A stretch of 64,000 nt of DNA, taken from positions 248,001 through 312,000 of the forward strand of contig JAHBUH010000002.1 in NCBI GenBank assembly GCA_019638185.1, written 5' to 3'. The notes beneath the pieces are model-generated. The model was not told the DNA's origin and made no database searches. It saw only the letters and a list, made by a program, of their open reading frames with translations. Every line of letters starts with the position of its first letter. Positions within the stretch are counted from its first letter, which is position 1. The DNA comes from Leadbetterella sp. (GTDB taxonomy: Bacteria; Bacteroidota; Bacteroidia; Cytophagales; Spirosomataceae). The position numbers were made by a program, and so were the translations under genes. Positions 1 through 64,000 of the stretch are shown here, in pieces.

Positions 1-373
1 CGTCCACGGTCAGGGTGTAAGGTGCGTCTTTTTTGCCCAGTCCGAAAACAGTACCTTTTTTAGCTGTTACGGTCTTGGCTATGAGATCCATGAAGTTAGG
101 TTCCCAGATCGATTCTTTGGCACCTTCCCATTTTCTCACCCAGGTGTCACCTGTACCGGGATTTTTTGCGTTCAGGTCTTCACTCCGCTCTTTGATGTAC
201 TGCTGCTCGGTTTTGTTTTCGTTAAACAGCTTCATGTCATCGTAGCGAAACACCACATTTATGGCTTTAGCGTCTTTCAGGAATTTGAAATCTCCTTCCA
301 CCACATTCATTTTCTGGGCGGAAGCTCCTGCAGCCAGTAGCAGGAGAGAGAACAGGACGGTGATTTTTTTCAT
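1..373 (-). CDS. Secreted hypothetical protein, 5' part only (runs off the window)
   Basis: The reading frame starts at the ATG complementary to 371-373 and stays open to base 1, giving about 124 residues of the N-terminus. The first 19 residues (MKKITVLFSLLLLAAGASA, then Q) are a clean signal peptide, so the product is exported. The visible mature part is charged, begins KMNVVEGDFKFLKDAKAINV, and has no motif I recognise. A -7-like TACATTTG on the minus strand (394-401) lies about 20 bp upstream of the start, which supports it. The stop codon and any C-terminal domain are outside the window, so no function is offered. Confidence 0.75.
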   Translation of the reverse strand, partial: MKKITVLFSLLLLAAGASAQKMNVVEGDFKFLKDAKAINVVFRYDDMKLFNENKTEQQYIKERSEDLNAKNPGTGDTWVRKWEGAKESIWEPNFMDLIAKTVTAKKGTVFGLGKKDAPYTLTVD

Positions 374-393
374 AGGTTGATTACTTTAGGTCT

Positions 394-401
394 CAAATGT
401 A
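394..401 (-). promoter_or_regulatory. Candidate -7 box (TACATTTG)
   Basis: The minus strand reads TACATTTG here, matching the Bacteroidota -7 consensus TAnnTTTG, 20 bp before the ATG of the truncated secreted protein. No clear TTTG -33 element is visible at the right spacing. Confidence 0.4.
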
Positions 402-456
402 GTGATCTTTTTAGTGAAAAGATAAAAACTAAAAGCGAAAAAATTATGGATTCCGG

Positions 457-960
457 TCAGTGGCTGCGGAATACGCCGATGATCCTGTCCCACAGGCCGG
501 TCTGGTGAAAGGTGAACTTTTTATGTACGATGAAGTTAAAAATAAAACTCATGCCCATTCCCATAAAGTGGCCTATGGTGCCTGCGGGGCTGAATTCTTT
601 CCCGGTGAAGGGGATGGTCATTTTTTCAGCGCCGATAAGGTTCATGAGCAGGCGGATGGAGTAATCAGCGCCATAAACGGTGATGCATCCGGAAACCACA
701 ATGGTGATGAGGTATTTTACGATCTCGCGGGTGGTTTTCCCGGAGTTCCGGGCATTAAATGCCAGGAGTTTGGTGAGGTAGAAACCTACGGGGATGGAGA
801 CCAGGTAACCCACCCAGAAGGCTTTGACGTTATTCCAGTCTAAAAAGTTAACCAGCAGGGTGGTCCCTATAAGATACTGGACAATCACCCCTCCCAAAGC
901 AGCTATAAAGTAGCCAAAAAAGTTTTTATTTTCCCGGTAGAGTTGCTTTGTCCTGCTCAA
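457..960 (-). CDS. GtrA-like membrane protein
   Basis: A 167-residue protein with four predicted membrane helices (roughly residues 13-35, 44-62, 83-105 and 127-147), the size and topology of the GtrA/DPMS flippase family. The closing segment NFIVHKKFTF matches the family's conserved C-terminal pattern (a short NF...(K/R)xFxF stretch right after the last helix). GtrA proteins act in the inner membrane and are thought to move polyprenyl-linked sugars or serve cell-surface polysaccharide assembly; the substrate cannot be read here. No glycosyltransferase partner is adjacent. A TATCTTTG -7-like box sits at 987-994. Family assignment is likely; specific role unknown. Confidence 0.72.
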   Translation of the reverse strand: MSRTKQLYRENKNFFGYFIAALGGVIVQYLIGTTLLVNFLDWNNVKAFWVGYLVSIPVGFYLTKLLAFNARNSGKTTREIVKYLITIVVSGCITVYGADYSIRLLMNLIGAEKMTIPFTGKEFSPAGTIGHFMGMGMSFIFNFIVHKKFTFHQTGLWDRIIGVFRSH

Positions 961-986
961 AAGTGCTCAAGAATCTGATTAGAACT

Positions 987-994
987 CAAAGATA
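987..994 (-). promoter_or_regulatory. Candidate -7 box for the GtrA-like gene
   Basis: The minus strand reads TATCTTTG, a full match to TAnnTTTG, 26 bp upstream of the GtrA-like ATG. A -33 element is not obvious. Confidence 0.4.
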
Positions 995-1080
995 CGACGA
1001 TTTTTGTGTTTTATCGGAGTTTTTTTAGATAAAATCAATGAATCCGGGCCCTCTTTTCCGGGGGCGGCGCCTTCGTATAT

Positions 1081-1088
1081 TATATTTG
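1081..1088 (+). promoter_or_regulatory. Candidate -7 box for the M23 peptidase gene
   Basis: TATATTTG matches TAnnTTTG and lies 28 bp before the ATG at 1117. No good -33 TTTG is seen upstream. Confidence 0.4.
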
Positions 1089-1116
1089 CAATAAATTTTT
1101 TACCATAAGACCGCTG

Positions 1117-1983
1117 ATGCTGTTTAACACACTGCTTATTGCATGCTCCGTTTTCTGCGTTAAGCCGGAGAGTGATACTACTTTTTCATTCCGGGAGCAC
1201 CCTCATTTTTTTGAAAAGTACCGGGAGCTCCTGGTGAATGTCCGGAATTATTATGTGACGCCCAGGGAAGCGGAACACGAGTTCAAAGCCATTATGCAGG
1301 AGCTCCGCCGGAAATTCCCGAACACCCTGTCGCCGGGTGAGTACATCCCCCTGGTTTTCCCGCTGGCCGGCAGTAATGTGTCAGCCGTGGGCGGAAGGAA
1401 AGGAAACGGGTATTACGTGCGGGAGTTTAACCTGTTTGACCAGTCGGTCAGCGGCAGCCACCCGGCCCATGATATTTTTATTTACGACCGGAACCAGGAT
1501 TGTATCGATGACCGGCGCGGCGAGTACGTGGACGTGGTGTCTGTAGGGCACGGGATCGTGATCGCGGTGGAGCAGAACTGGCAGGAGGGCTCCATTTTCC
1601 GGGGTGGGAATTACGTTTGGGTATATGACCTGGAGCGCGGTGGACTGTGGTATTATGCGCATAACCGGGAGAGCGTGGTGGTAGCCGGGCAGCGGGTACG
1701 GCCGGGCGATAAGCTGGGCCAGGTGGGACGAACCGGCTTTAACGCCGCTCAGAGCCGCTCTGATACCCATCTTCACCTGATGTACCTGGAACTGGATGAG
1801 GACCTTTACCCGCATCCCGTGAATTATTATGAATGGCTGCAGGACGCGGAAACGGTGTATGTGCCTACTAAGGCTGAGCCTTATGTGCCTCCGCGTCAGC
1901 TGGATTTTATCCCCCGGAAAGGTGCGGGGGATAAGAAAGTCAGCTTAAGGAAAACTCCGCCGCTCAGGCTTCCGACAAGGTAA
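1117..1983 (+). CDS. M23 family metallopeptidase (LytM/peptidase M23 fold)
   Basis: A 288-residue protein whose central part carries the two zinc-binding signatures of M23 endopeptidases: HPAHD near residues 114-118 (the HxxxD motif) and HLH near residue 218, after a GQVGRTG turn typical of the family. Between them is the usual Gly-rich beta fold (VGHGIVIAVEQNW, YAHN). M23 enzymes cut peptide cross-links in peptidoglycan. The N-terminus (MLFNTLLIACSVFC) is hydrophobic and probably a signal or lipoprotein sequence, though no clean lipobox is present. The C-terminus is Pro- and basic-rich. The last 20 bp overlap convergently with purS. The enzyme should act in the periplasm; the family is clear, the exact bond is not. 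Confidence 0.85.
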   Translation: MLFNTLLIACSVFCVKPESDTTFSFREHPHFFEKYRELLVNVRNYYVTPREAEHEFKAIMQELRRKFPNTLSPGEYIPLVFPLAGSNVSAVGGRKGNGYYVREFNLFDQSVSGSHPAHDIFIYDRNQDCIDDRRGEYVDVVSVGHGIVIAVEQNWQEGSIFRGGNYVWVYDLERGGLWYYAHNRESVVVAGQRVRPGDKLGQVGRTGFNAAQSRSDTHLHLMYLELDEDLYPHPVNYYEWLQDAETVYVPTKAEPYVPPRQLDFIPRKGAGDKKVSLRKTPPLRLPTR

Positions 1984-2215
1984 AGGTATATTCTTCCATG
2001 ATGAGGTTAGCCAGGAGCTGCTTACAGGCATTTTCCACGCTTTCCCTGGCTTCGGCTTCTGAGCCCGCCTCCAGCACCAGCTCAATGTGACGGCCTATGC
2101 GGCAATCATCGATGTTCTTGATGTTCAGGTTCTTTAATCCCAGCAGCACGGCCTTTCCCTGGGGATCAAGAATCTCTTTGATGGGCATGATGTCAATAGA
2201 AGCTTTAAATTTCAT
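1964..2215 (-). CDS. purS: Phosphoribosylformylglycinamidine synthase subunit PurS
   Basis: An 83-residue protein of the size and fold of PurS (MKFKASIDIMPIKEILDPQG, with the KNLNIKNIDDCRIGRHIEL core). PurS joins PurL and PurQ in the FGAM synthase complex of purine synthesis, bridging the ammonia channel. Separate PurS/L/Q is the arrangement of Gram-positive bacteria and some Bacteroidota, unlike the single-chain PurL of enterobacteria. purL and purQ are not in the window, so it is not in a pur operon here. It ends inside the convergent M23 gene and is followed upstream, 3 bp away, by pssA on the same strand, suggesting co-transcription. Confidence 0.88.
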   Translation of the reverse strand: MKFKASIDIMPIKEILDPQGKAVLLGLKNLNIKNIDDCRIGRHIELVLEAGSEAEARESVENACKQLLANLIMEEYTFTLSEA

Positions 2216-2218
2216 GAG

Positions 2219-2911
2219 TTATTTATTTCTGATGTATTGTATTATCGAATAAAGGATGTAACCGAAGATGATCAGCGGTACGGCCGACAGCTTCAGCAGC
2301 GCCAGCAAAATTACGGAAAGAATAAGTAAGATGTATGTAAAGCGGTTATCCTGCCAATTGTAATTTTTGAATTTTAAGGCCGGCAGGGGAATCTCCGCCA
2401 CCAGGAGGTAGACAAAGATCAGGATGTATACGGGCAGAAACCAGCTGTTAAACAGGATGTCCGCTATTTCCGGTGAACTTTCCGCCAGGTAAGGAAAAAC
2501 CGCGATCACCATGGCGTTAGCCGGCGTGGGCAGGCCAATGAAGCTCATGGATTGCCGGGTGTCAATATTGAATTTAGCCAGGCGCAGCGCTGAAAAAACC
2601 GGGATAAGAAAGGTCATCCAGGCGGTGTTCTGCGGCAGGAAAGCGGAGTCTTTCATCAATCCCCAGAGAATAAACCCCGGCAGCACGCCGAATGACACCA
2701 CGTCAGCCAGCGAGTCCAGCTGCTTGCCCAGCTCCGAGCTCTCTTTCAGGAGGCGGGCCACAAAGCCGTCAAAGAAGTCCAGGACAAGCGCCACGCCGAT
2801 AAGAAGCCCGGCTTTCCGGAGGTCGCCTTCCTGCAGCACAGCCAGGATGCCCAGGCAGCCGCAGAGGAGATTAGAAAGGGTAATGAAATTAGATACGGTA
2901 AACAGCCTCAC
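2219..2911 (-). CDS. pssA: CDP-diacylglycerol--serine O-phosphatidyltransferase
   Basis: A 230-residue integral membrane protein with the CDP-alcohol phosphatidyltransferase signature DG-x2-AR-x8-G-x3-D-x3-D, seen as DGFVAR...GKQLDSLADVVSFG at roughly residues 48-76. It also has about six to seven hydrophobic helices. It would condense CDP-diacylglycerol with serine to give phosphatidylserine, the precursor of phosphatidylethanolamine, in the inner membrane. Length and the N-terminal F(T/L)xxNxxTLxNLxCG pattern fit the Bacillus/Bacteroidota type II PssA. Its ATG overlaps the stop of the upstream MBL-fold gene by 4 bp, so the two are probably translated together. Confidence 0.9.
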   Translation of the reverse strand: MRLFTVSNFITLSNLLCGCLGILAVLQEGDLRKAGLLIGVALVLDFFDGFVARLLKESSELGKQLDSLADVVSFGVLPGFILWGLMKDSAFLPQNTAWMTFLIPVFSALRLAKFNIDTRQSMSFIGLPTPANAMVIAVFPYLAESSPEIADILFNSWFLPVYILIFVYLLVAEIPLPALKFKNYNWQDNRFTYILLILSVILLALLKLSAVPLIIFGYILYSIIQYIRNK

Positions 2912-3549
2912 GATTGTAAAAAAGGATTAAGTTTTTTTTCTTCGCCAATGGTAGTCGGCTGCATGTGCCCTGCATATACGGTGTAATCATCCGGCAGGGG
3001 AAAGAGCTTGGTCCGGATAGAACGGATCAGTGTGTCATAATCCCCCATGGGCAGGTCAGTGCGGCCTATGCTACGGTAAAAAAGGCAGTCGCCGCTGACC
3101 ACCCAGCGCTCCGGTTCACAAATAAAGGCCACGTGGCCGGGGGCATGGCCGGGTACATGAACGATGCTCAGCACGGTATTTCCGAAGGAAAAGATATCGC
3201 CTTCCTCCAGGTAATGCTGTGCTTCCACGGGTTCGCAGCCGGGAATATTCCAGAGCTTACAGCGGGTCTCAAAATCAGCCAGGATGGGTTTTTCCAGCGG
3301 GTGCATGTAGATCTCCACGCCAAAGGTGCGGGCCACATACGCCGCCCCGAATACATGATCCAGGTGAGCGTGGGTCAGCAGGATGGCCTTAACGGTCAGT
3401 CCGCTGCTCTGAATATAATTCCGTAATTCTTCTTTTTCCGCCTGGGTGTAGCAGCCCGGGTCAATAACCACGGCTTCACCGGTCTCATCCGAGAGCACGT
3501 AGGTGTTCTCCGAAAACGGAGAGAATACAAAGGAGCGAACGTTCACCAT
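2908..3549 (-). CDS. MBL-fold metallo-hydrolase (glyoxalase II-like)
   Basis: About 213 residues from the ATG at 3547-3549 (MVNVRSFVFSPFSENTYV); an earlier in-frame ATG at 3567 exists, but a TATCTTTG promoter box (3556-3563) lies between them, so the inner start is preferred. The metal motif THAHLDH (HxHxDH) is at about residues 59-65, followed by VPGHAPGHV, SGDCLF and YAGH, all standard for the metallo-beta-lactamase fold of glyoxalase II-like thioesterases. It probably hydrolyses a glutathione- or other thiol-ester in the cytoplasm, but this broad family cannot be narrowed from sequence. It overlaps pssA by 4 bp. Confidence 0.85.
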   Translation of the reverse strand: MVNVRSFVFSPFSENTYVLSDETGEAVVIDPGCYTQAEKEELRNYIQSSGLTVKAILLTHAHLDHVFGAAYVARTFGVEIYMHPLEKPILADFETRCKLWNIPGCEPVEAQHYLEEGDIFSFGNTVLSIVHVPGHAPGHVAFICEPERWVVSGDCLFYRSIGRTDLPMGDYDTLIRSIRTKLFPLPDDYTVYAGHMQPTTIGEEKKLNPFLQS

Positions 3550-3555
3550 AGGGGG

Positions 3556-3563
3556 CAAAGATA
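3556..3563 (-). promoter_or_regulatory. Candidate -7 box for the MBL-fold/pssA/purS group
   Basis: The minus strand reads TATCTTTG, a full TAnnTTTG match, 6 bp before the ATG at 3549. The spacing would leave almost no leader, so this is either a near-leaderless promoter or chance. No -33 TTTG is visible. Confidence 0.35.
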
Positions 3564-3623
3564 GCACAAATCCATGAAATAGCCATGAGGAATAGACTGC
3601 TTACCGGCCGGTGTGATCGCCCG

Positions 3624-6600
3624 CTATTTGCTTTTGGGCAGCTCCACGTAAAAAGTGGTGCCTTCGCCTTCCACCGACTCAAACCAGATGTTTCCGCCGG
3701 CGTGCTCTATGCCCCTCTTGGCCATTGAAAGGCCGAGGCCGGAACCACCCTGCTTGGTACTGAAGTTCGGGATGAATACTTTTTTTCGCAGTTCTTCTGA
3801 GATCCCGGTGCCGTTATCCTGGACTTCCACCATACCCATGTCGCCTTTTTCGGATACCGATACGGAGATGATGGGTTTGCGGGTAGCGGGTACCGACTGC
3901 AGGCCGTTCAGTACCAGGTTATTTACGGCGCGGCTCAGGATCATCTTGTCGCCGCTGACCATGATCTCATCCGCTTCCATCCGGAACCGGATCTTGATGT
4001 TGTTATTCTGGGTGTAGAGGTCCACGGCTTTTTGTACGGCAGACACCAGGTCAAACACTTCCGTGCGCGGAACGGGCATTTTAGCAAATTCGGAAAACGA
4101 GTTGGCTATCTCGGAGATATTATCGATCTGCTCGTTAATAGACGCCAGGGCCCGGTCTATTTTCTGGCGGTTTTCCTCGTCGCCGGCCGGCAGGGTGCGC
4201 TGAAGCTGCTGGATAGACAGCTTCATGGGGGTGAGCGGGTTTTTGATTTCGTGGGCCACCTGCCGGGCCATTTCGCGCCAGGCGGTCTGCTTTTCACTGG
4301 CTGACAGTGCCTCGCGGCTTTCTTCCAGCTTTTTGATCATGCGGTTATATTCATTGGTCAGCAGCCCGATCTCGTCGTTAGACCGCCACACGATCTCCTC
4401 GTTTTTAGCGTTCAGGTTGGTCTTTTTCAGCTTCTGCGCTATCAGCTTCAGGGGATCGGTCAGGTTAGTGCTGGCCGTGTACGACAGCGCCAGGAGGATA
4501 AAGAACATGATGAGGAAGATGATCAGGATAGCGGCGCCTACTTCCTTGATCTGGCGCTGCAGGGTGTAGCCGGCTTCGGGGTAGGAGATACCGATCACCC
4601 CGTAAGTTTTCCCGTCAGCCGCCTTTCCGCTCAGGTAAACGGTCTTGAAATCCAGGGATCCCAGCGTTTCTTCCAGCAGCACTTCGTTATTTTGGCCAGA
4701 GATGATGCGGGCGTAAGCCTCCGGATTTATACGGCCGGAAAGCTGATACATCCGGTATTGCCCTGGCGTGGAGGTATAGGTCAGGAGGCCGTCCGGATTA
4801 AAGATGCTGATCTCAAAGTCAGAGGAAAGGGCCAGGTTACTCAGCTGCTCTTCCAGGTAGGCTTTGGTGCTTTTGCCGCGGAGATAATCCTGGTAATGCA
4901 GGTTAATGGTATTGGCCACGTTCAGGGAATTTTCCCGGATAGACCTGTTTTGCAAGGTGATAAAAGAGCTGATCACCACGCCCAGGGTAAGCAGGATAAT
5001 GATGGTCAGCGGCACCAGGAAGGCCATGTTCAGGAAGAACTGGATCTTGGAAGAGAAGCTCATCCGGTATACCTCGAAGCCCGAGATAACGCCCAGGATC
5101 ACCAGCAGCACCACCATACCGCTCAGGGTGATGAGAAACAGGTAGGAAAAGCCGGAAAGGGTATCCCGGTAGAAATCGGAGGGCTGCGTGACCACGGCGG
5201 CATTGCCGGCTTTGTCTTTCCGGATATAATGGAGGTAGCCGTTACTGAGCACCTGGTGGTCAGTGGTGTTTACATTTTCCAGGAGGCGAAGGTCAAAGTC
5301 CCGGCTGTAGTCAAAGTTCCCTTCTTTATTAATGATGTGCCGGTTTTTGTCAAAAAGAACATAACTGCCGGCCACCATTCCCGGCTCCTGGCGCACGGTA
5401 TTATCGGTCAGCTTCTCGGAGGTATAGGCCAGTTCGGAAGCGTTATAAGTCACTTTCACCATTACAGCCCCCCGTACAATCCCGTTTTTCCGGACTTCGG
5501 AGAAGAGAACGTACATATTTTCCCCGTTATCTTTCCGTAGGAAGTAGAGGCCGGGGAATTCGGTTTTATTGGGCTGCCCGGCGTATTTGGCATATACCCG
5601 GCTGAGGCTCTCCGGGGAGTCGCCGGCCAGGGGCCTTCCACTGGTGGTATAGGCCTGCACTTCCACGTCATAGGCGTCAAAGTAGGCGCTGAGCAGGCTG
5701 TCTTTGATCAGGTAGCGGAGGGATTCATAGGCCAGTACCGGCCGGGTGAGGGTATAGGCCAGAGTAGTATCATTCTGGATCATATTGCTGAACTGGTTCA
5801 GCAGCAGCTCGGCTTTCAGGTCTTTTTGCTGCAGGAGCTTCTCGGCAAACAGCTGTTTGTCTTCCAGGCTTTTATCGTAATCCTGGAGGGTAACCAGGCT
5901 GAAGAGGATAAACGTAAAGGCGAAGCCCCCGGTCAGGAAGTACACAAAGGTTTTAAAGCGGAGGATATAAAAAAAGCGGGGCAGCTTCAGCAGGAAGGCC
6001 GCCAGGAAGTACAGGGCGGCAATGAGGCATATCCAGTAGTTCAGGTGGTGATAGTAAAAGAACATGGCGGCCAGGAGGGTGCCGTAGAGCCAGTGCATGA
6101 AACCCGGCCGGGCCGAGGTCTGGATCTTGCTGAAGGTATTGATCAGCAGGTGATTCCCCAGGAAATAGATACCAAACAGGCTGAACAGGAACAAGTAGGT
6201 TCCCATTTTGATGTTAGTCAGTTTAAGGGAATAGTCCAGCCCGATGACCTGGTTATTATAGATTTTCAGCACCTGGGTATACACAAAATACCCCAGGGCA
6301 ATAGCCGCCAGTACCAGCACTACGGAGGCCAGGCTTTTTACCTTCACGGAGTATCGTTTAACGCTGGTATAGGTCAGGGCTTCCAGCTGCCAGAGGGCCA
6401 TAAAGGCCAGCACCAGGGTCACGGAGAAGGCGGAGATGATCATGTCACCAAACCCCGGCGGAACCACCAGGTATTCCGGGGTGAGGGACTCAGGCATGAG
6501 CTGCCAGGGCAGTCCCAGCATGAGCATCCACATCCGGATGAAAAGCACCAGCAGGATCAGGTTAATGCTGGCCAGCATGTAGCGGTGCTTCTTTTCCAGG

Positions 6601-7337
6601 GCACTGATATGGAAGACACAAAAGATGGCAATGAGGATCAGGGCAGCGGAAAAGAGCAGGAGGGTGCCCTTAGAGGCACGCATGGTGAGTGTCTGCGGGT
6701 TTTCAGTAGGTGTAACGTAGAAAAGGGCCTTTCCGTCAGGGCCCCGGATCTTAAAGGTACCCGGTGATTCCTGGCGGGAGATGGCCCGGGGAATGGTGTA
6801 AAAAATGCTGTAGTCAAAACCCGGAGTGACCTCACTGAAACGGTAGAGGTCTATGAGGCTTACCACGGCGTAGTTACTGTTTCCGAGGCGGAAAGGCGAC
6901 TTTACCAGCAGGCCCGAGTTTTTATGGTATTCCACGAAGACCACACCGGCGCCTTTTCCCCGGCTTTCTTCTTCGGGAATATATTTATAGGAAGACCAGT
7001 AAATGAGGCTGTCGTCTTTAAAGATAAAATACGGGTAGGTGGTTTCCAGCTGATAGGAGTCAAAACTCTCCTTTTTTTGCGCTTTTACCTTATTTTCAAT
7101 GGAGGAATGTTCTGCCCGGGCGGTAGAAATGGCCTCGTCTATGTTATTCTGAATGATGCTTTGGTATTTTACCTCGCCCTCTTTGTCATGGAATACAAGG
7201 CTGAAGAATCCGGCTACAAAAAACAGTATTCCGAGGATCAGTAAGATGAATTTTGCAGGCTTTTTCACTTGTAACATTTCTAGGCTATCCTTCGGAAATT
7301 TCTGATTCATCAAAAGAAGAGTCAGAAATCGTGCCAA
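3624..7337 (-). CDS. Large multi-pass sensor histidine kinase (NtrY-like)
   Basis: Up to 1237 residues; in-frame ATGs at 7310 (MNQKFPKDSLEM) and 7277 (MLQVKKPAKF) are equally possible starts. Order of parts: one membrane helix (about residues 30-50), an extracytoplasmic stretch to about 225, a cluster of about seven helices to about 480, a second extracytoplasmic region to about 740, two helices, a third sensor region, a last helix near 940, HAMP, HisKA with AHEIKNPLTP (phospho-His near 1028), and HATPase with N-box NLVLNGLQ, DNGTGIS and GGSGLGLS. The NPLTPMKLS H-box and HAMP layout are those of NtrY kinases. No response regulator is adjacent. It overlaps nothing and is transcribed toward the MBL-fold gene. 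Signal sensed unknown. Confidence 0.88.
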   Translation of the reverse strand: MARFLTLLLMNQKFPKDSLEMLQVKKPAKFILLILGILFFVAGFFSLVFHDKEGEVKYQSIIQNNIDEAISTARAEHSSIENKVKAQKKESFDSYQLETTYPYFIFKDDSLIYWSSYKYIPEEESRGKGAGVVFVEYHKNSGLLVKSPFRLGNSNYAVVSLIDLYRFSEVTPGFDYSIFYTIPRAISRQESPGTFKIRGPDGKALFYVTPTENPQTLTMRASKGTLLLFSAALILIAIFCVFHISALEKKHRYMLASINLILLVLFIRMWMLMLGLPWQLMPESLTPEYLVVPPGFGDMIISAFSVTLVLAFMALWQLEALTYTSVKRYSVKVKSLASVVLVLAAIALGYFVYTQVLKIYNNQVIGLDYSLKLTNIKMGTYLFLFSLFGIYFLGNHLLINTFSKIQTSARPGFMHWLYGTLLAAMFFYYHHLNYWICLIAALYFLAAFLLKLPRFFYILRFKTFVYFLTGGFAFTFILFSLVTLQDYDKSLEDKQLFAEKLLQQKDLKAELLLNQFSNMIQNDTTLAYTLTRPVLAYESLRYLIKDSLLSAYFDAYDVEVQAYTTSGRPLAGDSPESLSRVYAKYAGQPNKTEFPGLYFLRKDNGENMYVLFSEVRKNGIVRGAVMVKVTYNASELAYTSEKLTDNTVRQEPGMVAGSYVLFDKNRHIINKEGNFDYSRDFDLRLLENVNTTDHQVLSNGYLHYIRKDKAGNAAVVTQPSDFYRDTLSGFSYLFLITLSGMVVLLVILGVISGFEVYRMSFSSKIQFFLNMAFLVPLTIIILLTLGVVISSFITLQNRSIRENSLNVANTINLHYQDYLRGKSTKAYLEEQLSNLALSSDFEISIFNPDGLLTYTSTPGQYRMYQLSGRINPEAYARIISGQNNEVLLEETLGSLDFKTVYLSGKAADGKTYGVIGISYPEAGYTLQRQIKEVGAAILIIFLIMFFILLALSYTASTNLTDPLKLIAQKLKKTNLNAKNEEIVWRSNDEIGLLTNEYNRMIKKLEESREALSASEKQTAWREMARQVAHEIKNPLTPMKLSIQQLQRTLPAGDEENRQKIDRALASINEQIDNISEIANSFSEFAKMPVPRTEVFDLVSAVQKAVDLYTQNNNIKIRFRMEADEIMVSGDKMILSRAVNNLVLNGLQSVPATRKPIISVSVSEKGDMGMVEVQDNGTGISEELRKKVFIPNFSTKQGGSGLGLSMAKRGIEHAGGNIWFESVEGEGTTFYVELPKSK

Positions 7338-7451
7338 AGCTGTCTCCCGGTTTATTTCGGTGCTTTAATCCGAAATAGAGAAGCAATTAGGGTCATTTGT
7401 TTTTAAACGTGTGCAGATATGTTAAATTGCTGCCGGATTTAAAAATGAAGC

Positions 7452-7958
7452 ATGAATAGTAACTGGATAAGCGCCATGGGTATCCTGGCCGTTCTGGCAG
7501 GCGCCTTCTATATTTTTTACACGGCACTGAAGCGGTCCCGCGAAACGGCTGCGGTGAAAACCGCCCGTCAGGCCATCAGCTACCCCCTGCAGCTTCAGGC
7601 GGCCGAGCGGATGATCCTGTTCCTGGAAAGGATAAAACCCCAGAACCTGCTGGCCCGGATCAGCACGGCCGGCCTGAGCCCTACGGAACTGCAGCAGGTG
7701 ATCCTGCAGGAGGTCCGGACAGAGCTGGATCATAATGCCGCCCAACAGCTTTACCTGGGGAAAGACACCTGGGAGAAGATCACGGCAGCGGCTACGGCCA
7801 CGTCGGCCGCCCTTGTGCATGCGGTGGCGGGAAGAGCGGGAATGGAAGACACCCGGGCCATTGTGGTGAGTGTTTTGCAGAATGAAGACGAAACCGCCCG
7901 GGCGCTGATCCGGGAGGCGCTGGCAGCAATAAAAGATGAGGTGCAAGAGAATTTTTGA
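7452..7958 (+). CDS. Conserved Bacteroidota protein with N-terminal membrane anchor
   Basis: 168 residues: one N-terminal hydrophobic segment (residues about 7-23), then a mostly helical soluble part that starts with RQAISYPLQLQAAERMILFL and continues through a region of Ala/Glu-rich helices. I recognise the overall look of a widespread Bacteroidota family of unknown function (possibly DUF7935) with the conserved PLRLQAYERL/MILFLERI stretch, but cannot place a function. It probably sits on the inner membrane with its bulk in the cytoplasm. The YtxH-like gene starts 43 bp downstream on the same strand, so the two likely form a transcript. Confidence 0.68.
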   Translation: MNSNWISAMGILAVLAGAFYIFYTALKRSRETAAVKTARQAISYPLQLQAAERMILFLERIKPQNLLARISTAGLSPTELQQVILQEVRTELDHNAAQQLYLGKDTWEKITAAATATSAALVHAVAGRAGMEDTRAIVVSVLQNEDETARALIREALAAIKDEVQENF

Positions 7959-8001
7959 AAAAGAATTAACGTTATATTAGGGAAATAAACAAAACACAAT
8001 C

Positions 8002-8337
8002 ATGGGAGTTAACAAAAAACACTTGGCCACTTTTATTCTCGGCGCTGCTGCCGGCGTAGCCATGAACAAATACCTGAATTCAGAAGACGGTGAAAAAATG
8101 GTGGAGAACCTGAAGGAAAAGGGTAAGCAACTGAAGTCGGAGGCGGAATCAGCCGCAGACCGGGTGCCTCAGTATTTTGAAGACCTGAAAGCCGGAGCTA
8201 ATGAGAAGTTCAACGAGATCGTAGGGAACCTGAAAGAGAAATATCCGGATGTGGAAAAGATGCTGAACGACCTTTTCGCCGGCTTCTCCAAGTCGAAAAA
8301 CGAGCCCGGTACGGGAGCGGAAGAAGAAAAAGCATAA
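8002..8337 (+). CDS. YtxH-like small protein
   Basis: 111 residues: a short hydrophobic N-terminus containing FILGAAAGVAMNKYL, a Gly/Ala-rich segment like the GxxxGxxxG membrane segment of YtxH-domain proteins, followed by a long charged amphipathic helix with many Lys and Glu and an acidic C-terminus. YtxH proteins are small, often stress-associated and poorly understood. A long hairpin with a T-run (8355-8440) immediately follows and probably ends the transcript begun at the 7452 gene. Confidence 0.65.
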   Translation: MGVNKKHLATFILGAAAGVAMNKYLNSEDGEKMVENLKEKGKQLKSEAESAADRVPQYFEDLKAGANEKFNEIVGNLKEKYPDVEKMLNDLFAGFSKSKNEPGTGAEEEKA

Positions 8338-8354
8338 TCATTTACCGGGATAAG

Positions 8355-8440
8355 CTGCCCGGAAAAGACGCCAGACGCTGTATGGGGCCGGTATACATAT
8401 ACCATGCCCCCTGCGTTTTGCGTGTTTTCCGGGCAGTTTT
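8355..8440 (+). terminator. Long hairpin terminator after the YtxH-like gene
   Basis: Arms 8355-8371 and 8420-8436 are 17 bp long with a single mismatch (CTGCCCGGAAAA-GACGC against its complement). Inside, GGGGC (8384-8388) pairs with GCCCC (8406-8410) and GGTATA-CA-TATACC (8390-8403) closes the tip. A run TTTTTGTTTT follows directly. This is an unusually long, nearly continuous stem of about 82 nt for a factor-independent terminator. Confidence 0.75.
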
Positions 8441-8448
8441 TGTTTTCC

Positions 8449-8528
8449 CAGACCCGGATAAATCTGTCCAGACCCGGATGGATCTATGCAGACCCGGATG
8501 AATCTATGCAAACCCGGCTGAATCTGTC
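8449..8528 (+). repeat. Four tandem copies of a 20-bp repeat
   Basis: Units 8449-8468, 8469-8488, 8489-8508 and 8509-8528 follow one another with no spacer; consensus CAGACCCGGATGAATCTATG, each differing from it at about 1-3 positions. The period of 20 is not a multiple of three, so it is not a coding repeat, and there are no spacers, so it is not CRISPR. It occupies the gene-free stretch 8338-8660 between the YtxH hairpin and trkH. Apart from the hairpin and this array, nothing else was seen in that stretch. Confidence 0.85.
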
Positions 8529-8660
8529 CTGTAAACAGCCTCCGGCCCATTTTATGAGTAGTATCACCGGATTTAAGAGTAGCCCTTCGGATTTTCCGGT
8601 CCTTATTTCCTGATCATTATAATTCCTGCCGGAAGTATCCGCCGGAGACTTGTCTGTTTC

Positions 8661-10514
8661 ATGGGGAAATTGCATAAATTTGCTTCAAAAAAACAGAAGG
8701 CTCTGAGAAAGTTCAACCTGAAAATTAACTGGATAAGCATTAAGGAGAAGTTTTATGTCCTTAAAGACAGCCTCGAGCGCAAGATCGACAAGGGGGTGTT
8801 TATTGCTTTACTGGTGGGTTTTCTGCTGGTGCTGTACCAGATCAGCTTCCCGAAAGAGGAGATCATCCGTAACTGGATCAATCATGCCCTGAGGCAGGTG
8901 CCACGCCTGCTGATGTTTTTTTATATGCTCCGCTGGTTTATCGGCGTATTTTTCAGCGATACCCGGGGTTTCTTTCACAAGGATCATAACCTTGACTTTG
9001 TACTGATCGTGCTACTGGTGGGTTTTAATTTTTTTAAGCGGCATTCTATCCTGCTGAGCTCCGATTATTTCCTTTACCTGCTGATCACTACCTTTTTTTT
9101 TCTGAGGTTCATGGAGCTTTCGTCCCAGATAAAAACCTCGCTGATGAACCCGGCGGTACTCTTTGCCATCAGTTTCCTGGTATTGATCTTCTGGGGCACG
9201 GCCATGCTGCTGATGCCGCATGCCACTTACGGGAAGTTCAGTTTTGTGGATGCGGCTTTTATGGCTACTTCAGCGGTATGTGTGACGGGTTCGGCCACGG
9301 TAGATGTTTCCACGAAGTTTACCGACCTGGGCACACAGATCCTTTTCGTACTGTTCCAGATCGGCGGGCTGGGCCTGATGACGTTTACTAACTTCTTTGC
9401 CACGCTGTTCCGTGGCGGGATGTCACTCCGGAATCAACTGATGCTCAGTAATATCGTGGAATTGAATGAACCGGGTTCCCTGTTTTCGGTATTAAAGCGG
9501 ATCCTGTTTTATGCGTTTTTTGTGGAAATAGGGGGGGCGGTGATGATCTTCCTGGTGATCGACGGGAATTTTGAGGTGAACTCGGGCAAGAGCTGGTTTT
9601 TTTCGATATTTCATTCGGTGGCGGCCTTTTGCGGGGCGGGCTTTTCCATTATTCATGAGGGCCTGTATAACCCGCATTACCGGTTCAATTATCCTTTCCT
9701 GATGACGATAGCTATGCTGGTTATTTTCGGGGGAATGGGCTTCCCGGTGGTCAATGACCTCTATAACGCCACCAAACATTTCCTGAAAGGCATTCTCCGC
9801 TACGTATTCTTCCGGGAAAGATACGTATACCAGGCCCGTATACTGACCGTACACAGTAAGCTGGTGCTGACGGCCACGGCAGCGCTGCTGGTAGTGGGTA
9901 CCCTGGCTTTTTATTTCCTGGAATATGACCAGACCCTGGCCGAGCATACCAGCCAGGGCGGGAAGCTGGCTTTGTCGTTTTTCGGCTCGGTAGTGCCTCG
10001 GTCTGCCGGCTTTAACGCAGTAAATATGGTGGAGATCACCCAGGGTACTATCCTGATCTACCTGCTGCTGATGTGGATTGGCGGCGCCCCGAACTCCACG
10101 GCCGGAGGGATCAAGGTGACCACGTTTTCCCTGGCTTTTCTGAATGTGGTGTCGCTGGCCAAGGGGCGTGAACGGGTGGAGATTTTTGACCGGGAGATCA
10201 CGCTGAGCTCCATTCAGCGCTCGTATGTGGTTATTTTCCTGTCGTTTATGATCATGGGCGTAGGGGTGTTCCTGGTCAGCATTTTTGACCCGAATGTTCC
10301 CCTGCAGAGGGTGGCCTTTGAGTGTTTTTCGGCCTACGGTACGGTGGGGCTTTCGTTAAATCTTACGCCTCAGCTGTCTGAGCCCAGTAAGTGGGTGATC
10401 ATTGTGCTGATGTACCTGGGCCGGGTGGGGCTTTTTACCATCCTGTTCGGGCTTTTCTCGAAAGACCGGAGTGTGGATTATAAGTATCCGAAGGAGAGTG
10501 TTCAGGTGTTGTAA
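8661..10514 (+). CDS. Trk/Ktr-type potassium uptake channel subunit (TrkH/KtrB family)
   Basis: 617 residues with about ten to twelve membrane segments. Four K+-filter pore loops are recognisable: VCVTGSATVD, FCGAGFSI, RSAGFNAVNM and AYGTVGLSL, the degenerate selectivity filters of the TrkH/KtrB family, plus the GGAPNSTAGGIKVTTF loop that is highly conserved in it. It forms the membrane part of a K+ uptake system gated by the RCK subunit encoded 55 bp downstream. A TAAATTTG at 8675-8682 falls inside the first codons, so the true start may be further in, but there is no convincing later ATG near the N-terminus. The basic N-terminal extension of about 45 residues is common in Bacteroidota members. 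Confidence 0.9.
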   Translation: MGKLHKFASKKQKALRKFNLKINWISIKEKFYVLKDSLERKIDKGVFIALLVGFLLVLYQISFPKEEIIRNWINHALRQVPRLLMFFYMLRWFIGVFFSDTRGFFHKDHNLDFVLIVLLVGFNFFKRHSILLSSDYFLYLLITTFFFLRFMELSSQIKTSLMNPAVLFAISFLVLIFWGTAMLLMPHATYGKFSFVDAAFMATSAVCVTGSATVDVSTKFTDLGTQILFVLFQIGGLGLMTFTNFFATLFRGGMSLRNQLMLSNIVELNEPGSLFSVLKRILFYAFFVEIGGAVMIFLVIDGNFEVNSGKSWFFSIFHSVAAFCGAGFSIIHEGLYNPHYRFNYPFLMTIAMLVIFGGMGFPVVNDLYNATKHFLKGILRYVFFRERYVYQARILTVHSKLVLTATAALLVVGTLAFYFLEYDQTLAEHTSQGGKLALSFFGSVVPRSAGFNAVNMVEITQGTILIYLLLMWIGGAPNSTAGGIKVTTFSLAFLNVVSLAKGRERVEIFDREITLSSIQRSYVVIFLSFMIMGVGVFLVSIFDPNVPLQRVAFECFSAYGTVGLSLNLTPQLSEPSKWVIIVLMYLGRVGLFTILFGLFSKDRSVDYKYPKESVQVL

Positions 10515-10520
10515 CAGGGG

Positions 10521-10550
10521 TTAGCTAATAGCGGTTCACCGCCCGGCTAA
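10521..10550 (+). repeat. Dispersed hairpin repeat, copy 1 (in trkH-trkA gap)
   Basis: TTAGC...GCGGT-TC-ACCGC...GCTAA: an inner 5-bp perfect stem (10531-10542) nested in an outer TTAGC/GCTAA pair (10521-10525 and 10546-10550). The same core recurs twice, plus a partial copy, near 40.3 kb. It lies between two genes that should be co-transcribed. Confidence 0.7.
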
Positions 10551-10569
10551 CAGCTAAAATATTATACAG

Positions 10570-11265
10570 ATGAAATACATAATCGTAGGTTTAGGGAATT
10601 TTGGGTCCACGCTGGCGGCCCGGCTGACGGAAATGGGGCATGAGGTGTTTGGGGTGGACGCACGCTTTGAGATCGTGGAGCAGCTGAAAAACAAGATTTC
10701 GCATGTGGTGGCGCTGGACACGTCCAAGGCCTCGGCGTACGGAAACCTGCCCATCAAAGATACGGATACCGTGGTGGTGGCCATCGGCGAAGACGTGGGG
10801 GCCTCCATTGTCACCACGGCCCTGATGAAGCAGCACGATGCCCGGCAGATCATCAGTCGCTCCATTAACTCGGTACACCTGGCCGTACTGGAGTCCATGG
10901 GTATCGATATCATCTTTAACCCGGAGCAGATTGCGGCCAATATGTTTGCCAAACAGCTGGAAATGAAAGGGGTGGAGGAGTCTTTTGAGCTGGCCGATAA
11001 CTGCAGCATCCTGGAGATCCGCGTACCGGACCGCTACCTGGGCAAGAAGGTGGGCGAAGTGGATTTTGAAAAGATCTTTAACATCCGGTTGCTGGCCATT
11101 AAGTTTTACGAACAGAAGAAAAACTTCCTGGGCATGCGCAGCCAGAAATCAACGGTCAATATGAATATTTCCGACGATCATATTTTTACCAAACGCGATA
11201 TCCTGGTGATGATGGGCGAGCTGAAAAGTTTCGAGAACATGATCGGGAAGGAGATCCGTGATTAA
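10570..11265 (+). CDS. TrkA/KtrA-type K+ uptake regulatory subunit (RCK protein)
   Basis: 231 residues with the Rossmann start KYIIVGLGNFGSTLA (GxGxxG, residues about 6-14), an acidic residue at the end of beta-2 (FGVDARFE), and the RCK_N continuation GEDVGASIVT and RSINSVHLAVLESMGID. An RCK_C (TrkA_C) domain follows from about residue 140 (ILEIRVPDRYLGKKVGEVDF). It binds NAD(H) or ATP/ADP and gates the neighbouring TrkH/KtrB channel from the cytoplasmic side. At 231 residues it has one RCK pair, as in KtrA, not the tandem arrangement of enterobacterial TrkA. Confidence 0.9.
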   Translation: MKYIIVGLGNFGSTLAARLTEMGHEVFGVDARFEIVEQLKNKISHVVALDTSKASAYGNLPIKDTDTVVVAIGEDVGASIVTTALMKQHDARQIISRSINSVHLAVLESMGIDIIFNPEQIAANMFAKQLEMKGVEESFELADNCSILEIRVPDRYLGKKVGEVDFEKIFNIRLLAIKFYEQKKNFLGMRSQKSTVNMNISDDHIFTKRDILVMMGELKSFENMIGKEIRD

Positions 11266-11269
11266 AGCC

Positions 11270-11452
11270 CTATTTTTTTCGGTAGTTCTTCCATAAAAAC
11301 AGCACTACAAACAGCCCCAGGTAAGTGATGACCTTACCGATGCCCGTCATATCCGCTAGGTTTTCCGGCCAGGTCATACCGGTGCGGTAGTTCATGAAGA
11401 AACCCAGTAAGACAGCCAGGGCGATGATGGTGAGGGGGAAACGGATATTCAT
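11270..11452 (-). CDS. Small two-helix membrane protein
   Basis: 60 residues with two hydrophobic segments (about 4-20 and 38-54) and a basic C-terminus (WKNYRKK). The gene is convergent with the RCK gene, 4 bp from its stop, and starts with a plain ATG. I do not recognise the family. Its length, clean topology and complete fit in the gap support a real gene, not a shadow. Confidence 0.55.
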   Translation of the reverse strand: MNIRFPLTIIALAVLLGFFMNYRTGMTWPENLADMTGIGKVITYLGLFVVLFLWKNYRKK

Positions 11453-11587
11453 TGGATTTTATATAGGATCAATCAACTTTTAAAAGAACGAAAATTCACT
11501 TTTGGGGCAAATTTAAGTGTTGGAATTTATATCACATTACCGCACCGTCAAACTTTATTCTACCAGGATTCATTTCTTATCTGAAGA

Positions 11588-11621
11588 GAATTTTTATCTT
11601 ATCCAGAGTGAATTTTTATCT
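11588..11621 (+). repeat. Direct repeat pair upstream of the barrel gene
   Basis: GAATTTTTATCT occurs at 11588-11599 and again at 11610-11621, exactly 22 bp apart (about two helical turns), 75-105 bp before the ATG at 11695. This spacing is that of a tandem operator, though chance in an AT-rich stretch is possible. Confidence 0.4.
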
Positions 11622-11643
11622 CAAAAATTCCCGCTAAATTGCC

Positions 11644-11670
11644 CCGGGATTTAACCGTATTAAATCCCGG
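11644..11670 (+). repeat. Perfect 11-bp inverted repeat before the barrel gene
   Basis: CCGGGATTTAA (11644-11654) and TTAAATCCCGG (11660-11670) are exact complements around a 5-nt loop. The element ends 24 bp before the ATG at 11695. It could be an operator or an mRNA-leader hairpin; no T-run follows at once, so a terminator is unlikely. Confidence 0.6.
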
Positions 11671-11694
11671 ACGCATGACCAAAATTATACCCAC

Positions 11695-12492
11695 ATGAAA
11701 AACACAATTTTACTCTTCACCGGCCTCTGCCTGTTGCCGTATTCTTCCTCAGCGCAGTTTACCGTTTTAGGGGCGGAGGCTTTTGGCCGGGCTAACAGCC
11801 TGGTGGCCGTGCCCGGGTTTTCATCCATGTACCAGAATCCCGGCGGGATAGGGGTGGACACTTCCGGCTTCCTGTCTTTTAATTTCCTGAAGATCCTGCC
11901 GGTGCGGGGCCTTCATACCACGGGCGTGCAGGGCGTTTTCCGGGGCAGGGGATTTAACTACGGTTTTTCGGTGGACAGCTTCGGCGATACCTATTACCGG
12001 GAGAGCCGGGCCGGACTGGCCCTGGCCCGGAAGCAGGACCGGGTGGCGATGGGCGTGAAGATATCGTACATAGGGGTATCCGGGGTGGGCCCGCGGAGCG
12101 CTTTCCTGGGGGAGATAGGGATGGTGGTGACTCCGGTACCGATGGTCAGCCTGGGGCTCTGCATGGTTAATTTTACTTCGGCAAAATTCTATGATGACCA
12201 CCCCTTACCTACGGTTTTGGCCCTGGGGGCCGGCATTTACCCTAATTCCCGGGTGAATCTCAGCGGGCAGCTGGATTACCGGGTAGGAGGTGGTGCAGCG
12301 CTCCGGCTGGGCCTGGATTACCAGGTCAGGAAGCAGCTGGGATTTTCAGCGGGAATAGACCCTGAAATGCGCAGTGTGCATTTCGGAACCCGGGTGCTGG
12401 CCGGCCGGTATGGGTTTCTTTACGGCATAGCCACGCACCCGTACGTGGGGATAGCGCATCACACCACTTTTATCTATAAGCTCCATGACTAG
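11695..12492 (+). CDS. Outer-membrane beta-barrel protein
   Basis: 265 residues with a clear signal peptide (KNTILLFTGLCLLPYSSSA, cut before Q) and then alternating hydrophobic/polar strands rich in Gly and Tyr, ending in a C-terminal aromatic strand (HHTTFIYKLHD). The N-terminal pattern GAEAFGRANSLVAVPGFSSMYQNPGG resembles PorV/PorQ-like and FadL-like Bacteroidota barrels, which begin with a run of GAR(S/A)xGMGG-type residues, but the match is loose. It lies in the outer membrane; cargo or partner unknown. Its stop overlaps the ATG of the next gene (ATGACTAG), so the two are likely coupled. Confidence 0.65.
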   Translation: MKNTILLFTGLCLLPYSSSAQFTVLGAEAFGRANSLVAVPGFSSMYQNPGGIGVDTSGFLSFNFLKILPVRGLHTTGVQGVFRGRGFNYGFSVDSFGDTYYRESRAGLALARKQDRVAMGVKISYIGVSGVGPRSAFLGEIGMVVTPVPMVSLGLCMVNFTSAKFYDDHPLPTVLALGAGIYPNSRVNLSGQLDYRVGGGAALRLGLDYQVRKQLGFSAGIDPEMRSVHFGTRVLAGRYGFLYGIATHPYVGIAHHTTFIYKLHD

Positions 12493-14788
12493 AAAGCTGA
12501 TTTTTTCGGGATGCGGGTTACAGTACCGGGCAGGATGCAGGTTTATGTGTCGGAAGACCCGTTCAGGGCCGTGGGCTACCTTTAGGGACCTGTTATCACA
12601 CGGCCGCTCCACTTGTTTTGCGGGTTCTCCGGGGCAGAGATTGCCCTTCAGGGTTTTGTTACCATACGGCCGCACCACTTATTTTGCAGGCCTTTCCGGG
12701 AAACGGGCACTCTTCCACCTTCTGTTATCCCCCTATTTGCTGATGTTCTTAGGAAGCCGCTCCGTATCCGGGCAGCCCTACCCCCGGCAGGAGATCAATG
12801 TGCAGGAACTGCTCCTGCAGTGGGCGCCGGTGGCTACGGAAGAACGGAATTATGAAGAGATCTACGAAGGCCTGTACAGCCTGTACCAGAACCCGCTGGA
12901 CCTGAACCGGGCGGAGCGGGAGGATCTTTCGGTACTGTTTTTCCTGAATGAGAGGCAGATCAGTGAGCTCCTGGAGCACCGGCAGAAGTTTGGCCGCTAC
13001 TTCAGCCTGTACGAACTGCAGACGCTGGAATCGCTGACGCTGGAGGAGGTACGGCGGTTGATCCCTTTTGTGACGGTTTATGAAGGCCCGGGTGACTTGC
13101 GCCCTGGTCATGTCTTTAAGCGGGCGGCAGATCACTACCTGGTGATCCGCGCCGATATGACCCTGGAGAAGCCGCGCGGCTTTAAGGAAGAAAAATATGC
13201 CGGCTCGCGGCAGCGCTGGTACACCCGTTACCGGCTGAGCCGATCCAAAGACTTCAGCGTGGGTTTTATTTCTGAGAAAGATCCCGGTGAAAAGAATTTC
13301 CTGGATTACACGGCTTTTCATCTGCAGCTCCAGAACAAAGGAAATCTCCGGAACCTGGTGGTGGGTGATTTCCTGCTGCAGATGGGGCAGGGTCTGGTCT
13401 TTTCTGCGGGTTATGCCGCCGGAAAGGGTGGGGAGCCGGTGTATACCACCCGGCGGAGTAACCTTGGTGCGAAACCCTATAACTCCCTGGTTGAAAACGG
13501 GAGCTTCCGCGGGCTGGCCATTACCTATGGGCTGGGCAAGCTGGAGGTGACCGCGATGGCCTCCATGAAGCGACGGGACGCGTCAGTCCGGGACGCGTTA
13601 GTCCGGGACGCGTCAGTCAGTAGTACGTCAGCCCAGAGTACATCAGCCCGCGACGGGCCCGTGAGTGAAGAGGAAGAATTCAGCTCCCTGCTTACGGCCG
13701 GAATGCATCGTACGGAAGCGGAAATAGCGGGCAGTAAGGCGGTGAAGGAGCAAAACTTTGGCGGGAATGTATCGTATAAGCTGGATCATCTCCGGCTGGG
13801 GCTATCGGTGCTGCACACGCGCTTTAACCGCTATTACCACAAAAGAGACCTGCTTTATAACTTCTATGAGTTTGAAGGAAAGGTCAATACCATTGTGGGT
13901 CCAAACCTGTCGGTTTCCCGGCAGAACTTCAGCTTTTTTGCCGAGGCGGCGCGGTCGTCGTCCGGCGGGTACGGCTACCTGGCCGGCTTAGTGGGCTCCC
14001 TGGGAAAGCAGGTGGAGGTTTCCCTGAATCACCGGAATTACCGGCCGGATTTTCATACGTTGTACGGCAGCGCTTTTTCGGAGGGTAGCCGGAGTATTAA
14101 TGAGAAGGGAATCTATGCAGGGCTGAAATATCGTATCCGGAAAGGCTGGGAGGTGGCGGGGTATTACGACAGCTTCCGTTTTCCATGGCTGAAATACCGG
14201 GTAGACGGCCCCTCGTACGGGCAGGATCATCAGCTCCGGATGAACTATAAACCCGTTAAGAAGTTCAGCTCCTACCTGGCGTACCGGGCGGACACGAAGC
14301 TGCAAAACGCTTCCGGCAGTACGGGTGTCACCAGGGAGCTGAGGGAGATCCGCCGGCAGGGGGTGGTGCTCAGCCTCGATTACAGCCCGGGTTTTTCCTG
14401 GAAATTCCAGTCGAAACTGCAGTATAATGCGGTCCGCAGTGGCAGTTTACCCGCTTCCGCCGGCTGGGCATGGGTGCAGGATATTGAGACCCGTTTCCGC
14501 CGGATCCAGTGGAAGATGCGGGTGGCATGCTTTGCCACGGATTCTTACGATTCCCGGGTGTACGCGTATGAAAATGATGTGCTTTATGCGGTTTCTTTTC
14601 CGGCGTATTACGGGCGGGGACTGCGCTGGTACGGGATCCTGAAAGTGCCACTGGGCCGGAAAACCGACGCCTGGCTGCGGCTGGCGCAGACGCGGGTAGC
14701 TGACCGTGACAGCATAGGCAGTGGCAATGACCTGATAACGGGAAATGTAAAGACCGATGCCCGCGTGCAGGTGCGGTACCGGCTGTGA
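12485..14788 (+). CDS. Helix-hairpin-helix plus outer-membrane barrel protein
   Basis: 767 residues from the coupled ATG at 12485; a later start at 12743 (MFLGSRSVSGQ) would remove an N-terminal stretch made of two 22-residue repeats. Next comes a ComEA-like helix-hairpin-helix pair (NPLDLNRAEREDLSVLFFL and GRYFSLYELQTLESLTLEEV, near residues 138-193), then a long beta-rich region with Tyr/Arg alternation ending in VRYRL, as in Bacteroidota proteins that couple HhH to a barrel. A hydrophobic stretch around LLLSPYLLMFLG would serve as export signal only if translation starts close by. Role unknown; the family is often near competence or surface genes. Residues about 364-388 are a five-residue repeat. 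Confidence 0.7.
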   Translation: MTRKLIFSGCGLQYRAGCRFMCRKTRSGPWATFRDLLSHGRSTCFAGSPGQRLPFRVLLPYGRTTYFAGLSGKRALFHLLLSPYLLMFLGSRSVSGQPYPRQEINVQELLLQWAPVATEERNYEEIYEGLYSLYQNPLDLNRAEREDLSVLFFLNERQISELLEHRQKFGRYFSLYELQTLESLTLEEVRRLIPFVTVYEGPGDLRPGHVFKRAADHYLVIRADMTLEKPRGFKEEKYAGSRQRWYTRYRLSRSKDFSVGFISEKDPGEKNFLDYTAFHLQLQNKGNLRNLVVGDFLLQMGQGLVFSAGYAAGKGGEPVYTTRRSNLGAKPYNSLVENGSFRGLAITYGLGKLEVTAMASMKRRDASVRDALVRDASVSSTSAQSTSARDGPVSEEEEFSSLLTAGMHRTEAEIAGSKAVKEQNFGGNVSYKLDHLRLGLSVLHTRFNRYYHKRDLLYNFYEFEGKVNTIVGPNLSVSRQNFSFFAEAARSSSGGYGYLAGLVGSLGKQVEVSLNHRNYRPDFHTLYGSAFSEGSRSINEKGIYAGLKYRIRKGWEVAGYYDSFRFPWLKYRVDGPSYGQDHQLRMNYKPVKKFSSYLAYRADTKLQNASGSTGVTRELREIRRQGVVLSLDYSPGFSWKFQSKLQYNAVRSGSLPASAGWAWVQDIETRFRRIQWKMRVACFATDSYDSRVYAYENDVLYAVSFPAYYGRGLRWYGILKVPLGRKTDAWLRLAQTRVADRDSIGSGNDLITGNVKTDARVQVRYRL
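12591..12722 (+). repeat. Two tandem 66-bp repeats at the 5' end of the HhH/barrel gene
   Basis: Copies 12591-12656 and 12657-12722 share an alignable 66-bp unit (TGTTAxCAxACGGCCGCxCC...), and a third copy begins at 12723 before diverging. The unit is 22 codons, in frame: both give LL-x-x-GR-T-x-FAG-x-x-G-x-R. The third copy runs into the hydrophobic segment that looks like a signal peptide. Confidence 0.7.
13574..13648 (+). repeat. In-frame 15-bp (5-residue) repeats
   Basis: CGGGACGCGTCAGTC occurs at 13574-13588 and 13604-13618, with a one-base variant at 13589-13603. Two diverged units (13619-13633 and 13634-13648) follow. The encoded units are RDASV, RDALV, RDASV, SSTSA, QSTSA. They fall in the barrel part, most simply in a surface-exposed loop. 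Confidence 0.75.
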
Positions 14789-14857
14789 GCGGGGAGTATT
14801 CCGGCCCGGCCGGCGCCTATGGAGTCTGTGAAATTAGGATTTAGCGCTTTTTATGCC

Positions 14858-14865
14858 TAACTTTG
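14858..14865 (+). promoter_or_regulatory. Candidate -7 box for the DEAD-box helicase gene
   Basis: TAACTTTG matches TAnnTTTG. It is 104 bp before the ATG at 14970, implying a leader of about 100 nt, as is common for cold-inducible helicase genes. The -33 is weak. Confidence 0.4.
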
Positions 14866-14969
14866 CGCCATATCCGGCTTCTGCAACTTGGCTTATTCTG
14901 TCCTGTTAGGATTTCCTACCTCAGTTTTCGCTTTTTCAGCTGCCCGTTTTTTATAAAGTAGTAAATAAG

Positions 14970-16094
14970 ATGGATTTTAAAAATTTAGGCATGACCGGTC
15001 CGGTGCTGAAGGCATTGACGGAAGCAGGTTATGCGGCCCCTACCGAAATACAGGCCAAAGCAATTCCCCCGGTACTGGCCGGAGAAGATATTATAGGATG
15101 TGCACAGACGGGCACAGGTAAAACAGGCGCTTTTGCCATTCCCCTGCTGCAGCGCCTGGCAGAAAGAACTTCCGGCCCCAGGTTTATCCGGGCGCTGGTC
15201 CTGACACCCACCCGGGAGCTGGCCATCCAGATCGATGAGAATTTTAAGCTATACGGCAAGTACCTGGGCTTAAAGACCCTGTGTATTTTTGGAGGAGTAT
15301 CCCAGAATGCCCAGACGCAGTCGCTGAAAGGCGGCATAGACATCCTGACCGCCACGCCGGGAAGGTTACTGGACCTGATCCAGCAGAAATATGTGGACAT
15401 CAGCCGGGTGGAGATCTTTGTGCTGGATGAAGCAGACCGCATGCTGGACATGGGCTTTGTGAATGATGTCAAGAAGGTTCATTCCTATCTTAAGAATAAG
15501 AAGCAGACCCTGTTCTTTTCGGCCACACTGCCCGATAGGGCCCTGAAGCTGGCGGCCACCATGGTAAAAAATCCTAAAAGGGTACAGGTCAGCCCGGTAT
15601 CTTCCACTGCTGAGCAGATCACGCAGGGAATATACCTGGTGAATAAGCAGGAAAAATCAAAGCTGCTGGTCAGGATACTGGAAGAAAAAACCGACAGCCG
15701 CTCGCTGGTGTTTACCAAGACCCGCCACGGTGCCGACCGCCTGGCCCGGCAGCTGGGGAAATCGGGGATTGCGGCCGTAGCCATTCACGGCAGTAAATCC
15801 CAAAATGCCCGGGTACGGGCGCTGGAAGAGTTTAAGAGCTCCAAAGTACGGGTGCTTATTGCTACGGATATTGCTGCCCGGGGTATTGATATTGAGGCTT
15901 TGCCTTTTGTGGTAAACTTTGAGCTGCCGGATGTGCCCGAAACCTATGTGCACCGGATAGGCCGTACCGGCCGGGCCGGTATGGCAGGTGAAGCCATTTC
16001 TTTTTACGCTCCCGGAGAAGACGACGATAACCTCTCCGGTATACAAAAACTTATCGGGTTTGAGATCCCGGTGAGGGACCTGAATTTGAATTAA
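14970..16094 (+). CDS. DEAD-box ATP-dependent RNA helicase (RhlE-like)
   Basis: 374 residues with every core motif: Q motif (MDFKNLGMTGPVLKALTEAG), motif I AQTGTGKTGAF, Ia PTRELAIQ, Ib TPGR, II DEADRMLDMGF, III SAT, IV LVFTKTR, V ATDIAARGIDI and VI HRIGRTGRAG. It uses ATP to unwind short RNA duplexes in ribosome assembly or mRNA turnover, mainly in the cold. The chain ends about 20 residues after the helicase core, so it lacks the basic Gly/Arg-rich tail of longer RhlE proteins. RhlE-type is the best fit by length and order. Confidence 0.92.
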   Translation: MDFKNLGMTGPVLKALTEAGYAAPTEIQAKAIPPVLAGEDIIGCAQTGTGKTGAFAIPLLQRLAERTSGPRFIRALVLTPTRELAIQIDENFKLYGKYLGLKTLCIFGGVSQNAQTQSLKGGIDILTATPGRLLDLIQQKYVDISRVEIFVLDEADRMLDMGFVNDVKKVHSYLKNKKQTLFFSATLPDRALKLAATMVKNPKRVQVSPVSSTAEQITQGIYLVNKQEKSKLLVRILEEKTDSRSLVFTKTRHGADRLARQLGKSGIAAVAIHGSKSQNARVRALEEFKSSKVRVLIATDIAARGIDIEALPFVVNFELPDVPETYVHRIGRTGRAGMAGEAISFYAPGEDDDNLSGIQKLIGFEIPVRDLNLN

Positions 16095-16162
16095 AAGACA
16101 GGTATGCGCATAATATTAAATAATTATGAGTGAGATCATACTTTTATTTTAACTCTAATCCA

Positions 16163-16170
16163 TAGATTTG
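16163..16170 (+). promoter_or_regulatory. Candidate -7 box for the acyl-CoA dehydrogenase gene
   Basis: TAGATTTG matches TAnnTTTG and lies 36 bp before the ATG at 16207. A T-rich TTTT 17 bp upstream (16142-16145) could be a weak -33. Confidence 0.4.
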
Positions 16171-16206
16171 CGTAATTATTTATTAAGTGGCGGGTAAACA
16201 ATAACG

Positions 16207-17700
16207 ATGACAGAAAACTTTGACCTATTTATCAACCGTTTTAAGACCCGGTTGAAAGCCTTGTTTCATGATGAATCGAATATTAACGAGCTAAGTCTGA
16301 ACAGGGGGCTTCCGGATGACGTGTGGAATGGCATTATGGAAATGCACCCCTTATCCGTGGCCATACCCAAAGAATTCGGTGGGCGCGGCGCTGAAGTACG
16401 GGAATGCCTGGGGATCCTCTCGGCGGCTTCGTACGAAGCACTGCCGCTTTCCCTGACTTTCGGAATTAACATTGCGCTCTTCCTGGAGCCGCTGGCCAAA
16501 TACGGTAACCCGGAGATACAAGCCCCTATTTTCGATAAGTTCATGAAAGAACAAGCCATGGGCGGCCTCATGATCACGGAACCGGATTACGGCAGCGATG
16601 CGCTGAACATGCGCACCAGCTATACCGAAACCGCTGACGGTTATTCCATTAATGGTCAAAAACACTGGCAGGGACTGACCGGTATGGCCGATTTCTGGAT
16701 CGTGGCTGCCCGTAAAAAAGTGCAGGAAAGTGACCTGGCCCGCGATGTGGAGTTTTTTGTGACCGATAACAGCCGGCCGGAACAGAAGATCGTGGTAGAG
16801 CATTATTTCAATAACCTGGGCCTCTACATGATCCCTTACGGGCTGAATACGGTGGATGTGCAGGTACCGCATAACCAGAAGCTGATCCAGCATAGTACCG
16901 GTATAAAAATGATGCTCGACATCCTGCACCGGAGCCGTCTACAGTTTCCGGGCATGGGCATGGGCTTTATTCAACGGATGCTGGACGAGGCGCTGTCCCA
17001 TACTACTCGCCGGAAAGTAGGCGGACAGCCGCTTTCGGTGATGGATTCCGTACGCTTCCAGCTTTCCCGGATCCAGGCCGCTTACACGCTGGCCTCGGGT
17101 ATGTGCGCACATAGTTCGTCTATGAGCGGTATAGCATTTGATGTGGCCGGAGAAGGGGTGCAGGCGAACAGCATGAAGGCCCTGGTGACCGATCTTATGC
17201 AGGAATCGGCCCAGATCTGTGTGCAGCTTTCCGGATCCAGTGGTTATAAGATTGATCACATTGCAGGTCGCGGAATTGTAGACAGCCGGCCTTTCCAGAT
17301 CTTTGAGGGCTCGAATGAAATGCTGTACACCCAGATCTCGGAGATCCTGGTGAAACAGATGAAGAAGCTGAAAGTGACTAATTTCAGCGAATACCTGAAT
17401 ACGTTTGAAGTGACGGCCCGCGTGGCTCCGATGTTCCGGAAGCACCTCGACTTTGAGCTTCCGGCCGTATTGGTACAGCGGCAGACCGTGGTGCTGGGTA
17501 AGATCATTGCCCGTCTGGTATGTCTCCAGTACGTGGATGAAATGGTGGAAAAAGGCTTCCGCAAAGACCTGTATGAGAATTGTGTAAAGCATATCCGGAT
17601 GGATATCAAGAAGCTTTCCACCGATCTTTCAGACTACAATAACGCCGAGCCCATCCTGGATTACCAGGAAGGTTCTGCCTGGGCGGACTATATTGGATAA
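16207..17700 (+). CDS. Acyl-CoA dehydrogenase family protein
   Basis: 497 residues with the flavoprotein acyl-CoA dehydrogenase layout: an N-terminal helical domain, a middle beta domain with MITEPDYGSDAL and INGQKHWQGLTGMADFW (the conserved TEP..GSD and NGxKxW motifs) and a C-terminal four-helix domain with FEGSNEMLYTQISEIL. The family oxidises an acyl-CoA to the trans-2-enoyl-CoA with FAD. At 497 residues it is longer than the classical 380-390, with a C-terminal extension after about residue 400 that lacks a second recognisable motif. Chain length and substrate cannot be read. It stands alone; a strong terminator follows. Confidence 0.88.
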   Translation: MTENFDLFINRFKTRLKALFHDESNINELSLNRGLPDDVWNGIMEMHPLSVAIPKEFGGRGAEVRECLGILSAASYEALPLSLTFGINIALFLEPLAKYGNPEIQAPIFDKFMKEQAMGGLMITEPDYGSDALNMRTSYTETADGYSINGQKHWQGLTGMADFWIVAARKKVQESDLARDVEFFVTDNSRPEQKIVVEHYFNNLGLYMIPYGLNTVDVQVPHNQKLIQHSTGIKMMLDILHRSRLQFPGMGMGFIQRMLDEALSHTTRRKVGGQPLSVMDSVRFQLSRIQAAYTLASGMCAHSSSMSGIAFDVAGEGVQANSMKALVTDLMQESAQICVQLSGSSGYKIDHIAGRGIVDSRPFQIFEGSNEMLYTQISEILVKQMKKLKVTNFSEYLNTFEVTARVAPMFRKHLDFELPAVLVQRQTVVLGKIIARLVCLQYVDEMVEKGFRKDLYENCVKHIRMDIKKLSTDLSDYNNAEPILDYQEGSAWADYIG

Positions 17701-17706
17701 GAAATT

Positions 17707-17748
17707 TTCTTACCGGGCAGGCCCGGCCACCCGGTAAGAACCCTTTTA
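17707..17748 (+). terminator. Factor-independent terminator after the acyl-CoA dehydrogenase gene
   Basis: Arms TTCTTACCGGG (17707-17717) and CCCGGTAAGAA (17730-17740) are 11 bp and exact, with a 12-nt loop, followed by CCCTTTTATT. The next gene is convergent, so it may serve both strands. Confidence 0.85.
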
Positions 17749-17784
17749 TTGGCGAGCCATTTTACAGGGCCGCCGGTGCATATC

Positions 17785-18459
17785 TTAATGTGAGGTGGCC
17801 CTCATCAGGCCCCGGGATCCCCGGTAAAAATAAATGGCGCCTATAAACATGAACATGTGGGCCAGATCGGCATGGTTAAACCACTGACTGATGCTGATCC
17901 GGGCTACAAATACTACAGCGCAAATAAAGATCCATCCCACCCCGATCATCATGTCTTTCATCACTTCAGGGTAATGGTTTTTCCGGTAATTGTAGACGCA
18001 AAAGCTGAATACGACCACCAGGAAACCGTAGGTAGAGTGGATCTGCACATACAGGAAATCCAGGGTACCGAAGGCCAGCCCCATAAAAGCCAGCAGCTCA
18101 ATAATATTAAAGACAGAGAAGAAGCGTAACATCCGAGGGCTCAGTTCCGTAGCGGAAAAGTGGATCATGACCCGTTCCAGCAGGTTTACAGCGATCATGC
18201 TCAGCAGCCAGCCCGGCAGCTTCCAGAAAAAGCCCAGCACATAGAGGAAACCGTGCCCTATAATGCCCCCCAGGAGCGTGGCCACGCCCATCAGCAGGAA
18301 GTACAGCAGGATCTGGCGATGCATGCGACTGCCGTTATAAAGCGGTTTTAATTTCCAGGCGCAGACCAGGCAGGTGATCCCTACCAGTACGTCTGTGGCC
18401 ATGGTCACCGGCTCATCAATGCGTATTCCGAAAGGAAAAATGGAGGGTTGTTCCGTCAT
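17785..18459 (-). CDS. Multi-pass membrane protein of unknown function
   Basis: 224 residues with about six to seven membrane helices separated by short loops. Conserved-looking polar residues occur inside helices: HGFLY near residue 70, HFSATELSPRML near 103 and NHADLAHMFMFIGAIYFYRG near the C-terminus. The several buried histidines recall ceramidase-like or haem/metal membrane families, but I do not recognise it (a DUF6962-type assignment would need a search). A TATCTTTG box (18467-18474) just upstream of the ATG supports the start. Confidence 0.6.
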   Translation of the reverse strand: MTEQPSIFPFGIRIDEPVTMATDVLVGITCLVCAWKLKPLYNGSRMHRQILLYFLLMGVATLLGGIIGHGFLYVLGFFWKLPGWLLSMIAVNLLERVMIHFSATELSPRMLRFFSVFNIIELLAFMGLAFGTLDFLYVQIHSTYGFLVVVFSFCVYNYRKNHYPEVMKDMMIGVGWIFICAVVFVARISISQWFNHADLAHMFMFIGAIYFYRGSRGLMRATSH

Positions 18460-18466
18460 ACCAGCG

Positions 18467-18474
18467 CAAAGATA
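18467..18474 (-). promoter_or_regulatory. Candidate -7 box (TATCTTTG) before the 18459 start
   Basis: Full TAnnTTTG match on the minus strand, 7 bp from the ATG. The very short implied leader lowers confidence. Confidence 0.3.
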
Positions 18475-18627
18475 AGCATCCGGCGGTATTCCCCCGAGCG
18501 CTTTCCCGCGAATATATTATACTTTTATGCCCGGAAATCTAAAAAGGGGGTTAATTTTGCAGCGTGGCCGGCCTGCCGCTAAAGAACCGGAGGCACCGGA
18601 TATTTTAAATTATGGGCGTAGTTTATA

Positions 18628-18951
18628 ATGGATAATCAGCAGAAATCTACCGTTCTTACCCGGTTACAGGAAAAATGGGGGCTGGAAAGCCTTTTCCAGG
18701 TGATAGCCGTGTTAGTTGTATTTTCATTGGCGGGGTCGTCAGTGGTATTCCTCCGGAAAACCCTCTTCGGTTTCCTGGGTTATGATGAGCATACCGCCAT
18801 GTGGCTGAAGACCATTACCTATATCCTGTTTGTTTTCCCGGCTTACCAGGTGCTCCTGTTGACCTACGGCTTCATTTTAGGCCAGTTCAACTTTTTCTGG
18901 GAAAAGGAAAAGAAGATGGGAAAATGGATCGCGGACAGGTTCCGGCGATAA
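18628..18951 (+). CDS. Small conserved membrane protein (DUF6787-like)
   Basis: 107 residues with two long hydrophobic segments (about residues 21-43 and 61-87) and a short basic C-terminus (GKWIADRFRR). The repeated pattern KWGLESLFQVIAVLVVFSL and GQFNFFWEKEKKM is that of a conserved Bacteroidota family I know as DUF6787, without known function. It would lie in the inner membrane. The AraC-type gene follows 48 bp downstream on the same strand. Confidence 0.65.
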   Translation: MDNQQKSTVLTRLQEKWGLESLFQVIAVLVVFSLAGSSVVFLRKTLFGFLGYDEHTAMWLKTITYILFVFPAYQVLLLTYGFILGQFNFFWEKEKKMGKWIADRFRR

Positions 18952-18999
18952 AAACAGGGGGGTAAAGCCCTTCCTTTTGCAGCCTTAAACTATTCCTGT

Positions 19000-19815
19000 A
19001 TGAAAGAAAAGCTGTTTAAGACTTTCAAACCTTCCGATCCGCGTATTGCGGCGTATGTGGATTACTACTACCTGGATATTAAGCCTTTTAATGAAGAAAT
19101 TGAGATCGACTGTTTTCCTCATTATAAAACGGCTGTTTCTTTCTACGCCTCGCATTCCCGCTCAGAAAACGGCGATATCGTCTACCAGGAAGGCGGAAAA
19201 CCGTTCCAGGCATTTACTCCCGTTCATGATGATGTACTGAAAGTGCGGCAGGTGGGTTTCGTTCATAGGGTGGTCATGGTTTTTAAACCTTTGGGCATTT
19301 TTCATTTTACGCAAAAAGGGGACTTTACCACCTTTATTTATGATTTTGACTTCCTGGAAGAGCGGGAATTGAATTTAATTTTTAATACAACGGACCCGGA
19401 TAGCCTGACCCGGCTTTTGGATGGGGCGCTGCTCTCCCGGTATAGAAACGTGGAGCTTTCACTGATACAGCATATCGTAAATCATATTTTTGAGGAGGAT
19501 GAGGATTTCTCAGTGGAGAAACTGTCTGCGAAGCTGAATTACAGTCGCCAGTATTTAAACCGGGTGTGCAGGCAGTATATCGGGGTATCGGTAAAGCGGT
19601 TTCGGGAAATAGTCCGCTTCCGGAAAGCGATAGATCAAAAATTGCTTTTTGCTACCAAAGAAAATCTCACTTCGCTGGCTCACCAGTTCAATTATAACGA
19701 TCAGTCTCATTTTATCAAGGTTTGCCGGAATCTAACCGGCAATGCCCCGGGACCCTTTTTTAAAAGAGGAAAACTACTGGGTAGTGAAGATACTTTCTGG
19801 CATATCCGGGACTGA
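19000..19815 (+). CDS. AraC-family transcriptional regulator
   Basis: 271 residues: an N-terminal ligand/oligomerisation part (about 1-160) and a C-terminal AraC double helix-turn-helix (about 170-262) with FSVEKLSAKLNYSRQYLNR as the first HTH and LTSLAHQFNYNDQSHFIKVC as the second. The second is the classic AraC signature (A-x-x-x-G-F/Y-x-D-Q-S-H-F-x-R/K-x-F/C). It binds DNA; the inducer is unknown. The N-terminus is of the DUF6597-like kind common in this group. It may act on the lipoprotein gene 59 bp downstream or elsewhere. Confidence 0.85.
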   Translation: MKEKLFKTFKPSDPRIAAYVDYYYLDIKPFNEEIEIDCFPHYKTAVSFYASHSRSENGDIVYQEGGKPFQAFTPVHDDVLKVRQVGFVHRVVMVFKPLGIFHFTQKGDFTTFIYDFDFLEERELNLIFNTTDPDSLTRLLDGALLSRYRNVELSLIQHIVNHIFEEDEDFSVEKLSAKLNYSRQYLNRVCRQYIGVSVKRFREIVRFRKAIDQKLLFATKENLTSLAHQFNYNDQSHFIKVCRNLTGNAPGPFFKRGKLLGSEDTFWHIRD

Positions 19816-19874
19816 TATTCCAAATTTACAATTTTTTATGTTGGATTCCCGGGTACTTTGCAGTACTTAATAAT

Positions 19875-20537
19875 TTGATCATGAGAAATTGGAATTACGT
19901 GCTGCTGGGTACGGTGCTGGTGCTGGCGGGCTGTACGAAGAAATTGTCGGAAAATAAGAAGACGGAATTACGGGATGAGCTGAAAAGAATGGTGGCGGCG
20001 GACCAGGAAGCGGCATGGGTTCGGCCGGAAAAATACAAGGACTATTCCACGGAGCGATGGGAGCAGTTTAAAGATAGTGTTTTTACCACGCATAAGCTCC
20101 GGCTTGAAGAAATATACAGGAAACATGGGTTTATGGGCTTCGACAAAGTAGGCGAGGAGGGATCCAACCATTTCTGGCTGATGGTGCAGCATGCGGATAA
20201 CTATCCTGAATTCCAGAAGAAGATTCTGAAAGCCATGGATAAGGAGGTGAAGAAGGGCAATGCCAACCCGCGAAATTATGCGTATTTGTATGACCGCGTC
20301 CAGATCAATGCCGGACAAAAGCAGCGGTTTGGAACGCAGGTAGATTATGATGTGGATGGCACGGGCCGGGCCCGGCCTAAGTCAGGTCTTTCTGACTCGG
20401 TCCATGTGGATAAAATCAGGAAGCAGTATCAGCTGGAGCCTTTGAAAGAATACCTGAACATGATGACTGAATTACATTATGAGATGAATAAGAAGCATTA
20501 TGAAAGTAAAGGAATAATGAAACCGGATTTGTATTAA
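19875..20537 (+). CDS. Lipoprotein with DUF6624-like domain
   Basis: 220 residues. The lipobox VLAGC (Cys near residue 21) marks a lipoprotein. The mature part has the conserved DUF6624 pattern, DQEAAWVRPEKYKDYSTERWEQ ... LEEIYRKHGFMGFDKVGEEGSNHFWLMVQHAD (quoted in parts), then DRVQINAGQKQRFGTQVDYD. Function is unknown. The start could be either of the two ATGs (MIMRNWNY at 19875 or 19881); both give the same signal. It follows the AraC gene and has its own short gap. Confidence 0.72.
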   Translation: MIMRNWNYVLLGTVLVLAGCTKKLSENKKTELRDELKRMVAADQEAAWVRPEKYKDYSTERWEQFKDSVFTTHKLRLEEIYRKHGFMGFDKVGEEGSNHFWLMVQHADNYPEFQKKILKAMDKEVKKGNANPRNYAYLYDRVQINAGQKQRFGTQVDYDVDGTGRARPKSGLSDSVHVDKIRKQYQLEPLKEYLNMMTELHYEMNKKHYESKGIMKPDLY

Positions 20538-20609
20538 TGAGTTCATACTACTGTACCCCAAAAGGCTTTCAGGCCGTTTTCCGGTTTCGTTATTCCTACA
20601 GTAAATGAT

Positions 20610-20978
20610 TTAATCCCCCAGGGAATTTTTGACCGCTTCACACATTTTCCGGATCTTCATGTAGTTTTCTTCAGAGTTTTTGGCTCTGTCGCAAACAATG
20701 GTCAGGGAGCCCGGATGGGACTTGATATAGAAAAACATGCCGTTATCAAAACCCATCTCCGCATCCAGTTCCGCATTTGCAAAAGACATCCCGGTGTCTT
20801 TCAGGTGCCTGGAAAGAATATTCTGCACAGTACCCGTTTCGGAGTCGGGGTAGTCTGCCGTAAAATGATAGACGAGGTCGTCGGTCACTTTTTCAGTGAT
20901 GTGCAGTCCCCCGTTCCCGTTTTGCCGGCACATGAGAAACAGGGGAGATAACAGGACAGTCAGCCATAGCTTTTTCAT
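20610..20978 (-). CDS. Small lipoprotein, unknown function
   Basis: 122 residues: a signal sequence with lipobox LFLMC (Cys near residue 17), then about 100 residues with no motif I recognise (HITEKVTDDLVYHFTADYPDSE). It is anchored in the outer or inner membrane. A TATCTTTG box at 20998-21005 lies 20 bp upstream of the ATG. It is divergent from the GH3-serine hydrolase gene. Confidence 0.55.
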   Translation of the reverse strand: MKKLWLTVLLSPLFLMCRQNGNGGLHITEKVTDDLVYHFTADYPDSETGTVQNILSRHLKDTGMSFANAELDAEMGFDNGMFFYIKSHPGSLTIVCDRAKNSEENYMKIRKMCEAVKNSLGD

Positions 20979-20997
20979 AGATTTTTCATTTTTGCTT

Positions 20998-21005
20998 CAA
21001 AGATA
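20998..21005 (-). promoter_or_regulatory. Candidate -7 box for the 20978 lipoprotein gene
   Basis: The minus strand reads TATCTTTG, a full TAnnTTTG match, 19 bp before the ATG. No -33 is evident. Confidence 0.4.
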
Positions 21006-21096
21006 ATATATCGCATAGTATTATGCAATACAAAGTACTATTTTTTACATTGATTTAAAAAATGCTTACTTTTATAGACCTTCCGGCCTTTTTGCT

Positions 21097-21104
21097 TATT
21101 TTTG
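21097..21104 (+). promoter_or_regulatory. Candidate -7 box for the GH3-serine hydrolase gene
   Basis: TATTTTTG matches TAnnTTTG and ends 18 bp before the ATG at 21123. This also argues that an earlier in-frame TTG at 21102 is not the start. Confidence 0.45.
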
Positions 21105-21122
21105 AGGATTACCTTAAATACT

Positions 21123-24100
21123 ATGCGATACCTTGTTATTCTGCTTTTAATCTCTTTTTCCGGCTTTGCCCAAAAGAAGCCTGACTTCCTGACCCAAACC
21201 AATGAAAAATGGGTGGATTCCGTTTTTAATACCCTGACACTGGATGAAAAAGTAGGGCAGGTGCTGATGCCCCGGGGTAATTTTTCCGGTAGGGGGTATG
21301 AGCCGGAGAAACTGAAGGAGTGGATACGCGATTATAAGCTGGGCGGGCTGGTGTTTTTTGCCGGACAGCCTACCATGCAGGCGCAGATCACGAATGAGTT
21401 GCAGCGCATCAGCAAGGTGCCCCTGATGATAGGGGTGGACATGGAGTGGGGGTTGGCCATGCGGCTGGACTCTACCGTGAGATTCCCCTTCCAGATGGCC
21501 CTGGGTGCCATGCAGGGCAGTGATGACCTGCTCTACCGCATGGGTGTGGAAGTGGGCCGCCAGTCCAAACGCATGGGCATCCACGTGAATTATGCACCGG
21601 TGGTAGACATCAATAATAACCCGAAAAACCCGGTGATCAACTTCCGGTCTTTCGGTGAAGATAAGATCAGTGTGGCTAATAAATCACTGGCTTTTATGAA
21701 GGGGATGCAGTCGCAGCGCCTGCTGACCACGGCCAAGCATTTTCCGGGGCACGGTGATACCGGCACCGATTCCCACCATGACCTGCCGATGATAGCCCAT
21801 CCCAAAGATTACCTGGAAAATAACGAACTTTTTCCTTTTAAATACCTGATTGATAACGGGCTGAGCGGGGTCATGACCGCCCACCTGAACATTCCGGCGC
21901 TGGAACCCCAGGCCGGGCTGGCGTCTACGTTCTCCTCGAAGATCGTGGGTGATCTGCTGAGAAAAGAGCTGGGTTTTGAGGGCCTTACCTTCACGGATGC
22001 CATGGATATGCAAGGGGCCGTGAAGAATTATAAGCCCGGCGAGGCTATGGTGGAGGCCTTCCTGGCCGGGAATGATATCCTGGAAACGTTTATGGATGTG
22101 CCCGGGGCTTTTAACGCGCTTAAAGCCGCGGTGGAGTCAGGAAAGATCCCGGTTAAGCTACTCGATGAACGGGTGAAGAAAATCCTGAAGGCCAAAGCCT
22201 GGGTGGGCCTGGACCACTACGCGCCTGTGAAGATAGAAGGGCTGATTGAAGACCTGAATACGCTGGAATCCGACTTCCTGAACCGGACTTTTGCCGAGAG
22301 AACGCTTACTGCCCTGGAAACAGCTGACCTGCCGGTGAAAGACCTGCGGCAGAATACGCTGGTGGTGTCTATAGGTGCGGAAGGCAAGACCCATTTCCAG
22401 CGGATGGCTGAAAATTATACACAGACGGAGTCGGTAAGTATTAACAAAAATTCTCCGGCAGATGCGCTGCGTTCCAAACTGGCCGCCGGGCAGAACCTGA
22501 TCATTGGTCTCCACCTGAACAATAACCGTCCCGGGGCTAATTATGGTCTTGAACCCTACATGCAGCAGACGCTGAGTGAGCTGGCCGGGCAGGATAAGGC
22601 AATCCTGGTGGTCTTCGGGAATCCCTATGTGCTGGATATGATACCGGATGTAGGCCGGTTCCGGTCGCTGGTGATGGCTAACCAGTCCACCCCGTATATG
22701 GAGGAAGCCGCGGCCATGGCCGTTTTCGGCGGGATAGAAATGAACGGCCGGCTTCCGGTGACGGTGAATGATACCTTCCGCTTAGGGGCCGGTACATGGG
22801 TACAGAAAAACGGCCGTCTGGCTTACGGTACCCCTGAAATGGTGGGGCTGGACAGTCGCGTGCTGGAGGCCCGGGTAGATTCCGTGATGCAGCTGGGGAT
22901 ACGTGAAAAGGCATACCCCGGTGCCGTGCTGGAGATTGCGAAAGACGGCCGGGTGATTTACCGGAAACCTTTCGGTTTTCATACCTATGAGGAAGCCGCC
23001 GAGTTTAAAGGAAAGCTCGGTTCGGAAGCCAGCTTTGCGGCTGTAAATGACGCCGAAGCCATGGATAGCAAAAGCGCCGCCACATCGGCCGTAAAGGCTC
23101 TTTCGGAAGGTAGAAGAGTGAAAGGAGCGGTAGATGTGAATGATATTTACGATTTTGCCAGCGTAACCAAGATCAGCACCTCAGCCCTGGCGGTGATGGA
23201 GCTGATGAGCCAGGGGAAATTTGACCTGGATAAGACCTTTGCAGATTATTATCCCGCCTTTAAAGGCAGCAATAAAGCCGGACTGACTTTCCGCGATATG
23301 CTGACGCACCGTTCCGGCCTCAAGGCCTGGATACCGTTCTGGATGGATTGTGTGGACTCGGTGGCTACCCTGCGAAAAGCGGTGCAACTTCACCCGGAAA
23401 TGGCTTCTCAGTTCATTCGGGAACCAGAGCGCCGTACATTCTGGGACAAGCTGTTCGGGCGGAAACAAAAATATACGATCAATTACGAAAAGACGCTGGC
23501 GCAAAATAAAGAAATATGGAAGAAGGCGCTGAGCACCCAAACCATCACCTGGCAGCCCGGTATTTTCGCTAACCGGCGCTCGGAGCAGTACAGCGTGGAA
23601 ATAGCCGATACCCTGTTTATGAATCCCGAAAGGATGGATTATGTTTTTAAGCAGATCGAGGTATCACCGGTTAACCCGTCCCAGGGCTATGTTTACTCTG
23701 ACCTTCATTATTATACCTACCCGGTGTTTATGGAGAAGCTGACCGGGAAGAAATGGGAGGATTTCCTGAAAGAAACCTATCATTCACTGGGTGCTTATAC
23801 GCTGACCTATAACCCGCGGCGTTTTTATGGCCTGGACCGGATAGTGCCCACTGAAAAAGATACGCTGTTCCGCAAAACCGTGATCCACGGCCGGGTACAC
23901 GATGAAGGCGCGGGCATGCTGAACGGGATCTCCGGCCACGCCGGGCTTTTCGGCAGCGCCAATGACCTCACTAAGCTGATGCAGATGTACCTCCAGGGCG
24001 GATCTTACGGCGGCCAGGAGTTCATCCGGCCGGAAGTGCTGAAAGAGGCTACATCCTACCAGTTCCCGGAAGAGGGTAACCGGCGGGCCATCGCCTTTGA

Positions 24101-24332
24101 TAAGCTGGATTTCAACAAAAACATTACCAATGGCCCCCAAATGGCCTCAGCGGAAAGCTACGGCCATTCCGGCTATACCGGCACGTTTACCTGGGTAGAC
24201 CCGAAATATAACCTGGTCTACGTTTTCCTGTCGAACCGGGTGTATCCCACCCGTGACAACGGCAAGATCGGCACGCTGAACCTGCGTACGGCTGTGGGCG
24301 ATGAAATCATCAGGACGATCAGGGGGAAGTGA
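21123..24332 (+). CDS. Glycoside hydrolase family 3 fused to a serine hydrolase (class C beta-lactamase-like)
   Basis: 1069 residues from the ATG at 21123, which begins a signal peptide (MRYLVILLLISFSGFAQ). The first half (about 15-375) is a GH3 beta-N-acetylhexosaminidase barrel: VGVDMEWG-like strand, KHFPGHGDTGTDSHHDLP with the NagZ-type catalytic His/Asp loop, and FTDAMDM with the nucleophile Asp. A GH3 C-terminal sandwich follows to about 590. The second half (about 600-1065) is a serine beta-lactamase/transpeptidase fold with SVTK (SxxK), YSD and HSGYTGT in place of KTG. The order GH3 then SH is a known Bacteroidota architecture tied to peptidoglycan recycling in the periplasm. An insert rich in Ala, Lys and Ser lies between the two halves. 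Confidence 0.88.
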   Translation: MRYLVILLLISFSGFAQKKPDFLTQTNEKWVDSVFNTLTLDEKVGQVLMPRGNFSGRGYEPEKLKEWIRDYKLGGLVFFAGQPTMQAQITNELQRISKVPLMIGVDMEWGLAMRLDSTVRFPFQMALGAMQGSDDLLYRMGVEVGRQSKRMGIHVNYAPVVDINNNPKNPVINFRSFGEDKISVANKSLAFMKGMQSQRLLTTAKHFPGHGDTGTDSHHDLPMIAHPKDYLENNELFPFKYLIDNGLSGVMTAHLNIPALEPQAGLASTFSSKIVGDLLRKELGFEGLTFTDAMDMQGAVKNYKPGEAMVEAFLAGNDILETFMDVPGAFNALKAAVESGKIPVKLLDERVKKILKAKAWVGLDHYAPVKIEGLIEDLNTLESDFLNRTFAERTLTALETADLPVKDLRQNTLVVSIGAEGKTHFQRMAENYTQTESVSINKNSPADALRSKLAAGQNLIIGLHLNNNRPGANYGLEPYMQQTLSELAGQDKAILVVFGNPYVLDMIPDVGRFRSLVMANQSTPYMEEAAAMAVFGGIEMNGRLPVTVNDTFRLGAGTWVQKNGRLAYGTPEMVGLDSRVLEARVDSVMQLGIREKAYPGAVLEIAKDGRVIYRKPFGFHTYEEAAEFKGKLGSEASFAAVNDAEAMDSKSAATSAVKALSEGRRVKGAVDVNDIYDFASVTKISTSALAVMELMSQGKFDLDKTFADYYPAFKGSNKAGLTFRDMLTHRSGLKAWIPFWMDCVDSVATLRKAVQLHPEMASQFIREPERRTFWDKLFGRKQKYTINYEKTLAQNKEIWKKALSTQTITWQPGIFANRRSEQYSVEIADTLFMNPERMDYVFKQIEVSPVNPSQGYVYSDLHYYTYPVFMEKLTGKKWEDFLKETYHSLGAYTLTYNPRRFYGLDRIVPTEKDTLFRKTVIHGRVHDEGAGMLNGISGHAGLFGSANDLTKLMQMYLQGGSYGGQEFIRPEVLKEATSYQFPEEGNRRAIAFDKLDFNKNITNGPQMASAESYGHSGYTGTFTWVDPKYNLVYVFLSNRVYPTRDNGKIGTLNLRTAVGDEIIRTIRGK

Positions 24333-24416
24333 GATCACCGGTATAATCAGGAATCTGATTCCCAATTATACACCTATTTGGTTTTATACAATCTATTTAT
24401 ATATACCTGTTGAACG

Positions 24417-26582
24417 ATGTTGAGAAGAACTGTCTGTTTTGTAGTAGTGGCCATGTTCTCATGCCTCGTTTCCCACGCCCAGTCCGGCGGCTCCCAATGG
24501 ACCGAGGACGGTAACGGAAATTATACCATAGAAGAAAAAGGCATAGTCCGGACTGATTTTAAGACCAAAGCACAGGAAACCGTAGTGCCTTCTGAATGGC
24601 TGGTGGCTGACGGTAAATCTCTGAGAGTGAGGAGTTTTACTTTCTCCAAAGACTTCGGGTCGGTGTTGATCTTTACCAATACGCAGCGGGTGTGGCGCTA
24701 CGATACCCGGGGCGACTACTGGCTCCTGGACCTGAAAACCCGTCAACTGAAGCAGCTGGGCAAAACGCTTCCGGCGACTTCCCTGATGTTTGCGAAAGTG
24801 TCACCTGACGGCACAAAGGCTGCCTATGTCAGCAGGAATAACCTGTATGTGGAGGACCTGAAGAGCGGCCGGATAAAGCAGCTGACTTTTGGGAAAGGGA
24901 AACTGATCAGCGGTACGTTCGACTGGGTGTATGAAGAGGAGTTCGACTGCCGCGACGGCTTCCGGTGGAGCCCGGACAGCCGGTCAATTGCTTTCTGGGA
25001 GATTGATGCCAACACCATCCGGGATTTTTATATGATCAATACCACCGATTCCATTTACTCCTTTACGGTGCCGGTAGAATATCCCAAAGTAGGCGAGACG
25101 CCCTCGGCCTGCCGGGTGGGCGTGGTGACCGTGGCAGACGGCAAGACGGTATGGATGAAGGTTCCGGGCGACAACCGCCAGCATTATATTCCCCGGATGG
25201 ACTGGGCTGAAAATTCAGACGAGCTGATCCTGCAGCAATTGAACCGCAAACAGAATCACAGCAAACTGTTTTACACCAACGCCCGCACCGGCGAAGCCCG
25301 CGCCTTTTACGAAGAAAAGGATGAAGCCTGGGTGGATATAAGAACCAGCTGGTCCGGAAGCGAGGGCGGATGGCGATGGCTGAATGGAAACCGGGATTTC
25401 CTCTGGATCAGCGAAAAAGGTGGCTGGAACCATATTTTCAGGGTATCCCGGGACGGTAAGAATGAGACCCTGATCACCCGGGGGGACCTGGACGTGATCT
25501 CGCCGCTGGCAGTAGATGAGACGAACGGTTTTGTGTATTACCTGGCGTCGCCTTTTAACGCTACCCAAAGATACCTCTACCGTTCCCGCCTGGATGGAAA
25601 AGGAGAGGCCGAACGGGTAAGCCCTACGGCGCTGGAAGGAACGCATAATTACATGATCTCGCCAAACGGCCTTTTTGCCCGGCATTCTTTCAGCAATTAC
25701 TACACCCCGCCCATGATGGAAGCCATCACCCTGCCGGATCATAAGCCCGTTAATCCCGCTGAAAGCATCGCTGATAAGTTTGATCCGTCGCGGAAAACGC
25801 AGTCCAATGTGGAGTTCTTCAAGGTGGTGACCGAAGACGGCGTGGAGATGGACGGCTGGATGGCGAAACCCAAAAACTTTGATCCGAAAAAGAAATACCC
25901 CGTGGTATTCCTGGTCTACAGCGAACCGGCATCGGCCACGGTAACCGATCGCTTCGGGATAGGCCGGAACGGGCTATACGAGGGCGATATGGCCGCAGAC
26001 GGCTACCTCTATATGTCGGTAGATAACCGCGGTACCCCCGCACCGAAGGGCCGCGCATGGCGGAAATCCATCTACCGGAAGATCGGTGTGATCAACATCC
26101 GCGACCAGGCCATGGCCTGCAAAAAGATCCTGGAAACCTACCCGTTTGCCGATCCCGCCCGGGTGGCGGTTCACGGATGGAGCGGTGGCGGTTCTGCCAC
26201 CCTGAACCTTCTCTTCCAGTATCCTGACCTTTACCAGACGGGCATTGCCGGCGCCGCCGTGGCTAACCAGCTCACCTATGATAACATTTACCAGGAGCGG
26301 TACATGGGCCTGCCCCAGGAAAACCTCCAGGATTTTGTGCAGGGTTCACCCGTTACGCACGCCAAAAACCTGAAAGGAAACCTGCTGTATATCCACGGCA
26401 CCGGAGATGATAACGTGCATTACCAGAACGCCGAAATGCTGATCAATGAGCTTATTAAGTATAACCGCCAGTTCCAGTTCATGCCCTACCCGAACCGCAA
26501 CCACGGCGTACGCGAAAAGCACCTGAGTACGCTGTTTACGAACTATCTGAAGCAGCACTGTCCGCCGGGGGCGAGGGACTAG
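24417..26582 (+). CDS. S9 family peptidase, dipeptidyl peptidase IV-like
   Basis: 721 residues with a signal peptide (VVVAMFSCLVSHA, then Q), an N-terminal beta-propeller (DPPIV_N, about 80-430) and a C-terminal alpha/beta hydrolase domain. The nucleophile is Ser in GWSGGGS (near residue 588), the Asp in DDNVH and the His in NHGVRE. YSEPAS marks the oxyanion Tyr loop. EEEFDCRDGFRWSPD carries the Glu pair that binds the free N-terminus in DPP IV. The enzyme would remove N-terminal dipeptides (X-Pro type) from peptides in the periplasm. DPP IV is usually GWSYGG; the Gly here is a small variation. It lies 84 bp behind the GH3 fusion and may share its transcript. Confidence 0.9.
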   Translation: MLRRTVCFVVVAMFSCLVSHAQSGGSQWTEDGNGNYTIEEKGIVRTDFKTKAQETVVPSEWLVADGKSLRVRSFTFSKDFGSVLIFTNTQRVWRYDTRGDYWLLDLKTRQLKQLGKTLPATSLMFAKVSPDGTKAAYVSRNNLYVEDLKSGRIKQLTFGKGKLISGTFDWVYEEEFDCRDGFRWSPDSRSIAFWEIDANTIRDFYMINTTDSIYSFTVPVEYPKVGETPSACRVGVVTVADGKTVWMKVPGDNRQHYIPRMDWAENSDELILQQLNRKQNHSKLFYTNARTGEARAFYEEKDEAWVDIRTSWSGSEGGWRWLNGNRDFLWISEKGGWNHIFRVSRDGKNETLITRGDLDVISPLAVDETNGFVYYLASPFNATQRYLYRSRLDGKGEAERVSPTALEGTHNYMISPNGLFARHSFSNYYTPPMMEAITLPDHKPVNPAESIADKFDPSRKTQSNVEFFKVVTEDGVEMDGWMAKPKNFDPKKKYPVVFLVYSEPASATVTDRFGIGRNGLYEGDMAADGYLYMSVDNRGTPAPKGRAWRKSIYRKIGVINIRDQAMACKKILETYPFADPARVAVHGWSGGGSATLNLLFQYPDLYQTGIAGAAVANQLTYDNIYQERYMGLPQENLQDFVQGSPVTHAKNLKGNLLYIHGTGDDNVHYQNAEMLINELIKYNRQFQFMPYPNRNHGVREKHLSTLFTNYLKQHCPPGARD

Positions 26583-26642
26583 GCCGGGTTTCCGCTCTGT
26601 GTATGAGCAGATTTTACCACGCTGTGGAGGGACCGCCCGGTC

Positions 26643-27464
26643 TCACTCCACCGGGTTAACCAGGGTGCCGATCCCGTCAATACCAATCAGCACTTCATCC
26701 CTGCTCTTCAGCGTAAATTCATTTTCAGGAACGATGCCCGTGCCGGTCATGATGAGGCAGCCGTGGGGGAAGGAGCATTCGCGGAAGACGAAGGATACCA
26801 GTTCCTGTGGGCTGCGTTTCATCTGGCTGATGGCGATGGACGACTGGAATGCGGTGCGGTCTTCCCGCCGGATTTCCAGGTGGATGCGTGTGTCGGGCGG
26901 CAGGGGCTCTTCCGTGACCAGGATGCAGGGGCCTACGGAGGCGCATCCGTCGTAGGTTTTGGCCTGGGGCAGGTAGAGCGGGTTTTCGCCTTCTATGCTG
27001 CGGCTGCTCATGTCGTTTCCGATGGTGTAGCCGATGATCTTACCGGAGGAGGTGACTACCAGGGTGAGCTCGGGTTCGGGGACGTCCCAGGTGGAGTCTT
27101 TGCGGATCCGTACCGGCCGGCCGGGGTGGGCTACGCGGTGGGCGGTGGCTTTGAAGAAGACTTCGGGGCGCTCGGCTTCGTAGACACGGGCGTAAAAATC
27201 ACCGCCGCCGGCATCTTTACTCTCTTCCTGGCGGCCGATCTTGCTGCGGAGGTAGGTGACTCCGCAGGCCCAGAGTTCCTGGCGGTCTATGGGTGCCAGG
27301 AGGGTGCCTGTATGGTGTACTACAGGCGCTGTTTTGATCGCTTCTTCCAGGGTGGAAAAGAGCCTGTCGTCATTGATGCAGGTGTTCCAGTCCCGGTCTT
27401 CCAGGAGGTAAAAGGTACTTTCTTTTTCAATGATAATTCCGCGTTCGGTTCTGTATAATTTCAT
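26643..27464 (-). CDS. Fumarylacetoacetate hydrolase family protein (sugar-acid type)
   Basis: 273 residues with the FAH fold: [12 protein letters not shown] carries the metal-binding E-x-E pair, [16 protein letters not shown] holds the Asp-containing loop, and [13 protein letters not shown] the conserved QxKxxDG stretch. The pieces [10 protein letters not shown] and [13 protein letters not shown] are those of the FAH subgroup that includes 2-keto-3-deoxy-pentonate dehydratases (XylX/KdaD-like). With an SMP-30 lactonase next door, a role in oxidative pentose or sugar-acid catabolism is plausible. Exact substrate unproven. The gene is convergent with the DPP IV gene and the lactonase gene lies upstream on the same strand (47 bp gap). 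Confidence 0.75.
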
Positions 27465-27511
27465 ATCAGGTCAGGTATTTTTTAAGGTGGGCCGGGGATG
27501 TCTGCTCATGG

Positions 27512-28483
27512 CTAATTCCTCATTTTCCAGCGCCAAACCCGTGTATTGTTGGTAATATAAAGTGTTTTCTGGTCTTCTGACAGGGCGCAGTTGGATACCG
27601 GCTCGTCCAGCCAGAGGTTTCCGAGGAGCTTCCCGTCGGCATTAAAAATAAAGATCCCTCCCGGTCCGGAAGAATATACGATGCCCCGCCGGTCAATCTT
27701 GAGGCCGTCCGGCCCGCCGGGCAGCTTCTCTGCCGGGGTATAAAACAGCCGGCCGTTTTTCAGCCGGTCGCCGTCTATGTCGTAGAGGTACCAGTGGGGC
27801 TTTGCGGGATCGGAATTCGCGATCAGGATCCGCTTTTCATCCGGGAAAAGGGCAATGCCGTTAGGGCGGGTGAGCGAGTCCACGAGGAGGATAACCTCGC
27901 CGTTGGTTTTGATCTTGTATACCCCGTTAAAAGGGATTTCTTTGCCGGGGTCTGCGTCGCTTTGGGAAGGAAGCCCGTAGGGCGGGTCTGTGAAAAAGAT
28001 TTCGCCGGCTGAATTCATGACGGCGTCATTGGGACTGGAGAACCGCTGGTTTTTATAGCGGTCGGCCAGGGTGATGAACCGGGATTCGGGGTGGGAAACC
28101 GGCGCATCCATCCGGGCCATCCGGCGGTCACCGTGCTGGCAGAGGACCAGGTTTCCCTGCAGGTCTGCCAGGAGGCCGTTACTACCGGGTTCCCGGCTGG
28201 CTGATTTTTCGCCCGTAAACCCCGATGGCCGGAGGTACACGGAGGTGCCGCCGGCTTCGGTCCATTGGTAGACGGTATTGGAAGGGGCGTCAGAAAACAG
28301 GAGCCGGCCGGCGATCCACAGGGGGCCTTCGGTCCAGGTATGCCCTTTGGAGATGACCTCGGGGAGCTTACCGGAGGTGAAGACCCGGTAAAATTCCTCG
28401 TCCATCCGCACGACCCCCTTCGGGTTCTGTGCCGGTAGCCGGAAGGCTGCGAAGAGAAGAACAAACGCCGTTACGTATCTCAT
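27512..28483 (-). CDS. SMP-30/gluconolactonase/LRE family protein
   Basis: 323 residues with a signal peptide (YVTAFVLLFAAFRLPAQ) and a six-bladed beta-propeller. Metal-site motifs are TWTEGPLWIAG (first Glu), SSPNDAVMNSAGEIFFTDPPYG (Asn and Asp) and RPNGIALFPDEK with GGPDGLKID. The family opens sugar lactones with a Ca2+/Zn2+ centre and here would act in the periplasm. The neighbouring FAH-family enzyme suggests the product feeds a sugar-acid pathway. It sits 46 bp downstream of the CocE-type gene, all on the minus strand. Confidence 0.85.
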   Translation of the reverse strand: MRYVTAFVLLFAAFRLPAQNPKGVVRMDEEFYRVFTSGKLPEVISKGHTWTEGPLWIAGRLLFSDAPSNTVYQWTEAGGTSVYLRPSGFTGEKSASREPGSNGLLADLQGNLVLCQHGDRRMARMDAPVSHPESRFITLADRYKNQRFSSPNDAVMNSAGEIFFTDPPYGLPSQSDADPGKEIPFNGVYKIKTNGEVILLVDSLTRPNGIALFPDEKRILIANSDPAKPHWYLYDIDGDRLKNGRLFYTPAEKLPGGPDGLKIDRRGIVYSSGPGGIFIFNADGKLLGNLWLDEPVSNCALSEDQKTLYITNNTRVWRWKMRN

Positions 28484-28529
28484 TTCTATAAGGTTAATCA
28501 GGGCCCGGACTCCCGCCCGGGCAGGACTT

Positions 28530-30398
28530 TTATTTCAGGATATCTACTTCAATGACCGAGTCATTAAATACTTTGTGCAGCGCTTTGATGAAATCACTTT
28601 GGTCTGCCTTGTAGATATTATCCACGTATTTCTGGGGGTTACGGTCAAACAGCGGGAACCAGGTGCTTTGTACCTGGATCTGTATCCTGTGGCCTTTCCG
28701 GAAGGTATGGTACACATCCTGGAGGGCGAAGTTGACGTCTGTTTTCTGGTTAGGCACAAAAGCCTCCGGCTTCTCAAAACTGTTCCGGAAGCGGCCCCGC
28801 ATGATCTCACTCCTGACCATCTGGTGGTAGTTACTCAGTATGATGTTTTTATACGGCATATAGTCGTGATCTTTTTCATCTGGCGGGTACACATCGATCA
28901 GCTTCACCACCCAGTCGGCGTCTGATCCGCTGGTGCTGACCTTTAAGCGGGCCATGATCTCGCCGGCCAGGGTGATGTCATCCTCCAGTACTTCGGTTTC
29001 AAACACCAGCACATCCGGCCTGCGGGCGGAAAAACGCTGGTCTTCCGACATGTAGTTCCGGGCGGTAAAACCCATGGTGGTGGTGATGTCTTCGGTGTAG
29101 GGCACCGGCTTCATGGGATCACTCACAAACTCCGCATTACCGGCTGCGGCAGGGGCCGAGGTGCTGAGCTGACCGTTTTCCACGAGGTAGAATTTCAGTT
29201 TCTGCGCTTCTTTAGGCGGCCATTGGGCAAATTCTCCCCATTTTTTGGAGCCAGTGTCAAACATATAGGCTTCGGGCAGGCCGATGGTGCCGTCGCCGCT
29301 CTCCTTCAGGAAATGCCGGAAGAATTTAGCCTCAATATTTTTCTGGTAGAAGGTAGCGATGCTGTCGCCGAAATATACGCTGGTGTGCAGGGTGTGGCCC
29401 TTTTCCCTGGACCACCCGCCATGGTCAAAAGGCCCCATGACGATGCTGTTATACTTTTTGCCGGGATTTTGTTTCCGGATGCTCTTGTAAGTATTCAGGG
29501 GGCCGTACAGGTCTTCGGCATCAAACCAGCCGCCCACCACCATTACGGCGGGATTAATGTTTTTCAGGTGGGGGAGGATGTTGCGTTTCTGCCAGAAGGT
29601 ATCATAGTTAGGATGGTTCACGATCTCCTGCCAGTAGAAATTGTCCTTATAATATTTCTGTACGTTTTTCAGCGGGCCCAGCTCCATGTGGAACTGGTAG
29701 CCGTCACGGGTGTACTTGTCGATCATCTGGTCGTCATACCAGGCCGTAGGGGTGGGGCCGCCGGACTGCTTACCAAACACCGGGAACGTGAAGAGGTAGG
29801 CCTGGGTAAAGGCGCCGTTATGGTGGAAATCATCAAAGAAGAAGTCGGAGATGGGGGCCTGGGGCGAGGACGCCTTCAGGGCCGGGTGCGCGTCAATGGT
29901 GCCTGCAGTGGTATAGAAACCCGGGTAGGAGCCGCCCCACTGGCCTACACGGCCGTTATTGAAGGCAATGTTCTTCACCAGCCAGTCGATGGTGTCATAC
30001 GTGTCAGAGCTTTCGTCCGGGGCTATTCCCGGGCCGTTTCCGGGGTTATTCGGGGTCATATTGGTCCAGGTGCCTTCTGACATCCAGCGCCCGCGCACAT
30101 CCTGGTAAACAAAAATATATTTTTCTTTCATCATGTGCTCGGAGGGACCCAGCCGGGCGGGGTACTCGTCGGCTTTGTAGGGGGCCACGCTGTAGCAGGT
30201 GCGCTGCATGACCATGGGGTAAAGCTTCTCGGCCGATGCGTCTTTAGGCACATATACATGGGTAAAGAGCTTAGTGCCGTCTTTCATGGGGATCCGGTAG
30301 GCATATTTGGTGTAGTTTTCTTTGATCCATTCCGTGGTATTCTGAGCCCATGCTCCTAAAGGCAGCAGGAGCAGAAACAGGTATTTCAGTCTTTTCAT
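28530..30398 (-). CDS. CocE/NonD family hydrolase (alpha-amino acid ester hydrolase-like)
   Basis: 622 residues with a signal peptide (LFLLLLPLGAWA, then Q). The catalytic Ser is in GQWGGSYPGF (near residue 167), Asp in WFDAEDLYGP and His in FDHGGW, giving the X-Pro dipeptidyl-peptidase (S15)/CocE triad, with the C-terminal jelly-roll domain (about 420-620). The strand FFFDDFHHNGAF, with adjacent acidic residues, recalls the carboxylate cluster of alpha-amino acid ester hydrolases. It would cleave esters or amides of small amino-acid-like acyl groups in the periplasm. A divergent antiporter gene lies upstream, sharing the promoter region. Confidence 0.85.
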   Translation of the reverse strand: MKRLKYLFLLLLPLGAWAQNTTEWIKENYTKYAYRIPMKDGTKLFTHVYVPKDASAEKLYPMVMQRTCYSVAPYKADEYPARLGPSEHMMKEKYIFVYQDVRGRWMSEGTWTNMTPNNPGNGPGIAPDESSDTYDTIDWLVKNIAFNNGRVGQWGGSYPGFYTTAGTIDAHPALKASSPQAPISDFFFDDFHHNGAFTQAYLFTFPVFGKQSGGPTPTAWYDDQMIDKYTRDGYQFHMELGPLKNVQKYYKDNFYWQEIVNHPNYDTFWQKRNILPHLKNINPAVMVVGGWFDAEDLYGPLNTYKSIRKQNPGKKYNSIVMGPFDHGGWSREKGHTLHTSVYFGDSIATFYQKNIEAKFFRHFLKESGDGTIGLPEAYMFDTGSKKWGEFAQWPPKEAQKLKFYLVENGQLSTSAPAAAGNAEFVSDPMKPVPYTEDITTTMGFTARNYMSEDQRFSARRPDVLVFETEVLEDDITLAGEIMARLKVSTSGSDADWVVKLIDVYPPDEKDHDYMPYKNIILSNYHQMVRSEIMRGRFRNSFEKPEAFVPNQKTDVNFALQDVYHTFRKGHRIQIQVQSTWFPLFDRNPQKYVDNIYKADQSDFIKALHKVFNDSVIEVDILK

Positions 30399-30423
30399 TG
30401 TAAGGTTATTTGATTAATGGAGT

Positions 30424-30454
30424 CAAATATATTGGTTTTTTTTGCTTATTTTTG
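30424..30454. promoter_or_regulatory. Divergent -7 boxes between the CocE-type and antiporter genes
   Basis: The minus strand reads TATATTTG (30424-30431, 26 bp from the CocE-type ATG) and the plus strand reads TATTTTTG (30447-30454, 46 bp from the ATG at 30501). They overlap in the sense that each -33 region would fall across the other. Their closeness makes mutual interference possible. Confidence 0.4.
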
Positions 30455-30500
30455 TACTTAAACCGTTTTGTTTTTTCATTTAAATCCCCTGGAATACCTT

Positions 30501-31751
30501 ATGGAATTATACTATTCCTTTTCGATTCTTATTGTTCTTGCTTCTTTTTTTGCTTACCTGAATTTACGTTTTTTAAGGCTGCCTCCGGCTATCGGGATCA
30601 TGGTGATCGCCATGTTTTCTTCCATTTTCCTGGTTATTTTCGGTAAGTTTTTCCCGGAAACGGTGACCGGGTTCTCCGAGCTTCTGATCGGTGTGGACTT
30701 TACGGAGGTGCTGATGGGCGCCATGCTGAATTTCCTGCTTTTTGCCGGGGCGGTTCATATTAATATTGCCGACCTTCGCGAGCAGAAACTCCCGGTCATG
30801 CTCTTTTCCACGGTCAGTGTGATCATTTCCACGTTTGCGGTAGGGCTGATCCTGTATTATGTGCTTCCGCTGCTGGGTTTTGGGATGCCGTTATTATATT
30901 GTCTTCTGTTCGGCGCCCTGATCTCGCCTACTGACCCGGTGGCCGTGCTCAGTATTTTAAAGAATGCCAACGTGCCGAAATCCCTGGAAACCAAAGTGGC
31001 CGGTGAGTCGCTTTTTAATGACGGTGTGGCGGTAGTGGTCTTTGCGGTGATCCTTAACCTGACCCTGGGCGATTCCTTTGACATCACGTTCGGGAATATT
31101 TCCTGGCTGCTGCTGAAAGAGGCAGGCGGGGGCTTCCTGCTGGGCGCCTTTTTAGGTTTTACGGCCTCTAAAGCTATTAAAAGTGTGAACGACTACATCG
31201 TTTCGGTGCTCATCACGCTATCTGTGGTGATGGGCGGCTACCTGATAGCCCACGCCATGCACATTTCCGGCCCCCTGACCATGGTGGCTGCCGGGATCAT
31301 CATTGGTAACTACGGCAAGCGCACCGCTATGTCAGACGAGACCAAAGATTACCTGAATAAGTTCTGGGAGCTGATCGATGAAATCATGAACGCCGTTCTT
31401 TTCCTGTTTATCGGGTTTGAATTGCTGCTGATCCCGAATATCCTGGATTACTGGCTGGTGGGTGTGGTGTCTATTGTGGTGGTGCTGGCCGCACGTTTCC
31501 TTTCCATCTGGGTACCTACTTTCCTGATCCGGTTTAAACGGAAGTTTTCGCCGGGTACCATTAAAATCCTGGTCTGGGGCGGATTACGCGGTGGGGTTTC
31601 CATAGCCCTGGCCTTATCTACGGGAGAAAGCGAGTACCGCTATATCCTGATCGCCATCACGTATTTTGTGGTGGTCTTCTCTATTGTGATCCAGGGGCTT
31701 ACGGTGGGTAAAGTGGCCGGGAGGGTGCTGAAGGAGGAAGGAAGTGAGTAG
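30501..31751 (+). CDS. Sodium/proton or cation/proton antiporter (CPA1/NhaP type)
   Basis: 416 residues from the ATG at 30501 (MELYYSFSILIVLASFF); the frame is open further up but only from a TTG that overlaps the promoter region. About twelve helices. The CPA1 signature motifs ISPTDPVAVLSILK and GESLFNDGVAVVVF contain the ion-binding Asp residues (TDP and ND), and GGLRGGVSIALALS near the C-terminus is the conserved Arg helix. It exchanges Na+ (or K+) for H+ across the inner membrane. No C-terminal RCK domain is attached. Confidence 0.9.
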   Translation: MELYYSFSILIVLASFFAYLNLRFLRLPPAIGIMVIAMFSSIFLVIFGKFFPETVTGFSELLIGVDFTEVLMGAMLNFLLFAGAVHINIADLREQKLPVMLFSTVSVIISTFAVGLILYYVLPLLGFGMPLLYCLLFGALISPTDPVAVLSILKNANVPKSLETKVAGESLFNDGVAVVVFAVILNLTLGDSFDITFGNISWLLLKEAGGGFLLGAFLGFTASKAIKSVNDYIVSVLITLSVVMGGYLIAHAMHISGPLTMVAAGIIIGNYGKRTAMSDETKDYLNKFWELIDEIMNAVLFLFIGFELLLIPNILDYWLVGVVSIVVVLAARFLSIWVPTFLIRFKRKFSPGTIKILVWGGLRGGVSIALALSTGESEYRYILIAITYFVVVFSIVIQGLTVGKVAGRVLKEEGSE

Positions 31752-31774
31752 TAGTTTTTTAATGGTTAGTGATG

Positions 31775-31840
31775 AATGGTTAATTGTTAATGGATGATGG
31801 AAAGCGACAATCCATCATTAATCATTAACAATTAACCATT
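31775..31840. terminator. Bidirectional inverted repeat between convergent genes
   Basis: AATGGTTAATTGTTAATG (31775-31792) and its exact complement (31823-31840) form 18 bp of stem, extended inward by ATGATGG/CCATCAT (31794-31800 and 31812-31818), with loop 31801-31811. T-runs flank it on both strands. It lies between the antiporter stop and the isomerase stop and probably ends both transcripts. Sequences built from this ATTGTTAATG word are a common intergenic theme in the phylum. Confidence 0.7.
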
Positions 31841-31850
31841 TATAATTAAA

Positions 31851-32903
31851 TCACAGTCCGAGTACGCTCTTATTCACCGCCTCATCCGCGCCGGTAGCTG
31901 CGAAATCATCAAAGGCGCGGGTGGCTACCTCGATGATATGGCTTTCAATGAAGGGAGCGCCTTCGCGGGCACCCTGTTCGGATGATTTGATGCAGCATTC
32001 CCATTCCAGCACGGCCCAGCCGTCGTAGCCGTACTGGCTGAGCTTAGAGAAGATGGCTCCGAAATCCACCTGCCCGTCACCCAGGGAACGGAAGCGCCCG
32101 GCGCGGTCGGCCCAGCCGGCAAAGCCGCTGTAAACGCCCTGCTTTCCGGTGGGATTAAACTCGGCATCTTTGACGTGGAAGGCTTTGATCCTTTCGTGGT
32201 AGAAGTCAATAAACTGCACGTAGTCCAGTGCCTGGAGTACAAAATGGCTGGGGTCGTAGTTGATGTTAGCCCGCGGGTGATGATCCACATTCTCCAGGAA
32301 GCGCTCAAAGGTGGCGCCGTCAAAGAGGTCTTCACCGGGGTGCAACTCATAACAGTAGTCCACGCCGTTTTCGTCAAAGACATCCAGGATGGGTTTCCAG
32401 CGTTTTCCCAGCTCTTTGAAGGCGGTTTCGATCAGCCCCGCCGGCCGCTGCGGCCAGGGGTAGAGAAACGGCCAGGCCAGTGCGCCGGAGAAGCCCACAT
32501 GGGAGGTAAGGCCCAGGTTCCGGGAAGCCACAGCGGCCAGTTTGACCTGCTCTATGGCCCATTCCCGGCGGGCGGGCTCGTTGCCGTGCACTTCTTTCGG
32601 GGAAAAGGCATCAAAGAGGGGGTTATAAACAGGATGGGAGGCCACCAGCTGCCCCTGCAGGTGGGTAGACAGCTCCGTGATTTCCAGGCCTTTATCAGCC
32701 AGGCGGCCTTTTATTTCGTCAGCGTAGGTTTTGGATTCCGCTGCTTTTTTTACATCAAAAACAGAGGGGTCGTTTGTAGGGATCTGCAATCCCTTGTAAC
32801 CCAGAGACGCCATGTAGTCGGCTATGGTATCCAGGGAGTTAAACGGGGGGGTATCGCCTAAGAATTGGGCGAGGAATATACCGGGACCTTTTATTGTTTT
32901 CAT
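31851..32903 (-). CDS. Sugar phosphate isomerase/epimerase (AP-endonuclease 2-like TIM barrel)
   Basis: 350 residues from MKTIKGPGIFLAQFL; the frame is open 23 codons further up but into an intergenic repeat. The fold is the xylose-isomerase-like TIM barrel: metal-site pieces are ELHPGEDLFDG (Glu/His), NYDPSHFVLQ (Asp/His), FHVKDAEFNPTG (His-x-Lys-Asp) and VLEWECCI (Glu). The family epimerises or isomerises keto-sugars. Together with the Gfo/Idh/MocA oxidoreductase on the same strand just upstream it resembles the two-enzyme sets that convert inositols or 3-keto sugars. The substrate cannot be stated. Confidence 0.85.
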   Translation of the reverse strand: MKTIKGPGIFLAQFLGDTPPFNSLDTIADYMASLGYKGLQIPTNDPSVFDVKKAAESKTYADEIKGRLADKGLEITELSTHLQGQLVASHPVYNPLFDAFSPKEVHGNEPARREWAIEQVKLAAVASRNLGLTSHVGFSGALAWPFLYPWPQRPAGLIETAFKELGKRWKPILDVFDENGVDYCYELHPGEDLFDGATFERFLENVDHHPRANINYDPSHFVLQALDYVQFIDFYHERIKAFHVKDAEFNPTGKQGVYSGFAGWADRAGRFRSLGDGQVDFGAIFSKLSQYGYDGWAVLEWECCIKSSEQGAREGAPFIESHIIEVATRAFDDFAATGADEAVNKSVLGL

Positions 32904-32908
32904 AAAAT

Positions 32909-33005
32909 TAGCTTTGAGCCTGGAGCTATGAGCCTTGAGCTTAAGTTCATCGGGCCGATAATACGCCTTCAATTACTCATAGCTCACAGCTCACAGCTCA
33001 TGGCT
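32909..33005. repeat. Intergenic repeat built from AGCTATGAGCC words
   Basis: The gap between the isomerase and oxidoreductase genes (32904-33015) contains TAGCTTTGAGCC and GAGCTATGAGCCTTGAGC (32910-32940) and, on the opposite orientation, CTCATAGCTCACAGCTCACAGCTCATGGCT (32977-33004). The same words recur at 36298-36380. These can fold as a long stem. Confidence 0.6.
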
Positions 33006-33015
33006 TGATTATTGG

Positions 33016-34161
33016 TTACACTTTCGTCCACTTCTCGCTCCGGCTGCTCTCCAGGATGCTCTCTGCGATCAGCAGCTCGCGGTAGCCGTCAGCGAAGGTG
33101 GGGAATTTCGGTTCGGCCGGCTGTTTTCCTTCCTCGATGGCCGCGTAAACCTCTTTGAACATCTGCTTGGAGGTATCGCCGAAACCTTCGTTATGCCCGC
33201 CGGGGTAGGTGATCAGCGGTCTTACCTCGGGCTGCACCAGGGAAGGATCCCGCATGAACAGTTCGTTCGCGGAATTTCTTCTTCCTATCCACATCTCGTT
33301 TGGCGCTTCGGAGTTAAAAGCTATGGTGCAGTTAGACCCGGAGATCTCCAGTTTCAACTGGTTTTTACGGCCGGCGGAAACCTGGGAAACGGTCACCGAG
33401 CCTTTGTTGCCGTTATCAAATCGCAGCAGGATGGTGGCATGGTCTTCGGTGTTAATGGTTACATCGGCGTAGTCTTCCGGGGTCAGCATTTTGCCGGAAT
33501 AGGTTTCTACGGGCTTCAGCGGCTTTTTGCGGGTCTTATGAATGATATTGAAATCGGCAAAAACTTCGGTGATCTTCAGGCCGGAGGTGTATTCGATCAT
33601 ATCGATCAGGTGGGAGCCGATGTCGGCCACGGCCCGGGTATCGCCTGATTTATCGGGTTCCAGGCGCCAGCTGTAGTCGGTTTCAAAAAACAGCCAGTCC
33701 TGCAGGTAAGAGCCCAGGATGCTGTACACCTCGCCCAGTTCCCCTTTTTCGCGCAGGGTTTTGATCTGCCGTACCAGCGGGTAGTACCGCAGGTTAAAGT
33801 GAACGGCATTGACCAGGCCTTTTTGGGCGGCCAGCTCCACCAGTTCTTTGGCTTCGTTAACGTCTGTGGCCAGGGGTTTTTCACAGATCACGTGTTTCCC
33901 GGCTTCCAGCACGGCTTTGGCCTGGCGGAAATGGAGGAAGTTAGGCGTACAGATGTGCACGGACTGGATGTCTTCCATGGCCAGGAGCTGATCAAAAGTG
34001 CAGGGCCTTTCAATGCCCAGCTGTTCGGCCTTGGCGGTAGCCAGCTCGATATTTACTTCACAAAGGGCCACCACATCTACATTGGGCAGCCTTCTTAATG
34101 CCTCGATGTGCGCTGGTCCTATGAATCCCGTGCCTACCACACCTACTTTGACTTTAGACAT
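33016..34161 (-). CDS. Gfo/Idh/MocA family NAD(P)-dependent oxidoreductase
   Basis: 381 residues with the Rossmann start KVGVVGTGFIGPAHIEAL (GxGxxG at about 10-15), the family's EKPLATDVNEAKEL loop with its Lys-Pro near residue 95, and the C-terminal substrate domain containing VADIGSHLIDMIEY (the active-site His loop). It oxidises or reduces a sugar or inositol hydroxyl using NAD(P), in the cytoplasm because no signal peptide is visible. A repeat-bearing 112-bp gap separates it from the isomerase gene. Function in a two-step inositol-type or 3-keto-sugar route is an inference. Confidence 0.88.
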   Translation of the reverse strand: MSKVKVGVVGTGFIGPAHIEALRRLPNVDVVALCEVNIELATAKAEQLGIERPCTFDQLLAMEDIQSVHICTPNFLHFRQAKAVLEAGKHVICEKPLATDVNEAKELVELAAQKGLVNAVHFNLRYYPLVRQIKTLREKGELGEVYSILGSYLQDWLFFETDYSWRLEPDKSGDTRAVADIGSHLIDMIEYTSGLKITEVFADFNIIHKTRKKPLKPVETYSGKMLTPEDYADVTINTEDHATILLRFDNGNKGSVTVSQVSAGRKNQLKLEISGSNCTIAFNSEAPNEMWIGRRNSANELFMRDPSLVQPEVRPLITYPGGHNEGFGDTSKQMFKEVYAAIEEGKQPAEPKFPTFADGYRELLIAESILESSRSEKWTKV

Positions 34162-34289
34162 ATTTTTTTAAGGTTTAATTTTTAAGTTTTGGAGGCCACA
34201 AGATAGGAAATTTTATTGGAACAAAACGGGGCCGGAGTAGAAAAGACGGCCGGCTTATCCGTATTTTTGTTTTTAAAAGTAATTGGGAT

Positions 34290-35012
34290 TTGAAATACCT
34301 GGTCATTGATGCCGGAAATACGTCTGTTAAGGCGGGTTTCTTTGAGGATACCCGCCTGGTGAAGGTGAAAAGATACGGCTCGGCTTACGAGGCGGCGGCG
34401 GATACCGGCGCGTATGCGGATACACCGGTGATCCTGGCCTCCGTGGCGCATTCTGAAGAAGAGCTTAAGGCGATCTTTGCCGGTTTCCGCCGGAAGATCC
34501 TCCTGAGCCCGGCCACGCCGGTGCCCCTGAAAAATGCGTACGAGAGCCGGGAAACGCTGGGTTATGACCGCCTGGCGGCAGCGGTAGGGGCTAACGGGCG
34601 CTTCCATGACCGGAACTGCCTGATCGTGGATATCGGTACGGCGGTGAAGTACGACCTGGTTTCCGCGGAGAATGCGTTTGTGGGCGGGGTGATATCGCCG
34701 GGCCGGAAAATGAGATTTAATGCTTTACATACTTTTACAAAGAAACTTCCGTTAGTAGATGCAACAGACATTCCGGCACTGGTGGGTACCAATACCGAAG
34801 CCTGCCTGAGAAGCGGGGTACTGAACGGTATGGTGGCCGAACTGAACGGAATGATCGGGAGTTACCAGGAATCTTATAATCCGGTAGTTTTATTGTGTGG
34901 CGGTGATGCCCCGCACTTTGAAACTCAAATAAAATATCCGACCTTTGCAGCTCCAAATCTGGTTTTGGAAGGTTTAATACGAATATTACTTTACAATGTC
35001 GCTGAAGTTTAG
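34290..35012 (+). CDS. coaX: Type III pantothenate kinase
   Basis: 240 residues. The start is a TTG at 34290, since the conserved N-terminal phosphate loop DAGNTSVKAGFFE (residues about 6-18) begins only a few residues after it and no ATG is available. Further CoaX marks are DIGTAVKYDLV (the second acidic motif) and GGVISPGRKM. CoaX phosphorylates pantothenate, the first step of coenzyme A synthesis, and uses a monovalent cation. A TATTTTTG at 34262-34269 may be its -7 box. Its end overlaps the start of the next gene by 17 bp. Confidence 0.9.
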   Translation: MKYLVIDAGNTSVKAGFFEDTRLVKVKRYGSAYEAAADTGAYADTPVILASVAHSEEELKAIFAGFRRKILLSPATPVPLKNAYESRETLGYDRLAAAVGANGRFHDRNCLIVDIGTAVKYDLVSAENAFVGGVISPGRKMRFNALHTFTKKLPLVDATDIPALVGTNTEACLRSGVLNGMVAELNGMIGSYQESYNPVVLLCGGDAPHFETQIKYPTFAAPNLVLEGLIRILLYNVAEV

Positions 35013-36291
35013 ACACTATTTTCTTTTATTATTTCTGGGATTTCATCATTTGTCTTTCGGCCAGGGCCAGGGGCGGAGCCCCTATTCAGCCGTAGGTATC
35101 GGCGAGCTGAGCGATGAAACCAACGCCGTACAGGATATGATGGGCGGCACCGGGGTGTCTTTTGGCAATACATTCTATATCAATGCCTTAAACCCTGCCC
35201 TGGTGGGCAAAGACCGGGTAGTGAACGGCCTGAAATACGTGGCCTTTAATGTGAGCGGAAACGGGTATTTCCGAAACCTGGAACAGGGTAACAGCCTGTC
35301 ACAGGATTTCGGCATGAACCTGTCGAACCTCTCCATGGCTTTCCCCGTACTGAGGCAGTGGACAGTGGGCGTGAGCTTCCGGCCCTACAGTGTGGTAGAT
35401 AATGAGAATTACCTGCGGAAGCCTTTTTCCGGAGGATCTTCCGCCATCAGCAGCTATACATTCAGTGATTACGGCGGGCTATCCAAAGTGGGGCTTACGA
35501 ACTCGTTTACGCTGGCTCGCGGGCTGCATGCCGGTGTGGAGGCACAATATTATTTCGGGAATGTGGTGAGGGATACCACCAGCCTGTTTATCAGCCCCTC
35601 CATGCAGTATAATCGTTATACCGGCCGGAGCAGTCTGAAAGGAGCATCATTAAAAGGAGGCGTGGCTTACCAGCAAAAGCTGAATAAGAAATGGAAGGCC
35701 AATGTAGGAGCTACCTACCAGATGGGCAATAACCTGAAAGGCGAATACCTGAACATCCACCAGCTGCTGGTGGAGGGAACTAACGGCATGATCCCTTCCG
35801 GTGCACCGGATACCCTGGTTATCCGTAACCAGACCACCACTATCCCTGCACGGTATAAAGTGGGGCTGAGCCTGGAAAAAACCTATAAATGGGTCCTGGC
35901 CGCGGAATACGGTTTTACGGATTGGGAAGGCATCAGCCGGCCGTTTGATACCCGGGCAGCACAGACTCTCCGGAACAGTAAAGAAATGAACTTCGGGGTA
36001 GAGTGGATCCCTAACGTGAACTCCACTGCCTATTTTAACCAGGTATTTTACCGGGCCGGATTCAAGTCGGTTACCACACCTTATTACATGAACGGCATCC
36101 AGGTGAAGGATAACAGCTTTTCCCTGGGGATGTCTATGCCGCTGGGTAAAGGCGGAAGCTACGTAGACTGGGCGCTGGCCGTAGGAAGGCGCGGTACGCT
36201 GGACAATAACCTGGTGAAAGAAAATTACGCCCGGATCTCCATGAGCTTCTCGCTGATGCGCGACTGGTTCCACAGGCCGAGAATTCAATAG
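34996..36291 (+). CDS. Outer-membrane beta-barrel protein next to coaX and lptC
   Basis: 431 residues with a signal peptide (FLLLFLGFHHLSFG, then Q). The N-terminus GRSPYSAVGIGELSDE with MMGGTGVSFGNTFYINALNPALV is typical of FadL/PorV-like Bacteroidota barrels, and the rest is a run of alternating strands ending in an aromatic residue-rich strand. It overlaps coaX by 17 bp and is followed by lptC, an order frequently kept in the phylum. Its role (perhaps lipid or envelope related) is not established. Confidence 0.7.
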   Translation: MSLKFRHYFLLLFLGFHHLSFGQGQGRSPYSAVGIGELSDETNAVQDMMGGTGVSFGNTFYINALNPALVGKDRVVNGLKYVAFNVSGNGYFRNLEQGNSLSQDFGMNLSNLSMAFPVLRQWTVGVSFRPYSVVDNENYLRKPFSGGSSAISSYTFSDYGGLSKVGLTNSFTLARGLHAGVEAQYYFGNVVRDTTSLFISPSMQYNRYTGRSSLKGASLKGGVAYQQKLNKKWKANVGATYQMGNNLKGEYLNIHQLLVEGTNGMIPSGAPDTLVIRNQTTTIPARYKVGLSLEKTYKWVLAAEYGFTDWEGISRPFDTRAAQTLRNSKEMNFGVEWIPNVNSTAYFNQVFYRAGFKSVTTPYYMNGIQVKDNSFSLGMSMPLGKGGSYVDWALAVGRRGTLDNNLVKENYARISMSFSLMRDWFHRPRIQ

Positions 36292-36297
36292 TGCCGG

Positions 36298-36380
36298 TAG
36301 CTATGAGCCTTGAGTCATGAGTTAAAAGCGCACCGGGAGGTAGTCAGCTGGTGGCCAATGAATAAGGCTCAAAGCTAAAC
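36298..36380. repeat. Second copy of the AGCTATGAGCC repeat
   Basis: TAGCTATGAGCCTT (36300s) pairs with AAGGCTCAAAGCTA near 36364-36378 with one mismatch over 14 bp, between the outer-membrane protein gene and lptC. The words match those at 32909-33005. Confidence 0.55.
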
Positions 36381-36389
36381 AAGATACAC

Positions 36390-36950
36390 ATGAAAAGCTT
36401 TTGGATACTACTTATTTCCGTACTCATTTTCTCCTGCCAGGAGAAAGAAAATGAGCTCAAAGGAAAAATAGATTACCTGGGGCCTGTATTGGAAGCGGAT
36501 GACATTAACGTGGTGCACAGCGATTCCGGTTATGTACGGATCAAGATGACCACCGCCAAGCAGCTCCGGTACGCCACCGGGGAAGAGTTTTACCCCAAAC
36601 CGGTTTACATTACGTTTGTCGATAAAAAAACCGGGGTGGAGTATTCCCGTGTACGGGGCGACTCGGCCCGTTACCGCAAAAGTGAGAATATTTACCAGAT
36701 GCAGGGCAATGTGCTGGTCAATAATACCCGTGAGAATCAATCCCTGGCCACCGAAGAGCTGTTCTGGAATCCCGGTACCGGCAAAATCTATTCTGAAAAA
36801 AAGGTAGTGATCAAAACCCCCAAAGAAAACTTTACGGCCCTGGGCGGCATGGATGCCGAGCAGGACTTTTCCAGGTACACGCTCCGGAAGTCGAGGGGCA
36901 CGGTGGTGGTAGACTCTATCCGAACCATAGTGGATACTACGGGGCATTGA
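36390..36950 (+). CDS. lptC: LPS export ABC transporter periplasmic protein LptC
   Basis: 186 residues; lipobox-like SVLIFSC at residues about 10-16, then the LptC fold: VRIKMTTAKQLRYATGEEFYPKPVYITF, with VRGDSARYRKSENIYQMQGNVLVN (quoted by parts) and AQDFSRYTLRKSRGTVVVD. LptC hands lipopolysaccharide from the LptBFG extractor to LptA in the periplasm. Bacteroidota LptC is often a lipoprotein, as here. The neighbouring barrel gene and the OstA-like gene 5 kb away belong to the same general process. Confidence 0.78.
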   Translation: MKSFWILLISVLIFSCQEKENELKGKIDYLGPVLEADDINVVHSDSGYVRIKMTTAKQLRYATGEEFYPKPVYITFVDKKTGVEYSRVRGDSARYRKSENIYQMQGNVLVNNTRENQSLATEELFWNPGTGKIYSEKKVVIKTPKENFTALGGMDAEQDFSRYTLRKSRGTVVVDSIRTIVDTTGH

Positions 36951-37083
36951 GGTTCAGTGAACAGCCGCCCGTTATAAATCCCGGTAATAAATATCTGCGG
37001 TGTCTTTTGAGGTATTATAGTCTCTCCGGATACTATTGGAGTTCTCCAGTGGGAGGGTTTTATCAATTTTGGTTATCGTATCT

Positions 37084-37482
37084 TTAACACTTCACCTTCG
37101 CCACTTCCTCCGTTTCCGTGATCTTCTTCTCGCCCCAGCGGTCATTCAGGTAAGTGATGACCTGGGCAATGTCTATGGCGTAGAGCGCGGGGTTTGCGGG
37201 CATATTCACTTCTTTCCCCGTGCTGCCGTTTTGGATGAGGCAGGTGAGGTAGGCCGTTTCACCCAGCTTTGAAGAGGAGGTGAGGGCAGGATAGAGGTTA
37301 CGGAGCCCTTCGCCATTTTTACCGTGGCAGTTGGCGCAGTGGTTCTCGTACAGGTTTTTACCGGAAATCACGAACTGCTCGTAGCGGATCTGCTGTTCGG
37401 ATTTGCAGGCATTAACGGCTATGCAAAAGCCGCTCAATATCAGCCATAAGCTTATCCACTTCCTTTTCTTTAGTGCCGTCAT
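37084..37482 (-). CDS. Lipoprotein cytochrome c
   Basis: 132 residues from MTALKKRKW, with a signal sequence ending in the lipobox AVNAC and one haem-binding CANCH, followed by the typical monohaem spacing with an axial Met in MPANPAL. A longer frame to 37521 exists but the lipoprotein signal defines the start. It overlaps the 3' end of the SCO gene by about 71 bp in a different frame. Such c-type cytochromes pass electrons to terminal oxidases or serve nearby respiratory/copper enzymes; the SCO neighbour suggests work around cytochrome oxidase. Confidence 0.8.
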   Translation of the reverse strand: MTALKKRKWISLWLILSGFCIAVNACKSEQQIRYEQFVISGKNLYENHCANCHGKNGEGLRNLYPALTSSSKLGETAYLTCLIQNGSTGKEVNMPANPALYAIDIAQVITYLNDRWGEKKITETEEVAKVKC

Positions 37483-38026
37483 AAATAGCTCTGATGTGTC
37501 TGTCTTTGTCGATGAGCACAAATGCCCCGCTGTGAATAAAGCCGCCCTCGTCTACGGCGGAAGAGTCTTCCAGGGCCGAAGTGAGGTAGCTGTTCTGGGC
37601 CAGCTTGTAAACATCCGTCTGGGTGCCGGTCAGGAACTGCCACTGATCTGAATGTACACCCAGCTTTTCCCGGTATTTCTTCAAAACCTCCGGGGTATCG
37701 TAGCGGGGGTTAATGGAGTGCGACAGGATCATGAGGGAGTCATTGCCCTTAAATTTGTCATAGATCCGCAGCATCTGGGTCTTCATGAGGGGGCAGATGG
37801 TGGGGCAGGTGGAGAAAAAGAAATCGGCTACATACACTTTACCGGCCACCGCGGCCTGGGTCAGGGTGTCACCGTCCTGGTTCACAAAACTGAAGTCGGG
37901 AATGCTATGGTAGACCGAGTCACCGGCGGCATTCACCTCATGCGGGCCCAGGTAGGGGAGTTCCCTGTTCTGCCGGCCACAGGCCAGTAAAAATAGCCCC
38001 AGGATAAAAATACCGGCCTTTTTCAT
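37412..38026 (-). CDS. SCO family protein (copper chaperone/thioredoxin-like)
   Basis: 204 residues. The lipobox LLACG marks export and lipidation. The thioredoxin-like core contains the copper-binding CPTICP (CxxxC) and the distant His in ILSHSINPRYD, the classic SCO1 ligand set. SCO proteins deliver copper to the CuA centre of cytochrome c oxidase. The stop of this gene lies inside the cytochrome c gene by 71 bp, and its ATG overlaps the next gene's stop by 4 bp (38023-38026), so the three are a translation-coupled unit. Confidence 0.88.
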   Translation of the reverse strand: MKKAGIFILGLFLLACGRQNRELPYLGPHEVNAAGDSVYHSIPDFSFVNQDGDTLTQAAVAGKVYVADFFFSTCPTICPLMKTQMLRIYDKFKGNDSLMILSHSINPRYDTPEVLKKYREKLGVHSDQWQFLTGTQTDVYKLAQNSYLTSALEDSSAVDEGGFIHSGAFVLIDKDRHIRAIYDGTKEKEVDKLMADIERLLHSR

Positions 38027-38445
38027 TGAAATTCTGCGGTTAGCTTTTTGGCATCGCTGATGGAGGAGTCAGTATCGGCTTTCAGACGGAGGATCTCCTC
38101 GTGCAGTTTTTTATAGGTATTCAGCTTTTTAACCTCGTCTTCTTCCGCATTAATGGCGTCTCCGAATTTCACCATCCACTCGTTCATGCCGTCTTCGGCT
38201 TTCAGCATGCGGGTGGAGATGTCCAGGGCTTCGTTCTTCTTTTCCCCGGGTGCATTTTCCACGGCTTTGATCATGGTTTCCCGGATGGAAGGGATTGCCA
38301 TGGACTTAGGCATTACTTCATCATGCCCCTTCACGAGCTCATCGTAGAGCTGCTTCAGTTCAGCGGATGACCCGCTCTTGCAGGATAGCGTGAAAACCAG
38401 GAGTGCCGGAAGGACATATTTCAGGAATTTCATATTTTTCGTCAT
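38023..38445 (-). CDS. Lipoprotein of unknown function in the SCO/cytochrome c unit
   Basis: 140 residues (an inner ATG at 38433, MKFLKYVLPALL, is an equally good start). The lipobox is LSCKS, followed by long charged helices (EVMPKSMAIPSIRETMIKAVENA) with heptad-like spacing, so it is largely coiled. I recognise the sequence type as one often found beside SCO genes in Bacteroidota, without a known function. It overlaps the SCO gene start by 4 bp. Confidence 0.6.
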   Translation of the reverse strand: MTKNMKFLKYVLPALLVFTLSCKSGSSAELKQLYDELVKGHDEVMPKSMAIPSIRETMIKAVENAPGEKKNEALDISTRMLKAEDGMNEWMVKFGDAINAEEDEVKKLNTYKKLHEEILRLKADTDSSISDAKKLTAEFQ

Positions 38446-38451
38446 TTGATT

Positions 38452-40104
38452 CTATAAGCTTAACAATTCACGGGCACTATTCATTGCACTGACCGACGGA
38501 TTTTGTCCACCGATCATCACCGCTATCTCATTCACCCGCTCTTCTTCACTGAGTTTTTTCATGCGGCTCACGGTTTTTTCTTCCGCATCATCTTTATAAA
38601 CAAAGAAGTGGCTGCTGCCCTTGCCGGCTATCTGGGGCAGGTGGGTGATGGCCAGGACCTGCAGGGATCGGGCCATGTCGCGCAGGAGGTTTCCTACCTT
38701 CACGGCCACTTCGCCGGATATACCGGTGTCTATCTCGTCAAAGATGATGGTAGGCAGCTGGGTTTTCTGGGCCAGGATATACTTCAGCGCCAGCATCACC
38801 CGCGAGAATTCCCCCCCGGAGGCCACTTCTTTCAGGGGCTTGGGCGTGCTGCCTTTGTTGGCCGAGAACCGGAAGGTGACGGTATCGGCGCCGTCGGCGG
38901 AAAGCGGTTTTTCCCGGAAGTCGATCTCAAAAACGGCGTTCGGGATGCCCAGTTCGGTCAGCAGGGCGGTTATTTCCTGCTGTAAACGTGCTCCGTGCGC
39001 TTTCCGGGTTTCGGATAGCCGGCCGGCGGCTTCGGTGGCCGCTTCTTCCGCTGCTTTCTTTTCATTTTCCAGCTTTTCAATCTCCTCTGAGAGGTTCAGC
39101 ACGGTGTCTACTTTGGCACTGAGCTCATTTTTCAGGGTGATCAGTTCGGCGGTGGTTTCTACCTGGTGTTTTTTCTGCAATTTGTAGAGATTGCTGAGGG
39201 TATCCTGAATGATCTCCAGGCGGGCGTCGTCGGTTTCCACCCGCGTATTTTCCACTTCCAGTTCCTGGGAAATGTCCTGCAGCTCTATCAGCGAGCTGTT
39301 CAGTCGGTTACGCAGCGCCTGGTACTGTGGCGATAGTTCCGAAATAGAACCCAGGGCCTGAACCCCGTCTTTCAGCAGTTGCAGGGCGGGCATTTCGGGG
39401 TAATTCAGGCTGTCGTAGGCCTGCGCCAGCCGGCGCTTGATCTCTTCGGCATTTTCCAGTACCTGTTGCTCATTTTCCAGTTCGGCCTGGTCTATATTTT
39501 CCGGAGCCAATGCGGTGAGCTCGCTCAGGAGGAAGGCATTGTAATCAAACTCCCGCCGGAGCTGCGCGGCGTGGCTGACCAGCTCGTCGTGGGCTTTTTC
39601 CACCTTGCGGAAAGCCGTGTAGCGGTCGGAAAACTCCCGGAAAACGGCCTGGTTCTGTGCATACAGGTCCAGCAGGTTCAGTTGGAAAGCCTGGGCGGCC
39701 AGGAGCAGGGTATCGTGCTGGGAATGGATGTCCATCAGTTGGTCACCCAGCTCTTTCAGCACATCCAGTGTAACGGGCTGGTCATTGACAAAAGCCCGTG
39801 ATTTTCCGGAAGGGGCCACTTCCCGGCGGATGAGGGTGGTGGTGTCGTAATCGATATCGTTTTCCTCAAAAAACTTTTCCAGGTCACGGCCGGAGAGGTC
39901 AAAAGTGCCCTCCACCACGCATTTTTCGTCTTCGCTGAACAGGGCTTTTACGTCTGCGCGGTTACCCATCAGGAGGCCCAGGGCTCCCAGCATGATCGAC
40001 TTTCCCGCCCCTGTTTCACCGGTAATGATGTTCAGGCCCGGATCCGGCCGGATCTCCAGTTCTTTTATCAGGGCGTAGTTTTTGATGGTCAGATTCTTAA
40101 GCAT
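38452..40104 (-). CDS. recN: DNA repair protein RecN
   Basis: 550 residues from MLKNLTIKNYALIKELEI; the frame extends 21 codons further but into a stretch that contains the TATTTTTG promoter box (40121-40128). Walker A GETGAGKS is at residues about 29-36, followed by the SMC-like ABC head, a long coiled-coil middle, the signature SGGEFSRVMLALK and the Walker B motif TIIFDEIDTGISGEVA near the C-terminus. RecN is an SMC-like ATPase that holds broken ends during recombinational repair in the cytoplasm. Its stop is 6 bp from the preceding lipoprotein start. Confidence 0.94.
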   Translation of the reverse strand: MLKNLTIKNYALIKELEIRPDPGLNIITGETGAGKSIMLGALGLLMGNRADVKALFSEDEKCVVEGTFDLSGRDLEKFFEENDIDYDTTTLIRREVAPSGKSRAFVNDQPVTLDVLKELGDQLMDIHSQHDTLLLAAQAFQLNLLDLYAQNQAVFREFSDRYTAFRKVEKAHDELVSHAAQLRREFDYNAFLLSELTALAPENIDQAELENEQQVLENAEEIKRRLAQAYDSLNYPEMPALQLLKDGVQALGSISELSPQYQALRNRLNSSLIELQDISQELEVENTRVETDDARLEIIQDTLSNLYKLQKKHQVETTAELITLKNELSAKVDTVLNLSEEIEKLENEKKAAEEAATEAAGRLSETRKAHGARLQQEITALLTELGIPNAVFEIDFREKPLSADGADTVTFRFSANKGSTPKPLKEVASGGEFSRVMLALKYILAQKTQLPTIIFDEIDTGISGEVAVKVGNLLRDMARSLQVLAITHLPQIAGKGSSHFFVYKDDAEEKTVSRMKKLSEEERVNEIAVMIGGQNPSVSAMNSARELLSL

Positions 40105-40120
40105 CCGTAAAAGTAAAGTA

Positions 40121-40128
40121 CAAAAATA
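40121..40128 (-). promoter_or_regulatory. Candidate -7 box for recN
   Basis: The minus strand reads TATTTTTG (TAnnTTTG), 16 bp before the recN ATG at 40104. Confidence 0.45.
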
Positions 40129-40300
40129 GTGTTTAAGGGCCAAAGCACCAGCAGGTGCGCGCTTCAAATTACGGAACAGGTGAATTTTGTGCCTGGAAGT
40201 AATTTTTAGGAGGGATTTGGGTGGTAGTTTTTAGTGATTAGATTATTTGCCGGGGGAAGGACGGTTGCCTCGTGGCTGGTCGTTGAGGCGCTAACTTCTG

Positions 40301-40380
40301 ACAGCGGTTCACCGCCCGACTAACTTTTAATAGCGGTTCACCGCCCGGCTAATTACCAGTAGCCAATAGCGGTTATTCGT
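40301..40380 (+). repeat. Dispersed hairpin repeat, copies 2 and 3 plus a partial copy
   Basis: ACAGCGGTTCACCGCCCGACTAAC (40301-40324) and TAATAGCGGTTCACCGCCCGGCTAAT (40328-40352) are two near-identical copies; AATAGCGGTTATTCG at 40365-40379 is a broken third. The core GCGGT-TC-ACCGC is a 5-bp perfect palindrome, as at 10521-10550. These lie in the 301-bp recN-tilS gap (40105-40405); apart from these repeats and the recN -7 box, nothing else was seen there. Confidence 0.75.
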
Positions 40381-40405
40381 CCACCTGGTATTAGAAAGAT
40401 GCCCG

Positions 40406-41725
40406 CTATTCCCCCAATTCCAGATGTAGCACTTTCTGCGTAGAGGCCGTGATCCTGTACGGATCCGCAATACGGTGCCCCGCCAGCCAGAGGATTCCTT
40501 TTGAATCTTCCACCACCCACTGGTCTTTCTTTTCCGAAGCGCTGATTTTGCAGTCTTTGAGGTAATCGGAAACCAGCTTGCTGCCTTTCATGCCGAAGGG
40601 AATGAAACGGTCGCCGTCTTTCCAGGGCCGCATCCGGAGGGGCCAGGATATTTTATCGGCGTCCAGCCAGGCGGTGTAAGGGTTGGAATAATCCGGGTTA
40701 ACCGTAGCTGCAGCGGCCAGGGTTACGGAAAGACGCCGTTCCCCCACCGCGAAAATGCCTGTTTCCGGGATCAGGATCTCCGTGGCCGTTTCTTCCCGTT
40801 TTGGGCTAAGCCGCCAGTGATCTCTTTCCCGCGTGAGGGTATGGGTAGGAGAGAGCACCTTTTTCCCGGTTTCTGAAATGTCCAACACCAGCAGGGTATC
40901 CTGTCGGTTAAAGCCATAGGGTTTCAGGAATTCTTCCAGCACCAGGGTGATGCCGGGTGCAGCGGCCAGTGCTGTCAGCGGGATCCGGATCTCTTTCCCT
41001 GTTTTAATAAGGGTGGCCTCAAAGCGGTTCAGAGCCTGGTTAAAAACAGTTTCCAGGTCCCGGAAGCGCTCCAGGTTTACCGAGAACGTATGCTCCAGCC
41101 CGGGATTGATCTCCTTTAACAGGGGAATTACGCGGTTACGGAGGCGGTTTCGCTGGTAGTGATCGTCGTGGTTAGAGAGGTCTTCCCGCCAGGGGATGCC
41201 GTTCTGCTCCAGGTAGGCCATGATCTGCTCCGGGCGGGCGTAAAGCAGGGGCCGGATGATAACACCGGTCTTTACAGGGATGCCCGTCAGGCCGCGGGGG
41301 CCGGTTCCTTTGGTAAAATTCAATAAAAGGGTTTCGAGGTTATCGTGGAGGTGGTGGGCGGTGGCTACCCGGTGCAGCTCCCGTTCTGCGGCCAGTTCCT
41401 CAAACCAGGCATAGCGAAGCGCACGGGCGGCCATCTGGGTAGACCAGCCCTGCTGCGCGGCATAGGCTTTGGTGTCAAAACTGCGGGTATGAAAGGGCAC
41501 GCTGCGCTCCCGGCAGAAAGCCGCCACCAGGTGCTCGTCGGCATCGGAATCAGCTCCCCGCAGTTTAAAATTTACATGCGCCACTTCCACCGCATACCCT
41601 TCCGCCAGGAAAAGATGCAGAAGCGCCATGGAATCTTTGCCGCCGCTGACGGTCACAAGAATCCTGTGCGTCTTCTGGCAAAGATCATGGGCGGAAACGG
41701 TTTTTTGGAAGATATCGCGTAGCAT
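40406..41725 (-). CDS. tilS: tRNA(Ile)-lysidine synthase
   Basis: 439 residues from MLRDIFQKTVSAHDL, ten codons inside the longest open frame. The ATP-binding PP-loop SGGKDS is at residues about 27-32, the N-type ATPase domain extends to about 230 with HHLHDNLETLLLNF and RPLLYARPEQI, and the C-terminal substrate domain follows, including FIPFGMKGSKLVSDYLKDCKIS. TilS converts C34 of the AUA-reading tRNA-Ile to lysidine. It is essential in nearly all bacteria that use it and here stands alone. Confidence 0.92.
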   Translation of the reverse strand: MLRDIFQKTVSAHDLCQKTHRILVTVSGGKDSMALLHLFLAEGYAVEVAHVNFKLRGADSDADEHLVAAFCRERSVPFHTRSFDTKAYAAQQGWSTQMAARALRYAWFEELAAERELHRVATAHHLHDNLETLLLNFTKGTGPRGLTGIPVKTGVIIRPLLYARPEQIMAYLEQNGIPWREDLSNHDDHYQRNRLRNRVIPLLKEINPGLEHTFSVNLERFRDLETVFNQALNRFEATLIKTGKEIRIPLTALAAAPGITLVLEEFLKPYGFNRQDTLLVLDISETGKKVLSPTHTLTRERDHWRLSPKREETATEILIPETGIFAVGERRLSVTLAAAATVNPDYSNPYTAWLDADKISWPLRMRPWKDGDRFIPFGMKGSKLVSDYLKDCKISASEKKDQWVVEDSKGILWLAGHRIADPYRITASTQKVLHLELGE

Positions 41726-41851
41726 AAGAATAATTCGCCCGGAACGAATAAGCACAAAGATGGTTTAAATCTTTGCCTTTTACTCAAAAAATATACATGA
41801 AATTAGAGCCGGGAACAAATTTTAAACCTTTTCATGCGTTATTTTTGCCTG

Positions 41852-43807
41852 ATGAAAAGTGCGTTCCGATATTTCCTGCTGGCCGCCATGCCCGTTTGGG
41901 CTTTTGCCCAGAAGCCGCTTAACCCGCCCCCGCCGGCAGGTCAGCAGAGCATTGTGGAGGTGCTGAATTCCGATATCCAGGAAGGCGTGAACCTGACCAA
42001 TATGCAGGTGCAGACCTTCACCGGCCATGTGATCTTCCGCCACCAGGGCGTGCTGATGGGAACCGATAAAGCTATTCAGAACACCAGCACGAACGTGATG
42101 GAGGCGTTCGGGAACATCAAGATCAACCAGGGCGACACCCTGACCATTGTAGGCGATACCCTGCATTACGAAGGGAACACCCGGATAGCCACCATCTGGG
42201 GGAAAAGTGTGGTGCTTCGCGACAAAAAAGTGACCCTGAGAACCCGCAAGGTGATCTATAACATGGCGAACGGCATGGCGTATTATCCCGTGCCCGGCGA
42301 GATCATGCAGGATTCCAGCCGGCTTACCAGCAATACCGGCTATTACAACACGAACACCAAGTATTTCAATTACATCGGCGATGTGGAGGTGATGCACCCG
42401 AAGTTTGTAGTGTGCACCGACTCCATGGATTACGATACCCACACCAAAAAAGCCATTTTCAAGACCTTTACCACCATACGCGGCGAGAACGGCAACGTGA
42501 CGGCCGAGCGGGGCTGGTACAATATCCAGACCAAAGAGTCTTATTTCAGCGGCCGCTCCAAGGTGGACAATGAAAAATATATACTGATCGGCGATACGCT
42601 GAATTACGACAGCGCCAAGGATTTCGGCTGGGCCCGGGGGAATGTGGTGTTTGTGTCTAAAACCGACAGCCTGATCACGGTGGGCGACGAGGGAATACGC
42701 GTGGGAAGCCAGGGCATCACCAAGATCAATGGCTCCACCATCAGCCAATACCTCTCCCGGAACCGGGCGGCGCTGATTGCCAGTGATTCTCTGCGGATCA
42801 TTGAGAAGCCGAAGGTGGGGGCGATGAAGCCGGGCGATGACTCCCTAAGTGTGGCAAAAGATACGACGGGGGGGACTTCTACGAGTAAGGATTCGTTATC
42901 AAATACGGCCGCCACGAAAACTTTGGGTACGATTCCCGTGAAGACGGATTCTCTAGCCACGGTAAAGGCCGGCTCCGGAGCAGCGAAACCTACGATCATA
43001 AACACTGCTAAGGCAGGCACAGATTCTACCGTTAAGGCTTCTGCGCCTCCTTCGGTACCCGGCTCCGCCCTGCCCATATCCTCCGACACCCTGAAAAACA
43101 CCCCGAAAAAGGAACCCTCCCGGGAAGATGTACAGTTTATCATTGCCACGGGCCATGTAAAGGTGCACCGGGCCGATATGCAGAGCATTTCCGATTCCCT
43201 GATCTACAATGCCATGGACTCCACCGTGGGCTATTATAAAGAACCCGTACTGTGGCACCGGCGTAACCAGATCAAGGCGGATTCCATTGACGTATTCCTG
43301 AAGAATAACCGGATAAACCGGATGGAAATGGTGCGAAACTGCTTTATTATTGAGCAGGACAGCCTCCTGAATTTTAACCAGATCAAGGGGCGGAACATGA
43401 ATGCTTACTTCACCGACAGCTCCCAACTGAAGCAGATCCATATTTACGGAAACGCAGAGTCCAAGTACTTTATCCTGGATGAAAAATACAAAATAGTGGG
43501 GCTAGACCTCTCCCAATGCTCCTCCATGAAATTCATTTTTGCCAATGATGAGCTGGAGGATATCTATTTCTACGGCGACGTAGACTCCCGCCTCGTGCCG
43601 CCGGGTGAGATCACCGAGTCGGAATCCCGTTTTGAAGATTTTAAGTACCGGATCTCCGAGAAACCCACCCGGGAAAGCATCCTGGCGCTAAAGCACGGGA
43701 AACTGCTGGAAAGTAATGCCGAAAGTTTCCGGATGAATGAGAAGCCGGAAAATGAGAAACCGGAAGTAAATAGCGTAGAAGCCGCCGCAATAGAAACTAA
43801 AAACTAA
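41852..43807 (+). CDS. OstA-like protein (LptA/LptD N-terminal type)
   Basis: About 651 residues from the ATG at 41852 (MKSAFRYFLLAAMPVWAFAQ, a signal peptide ending before Q). Repeated jelly-roll-like strands of the OstA/LptA family fill both halves: VNLTNMQVQTFTGHVIFRHQGVLM-type stretches (about 40-310), then again VHRADMQSISDSLIYNAMD and IHIYGNAESKYFILDEKYKIVGLD (about 430-600). Between them, about residues 330-425, is a Ser/Thr/Ala/Lys-rich linker without structure. OstA-like proteins bridge lipopolysaccharide transport between LptC and the outer-membrane LptD. The family fits; which member (LptA fusion or a Bacteroidota variant) is open. Confidence 0.8.
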   Translation: MKSAFRYFLLAAMPVWAFAQKPLNPPPPAGQQSIVEVLNSDIQEGVNLTNMQVQTFTGHVIFRHQGVLMGTDKAIQNTSTNVMEAFGNIKINQGDTLTIVGDTLHYEGNTRIATIWGKSVVLRDKKVTLRTRKVIYNMANGMAYYPVPGEIMQDSSRLTSNTGYYNTNTKYFNYIGDVEVMHPKFVVCTDSMDYDTHTKKAIFKTFTTIRGENGNVTAERGWYNIQTKESYFSGRSKVDNEKYILIGDTLNYDSAKDFGWARGNVVFVSKTDSLITVGDEGIRVGSQGITKINGSTISQYLSRNRAALIASDSLRIIEKPKVGAMKPGDDSLSVAKDTTGGTSTSKDSLSNTAATKTLGTIPVKTDSLATVKAGSGAAKPTIINTAKAGTDSTVKASAPPSVPGSALPISSDTLKNTPKKEPSREDVQFIIATGHVKVHRADMQSISDSLIYNAMDSTVGYYKEPVLWHRRNQIKADSIDVFLKNNRINRMEMVRNCFIIEQDSLLNFNQIKGRNMNAYFTDSSQLKQIHIYGNAESKYFILDEKYKIVGLDLSQCSSMKFIFANDELEDIYFYGDVDSRLVPPGEITESESRFEDFKYRISEKPTRESILALKHGKLLESNAESFRMNEKPENEKPEVNSVEAAAIETKN

Positions 43808-43812
43808 AAGCG

Positions 43813-43826
43813 CCCGCCGCGGCGGG
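43813..43826 (+). terminator. Small palindrome after the OstA-like gene
   Basis: CCCGCCGCGGCGGG is a perfect 14-bp palindrome in the gap to the convergent pdxH; a second small stem AGCGG-CAGA-CCGCT lies at 43861-43874. No strong T-run follows, so it could be a weak terminator or just another intergenic repeat of the GCGG class. Confidence 0.4.
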
Positions 43827-43892
43827 ACTAAATGTACCTTCACTTTTAGCTTTTCACCTCAGCGGCAGACCGCTTCTAGCTTTTCACTCCCC

Positions 43893-44537
43893 TCACGGAC
43901 TCAGCCGGGAAATCCCCCATGAATCCCCCTCCCGCGTATACAGCAGCCGGTCATGCAGTCGGTTAGGTCTTCCCTGCCAGAATTCCACCGACTCCGGAAC
44001 CAGGAGATAGCCGCCCCAATGGTCAGGTCGGGGAATGACCTCCAGGTCTTTGAATTTCTCTTCGTAGAACTTCTGTTTTTCTTCCAGTGCCTGCTGGGAG
44101 CTGATTTTTTCACTCTGGTGGCTGACCCAGGCGCCGATCTGGCTGCCCCTGGGCCGGGAATGAAAATAGGCGTCCGACCGGTCGGCAGAGAGCTTACGGA
44201 TCACGCCTTCTACCCGGATCTGCCGCTCCAGCAGGTCGTAAAAGAAGGTAAGGGCGGCATACGGATTCGTGGCCAGCTGCGCGCCTTTATGGCTGTTGTA
44301 ATTGGTATAAAATTCAAAACCTTCTTCGGAGGCGCCTTTCAGCAGTACCACCCGGGCGTGCGGCCGGTTTTCCGAAACGGTAGAAAGTACCATGGCGTTA
44401 GGTTCACGGATCCCGCCCTGAAGGGCCCCGGCAAACCAACTGTGGAAGAGATCAAGGGGAGAAGCGGGGGCGCTGGCTTCAGAGAGCCCGGATTTCTCAT
44501 AATGAATCCGAAGATTTGAAATATCTTTGCTGTTCAT
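43893..44537 (-). CDS. pdxH: Pyridoxamine 5'-phosphate oxidase
   Basis: 214 residues from MNSKDISNLRIHYEKSG; the longer frame to 44624 has no coding-like sequence. It has the PdxH pattern: NAMVLSTVSENRPHARVVLLKGASEEGFEFYTNYNSHKG (in parts), SRPRGSQIGAWVSHQSEKISS, and the C-terminal WGGYLLVPESVEFWQGRPNRLHDRLLY, which holds the FMN- and PLP-binding residues. It oxidises pyridoxamine or pyridoxine 5'-phosphate to PLP with FMN and O2. It is convergent with the OstA-like gene and divergent from the DUF349 gene. Confidence 0.93.
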   Translation of the reverse strand: MNSKDISNLRIHYEKSGLSEASAPASPLDLFHSWFAGALQGGIREPNAMVLSTVSENRPHARVVLLKGASEEGFEFYTNYNSHKGAQLATNPYAALTFFYDLLERQIRVEGVIRKLSADRSDAYFHSRPRGSQIGAWVSHQSEKISSQQALEEKQKFYEEKFKDLEVIPRPDHWGGYLLVPESVEFWQGRPNRLHDRLLYTREGDSWGISRLSP

Positions 44538-44570
44538 GTAAATTTTCTGTAGGTGTTTGAATATTATTAT

Positions 44571-44578
44571 TAATTTTG
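44571..44578 (+). promoter_or_regulatory. Candidate -7 box for the DUF349 gene
   Basis: TAATTTTG matches TAnnTTTG and lies 33 bp before the ATG at 44612. A -33 TTTG at correct spacing is not clear. Confidence 0.4.
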
Positions 44579-44611
44579 CTTTTTCACAAAAGTAACTATC
44601 ATTTCGATTAA

Positions 44612-46564
44612 ATGAGCGAGTCAAGTTTAGAACCGAAAAAAATGGAAGACATTAATGAGGGGAAAAAAGTTTCTGACACATCTGTGGAGCAGCCTTCTTC
44701 TGCTGCGGAGGGCGAAACGCCTGTGCCGGTAGAAGAAACGGCCGGTACTTCTGCAGACCTGGAAGCTATAGAGGAGATCGAAGAAGAATCGGAACCTATC
44801 CTTGAAATTGACGAAGACTTTTCCCATTATTCCAAGAAAGACTTCGTTGACCTGGCTGACCGCCTGCTGGAATCCATGAATGCCCGCACCCTCACGGTGG
44901 CGGACGTGAAGAATATTGATAATGCTCTGAAAGTGGTGCGCAGTGCTTTTGATGAAATTCACCAGCAGGAGAAGAGCGAGGCGCTGGCCGGCTATATCGC
45001 CGAGAACGGATCGGATGAGGGCTTTGAATTCCGGAACGATAATTTTTCGATCCGTTTTGAAGGCATCATGATCCAGATCCGGGAGAAGCGGCAGGCTTTC
45101 TTCCATAAACTGGAGCGTGAGAAAGAAGATTATTTCGAAGTGAAGACCCGCCTGCTTCAGCGGCTACGGGATATCGTAGACACGGAAGAACGCGGCGAAT
45201 CTAAAAATAACTGGGAAGCGTTTAAAGGCCTCCAGACCGAGTGGAAGAATGCCGGCAATATCAATTCGCCGCATAACGGCTCGCTGTGGTCGGCCTATAA
45301 TGCCCTGGTAGACCGGTATTTTGATATCCGGAGCATCCAGAATGAGCTGAAAGACCTGGACAGGAAGAAGAATATTGAGGCAAAAGAGGCCGTGGTGGTG
45401 AAGATCGAGGAGATCGCCCAGGTACTGGAAGCTACGCCCATCAATAACGTTACCCTGAAGAAAGCGAATGAGCTGCTGCAGGAGTACAAGCACATCGGCC
45501 CGGGCCCGAGAGAAGAGCAGGATGTGCTTTGGGAGCGGCTGAAAAAGGCTTTTGATGTGATTTACGATAAGAAGCGTGAGTTGCAGAAAGAGAGCTCGGA
45601 GCTTTCCGAAGAAGTATTAAAGGCCAAAAACCAGCTGCTGGCTAACCTCCAGGCCTACCTGGAATTTAACAGCGATTCCATCAACGAGTGGAACGCCAAA
45701 ACCCGCGAGGTACAGGCCATCCAGGATCAGTGGAACGCCATTAAAGGCGGAATGCCCCGGGAGAAAGGAAAAGAGGTGAGCAAAAGCTTCTGGAGCACGC
45801 TTAAGCAGTTTTTTAAACACAAAAGTGAGTTTTTTGCGAAGCTGGAAGCTAAGCGGGAGGCGAACTACAAAGCTAAGAGCGAGCTGGTACAGCAGGTGAA
45901 GGAGATCCTGGAAAAAGGCGATTATTCGGCCCCGAATACGAACCGGATCATTGACCTCCAGAAAAAATGGAAGACCATAGGCCACGTGCCGGAAAAATAC
46001 AAAGACAGTCTGTTTGAAGAATTTAAGGCCGCATGCGATACCTATTTCAATAACAAGCGTGACGAGAGCAAGGTCCAGGATTCGGAATACGACAAGAACC
46101 TGGCCGCCAAAACTGCTATCTGTGAGGAAATAGAGAAGCTGGTATCCGAAGGCGAAACTAACCTGGGTCGTCTACCGGAGTTCAAGAAGGCCTTTAATGC
46201 CATCGGTTTTGTGCCGAGAAAGGAGATGAAGCCCATCCAGGACCGGTTTATTAAAGCTATTAACTCGTATGTGAAATCAGCCAGCGGACTGGAGAAGTCG
46301 GAAAAAGACAAGCTCATGATGCAGAACGAAGCCGAGGTGGTGCTGAAGTCAGGCGGAAACCTGAACAAGACCGAAAGCGAGCTCCGCCGGAAGATCAAGA
46401 CGCTGGAAGACGAGATCACGCTGACTAAAAATAACCTGGAGTTCTTCGGCTATTCCAAAAATGCCGACAAGCTTCGGGCCGAGTACCAGAAGAAGATCGA
46501 TAAGGGAGAAGCCGAGCTGAAAGAGCTGAACGCGAAGCTCCGGTTAATCGTGGCGGCGAACTAA
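44612..46564 (+). CDS. DUF349 domain-containing protein
   Basis: 650 residues. After an acidic N-terminus (about 1-75, rich in Glu, Pro and Thr) the protein is almost entirely helical with repeated DUF349 units: WEAFKGLQTEWKNAGNI (about 200), WNAKTREVQAIQDQWNAIKG (about 355), IIDLQKKWKTIGHVPEKYKDS (about 450) and EFKKAFNAIGFVPRKEMKP (about 535). Each has the W-x-x-x-G hallmark. The C-terminus is a coiled coil (LEDEITLTKNNLEFFG). DUF349 proteins are common in Bacteroidota and several bacteria but their role is not established; a link to ribosome or tRNA handling has been suggested for some. The gene is followed directly by tRNA-Thr with its own promoter. Confidence 0.85.
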   Translation: MSESSLEPKKMEDINEGKKVSDTSVEQPSSAAEGETPVPVEETAGTSADLEAIEEIEEESEPILEIDEDFSHYSKKDFVDLADRLLESMNARTLTVADVKNIDNALKVVRSAFDEIHQQEKSEALAGYIAENGSDEGFEFRNDNFSIRFEGIMIQIREKRQAFFHKLEREKEDYFEVKTRLLQRLRDIVDTEERGESKNNWEAFKGLQTEWKNAGNINSPHNGSLWSAYNALVDRYFDIRSIQNELKDLDRKKNIEAKEAVVVKIEEIAQVLEATPINNVTLKKANELLQEYKHIGPGPREEQDVLWERLKKAFDVIYDKKRELQKESSELSEEVLKAKNQLLANLQAYLEFNSDSINEWNAKTREVQAIQDQWNAIKGGMPREKGKEVSKSFWSTLKQFFKHKSEFFAKLEAKREANYKAKSELVQQVKEILEKGDYSAPNTNRIIDLQKKWKTIGHVPEKYKDSLFEEFKAACDTYFNNKRDESKVQDSEYDKNLAAKTAICEEIEKLVSEGETNLGRLPEFKKAFNAIGFVPRKEMKPIQDRFIKAINSYVKSASGLEKSEKDKLMMQNEAEVVLKSGGNLNKTESELRRKIKTLEDEITLTKNNLEFFGYSKNADKLRAEYQKKIDKGEAELKELNAKLRLIVAAN

Positions 46565-46582
46565 AAAAAAGATCAAAAATAG

Positions 46583-46614
46583 TTTGGAGGATATCTATCC
46601 CGTGCATAATTTTG
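46583..46614 (+). promoter_or_regulatory. Bacteroidota-type promoter for tRNA-Thr
   Basis: TTTG at 46583-46586 and TAATTTTG at 46607-46614 are separated by 20 bp, a full match to the TTTG-N19/20-TAnnTTTG promoter. The predicted start would fall near 46620, about 14 nt before the tRNA. Confidence 0.75.
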
Positions 46615-46633
46615 CACCACCAAAATAAGGAAC

Positions 46634-46706
46634 GCCTCCTTAGCTCAGCTGGTAGAGCAACTGATTTGTAATCAGTAGGTCATTGGTTCGATCCCGATAG
46701 GGGGCT
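46634..46706 (+). tRNA. tRNA-Thr (anticodon TGT)
   Basis: 73 nt that fold as a cloverleaf: acceptor GCCTCCT/AGGGGGC (one T-G pair), D arm GCTC...GAGC, anticodon stem ACTGA/TCAGT with TGT in the loop TTTGTAA, a short variable region AGGTC, and T arm ATTGG-TTCGATC-CCGAT. The discriminator base is T. CCA is not encoded. It reads ACA and, by wobble, other Thr codons. Confidence 0.96.
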
Positions 46707-46707
46707 C

Positions 46708-46740
46708 AAAGAACTCTCAGAAATGAGAGTTCTTTTGTTT
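46708..46740 (+). terminator. Factor-independent terminator after tRNA-Thr
   Basis: AAAGAACTCTCA (46708-46719) and TGAGAGTTCTTT (46724-46735) are exact complements (12 bp) around a GAAA loop, followed by TGTTTT. It begins one base after the tRNA. Confidence 0.92.
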
Positions 46741-46759
46741 TACGGCTAAATAGTGTCTC

Positions 46760-47827
46760 ATGAAATATAAATTTCTGAACGATTACAGCGAGGGCTGCCA
46801 CCCCCTGATCCTGGAAAATCTGGCGAAATCCAATCTTTCCCAGCAGGCCGGGTACGGGAACGACGAGCTGTCGGCCAGGGCCGTTTCCAAGATTAAGGCG
46901 GCCTGCGAAAATGAGAACGTGGATGTCCACCTGGTGGCCGGTGGCACCCTGGCTAACCTGTTGGTGATAGCGGCGCTGCTGAAGCCTTACGAGTCCGTGA
47001 TCTCCGCAGAAAGCGGCCACATCAATACCCATGAGGCGGGGGCCATTGAAGCCACCGGGCATAAGATAGAATATGTCAGAAGTGACGACGGCAAGCTTAG
47101 CGTGTCCGGTATAGCCCGCCTGCTGATGAAGTTTCCGAAATATCATACCGTAAAGCCGCGACTGGTGTACCTTTCCAACTCCACCGAGCTGGGTACAGTG
47201 TATTCCCGGGAGGAGCTGGAGGATATTTATCACTATTGCTCCAAAAACGATCTGCTGGTCTTTATAGACGGCGCCCGGCTACCCATGGCGCTAGTAGCCA
47301 GCGGACTCAGCCTGGCCGATATTTCGGGCCTCTGTGACGTATTTTATATTGGCGGAACCAAATGCGGTGCCCTTCTGGGTGAGGCTATCGTGGTAGTGAA
47401 CCCGGCGCTTCAGATCGATTTTCAATACAATATCAAGCAAAGGGGCGCCATGCTGGCCAAAGGCCGGGTGCTGGGAGCGCAGTTTGATACCCTTTTTACC
47501 GACGACCTTATCTTTAACCTGGCGCGACACGCTAACGCCATGGCGGCTAAAATAGCCACGGCTTTTCAGAACCTGGGCTACCGGTTTCTTTGTCCGGCAG
47601 AAAGTAACCAGGTGTTTCCCATTCTGAAATACAGCCAGATCAAAAAACTGGCGGAGAAGTACGAGTTTTTCGAGTGGGAAGAGCTGGATGAAGACCATTC
47701 AGCTCTTCGTTTAGTGACTTCCTGGGCTACGCCGGAAGAAGCCGTAGACCGCTTCCTGAAAGACCTGAAGTCGGTGACTCCCGTGGCGGCAGCCCGCCGG
47801 GTTATCCCCTCAGGTGATACGCTTTAG
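46760..47827 (+). CDS. Threonine aldolase-like PLP lyase (beta-eliminating lyase family)
   Basis: 355 residues, fold type I PLP enzyme: VHLVAGGTLANLLV near the N-terminus, ESGHINTHEAGAIEATGHK (cofactor-stacking His), NSTELGTVYSREEL, FIDGARLP with the PLP-binding Asp/Arg, and YIGGTKCGALLGEAIVV with the Lys for the Schiff base. This is the threonine aldolase/beta-eliminating lyase subfamily, which splits L-threonine or allo-threonine to glycine and acetaldehyde. The gene is convergent with the aldehyde dehydrogenase of the minus-strand operon, overlapping it by 26 bp. No promoter box is evident in the short gap after the tRNA terminator. Confidence 0.88.
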   Translation: MKYKFLNDYSEGCHPLILENLAKSNLSQQAGYGNDELSARAVSKIKAACENENVDVHLVAGGTLANLLVIAALLKPYESVISAESGHINTHEAGAIEATGHKIEYVRSDDGKLSVSGIARLLMKFPKYHTVKPRLVYLSNSTELGTVYSREELEDIYHYCSKNDLLVFIDGARLPMALVASGLSLADISGLCDVFYIGGTKCGALLGEAIVVVNPALQIDFQYNIKQRGAMLAKGRVLGAQFDTLFTDDLIFNLARHANAMAAKIATAFQNLGYRFLCPAESNQVFPILKYSQIKKLAEKYEFFEWEELDEDHSALRLVTSWATPEEAVDRFLKDLKSVTPVAAARRVIPSGDTL

Positions 47828-49166
47828 GCTGCACAAAGGCCCGGATGCCCAGGTGCGATAAAGTGGCGCCCAGGCCGCTGTTTTTACGCCCGGACCACGG
47901 CAGGCCCGCGCTTACGCGGTCGCAGCAGTTCCAGTACACCGTGCCCGTATTGAGCCGGGAAAACAGGCGGTGAGCTCTTTCCTCACTGCTGGAGTACACC
48001 GCCGCAGTAAGCCCGTAAGGCGTATCCTGCATCAGCTCCAGGGCCTCTTCGTCTGAACTGACTTTCCGGATGCCTATCACGGGGCCGAAGGATTCCTCGG
48101 TCATGATTTTCATGGTATGATCAGCGTCTGCTATAACGGTGGGTTCAAAGAAATAGCCTTTACCCGCTATGGCGTGTCCGCCTGCCAGCAGCCTGCCGCC
48201 TTTGCTCAGGGCGTCGCTGACCTGGTCCGTTAAAAAGGCCTGCTGCTCTTTCCGGCTTAGCGGGCCTATTTCCGTTCCTTCGGCGGCGGGATCCCCGGTT
48301 TTCATTTTTTGGGTGGCTTCGGCGAAAGCTTCCACGAAAGGCTCATAGATATTTTCATGCACATAGATGCGCTCTACCGCGCAGCAGCTCTGCCCGTTAT
48401 TATACATAGCGCCTTCCAGGGCGGCTTCGGCCACCTGGCGGAGGTCTGCCACGTCATCAGCCACATACAGGGGGTCTTTGCCGCCTAGTTCCAGTTGCAC
48501 CGGAACCAGCCGCCCGGCCACCTGGGAGGCGATATACTGCCCGGTTTTGAAGCTACCGGTAAAATAGTAACCGTCTAAAGGCAGGTCCAGCAGAGCCTGG
48601 CCGGCTTCTGCTTTTCCGGCTACCAGTACGAAAACGTCTTCCGGGATGCCGCTTTTATACAGCAGGCGCTGAATATGCGCGCCGGTGAGGGTGGCGTATT
48701 CCGAGGGTTTGTAGAGCACGCCATTTCCGCCGATCAGCGCCGGGATAAATACGTTCACACCCACCAGGTAAGGGTAGTTCCAGGCGGAGATGTTCCCGAT
48801 CACGCCCAGCGGCTCGTAGACGATTTTCTCGCGGGTGGCCGCTTCTTCGGTGATCCACTCGTCAGCCAGCCATTTTTCACTGTTTTCTATAAAAAAGCGG
48901 ATGCGGCTTTGGGCACCGGCCAGCTCATTCTGCGACTGCCACAGGGGTTTTCCCATTTCCTGCGTGAGGGTAAGGGCCAGGGTGTCTTTTTCTTCTTCCA
49001 GCAGCCCGCAAAACCGCGAAATGCATGCAATACGCTCTTTTAAAGGCACCAGGGCCCATTTTTGCTGGCCATTTTTTACGGCCCGGTATTTTTCGGATAT
49101 GGAAGACCGGGTGTCTTCCTGTACGTCAGCGATGACGGATTCGTCAAAGGGATTAATGATTTTCAT
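47802..49166 (-). CDS. Aldehyde dehydrogenase, last gene of a gamma-glutamylation operon
   Basis: 454 residues; NAD(P)-dependent ALDH with the catalytic Cys in NNGQSCCAVER (near 262), the general base Glu in LELGGKDP (near 228), the cofactor loop GSFKTGQYIA and the C-terminal TEESFGPVIGI and NSGLG. Related to succinate-semialdehyde/gamma-glutamylaldehyde dehydrogenases (PuuC-like). It would oxidise the aldehyde formed by the iron alcohol dehydrogenase, giving gamma-glutamylglycine if the substrate is ethanolamine. Gap to the C26 hydrolase gene is 5 bp. Its 3' end overlaps the convergent aldolase gene. Confidence 0.88.
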   Translation of the reverse strand: MKIINPFDESVIADVQEDTRSSISEKYRAVKNGQQKWALVPLKERIACISRFCGLLEEEKDTLALTLTQEMGKPLWQSQNELAGAQSRIRFFIENSEKWLADEWITEEAATREKIVYEPLGVIGNISAWNYPYLVGVNVFIPALIGGNGVLYKPSEYATLTGAHIQRLLYKSGIPEDVFVLVAGKAEAGQALLDLPLDGYYFTGSFKTGQYIASQVAGRLVPVQLELGGKDPLYVADDVADLRQVAEAALEGAMYNNGQSCCAVERIYVHENIYEPFVEAFAEATQKMKTGDPAAEGTEIGPLSRKEQQAFLTDQVSDALSKGGRLLAGGHAIAGKGYFFEPTVIADADHTMKIMTEESFGPVIGIRKVSSDEEALELMQDTPYGLTAAVYSSSEERAHRLFSRLNTGTVYWNCCDRVSAGLPWSGRKNSGLGATLSHLGIRAFVQPKAYHLRG

Positions 49167-49171
49167 TGTTT

Positions 49172-49864
49172 CTATCGGGATAAGCAGGCTTCAAAGAAAG
49201 CCTGGCGTATATTTTTAACAAAAGGACTCTGCTGGTCGTTCATGCGCTCAGGGTGCCACTGCACCAGGGAAAGGTGTGGCCCGGGCGTGCATCGCTCCAG
49301 GGCTTCCACCACGCCGTCTTCCGATAAGGCAGAAACGATCAGTCCGTGCCCCACTTTCTCCACACTCTGGTGGTGGTTACTGTTGATCCACCCCTCTTTT
49401 TCCTGTACCAGCCGGAACAGGGCGGAGGCCGGGTCTACTTTTACGCCGTGGTATCGGTCAGTGTTGTCCGGCATCTTGCTGTGGTTAAACTTTCCCCAGG
49501 TGGGAATGTCCGGGATCAGCGTACCGCCGAAAAACACATTGGCTACCTGGAGCCCGCGGCAGATGCCCAGTACGGGCAGTTCGTGGCTCTGGGAATATTC
49601 CAGTACTTTCCATTCCAGTTCGTCCCGCTCTTCATTCACGTCATCGGCGTGGCAGTAGGGCAGCCATTCCGGCCGGTCATAGAAGCGGGGATGCACATCT
49701 TCCCCGCCGGTCAGTACTATCCCGTGGCAGGCGCTTATCTGCGAAAAACTGTCGTCTTTCCAGCTTAAACGCAAAGTTTTTACCTCCGGATGGTAGTTCA
49801 GGATCCAGTTATTGTAAAGATCGTACTTGCTGCAATCTGTCAGGCCTATGGTCAGCGATTTCAT
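49172..49864 (-). CDS. Gamma-glutamyl hydrolase of the C26 family (PuuD-like)
   Basis: 230 residues; class I glutamine amidotransferase-like fold with the nucleophile Cys in GICRGLQ (near 120), VLTGGEDVHPRFY as the glutamyl-binding loop, SNHHQSVEKVG, and the catalytic His/Glu in WHPE. Members hydrolyse gamma-glutamyl-GABA and related gamma-glutamyl amides to free glutamate. In this operon it would cut the gamma-glutamyl product of the ALDH step. It is 5 bp upstream of the ALDH gene and 3 bp downstream of the iron alcohol dehydrogenase gene. Confidence 0.9.
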   Translation of the reverse strand: MKSLTIGLTDCSKYDLYNNWILNYHPEVKTLRLSWKDDSFSQISACHGIVLTGGEDVHPRFYDRPEWLPYCHADDVNEERDELEWKVLEYSQSHELPVLGICRGLQVANVFFGGTLIPDIPTWGKFNHSKMPDNTDRYHGVKVDPASALFRLVQEKEGWINSNHHQSVEKVGHGLIVSALSEDGVVEALERCTPGPHLSLVQWHPERMNDQQSPFVKNIRQAFFEACLSR

Positions 49865-49867
49865 GGA

Positions 49868-51016
49868 CTACCAGGCTTTCAGGTACAGGGTTTTAAAATC
49901 TTCCCGGGTCACCGGCTTGGGGTTATTCGGGTGGGCAAAATCCGCCAGGGCCAGGTCAGCGAGGGTCTCAATATGCTCTTCTTTTACGCCGATCTCCCTG
50001 AGCCGGGCCGGGATGCCTATGCGGCTGTTCAGTTCGGCCAGGTCCTGCACCACGCCTTCGCCGGATTCATTTTTGAGCTCCAGATGGCGGGCTATATTCC
50101 GGAATTTATCTTCAAAGCCGGCTATGTTAAACTCCATCCCGTAGGGCAGGTTAACGGCATTGGCCAGGCCGTGGTGGGTATCTAAAAGAGACGATAGCGG
50201 GTGCGCCAGCGAGTGCACTACGCCCAGCCCTTTCTGGAAGGCAATGGCCCCCATCATGGAACCCAGGAGCATTTCTGCGCGGGATTCCAGGTCCGGGCGT
50301 AAGGTAGCTCTCTCAATAGCCCCGTGCACCAGCTTCATGCCTTCCAGCGCGATGCCGTCGCACATGGGATGGTAATTTTTAGCCAGGTAAGCCTCCAGGT
50401 TATGCGTGAGGGCATCCATGCCCGTAGCGGCGGTGATGGCCGCGGGGATATCCATGGTCAGGAGGGGATCGGCAAATACGACCTGCGCCATCAGCTTAGG
50501 CGAGAACAGGATCTTCTTCTGATGGGTTTCATCGTCGGCAATAATGGCGCTGCGGCCTACTTCCGAGCCGGTTCCGGAGGTAGTAGGCACGGTAATAAAA
50601 TGGGGTACATCGTTAGTGACATACACGTCTCCGCCGATCAGGTCATCGTATTTGAAGAGGTCTTCGCGGTGGTAAATCCGGAGCACAATGGCCCGGGCCA
50701 CGTCCAGGCCGGCGCCCCCACCGATTCCCACCACGCTGTCGCGCCCGGTATTATCCCACACCTCGGTGCCTTTGTACACGTCTGATTTCACCGGGTTTTT
50801 ATGGATGTCAGAGAATACTTCCGTACTGATGCCGTTTTTCTGCAGGTCGGTGATGATCGCTTTAAAAAAGGGCAGCTGGGCCACCACCGGGTCAGTAACA
50901 ATTAACGGAGCTTTAAGATGGTGGGATTTTAAATAAGCGGGCAGCTCTTTAGCTGCACCGGCCCCAAACCGGATGGTAGTGGGGAAATTGTATTGACGCA
51001 CTGTATTGAAGTCCAT
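49868..51016 (-). CDS. Iron-containing alcohol dehydrogenase
   Basis: 382 residues; group III (iron-dependent) ADH. The NAD-binding signature is VGIGGGAGLDVARAI, with GTGSEVGRSAII, the metal-ligand region ATGMDALTHNLEAY (Asp, His) and HSLAHPLSSLLDTHHGLANAVNLP (His residues). In this operon it most simply oxidises the alcohol of a gamma-glutamyl amino alcohol to the aldehyde. That replaces the FAD oxidase PuuB, which is required for amines such as putrescine but is not encoded here. It lies 8 bp downstream of the glutamine synthetase-like gene. Confidence 0.9.
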   Translation of the reverse strand: MDFNTVRQYNFPTTIRFGAGAAKELPAYLKSHHLKAPLIVTDPVVAQLPFFKAIITDLQKNGISTEVFSDIHKNPVKSDVYKGTEVWDNTGRDSVVGIGGGAGLDVARAIVLRIYHREDLFKYDDLIGGDVYVTNDVPHFITVPTTSGTGSEVGRSAIIADDETHQKKILFSPKLMAQVVFADPLLTMDIPAAITAATGMDALTHNLEAYLAKNYHPMCDGIALEGMKLVHGAIERATLRPDLESRAEMLLGSMMGAIAFQKGLGVVHSLAHPLSSLLDTHHGLANAVNLPYGMEFNIAGFEDKFRNIARHLELKNESGEGVVQDLAELNSRIGIPARLREIGVKEEHIETLADLALADFAHPNNPKPVTREDFKTLYLKAW

Positions 51017-51024
51017 ATAAAAAT

Positions 51025-52386
51025 TTAAATTATTTCAAGATAACGTTTTAGTTCCCAGTCGGTTACTACTTTGCTGAACTGCCTCCATTCCCATTCCCGG
51101 GTGCCTGTAAAATGCTCAACGAATTTTTCGCCGAACAGTTCCTTCGCCACCGCTGAATTTTTCATGGCCTGGGTAGCTTCCCAAAGGTTAGCGGGCAGCA
51201 GCCCGTTTTTCCGGTCGGCATAACCGTTTCCGATGCTGGCCGGGGTAGTCAGCTTCATGTTTTGCTGTACGCCATAGAACCCGGCGGCCAGGCAGGCCGC
51301 AATGGCCAGGTAAGGGTTGGAATCGGAGCCCACCACCCGGGTTTCCAGGCGGGTGCTTTTGGAGCTTCCGGGCAATGCCCTCAGGGCCGTGGTACGGTTA
51401 TCCACCGCCCAGGTAAGCGTGGTAGGGGCCCAGGCGCCTTCCACCAGTCGCTTATAGCTGTTTACTGTAGGGGCAAACATGGGCAGGATAAAGGGAAGAC
51501 AGTAGAGCTGCCCTGCTATATAACTTTCCATCAGGGCGCTGATATGATGAGGGGCATCGGCGTCATAGAAAAGGTTTTTTGCTTTGTCGGCCGTCCACAG
51601 GCTCTGGTGAACATGGCCGCTGCAGCCCGGCAGCGACTCGTGAAATTTAGCCATAAACGTGGGCAGAATACCGTGGCGGTGCCCTATTTCTTTGACCCCT
51701 GATTTAAAGAGCACGGCCCGGTCTGCGGCTTCCAGGGCTTCAGAATAGGTAATGGCCGCTTCGTACACCCCGGGCCCGGTTTCGGTATGAATGCCTTCCA
51801 GCGGAACGCCAAACTGCCCGAGGAGGTCAAACAGGTCGTGAAAAAAGGCGCTGTTCTGGGAGGCTCTTAACACGGAGTAGCCAAACATGCCCTGAGTGAG
51901 AGGCCGGGTGCGGTTAAAGCCTTCCTTATGCAGCTCAGGGCCGTTATCTTCCAGGTTAAACCATTCAAATTCCTGGGAGCAGAAGGCGTGGTAACCGGCC
52001 CGGGTTATTTTTTGGGTGACATTTTTCAGCAAGGTACGGGGGCATACTTCGGCGCAGTTAGCGTCTGTACTGAAGTCGGCCAGGAAAAAGGGGAGCTGCT
52101 CTTCCCAGGGTACTTCGCGGAAGGTGCTGATGTCTATGATCGCTGTGGCATCGGGGTAGCCGCTATGCCAGCCGGTTACGCGGGCATTGTCATAGGCTAC
52201 GTCACCGGCGTCCCATCCGAAGATCACATCGCAGAAGCCGAAGCCGCTTTTGACAATAGAAGCAAATTTCTCAAAGCTGACCACTTTGCCGCGGAGAATG
52301 CCGTCAATGTCCGTAACGGCCAGCTTTACTTTGGTGGTATTGGCGGCACTTAATTTTTCAAGAAGCCGGGTTAACTCATCGTTCAT
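51025..52386 (-). CDS. Glutamine synthetase-like gamma-glutamyl amine ligase (PuuA/GlnA4 type)
   Basis: 453 residues with the GS_N and GS catalytic folds: AVTDIDGILRGK opens the N-terminal part, ETGPGVYEAAI is the metal Glu motif, GCSGHVHQSLW the GS ATP site, and MFAPTVNSYKRL and NRTTALR are the substrate loop. It lacks the adenylylation-type loop of GlnA and is of the PuuA/IpuC/GlnA4 kind, which joins glutamate to a primary amine instead of ammonia using ATP. In this operon it would activate the amine imported by the neighbouring permease. It overlaps the permease gene by 4 bp, so the two are coupled. Confidence 0.9.
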   Translation of the reverse strand: MNDELTRLLEKLSAANTTKVKLAVTDIDGILRGKVVSFEKFASIVKSGFGFCDVIFGWDAGDVAYDNARVTGWHSGYPDATAIIDISTFREVPWEEQLPFFLADFSTDANCAEVCPRTLLKNVTQKITRAGYHAFCSQEFEWFNLEDNGPELHKEGFNRTRPLTQGMFGYSVLRASQNSAFFHDLFDLLGQFGVPLEGIHTETGPGVYEAAITYSEALEAADRAVLFKSGVKEIGHRHGILPTFMAKFHESLPGCSGHVHQSLWTADKAKNLFYDADAPHHISALMESYIAGQLYCLPFILPMFAPTVNSYKRLVEGAWAPTTLTWAVDNRTTALRALPGSSKSTRLETRVVGSDSNPYLAIAACLAAGFYGVQQNMKLTTPASIGNGYADRKNGLLPANLWEATQAMKNSAVAKELFGEKFVEHFTGTREWEWRQFSKVVTDWELKRYLEII

Positions 52387-53711
52387 ATTGATCGGGGTTT
52401 AACAAAGAAATGAAACCAGGCATATCCCAGTAAAAGGAGCAGGAAAAACACAAGGGCCACACCGGTATTATAAATGATCATGGCGATCATGGCCACCACG
52501 GCTATGACCAGCGAAATCACCGGGAACCAGGGGTAGAGCGGTACCTTGAAAGGCCGGGGCAATTCCGGGTTCTTCTTCCGGAGAATGAGTACGGTAACCG
52601 AAGAGAAAATATACAGCGTAATGGCCCCGAAGCAGGCAATGGTGATGATGTCACCGGTTTTCCCGGTGAGAAGGGCTATAATACCGATGACCATATTTAT
52701 CACCAGGGCATTGGCCGGTGTTTTGAACCGGGAATGCACTTTTCCGAAAAGGGAGGGAATATAATGGACCCGGCCGAATTCAAAAGTGGACCGGCCCGCC
52801 GCCAGGATGATCCCGTGGAAGGAGGCTACCAGCCCCAGCAGGCCCACGCTGATCAGGAGGTGGTACAGGAAGGCGTTATCACCGGTAATGACGGATAAGG
52901 CCAGGGGAAGCGGGGAATCAGAGGGCTCAGCGCCCGGATGGGGGTAAACGATGGTCTCCCAGCCGCCGATGCCCACTGCAGAAATAAAGGTCAGGATACA
53001 CAATATCACCAGGGTGAGCAAAGCCGAACCGAAGCCGATCAGCACATTCCGCTGGGGATTAATGGCTTCTTCGGCCACATTGGCCACCCCTTCAATGGCC
53101 AGAAAAAACCAGATGGCGAACGGAATGGCCGCCCAGGCTCCGGCCCAGCCGTTCGGTAAGGGGTTTTTGTGCAGGTTTTCCATTTCAAAGTGGGGCAGGG
53201 TCACCCCTGCAAAAATCAGGAGCTCCACCACCGCCAGGATGGTAATGACCAGCTCAAAGGTGGCCGCCGCCTTTACGCCGTAGATGTTAAGCCCGGTAAA
53301 AATCAGGTAGGCGGCAATGGATATGGCAATGACCGGGATGCCGGGGAAAAACAGGTGAAAATAAGCACCGATAGCCGCAGCAATGGCCGGAGGCGCAAAG
53401 ACAAATTCAATGATCTGGGCCAGGCCGGCGATAAACCCGGCGTCTTTGCCCAGGGCTTTGGTGGCGTAATCAAATACCCCTCCGGCTTTGGGAATAGCGC
53501 AGGCCAGCTCCGTATACGAAAAGGTAAAAGTGACATACATAATGATGATGAGGAAAGTGGCTGCTGCCAGGCCGTAGGTGCCGCCGGCTTCCAGGCCGAG
53601 ATTCCAGCCGAAGTACATCCCGGAGATTACATAGCCTACGCCAAGTCCCCACAGCATCAGCGGGCCGAGGGTTCGCGACAAGTGGTTTTCAGGAAGGTTG
53701 GGTTTTGACAT
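52383..53711 (-). CDS. APC-family permease, ethanolamine permease-like
   Basis: 442 residues from MSKPNLPENHLSRTLGP (an ATG at 53726 and a longer frame to 53771 are also open). It has about twelve helices of the amino acid-polyamine-organocation superfamily. The first helix GLGVGYVISGMYFGWN and the next GGTYGLAAATF are close to ethanolamine permease (Eat/EutP-type) sequences, and the broken helix-1 Gly motif is present. It would import ethanolamine or a similar amino alcohol by proton exchange. It is the first gene of the operon and overlaps the ligase gene by 4 bp. The divergent Ldh-type gene starts 86 bp away. Confidence 0.85.
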   Translation of the reverse strand: MSKPNLPENHLSRTLGPLMLWGLGVGYVISGMYFGWNLGLEAGGTYGLAAATFLIIIMYVTFTFSYTELACAIPKAGGVFDYATKALGKDAGFIAGLAQIIEFVFAPPAIAAAIGAYFHLFFPGIPVIAISIAAYLIFTGLNIYGVKAAATFELVITILAVVELLIFAGVTLPHFEMENLHKNPLPNGWAGAWAAIPFAIWFFLAIEGVANVAEEAINPQRNVLIGFGSALLTLVILCILTFISAVGIGGWETIVYPHPGAEPSDSPLPLALSVITGDNAFLYHLLISVGLLGLVASFHGIILAAGRSTFEFGRVHYIPSLFGKVHSRFKTPANALVINMVIGIIALLTGKTGDIITIACFGAITLYIFSSVTVLILRKKNPELPRPFKVPLYPWFPVISLVIAVVAMIAMIIYNTGVALVFFLLLLLGYAWFHFFVKPRSI

Positions 53712-53797
53712 ATTCTGAATTTTCATGCTAAATATAGGAAAAGTTGATGCAGGAAATAAAAAAATATGCACATCTTTACTCGTATGGAGGGGGATAT

Positions 53798-54901
53798 ATG
53801 GAAAAAGCCCCTGTGTATAAAACGATGAGTATGTATAAAGCAGATAAAATCAGGAAGTTTACGGAACAAGTCTTCAAATCCATCGGCTGCCCGGCCAAAG
53901 ACGCCCGCCTGGCCGCCGATATCCTGGTCAGTGCCGACCTGAACGGCGTGGATTCCCACGGTGTGGCCCGACTGGCCGGCTATGTACGCCTTTATGATCA
54001 CGGCCGGCTGAACCCCGCGCCGGAGATTAAAGTCATTCACGAAACGCCTTCCACGGCTACCGTAGACGGTGACCGGGGCCTGGGCCTGGTGGTGGCGCCT
54101 TATGCTATGAAACTGGCCATGAAAAAGGCCAAAAAGACCGGTTCCGGCTGGGTTTCCGTTCAGAATTCCAATCACTTCGGAATAGCGGGCTACCACGCCT
54201 CGCTGGCCCTGGAGCAAGACATGATAGGCTGGGCCATGACCAATGCCGCCCCCCTGGTGGTTCCCACGTTTTCCCGGGAAAAATTATTAGGTACCAATCC
54301 CATTGCCGTGGCTGTACCGGCGGGTGAACAGCCGGCCTTCCTGGCCGATTTTGCCACTACAGCGGTGGCCTACGGCAAGATGGAGATCCTGCAGCGGAAA
54401 GGCGAAAAGGCGCCCATCGGGTGGGTACAGGATGAGGCCGGGAATCCTACCGATAATGCCAATGCGGTGAAAGAAGGTGGCGGCCTCCTGCCGCTGGGCG
54501 GTGACCGCGAGCACGGCAGCCACAAAGGCTACGGGCTGGGCGCCGTGGTGGATATCTTCTCCGGCGTGCTGTCAGGGGCTAATTTCGGCCCGTGGGTGCC
54601 GCCCTTTGCCACCGCCGGCTTCCAGGGAGTAGCCGCTGAACAGGTAGGCAGGGGCACGGGGCATTTCCTGGGCGCCATGCGGATAGACGGCTTCCGCCCC
54701 AAAGAAGAGTTTAAGGCCCACATGGATAAGTGGATCACGCGCTTCCGCTCGGCAAAAGCCGTAGACGGCCAAAGCGTGCAGATCCCCGGCGACCAGGAGC
54801 GCCGTTATAAAGCCGAGCGCCTGGCGCAGGGGATCCCGCTGAATGATAAAGTAGTGGAGAGCCTGGCGGAATTAGGGGAGCGGTTCGGAATAAAGTGGTA
54901 A
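53798..54901 (+). CDS. Malate/L-lactate dehydrogenase-family oxidoreductase (Ldh2 type)
   Basis: 367 residues from the ATG at 53798, which has a strong Shine-Dalgarno-like GGAGGGGG six bases before it (53787-53793); the frame is open further up and inner ATGs at 53825 and 53831 exist. It has the NAD-dependent Ldh2 fold: SADLNGVDSHGVARLAGYVR (catalytic His and Arg), NSNHFGIAGYHASLAL (substrate and NAD binding) and EHGSHKGYGLGAVVDI. The family reduces 2-oxoacids such as pyruvate, or acts on malate, ureidoglycolate or 2-oxopantoate. It diverges from the ethanolamine-type operon and could serve it or just neighbour it. Confidence 0.88.
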   Translation: MEKAPVYKTMSMYKADKIRKFTEQVFKSIGCPAKDARLAADILVSADLNGVDSHGVARLAGYVRLYDHGRLNPAPEIKVIHETPSTATVDGDRGLGLVVAPYAMKLAMKKAKKTGSGWVSVQNSNHFGIAGYHASLALEQDMIGWAMTNAAPLVVPTFSREKLLGTNPIAVAVPAGEQPAFLADFATTAVAYGKMEILQRKGEKAPIGWVQDEAGNPTDNANAVKEGGGLLPLGGDREHGSHKGYGLGAVVDIFSGVLSGANFGPWVPPFATAGFQGVAAEQVGRGTGHFLGAMRIDGFRPKEEFKAHMDKWITRFRSAKAVDGQSVQIPGDQERRYKAERLAQGIPLNDKVVESLAELGERFGIKW

Positions 54902-54906
54902 TAACC

Positions 54907-56646
54907 TTATTGTTTTTCCATCCAGATCCGGTTCAGCCATAGTTCCCGGTTACCGGCCACCCGGAATTCCACTTTGTTTTTACCGGGCGTTTTAAGGGTG
55001 ATTTTGCCCAAATTCCGGTCGGTAAATTCATCGGTGTAATTTTTTTCATTGGGCTCCACCACCACTTTGCCGTCCGGGTTCAGCGTGCCTTTCAGCACGG
55101 TGTCTCCCACCTTTATTTCTATGGCCAGGGGATGGGCGGAGGGATTATGGGCCGATACGTCTATTTTGTAGGTTCCTTCTTCAGGCAGGTAGACTTCCCA
55201 CTGCAATGGTTCTGCAGCCGTAATGATCCGCTCCGGCCGGGTGCCGTCGTATTTCTTTATGGTAAAATTCCCGGCATTCAAGAGGTTAGAGGCATTCAGG
55301 GCAAACCCGCCGAAGGTAGATTCTGCGGCTATATTTTTATCCAGGGAGATATCATCAAATTCCAGCTTAATAATGGAATTATAACCATCAGCCGGTCTTT
55401 TGGGTACTTTGATATGCATCAGCGGGCCCCATTGCTCAAGGGTCAGCTCCCGGGTCTTGCCGTTTTCCAGCAGCAGCTGAGCACTTTTCGGAGTGCTGGT
55501 GATGCCGGAAACCCGCAGCGTCTGATCCAGTGGCCAGTTAAATACGTGAAGGTATACTTCGTTACCTGATTTCGTTATTTTACCCCAGTCGTGCTGGTTA
55601 GGCCTCAGGCCCACGCCGGTATTGTTATAAACGGCCTGGCCGTAATGGCCCAGCCATTTGCCCAGGTCTTCCAGGCGGGATACGCTTTCCCACGACAGGG
55701 AGCCGTCTGCCCGCGGACCGATATTCAGCGTGTAGCCACCGTTCAGGCTGACGTTCCCGATCAGCGATTTGAAGAGCTGGGCACTGGATTTCCATTCCTT
55801 TTCCTGGCCGTTATAGCCCCAGGAGTGGGCTATGGTCCCGGGCGTTTCCCAGGGATGGGTGATGTATTGAGAGCCGAAAACGTTATCGCCCAGGGTCTGG
55901 AAATCCACGTATTTGGTGTCGGCAGGTAAGCCCAGCCGCGAGTTAATCAGGCAGTTAGGCTGTAATTCCCGGATAAGGTTAGCGGCTTGTTCCAGCTGCT
56001 CTTTTTTGAAGATGCTTTTTTCGTAGGGGATCCACATATCAAACCACATGATGGCGATATCGCCGTAGTTGGTCAGCAGCTCCCGCAGCTGGGGGATGGC
56101 CTTTTCCTGCCAGTACTGGTTAAACTGCTCGTCGGTCACCCGGCCTTTTATTTCCTGGTTATGATCCCAGGCGTAGGGGTGTTCCCAGTCTATCCAGTGC
56201 GAATAGTAGAAACCCAGCTTCATGTCGTGCTTTTTGCAGGCGGCCGCCAGTTCTTTGAGCACATCGCGGCCGGAGCCCGACAGGTTAGGCAGGGAGTAGT
56301 TACCTACTTTGGTATCCCACAGGGCCACGCCATCGTGATGTTTGGAGGTCATGATGATGTATTTCATGCCTGATTTTTTAGCCAGGAGCACCCATTCTTC
56401 GGGGTTGATATTCTCCCAGTCGAAACGCTTGGCCAGTTCCCCGTATTCTTCCTTGGAGATCCGGTTCCGGTAGCGTATCCATTCGGCGTAATTATTCCTG
56501 TACCGTAAATTTTCCCCTTTCCACATTCCTTCAGCGGCGGAGTAGAGTCCCCAGTGAATAAACATACCGAAGCGGGCTTTTTCAAACCATGAGGATTGGG
56601 CCTGTGTGGCAAAGGAGATCAGGCATAAAATAAAAACTTTCTTCAT
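54907..56646 (-). CDS. Alpha-L-fucosidase, GH29
   Basis: 579 residues with a signal peptide (KKVFILCLISFATQA). The GH29 barrel fills about 17-345: WFEKARFGMFIHWGLYS, TSKHHDGVALWDT, GFYYSHWIDW and IAIMWFDMW, where the Asp (near residue 201) is the nucleophile. The rest (about 350-579) is a C-terminal beta-sandwich/carbohydrate-binding part. It removes terminal alpha-L-fucose from glycans in the periplasm. It is convergent with the Ldh gene (5 bp) and divergent from the NTF2-like gene. Confidence 0.9.
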   Translation of the reverse strand: MKKVFILCLISFATQAQSSWFEKARFGMFIHWGLYSAAEGMWKGENLRYRNNYAEWIRYRNRISKEEYGELAKRFDWENINPEEWVLLAKKSGMKYIIMTSKHHDGVALWDTKVGNYSLPNLSGSGRDVLKELAAACKKHDMKLGFYYSHWIDWEHPYAWDHNQEIKGRVTDEQFNQYWQEKAIPQLRELLTNYGDIAIMWFDMWIPYEKSIFKKEQLEQAANLIRELQPNCLINSRLGLPADTKYVDFQTLGDNVFGSQYITHPWETPGTIAHSWGYNGQEKEWKSSAQLFKSLIGNVSLNGGYTLNIGPRADGSLSWESVSRLEDLGKWLGHYGQAVYNNTGVGLRPNQHDWGKITKSGNEVYLHVFNWPLDQTLRVSGITSTPKSAQLLLENGKTRELTLEQWGPLMHIKVPKRPADGYNSIIKLEFDDISLDKNIAAESTFGGFALNASNLLNAGNFTIKKYDGTRPERIITAAEPLQWEVYLPEEGTYKIDVSAHNPSAHPLAIEIKVGDTVLKGTLNPDGKVVVEPNEKNYTDEFTDRNLGKITLKTPGKNKVEFRVAGNRELWLNRIWMEKQ

Positions 56647-56668
56647 AGAGAGCAGGTTGTTAATTCGT

Positions 56669-56676
56669 CAAATATA
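56669..56676 (-). promoter_or_regulatory. Candidate -7 box for the GH29 gene
   Basis: The minus strand reads TATATTTG (TAnnTTTG) 22 bp before the GH29 ATG at 56646. No -33 seen. Confidence 0.4.
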
Positions 56677-56752
56677 AGTTTTTTTATTTCTCTTTTATGC
56701 TGAAATTTGCTTCAAAAACAGGCTTTATCTGAAATAGCCAAATTTTATACCT

Positions 56753-57199
56753 ATGAAAAAGTTAATTACCCTTGTTTTATTCTTCACCTGTTTTACCGGC
56801 TATTCTCAAACACGGGAAGCGGATTCCGTGCGGGAAACCATTAACCGGTTTTTTGATGCCATGCGGAATTCGGATTCTGCTGCCATGAAAAGCGTGGTGG
56901 CTTCCGGGGCTATCCTTCAGACCATTACGGCAACCAATGACATAAAACCCGGCGATTTTGCTGCTTTTTACTCGTCTGTGGCCAAGGCGGCAAAAGGAAG
57001 CCTTGACGAGCGTATCACTTTCGGTACGGTGAATACCGACGGCAACCTGGCGGCCGCCTGGACCCCCTATGAATTTTATTATAACGGGAAGTTTTCCCAC
57101 TGCGGGGTAAACAGCTTCCAGCTGCATAAAGAAAACGGGGCCTGGAAGATCCGGTATGTGATCGATACCCGCCGGAAAGAAGACTGTGTAAAAAATTAA
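56753..57199 (+). CDS. Secreted NTF2-like (SnoaL/DUF4440-type) protein
   Basis: 148 residues: signal peptide (KKLITLVLFFTCFTGYS), then the NTF2-like fold with RETINRFFDAMRNSDSAAM (helix 1 and 2), VASGAIL, AAAWTPYEFYYNGKFSHCGVNSFQL and WKIRYVIDTRR. The family is a scaffold used for many enzymes and binding proteins, so no activity is claimed. Its stop and the stop of the convergent GH127 gene share the same TTAA. Confidence 0.75.
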   Translation: MKKLITLVLFFTCFTGYSQTREADSVRETINRFFDAMRNSDSAAMKSVVASGAILQTITATNDIKPGDFAAFYSSVAKAAKGSLDERITFGTVNTDGNLAAAWTPYEFYYNGKFSHCGVNSFQLHKENGAWKIRYVIDTRRKEDCVKN

Positions 57200-59058
57200 T
57201 GCCTGCTGTACAGCTGGGGGATCCATACCCGGTAGACGGGCTTGTCCGGTGCATAGCCGGCTGAGGCGTAGTCACAAAACATGAGCTTTACAGGCCCTGC
57301 CCCCTCTTCCGTAAATGATTCGGTGATAAATTTAGCCTTAAACCCGCTGCCCTGCTTTGTGCGGTCTGCTGCCTCTAACTCTATGTATCCCGGCTCACTT
57401 CTGACCGGCGTGAAGGCCTTGGCCACATCGTAGTGGGCCTGACGGCTATCCAGAGCCAGCAGGACAGGGCCGCGCAGGATGGTGTGAAAGGCAGGGGTTT
57501 CTCCCTGGCTGAGGAGCCTTCCCCGCATATCAAACCCGATATGAATGCGGTCTCCTTTTTTCCACGGCCGGGTTATGAACAGGTATTCTCCGGGTACAGT
57601 GGGGTAGGGCTCCCCGTTAACGGTTACCTCATGGCGTTTACTCCAGGCCGGGATACGCAGGGCCACGGTAAAGGTCTCCGCTGCGGAGGGTTCTACCAGG
57701 ATATCGGCCGTTTCTGTTTCCGGGTAGGAGGTTTCCTGCCGGATCACCAGTTCTTTGCCGTAGGGAGTGGACAGGCTGTAGGTTCCTGCCACGAAATAAT
57801 TAATGGAAGCGCCTTCTCCGGAGCGCATCACAATGTGCCGGGGGAAGTTAAAGAGGCCCCGCGGGCCGCTGGCGTCACAGCAGTTCAGGTGCATGCCGCA
57901 CTGCCCGCTTCCGGGAAGCCGCTGGCCGGTCAGGGGCGTATATTTGGCCCAGTGCAGCCCGTCAGGGCTTACGGCGCCCAGCAGGGCATTGTAAAAAGTC
58001 TGCTCTGCCGCGTCAGCATACCGGGCATCGCCGGTGAGCCGGAGCAGCTGGTGGCTGAGTTTCAGCCAGGTGACCGTTACGCAGGTTTCCTGGTAATGCC
58101 GGATGGGCAGGGCCTGGAGAGCCTTTCCGCCAAACCACATTTCAGCGGCAGCGCCGGACCCGGCCACGTTGATCTCGGTATCGTAAATGTTTTGCCAGGC
58201 CGTGATCACGGCGTCGCGATAAGCGGTTTTCCCGGTCAGCCGGTACAGCTCCAGGAGGCCCTCGTAGCACGACATCATCTCATAGGCTTTCTGTCCCTGC
58301 TCCCAGCTGTACCATTCCTTAGGTGCGGGAAAACGCTGCCCTACGTTAACGTTAGATTTACGGATGAGGCCGGGGCCCTGGTCTGTGTCCCATTGCCTGA
58401 CGATCTCCTCTGCAAAAGCGAGGTAACGCGGTTCACCGGTGAGGCGGTAGAGCTGGCAGACGGGTTCCAGCACCGAGGAGGCCGCCATACCGCGGTAATT
58501 GCCCCGGATCACGATGCTGCCTCCTACGGCGGCCAGCTCGGCCATCAGGTGGTCAGCCAGTTTTTTAGCAGCCTGAAGCGCGGGGGCGTAGCCGCTCAGC
58601 TCATAATAATCCAGCAGGCCCAGCATACAGTATTTGCGGCCCCAGATGTCCCATTGCTCCAGGCGATGATCCGGGGCGTAGTTACCGATATACCCGTCGG
58701 GCGTCTGCGTGGCAATGAGCTTATCCACGGCTTCCCGCAGCAGGCTGCTGAGCGCCGGAGAAGGTGCATAACGCTGGGCAGAAATGGCCGATGTGATCCA
58801 TTTTCCCCAGAATTCCGACTGCCAGCGATGGGTTTCATTGCGGTGCCGGAAGGGCTCCACCAGGTGATCCACGTCCTGACCTACTATACCATTACTATAA
58901 ACACCCGCAAAGCGGCTCTCCCTGCTTCCCCAGGAACAGGTATAGGGGCCGGGGCTGAACAGCAGCTTATCGGCCCGCGGGCTGTCTGCCTGGCTGAAAG
59001 CCACCGGCGCAAAATGGAGAAGCAGAAATAAGCCTGCAAAGCGGGTGTAACGTTTCAT
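57196..59058 (-). CDS. Beta-L-arabinofuranosidase, GH127 (DUF1680)
   Basis: 620 residues with a signal peptide (FAGLFLLLHFAPVAFS). The Zn/Cys centre of GH127 is visible: ETC (Glu 324 and Cys 326) and a Cys pair in NCCDASGPR (near 393-394, of which the first would be the nucleophile), with the acid/base Glu in AAAEMWFGG about 18 residues earlier. The alpha/alpha-barrel and C-terminal sandwich are typical. It would split beta-L-arabinofuranosyl units of plant or algal glycans in the periplasm. It is 2 bp downstream of the phosphatase gene and ends in a shared TTAA with the NTF2-like gene. Confidence 0.88.
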   Translation of the reverse strand: MKRYTRFAGLFLLLHFAPVAFSQADSPRADKLLFSPGPYTCSWGSRESRFAGVYSNGIVGQDVDHLVEPFRHRNETHRWQSEFWGKWITSAISAQRYAPSPALSSLLREAVDKLIATQTPDGYIGNYAPDHRLEQWDIWGRKYCMLGLLDYYELSGYAPALQAAKKLADHLMAELAAVGGSIVIRGNYRGMAASSVLEPVCQLYRLTGEPRYLAFAEEIVRQWDTDQGPGLIRKSNVNVGQRFPAPKEWYSWEQGQKAYEMMSCYEGLLELYRLTGKTAYRDAVITAWQNIYDTEINVAGSGAAAEMWFGGKALQALPIRHYQETCVTVTWLKLSHQLLRLTGDARYADAAEQTFYNALLGAVSPDGLHWAKYTPLTGQRLPGSGQCGMHLNCCDASGPRGLFNFPRHIVMRSGEGASINYFVAGTYSLSTPYGKELVIRQETSYPETETADILVEPSAAETFTVALRIPAWSKRHEVTVNGEPYPTVPGEYLFITRPWKKGDRIHIGFDMRGRLLSQGETPAFHTILRGPVLLALDSRQAHYDVAKAFTPVRSEPGYIELEAADRTKQGSGFKAKFITESFTEEGAGPVKLMFCDYASAGYAPDKPVYRVWIPQLYSRH

Positions 59059-59060
59059 TG

Positions 59061-60713
59061 CTATTTCAAGGCTTCTATCACCGGACTACCTATACTTCCG
59101 TTCGGAGGCAGCATATGCAGAAGGGCTGAAATGGTAGGCGCAATATCCGCAATGGTGGTGCGGCGCAGGGTTTCCCCGGGTTTTACGCCCCACCCAAACA
59201 GCGCAAACGGCACGTGGGTATCATTGTTATACGGTGTACCGTGGTTACTTCCGCGGGCACCCCAGGAAACCCAGCCCGGCCGCGGAACCATCATAATGTC
59301 GCCGCTCCGTTTTACATTCACCAGGTTTTTATACAGTTCCAGCTGGTAAGGGGTCAGCTGTTCCTCATTCAGCTTTTTCAGGTTAATCACATCTGCAATG
59401 GCCGGATCGGTGATGAGAGCCTCCTTAATGACGGCATGTATCTGGTCCTGGGAAATGCCCTTTTCTTTCATCAGGGCGTGGTCCAGGTAAAACTGCCCGT
59501 TAGTCATGGACCGAACGAACTCGCCCTCACCAAAAGCCGCTTTCAGGGCTTTTTTGAGATCGTCCCGGAGTTTGGCAGAGGGCACCAGGCCGCCGGGCAG
59601 CTTATGCTCTTTCCAGTAACCGGCGGCATCGGCCACGCCGTGGTCGGCAGAAATGAAGACGGTGTAGTTATCTTTTCCTACCCAGCTGTCCAGGAAAGTA
59701 AACATTTCGGCAAAGTCACGGTCCATCCGAAGATAAACATCCTCTATTTCTATGGAATTAGGCCCATACATGTGGCCTACGGCATCCGGAGAAGAGAAGC
59801 TCACGGCCAGGAAATCGGTGAAGGGGCCTTTGCCCAGGTTCTCATTTTTGACGGCGGCTATGGCCAGGTCTTTGAGCAGGGTATTGCCCCATGGCGAGGT
59901 GGTTACGGCGCCGTACGGATTTCCGGAAGTTCCGCTGAGGTCATGGGGGAAGGTGGAGGCAGTTTCGCCGGTAAAGAGGCCTTCCCACGGGGTGTCATCT
60001 CTCGAGCTTTCGGTGTATTGGTCTATAGGAAGCAGGGTTTTCCATCCTTCCCGGGCGTATTGAGCCGGCAGTTTTTTATCGTTATATTCTTTCACCCAGG
60101 CCGGCAGTTCATCCCGGTAGAAGGTGCTGGTGACAAAGTTCCCGGTTTTGGAGTCATACCAGTAGGCAGCATCGGCTGTATGCCCGGCCGGAAGGATGGC
60201 CCCGCGGTCTTTGATGGAAACGCCGATAGACTTGGAGCGGAAATTGGTGGCCAGCTTGAGCTGATCGGCGATGGTGGTGACCAGCAGGTTCCGGGGTGAC
60301 ATCTTGCCCACAGATTCGGTAGGGCTGCCCACTACTTTGGCCGTAGTGTCTTCCACGCAGTATACACCATGCCCCTGAATGGGATCATACCAGTCGTTCC
60401 CGATGATCCCGTGAATAGCCGGCGCCGAACCGGTATAAATGGAGGCATGGCCGGCCGCCGTGATGGTCAGCGCATAATGGTAATGATTATTCCGGGCCGT
60501 AAATCCCTGGTTCATGAACCGTTTTATACCTCCCTCCGTGTATTTATCATAAAAGCGGTAAAAGTAATCGTAACGCATCTGGTCTACTACGATGCCCACC
60601 ACCAGTTTGGGTCGGGATACCTCCCGGGAGGCGGCGGCAACGGGTTTTGGTTTTTGGGCGTAGAGGCCTGTTGTCAGAAACAAGCCGGTAATAAATTGAA
60701 TCAGGTATTTCAT
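59061..60713 (-). CDS. PafA-like alkaline phosphatase (phosphomonoesterase)
   Basis: 550 residues with a signal peptide (KYLIQFITGLFLTTGLYA, then Q). Alkaline phosphatase superfamily: DQMRYD (metal Asp 44), the catalytic Thr (about 85) in LTITAAGHASIYTGS, GNDWYD, VSFSSPDAVGHMYGP, ISADHGVADAAGYW (Asp-His) and SNHGTPYNNDTHVPFALFG (His). The Thr nucleophile with the GHAS and SNHGTP pieces is that of PafA of Bacteroidota. It releases phosphate from monoesters in the periplasm. It sits between SusD and GH127 and may be read with them; a TAGATTTG -7-like box is in the 42-bp gap to susD. Confidence 0.88.
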   Translation of the reverse strand: MKYLIQFITGLFLTTGLYAQKPKPVAAASREVSRPKLVVGIVVDQMRYDYFYRFYDKYTEGGIKRFMNQGFTARNNHYHYALTITAAGHASIYTGSAPAIHGIIGNDWYDPIQGHGVYCVEDTTAKVVGSPTESVGKMSPRNLLVTTIADQLKLATNFRSKSIGVSIKDRGAILPAGHTADAAYWYDSKTGNFVTSTFYRDELPAWVKEYNDKKLPAQYAREGWKTLLPIDQYTESSRDDTPWEGLFTGETASTFPHDLSGTSGNPYGAVTTSPWGNTLLKDLAIAAVKNENLGKGPFTDFLAVSFSSPDAVGHMYGPNSIEIEDVYLRMDRDFAEMFTFLDSWVGKDNYTVFISADHGVADAAGYWKEHKLPGGLVPSAKLRDDLKKALKAAFGEGEFVRSMTNGQFYLDHALMKEKGISQDQIHAVIKEALITDPAIADVINLKKLNEEQLTPYQLELYKNLVNVKRSGDIMMVPRPGWVSWGARGSNHGTPYNNDTHVPFALFGWGVKPGETLRRTTIADIAPTISALLHMLPPNGSIGSPVIEALK

Positions 60714-60733
60714 TCAGGAATGTTTTAATTGTA

Positions 60734-60741
60734 CAAATCTA
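60734..60741 (-). promoter_or_regulatory. Candidate internal -7 box before the PafA-like gene
   Basis: The minus strand reads TAGATTTG (TAnnTTTG), 20 bp before the ATG at 60713, in the 42-bp gap after the SusD stop. It could give the phosphatase and GH127 genes their own transcript. Confidence 0.35.
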
Positions 60742-60755
60742 AGAAATTAAAAGAA

Positions 60756-62507
60756 TCAACCACCGTTTTGCCACCCCGGATTTTGCTTCAGGTTAGGATT
60801 CAGCTGGAGTTCCTGTGTAGGAATGGGGTAAAAGTAGTCTTTGCTCTCATCCCAGGTTTTGATAATGTTGGGCAGGTTTACGATACGCCCCCCGTTTCTT
60901 CCGTTCTCCAGCACCAGTTCACCCAAACGCTGATATTGTACGCCCGAAACCGGCGTGGGCGCCTGCCCGTCGTAGATTACCAGGTCAATGGTGCCGTTAT
61001 GATCCAGGTCATAGCTTCCTACACCGGGGAAATACATCCCGTAGAAGGGTTTGGCCAGCCGGGCGCCTTCTTTCCAGCGGAGGAGGTCGCGGTAACGGTG
61101 TCCTTCCTTGATCAGCTCTATCCGGCGTTCTCTCCTGATCTCCAGGATAACGCCGGTATTCGCACCGGCAGAGACATTAGGGTATTCGCCTTTCAGATAA
61201 GGGTCGGGGCCTGCATTCGCTGCTATAAGATTCAGGTTAGGCATACCCACGCGGTCGCGCAGCAGTTTAATGCTTTTGTCAATGTCTGCCTGGGTTAGTG
61301 AGCCCAGCTCGGCCTTTGCCTCGGCAAAGTTGAGCAGCGTTTCGGCATAACGGAAAAGCGGCAGATCGTTAGGCGACTGGCCGGAATCGTAGGCCGGAGA
61401 TAAGATATATTTGACATACTGGTAACCGGTAACACTGGTGGAAAAGTCGGGAACCGACACCACATTGCTCCCGATGCGCTTGTAGCCGGGTGTCCGGATG
61501 GTCTGTGCCAGGCGCGGGTCACGCCCACGTGTTTCTTCGTAAAACGGCATGGTCTGGTACCCGGGGATATCGGTAAAACGGCTGCCATCAGCCATCAGGT
61601 AGCTGTTTACCAGTGATTTCTGCACACCGGGGCGGCCATAAGACGCCGTAAGCAGGTAGTAATTGGCCCGGTGAAGCAGGGGCACGGAAGTACTGTACTG
61701 GCGAGCCAGGATGACTTCAGTGGTGAGGGCATCATCGGAAATAAACAGCTCATGATAGGCGGTTTGCGGGCTGCTTTTGTAGACGGTATAGGGGCCGCTG
61801 TTCATGAGCTGCTCTGACGCTGCCGCGCATTGCTGCAGAATTTCCTGCCAGTCGCCGAGGCCGTGGTATTTGCGGAAAGTACCTTCAAAAAGGCACATCC
61901 GGGATTTAAAGGCCAGGGCGGTCCACCGGGTCACCAGGGTGGCGCTTTTCTGAGCAGGCAGGTTTTGTATCGCAAAGTCAATGTCTTCCAACATTTTGGC
62001 AAAGACCACTTTGCGCGAATCGCGCGGCCGGTTAAGTGCTTCCGTGTCATTGTTTCCCAATACCGTGTCGTACCAGGGAACATCCCCGAAACGGGCCACT
62101 TTATCAAAATAGAACCAGGCCCGGAAGAAGCGGGCTACGCCCTCGTATTGCAGGCGGGCGGCCTCGTCAGTACACTGCTGAGAGTGAGCCAGGAAAAAGT
62201 TGATCCTCCGGAGCTCAGACCAGGTCCAGCCGCCATCGCTGGAAGGCGTGGTCCGGTTGCCCTGGATTTCAGCCGACAAGCCGTTCCGGGCTTCGTCATC
62301 AGCCGCAAGCGTACCGGTAGAGTAATTGTAGACCCCGTCTTCGTCAGGCAGCAGGCCATAAAAGGCATTGGTATAATTGCGAAGTTCATTAGAGGTACGA
62401 AAGTAAGTTTCCGGAGCTAGTTCTGACAGCGGGTAGCGTTCCAGGTAATCGTCGTTACAGGCGGTCGTAAAGAGAAGGAATAAGCCCAACAGGTATAAAT
62501 TTTTCAT
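60756..62507 (-). CDS. RagB/SusD family nutrient-uptake lipoprotein
   Basis: 583 residues; lipobox TTACN (Cys near 17) and the N-terminal YLERYPLSELAPETYFRTSNEL pattern of SusD. TPR-like helices and the C-terminal IRRERRIELIKEGHRYRDLLRWKEG (in pieces) with DYFYPIPTQELQLNPNLKQNPGW close the family fold. SusD lids the SusC pore on the cell surface and binds the glycan. It follows susC by 20 bp, forming the standard pair. The bound glycan is not evident; the downstream GH127 hints at arabinose-containing material. Confidence 0.93.
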   Translation of the reverse strand: MKNLYLLGLFLLFTTACNDDYLERYPLSELAPETYFRTSNELRNYTNAFYGLLPDEDGVYNYSTGTLAADDEARNGLSAEIQGNRTTPSSDGGWTWSELRRINFFLAHSQQCTDEAARLQYEGVARFFRAWFYFDKVARFGDVPWYDTVLGNNDTEALNRPRDSRKVVFAKMLEDIDFAIQNLPAQKSATLVTRWTALAFKSRMCLFEGTFRKYHGLGDWQEILQQCAAASEQLMNSGPYTVYKSSPQTAYHELFISDDALTTEVILARQYSTSVPLLHRANYYLLTASYGRPGVQKSLVNSYLMADGSRFTDIPGYQTMPFYEETRGRDPRLAQTIRTPGYKRIGSNVVSVPDFSTSVTGYQYVKYILSPAYDSGQSPNDLPLFRYAETLLNFAEAKAELGSLTQADIDKSIKLLRDRVGMPNLNLIAANAGPDPYLKGEYPNVSAGANTGVILEIRRERRIELIKEGHRYRDLLRWKEGARLAKPFYGMYFPGVGSYDLDHNGTIDLVIYDGQAPTPVSGVQYQRLGELVLENGRNGGRIVNLPNIIKTWDESKDYFYPIPTQELQLNPNLKQNPGWQNGG

Positions 62508-62527
62508 TTCTGTTTTTGGATTAGGGA

Positions 62528-64000
62528 TTAAAAACTGATTTGTGTTCCAAAAGAATAAACTCTTCCAATCGGGTAACTTCTACCCGAATTGTCGATCATC
62601 AGTTGTTCAGGGTCAAGGTACCCCGACTTCAGCTTCGTCCAGGTACGGAGGTTTTCGCCCGTAGCAAAAACACGTATCCGGGATACTTGTATACGCTTGG
62701 TCAGGCGTTCCGGTATGGTATACCCGACCGTCAGGTTACGCATTTTTATGTAAGCCAGGTCCTGCAGGTACATATCGTTTGCCTGGAGCAGCTCCGACGA
62801 CTGGGCGATGTAGCCTCGCAGCAGCGGGAAGTAGGCATTCGGGTTTTCCGGTGACCATATCTTACCCGGGAAGTCGGCCGGGATAAACGAGTCGTACGGA
62901 CGGGAGTACACCGACCAGAACGACTGTGCCTCGGAGTCGGGATACCAGTCGCGGTGACCTACTCCCTGGAAAAATATCGAAGCGTAGAACCCGTTCCAGT
63001 TCCCGTTCAATGTGAGGCCGAATGAATACCGGGGCGTGGTATTACCGATGACTCTGCGGTCACCGGGGTTACTCAGCGTATTTAAGCCGTTGTTAATCAC
63101 ACCGTCGCCGTTGAGGTCCAGTATTTTGATATCACCGGCCTGAAGCTTCCGCAGTTCGGCCGTAGGGGCACCGGTACGCCGGGTGTTGATGAAGTCCTGG
63201 TTGACCACACCCGCCCAGGCCTGAGCTTCCTCGTTGGTACGGAAGAGGCCGTCGTACCTATAGCCCCAGATCTCGCCCAGGCGCTGGCCTTCATAATAGG
63301 TGGTCAGCAGCCCGGCGGGGTTGTCAAACCGGGTAATGGTAGCGGTGTAGTCAGACAATATCCCGCGGATACCCCATGAAAACGGCTTTTTTCCCAATTG
63401 AAATTCATCCTGCCAGCTGATGGAAAGGTCAAAGCCTTTGGTCCGCAGGTCAGCGGCATTTTCCCGGGGTTCAGCAGCCCCGAATACCGCGGCCAGCGTG
63501 CGGCCTTTCGTCAGCATGCCCCGGGTGTTCCTGACATAAAAATCACTTTCGATATTCAGGCGGTTTTTGAGCACCGCCAGATCAAACCCTACATTGCTGG
63601 TAGTGATGCTCTCCCAGGTGAGGTCAGAGCCGATAGGAGCGGGGTTATTGGTGACATTGAGCCGCTGGTTATCTACCAGGTAGTTGATCTGCCCGGTGCC
63701 CATGGCGGCAATGTAGGCATAGGTGCTTACGTCCTGGTTACCCAGTGTACCGTAAGAATACCTTATTTTGAGGTTATTTACCAGGCTTTTCAACGGCCGG
63801 AAGAAGTTCTCTTCACTCAGCCTCCATCCGGCAGAAAAAGAAGGGAAGAAGCCGAAACGGCTGGTTTTCGGGAAACGGGAGGTGCCGTCGTAACGGCCCG
63901 AAGCTTCCAGGAGGTACCTTCCGGCATAATCATAGTTAACCCGGTAAAATCCGCCGCGTACAGCCCACTCTTCCGCTCCGCCCAGGAACTGCCGCTCGCC
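62528..64000 (-). CDS. SusC/RagA TonB-linked outer-membrane protein, C-terminal part
   Basis: The frame is open from 62528 to the window edge at 64000, in step with an upstream continuation, giving about 490 C-terminal residues of a receptor that is normally about 1000-1100 long; the carboxypeptidase-like and plug domains lie outside. Typical beta-barrel pieces are ASGRYDGTSRFP, FGFFPSFSAGWRLSEENFF, IRYSYGTLGNQDVSTY and the Trp/Arg-rich C-terminal strand. TonB-driven it imports oligosaccharides through the SusCD complex. The stop is 20 bp before susD. Confidence 0.92.
   Translation of the reverse strand, partial: GERQFLGGAEEWAVRGGFYRVNYDYAGRYLLEASGRYDGTSRFPKTSRFGFFPSFSAGWRLSEENFFRPLKSLVNNLKIRYSYGTLGNQDVSTYAYIAAMGTGQINYLVDNQRLNVTNNPAPIGSDLTWESITTSNVGFDLAVLKNRLNIESDFYVRNTRGMLTKGRTLAAVFGAAEPRENAADLRTKGFDLSISWQDEFQLGKKPFSWGIRGILSDYTATITRFDNPAGLLTTYYEGQRLGEIWGYRYDGLFRTNEEAQAWAGVVNQDFINTRRTGAPTAELRKLQAGDIKILDLNGDGVINNGLNTLSNPGDRRVIGNTTPRYSFGLTLNGNWNGFYASIFFQGVGHRDWYPDSEAQSFWSVYSRPYDSFIPADFPGKIWSPENPNAYFPLLRGYIAQSSELLQANDMYLQDLAYIKMRNLTVGYTIPERLTKRIQVSRIRVFATGENLRTWTKLKSGYLDPEQLMIDNSGRSYPIGRVYSFGTQISF

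What the first reader, a model, noticed from the sequence alone, without database searches (positions are those of the whole stretch)
47802..53711. Five-gene operon for gamma-glutamylation-type use of an amino alcohol (probably ethanolamine)
Seen: permease, GS-like ligase, iron alcohol dehydrogenase, C26 hydrolase and ALDH lie on one strand with gaps of 8, 3 and 5 bp and one 4-bp overlap. Family knowledge: PuuA/PuuC/PuuD use the same logic for putrescine but need the FAD oxidase PuuB, and GlnA4-type ligases glutamylate ethanolamine in Streptomyces. Inference: an alcohol dehydrogenase replaces PuuB and the transporter resembles ethanolamine permease, so the route is ethanolamine to gamma-glutamylethanolamide, then aldehyde, then gamma-glutamylglycine, then glutamate plus glycine. 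This needs no B12-dependent ammonia-lyase or microcompartment. I do not know of it being described in this phylum.
Basis: partly seen in the sequence, partly recalled or inferred. Interest (0 to 1): 0.72.

Follow-up and report, generated by a model that had tools for sequence, protein, structure and literature searches.

The report
B12-free ethanolamine-eating operon
Five neighbouring genes in a Bacteroidota bacterium most likely take up ethanolamine, tag it with glutamate and oxidise it to glycine, a known pathway from other bacterial groups that here seems to stand in for the usual vitamin-B12 enzyme.

Summary
The operon is real and as described: five same-strand genes, one 4-bp overlap, gaps of 8, 3 and 5 bp. 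Permease, ligase, iron alcohol dehydrogenase, C26 hydrolase and aldehyde dehydrogenase recur in this order in 49 of the 80 related loci kept, 37 of the 53 with enough flank. The ligase keeps the metal, glutamate and ATP residues of glutamine synthetase but has Trp for Glu327 in all 63 cassette ligases aligned. The permease passes NCBI's ethanolamine-permease cut-off. The best plasmid-borne relatives of both dehydrogenases mostly lie beside gamma-glutamyl ligases, many of the Chromohalobacter type. In 150 genomes of the family, the cassette dehydrogenase (27) and ethanolamine ammonia-lyase EutB (74) never co-occur, also within two mixed genera. The chemistry is not new: the same steps are reported for Chromohalobacter, Agrobacterium and Phaeobacter, and the first step for Streptomyces. 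New here are the phylum (as far as my searches go), the permease and hydrolase used, and the apparent swap with EutBC. Verdict: a new variant of a known pathway.

The parts
52383..53711 (-). APC-type permease, ethanolamine permease family (Eat, TIGR00908)
   Evidence: 447.4 bits, cut-off 381.75; 20 of the 25 plasmid rows listed are annotated ethanolamine permease; of three looked at, two lie beside eutBC, one beside a primary-amine oxidase.
51025..52386 (-). Glutamine-synthetase-like gamma-glutamyl ligase, proposed gamma-glutamylethanolamide synthetase
   Evidence: Gln-synt_C; metal/Glu/ATP residues kept, Glu327 replaced by Trp; tree.
49868..51016 (-). Iron-type alcohol dehydrogenase, proposed gamma-glutamylethanolamide dehydrogenase
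   Evidence: D201, H205, H268, H282 conserved (their role as metal ligands is recalled); 18 of the first 22 plasmid rows lie within about 5 kb of a GS-like ligase.
49172..49864 (-). Peptidase C26 / class I amidotransferase-like hydrolase, proposed gamma-glutamylglycine hydrolase
   Evidence: Peptidase_C26; C102, H204 and E206 conserved.
47802..49166 (-). Aldehyde dehydrogenase, proposed gamma-glutamyl-aminoacetaldehyde dehydrogenase
   Evidence: Aldedh; E226 and Cys261/262 motifs closer to ALDHs of ethanolamine clusters than to PuuC; 23 of the 25 plasmid rows listed lie beside a GS-like ligase.

Best explanation
The five genes form a catabolic operon for ethanolamine by gamma-glutamylation. 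The permease imports ethanolamine. The GS-like ligase joins it to the gamma-carboxyl of glutamate with ATP, giving gamma-glutamylethanolamide. The iron ADH oxidises the hydroxyl to the aldehyde, the ALDH oxidises that to gamma-glutamylglycine, and the C26 hydrolase splits it into glutamate and glycine. Glutamate is recycled; the net yield is glycine plus two reduced nicotinamide cofactors (inferred from the families) for one ATP, without B12, free acetaldehyde or a microcompartment. Shown by sequence: gene set, order, families, active-site residues, conservation, absence of EutB. Inferred: substrate, order of steps, co-transcription.
For: (1) The permease passes the ethanolamine-permease cut-off, as do the permeases of four of four other cassettes tested and that beside EutBC in one of two relatives tested. 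(2) Ligase: the listed metal, Glu and ATP residues are kept and Glu327 is Trp in 63 of 63 cassette ligases, the window's included; GlnA4 has Phe and PauA7 Trp there (PMC6529630, passages). (3) The published Phaeobacter ethanolamine cluster (RpiR, amidohydrolase, TRAP x3, ligase, ALDH, ADH; PMC10132767 section 9) has the same gene order as Ruegeria sp. B32, where the ADH is iron-type. (4) 18 of the first 22 plasmid rows for the window's iron ADH, and 23 of the 25 rows for its ALDH, lie within about 5 kb of a GS-like ligase, out of 2,044 and 10,684 places matched in all; some rows are near-copies (four of the 18 are Paracoccus denitrificans). (5) Cassette ADH 27 of 150, EutB 74 of 150, both 0 of 150. 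In genus g1: 3 with the ADH only, 4 with EutB only, 3 with neither; in g17: 1 and 8. (6) One cluster of the published type (Aminobacter) adjoins bhc genes, a route that can consume glycine (recalled).
Against: No assay or growth data for any Bacteroidota member. TIGR00908 may cover carriers of other small amines; one plasmid homologue lies beside a primary-amine oxidase. The window ligase is distant from the ethanolamine ligases (34% identical to the Ruegeria one) and in the tree groups with other plasmid ligases of unproven substrate. S. coelicolor GlnA4 itself was not compared. The hydrolase and transporter are of other families than those of the published cluster, and the best plasmid relatives of the C26 hydrolase do not point to ethanolamine: 4 of 15 listed rows are near a GS-like ligase, three of these in rhizobitoxine-like sets and one near ipuC. 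The exclusion test ignores kinship (Fisher p 9e-10; within the two mixed genera p 0.009) and is not significant in 395 genomes of the class (42 with the ADH, 16 with EutB, 0 with both, p 0.40). In 10 of the 27 ADH genomes the ADH lies away from the ligase.
Confidence: 0.83

Rival explanations
1. Same chemistry, but the natural substrate is another primary amino alcohol, such as 2-aminopropanol, serinol or 3-aminopropanol, with the matching gamma-glutamyl amino acid as last intermediate.
For: The enzymes only require an amine and a primary alcohol. A ligase 46% identical lies in a Rhizobium gene set with a desaturase and a 2-aminoethylphosphonate-transaminase-like protein that resembles rhizobitoxine synthesis (resemblance recalled), where an amino diol would be the partner. 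The C26 hydrolase also has relatives in such sets.
Against: Permease family, dehydrogenases nearest to those of ethanolamine-type clusters, exclusion with EutB. A secondary alcohol such as 1-amino-2-propanol would give a ketone and leave the ALDH without a substrate.
Confidence: 0.11
2. A putrescine or other polyamine pathway of the Puu type.
For: Ligase, ALDH and C26 hydrolase are the same broad families as PuuA, PuuC and PuuD.
Against: No PuuB-like oxidase in the operon; PuuB was compared with the 8 best of 20 DAO-family matches of the own genome, and the best is 23% identical and elsewhere. Ligase scores 199 bits against a cut-off of 650 for the gamma-glutamylputrescine model. An alcohol dehydrogenase has no evident role on a diamine. 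ALDH motifs are closer to ethanolamine-cluster ALDHs than to PuuC.
Confidence: 0.02
3. Use of isopropylamine-type amines as with IpuC.
For: Ligase 39% identical to IpuC of Paenarthrobacter aurescens TC1.
Against: Three loci of this type that I looked at carry P450 and ferredoxin genes; the window operon has none. IpuC falls outside the cassette clade.
Confidence: 0.02
4. The ligase is a spare glutamine synthetase and the neighbours are unrelated.
For: Best NCBIfam matches are glutamate-ammonia ligase models, though far below cut-off (221 against 470 bits).
Against: Glu327 lost in all 63 cassette ligases; gene order conserved across Bacteroidota and some Bdellovibrionota; the genome holds another Gln-synt_C match in a 740-residue frame, the size of a type III glutamine synthetase (recalled).
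Confidence: 0.02

Closest known systems
Ethanolamine gamma-glutamylation of Chromohalobacter salexigens / Agrobacterium (Vetting et al. 2015) and Phaeobacter sp. MED193 (EtoX cluster, PMC10132767)
   Same: GS-like ligase, ALDH and, by gene order, iron ADH; same four chemical steps; dehydrogenases of clusters of this type are among the best plasmid relatives of the window's.
   Different: There: TRAP transporter EtoVWX, RpiR regulator, FGase-type amidohydrolase. Here: APC permease, C26 hydrolase, no regulator in or next to the operon. Vetting et al. was not held; I know its content only through PMC10132767 and recall.
GlnA4 pathway of Streptomyces coelicolor (PMC6529630)
   Same: First step shown biochemically there; the same later steps are proposed there.
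   Different: There a short-chain dehydrogenase for the alcohol step and a proposed formylglutamate-amidohydrolase-family hydrolase; a glutamine amidotransferase gene is also listed nearby (passages). Its sequences were not compared here.
Puu pathway of Escherichia coli
   Same: PuuA, PuuC, PuuD share broad families and logic.
   Different: Amine oxidase PuuB instead of an alcohol dehydrogenase; PuuA lies outside the clade.
EutBC / Eat short ethanolamine operon
   Same: Same permease family; same presumed substrate.
   Different: B12-dependent lyase to acetaldehyde and ammonia; EutB never with the cassette ADH in 150 family genomes.

Membership tests
Ethanolamine gamma-glutamylation pathway | GS-like ligase lacking the ammonia-specific flap Glu | tested here: met
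   Trp at position 327 in 63 of 63 cassette ligases, the window's included; Phe in the three EtoX-type ligases aligned.
Ethanolamine gamma-glutamylation pathway | Alcohol and aldehyde dehydrogenases linked to the ligase | tested here: met
Ethanolamine gamma-glutamylation pathway | Linked gamma-glutamyl hydrolase | tested here: met
   A C26-family hydrolase is present; it is of another family than the FGase of the published cluster.
Ethanolamine gamma-glutamylation pathway | Ligase acts on ethanolamine | not testable with these tools
   Needs an assay.
EtoX-type cluster (Proteobacteria) | TRAP transporter EtoVWX, RpiR regulator and FGase-type hydrolase | tested here: not met
   None among the eight genes at 46760-56646 that were classified.
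Ethanolamine permease family TIGR00908 | Score over curated cut-off | tested here: met
   447.4 against 381.75 bits.
Puu putrescine pathway | PuuB-type oxidase and PuuA-level ligase | tested here: not met
   No oxidase in the operon; ligase 199 bits against 650; best PuuB match elsewhere 23%.
EutBC ethanolamine ammonia-lyase pathway | EutB in the genome | tested here: not met
   No match in the own genome (95% complete); E. coli control positive.
Glutamine synthetase proper | Glu327 and over-cut-off score | tested here: not met
IpuC isopropylamine pathway | Linked P450 and ferredoxin | tested here: not met
   Absent in the window operon; present at the three plasmid loci seen.

The most novel reading that the evidence does not exclude
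The cassette is a portable, B12-free replacement for EutBC: in Bacteroidota it and EutBC exchange within single genera, using permeases of one ethanolamine family, and the ligase has further been recruited to at least one other pathway (ligase + unknown protein + HAD phosphatase) in genomes that mostly keep EutBC.
Probability: 0.52. Interest if true: 0.58.

Novelty: new variant of a known kind. Interest (0 to 1): 0.47.

Why it matters
Ethanolamine from membrane lipids is a common nitrogen and carbon source. If this holds, many Bacteroidota use it without B12 or microcompartments, and automated annotation ('glutamine synthetase', 'alcohol dehydrogenase', 'aldehyde dehydrogenase') hides this. 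The exclusion between the cassette and EutBC within two genera offers a natural experiment on what favours one route over the other, for example B12 supply.

Tried and rejected
Considered and rejected: putrescine (no PuuB, ligase far below the model's cut-off), isopropylamine (no P450), plain glutamine synthetase (flap Glu lost). Neighbours tested as possible further members and dropped: with tblastn at E 1e-8 and over 60 bits, the convergent beta-eliminating lyase (46760-47827) recurs in none of the 80 loci and the divergent Ldh_2 gene (from 53744) in one, weakly.

Led nowhere: class-wide exclusion test not significant. Structure model of the unknown protein beside the second ligase type had mean pLDDT 46 and was not used. 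That protein has no Pfam, NCBIfam or plasmid match and only a chance-level PDB match. The promoter scan found 7 promoter-like sites against 4.2 (sd 2.2) in shuffles; terminator-like sites were above shuffles (20 against 8.2, sd 2.7) but lie on both strands and mostly inside genes, so I draw nothing from them. Text searches: searches returned no paper; only 26 and 83 name the phylum.

Not done: dereplicating the loci before counting; a kinship-corrected test of exclusion; a comparison with S. coelicolor GlnA4; the neighbourhoods of the other plasmid rows (of 30 ADH rows listed, 18 lie near a ligase, 1 does not, 11 were not examined; of 25 ALDH rows, 23 lie near one, 1 does not, 1 was not examined; the row without is one Mesorhizobium plasmid).

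Limits: loci are the best 80 of 437 found, so counts lean to close relatives. The tree is a quick one with long outer branches and a midpoint root. The EutB count of 74 includes one match with two stops inside (G105) and two in long fusion-sized frames.

Full report
WHAT IS THERE. Searches confirm the families. Only the permease passes a curated NCBIfam cut-off (TIGR00908, ethanolamine permease, 447 against 382 bits). The other four proteins match broad families below the models' cut-offs.

IS IT A UNIT. A search of 84,980 species genomes with the ligase gave 437 relatives, of which the best 80 were kept. With tblastn for the five proteins, 49 of 80 loci have permease, ligase, iron ADH, C26 and ALDH in this order on one strand, gaps not limited. 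Of the 53 loci with at least 2.5 kb upstream and 6.5 kb downstream, 37 have all five, 4 have all but a detected permease, and 12 have fewer. Of the 27 loci with less flank, the numbers are 12, 4 and 11. The carriers are mainly labelled Chitinophagaceae and other Bacteroidota, plus three Bdellovibrionota contigs (one with five genes, two with four) and one labelled Beijerinckiaceae (five). Spacing varies; many carriers have about 100 bases between ligase and ADH, so the window's version is among the compact ones.

THE LIGASE. In a 115-row alignment the 63 ligases from loci with iron ADH and ALDH, the window's included, all keep the residues aligned to E129, E131, E212, E220, H269, H271, R321, R339, R344, E357 and R359 of E. 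coli glutamine synthetase, and all have Trp at Glu327. PMC6529630 (passages seen) reports Glu327 replaced by Phe in GlnA4 and by Trp in PauA7, and shows that GlnA4 makes gamma-glutamylethanolamide. Positions 50, 53 and 179 are unsure in this alignment and are not used. Trp at 327 is not specific to the cassette: it is also in IpuC and in the ligases of the other contexts below. In the tree the window ligase lies in a clade of 13 rows (support 100) whose other members are labelled Chitinophagaceae, Sphingobacteriales or plain Bacteroidetes, while two carriers of its own genus (G101, G022) lie elsewhere.

THE DEHYDROGENASES. PMC10132767 (section 9 read, other passages seen) describes a Phaeobacter operon with the order RpiR, gamma-glutamylglycine amidohydrolase, TRAP transporter of three genes, ethanolamine gamma-glutamylase, aldehyde dehydrogenase, gamma-glutamylethanolamide dehydrogenase. 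[quoted passage not shown] PDB 5dm3 is, I recall, the Chromohalobacter ligase. Its best plasmid relative, in Ruegeria sp. B32 (76%), has that same gene order, with an FGase-type hydrolase and an iron-type alcohol dehydrogenase; Paracoccus denitrificans is alike, and Aminobacter lacks the linked TRAP genes. That the Phaeobacter dehydrogenase is iron-type is thus inferred from gene order. Searching plasmids with the window's iron ADH (574 records), 18 of the first 22 rows lie within about 5 kb of a ligase found; one has no ligase nearby but an FGase-ALDH-ADH set, and three were not examined, nor were the last 8 of the 30 listed. With the window's ALDH (409 records, 10,684 places), 23 of the 25 listed rows lie within 1 kb of a ligase, one is the Mesorhizobium set just named, one was not examined. 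Rows include near-copies. ALDH motifs ([L/T]ELGGKDP, GQxCCxxER, E[S/T]FGP) are shared with the three ethanolamine-type ALDHs aligned, of which the Legionella one is my own assignment, and less with PuuC.

THE PERMEASE AND HYDROLASE. Permeases of four of four other cassettes tested pass the TIGR00908 cut-off, as does the permease beside EutBC in relative G125; the one beside EutBC in G084 has TIGR00908 as its best family but stays below cut-off. Of 12 EutB stretches fetched, 4 show a homologue of the window permease beside EutB. On plasmids 20 of 25 listed permease rows are annotated ethanolamine permease; of three neighbourhoods seen, two hold eutBC and one a primary-amine oxidase. The C26 hydrolase stands where the published cluster has an FGase. 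Its best plasmid relatives give no pointer to ethanolamine. A plasmid of Legionella lytica has ligase, ALDH, iron ADH and a class I amidotransferase in a row, so mixed sets occur elsewhere too.

EXCLUSION WITH EutB. The same 150 genomes of the family were searched with the ligase, EutB and the iron ADH (E up to 1e-100). ADH: 27; EutB: 74; both: 0; Fisher p 9e-10, not corrected for kinship. Among listed genomes of genus g1 three have the ADH (window included), four EutB, three neither; in g17 one has the ADH and eight EutB; pooled p 0.009. By coordinates the ADH is beside the ligase in 16 of the 27; in ten genomes of g27 it lies elsewhere, and in one fragmented genome on another contig. Of four g27 stretches fetched around the ADH, two hold C26 and ALDH within about 6 kb on the same strand, one has a C26-like gene some 6 kb off on the other strand and no ALDH, and one has neither. 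Of 61 genomes with a strong ligase match, 27 have the ADH, 31 EutB and 3 neither. In the class (395 genomes) ADH 42, EutB 16, both 0, p 0.40: same direction, but no evidence by itself.

MECHANISM. Ethanolamine uptake; ATP-dependent gamma-glutamylation; oxidation of alcohol, then aldehyde; hydrolysis to glutamate and glycine. Masking the amine with glutamate tames the amino aldehyde, and no free acetaldehyde arises (logic of gamma-glutamyl pathways, recalled). Shown: genes, order, residues, distribution. Inferred: substrate, step order, co-transcription.

KNOWN OR NEW. The chemistry is known in Proteobacteria and, in its first step, in Streptomyces. I found no paper on it in Bacteroidota, in a library of open-licence papers only. 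The variant parts are the APC permease and the C26 hydrolase; the most useful new result is the exclusion with EutB inside genera.

Noticed in passing
L079:10001-13255 and 15 other loci: In Spirosomataceae a ligase 55-62% identical to the window's is followed by a conserved protein of about 347 residues with no Pfam or NCBIfam match (motifs FVDWNIGN and WDYDW recall aminoglycoside/choline kinases) and often a HAD-IIA phosphatase: 16 loci with the first, 12 with the second, three genomes counted twice in each. Nine of the ten handled genomes also have EutB. 14 of the 15 ligases in the tree form one clade. Function unknown.
   Followed up: partly
L125, L126, L127, L128: In genus g27 the ligase stands between an ATP-grasp-like protein (below Pfam cut-off) and a GntP-type permease, away from the iron ADH; families checked in L127 only.
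   Followed up: partly
L104, L118: Rhizobium leguminosarum and Paraburkholderia sabiae plasmids have a GS-like ligase and a C26 hydrolase in a gene set with a desaturase, a 2-aminoethylphosphonate-transaminase-like protein and a PLP enzyme, like rhizobitoxine synthesis (recalled). Glutamyl protection of an amino-alcohol intermediate is possible.
   Followed up: no
L166:8099-10411: One 770-residue protein with EutB and EutC domains in a single chain. EutB matches in frames of 771-796 residues occur in seven genomes, this one included; the others were not checked for EutC.
   Followed up: partly
window 47802-53711: The cassette's ligase groups with Chitinophagaceae-type carriers, not with two carriers of the same genus, while a neighbouring gene (44612-46564) is 85% identical to one congener and 65-70% to eight others: horizontal arrival is likely, not proven.
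   Followed up: partly
window 46760-47827 and 47802-49166: The beta-eliminating-lyase gene and the ALDH gene converge and overlap by 26 bases.
   Followed up: no
window 53744-54901: Divergent Ldh_2-family gene beginning within about 90 bases of the operon start (start codon unsure); not conserved beside other cassettes.
   Followed up: partly
L117: On an Aminobacter plasmid the ethanolamine gamma-glutamylation genes adjoin the bhc genes.
   Followed up: no
L044:8138-11344: A ligase about 71% identical to the window's follows genes like phosphosulfolactate synthase and shikimate dehydrogenase (both below cut-off), without the other cassette genes in the stretch held.
   Followed up: no
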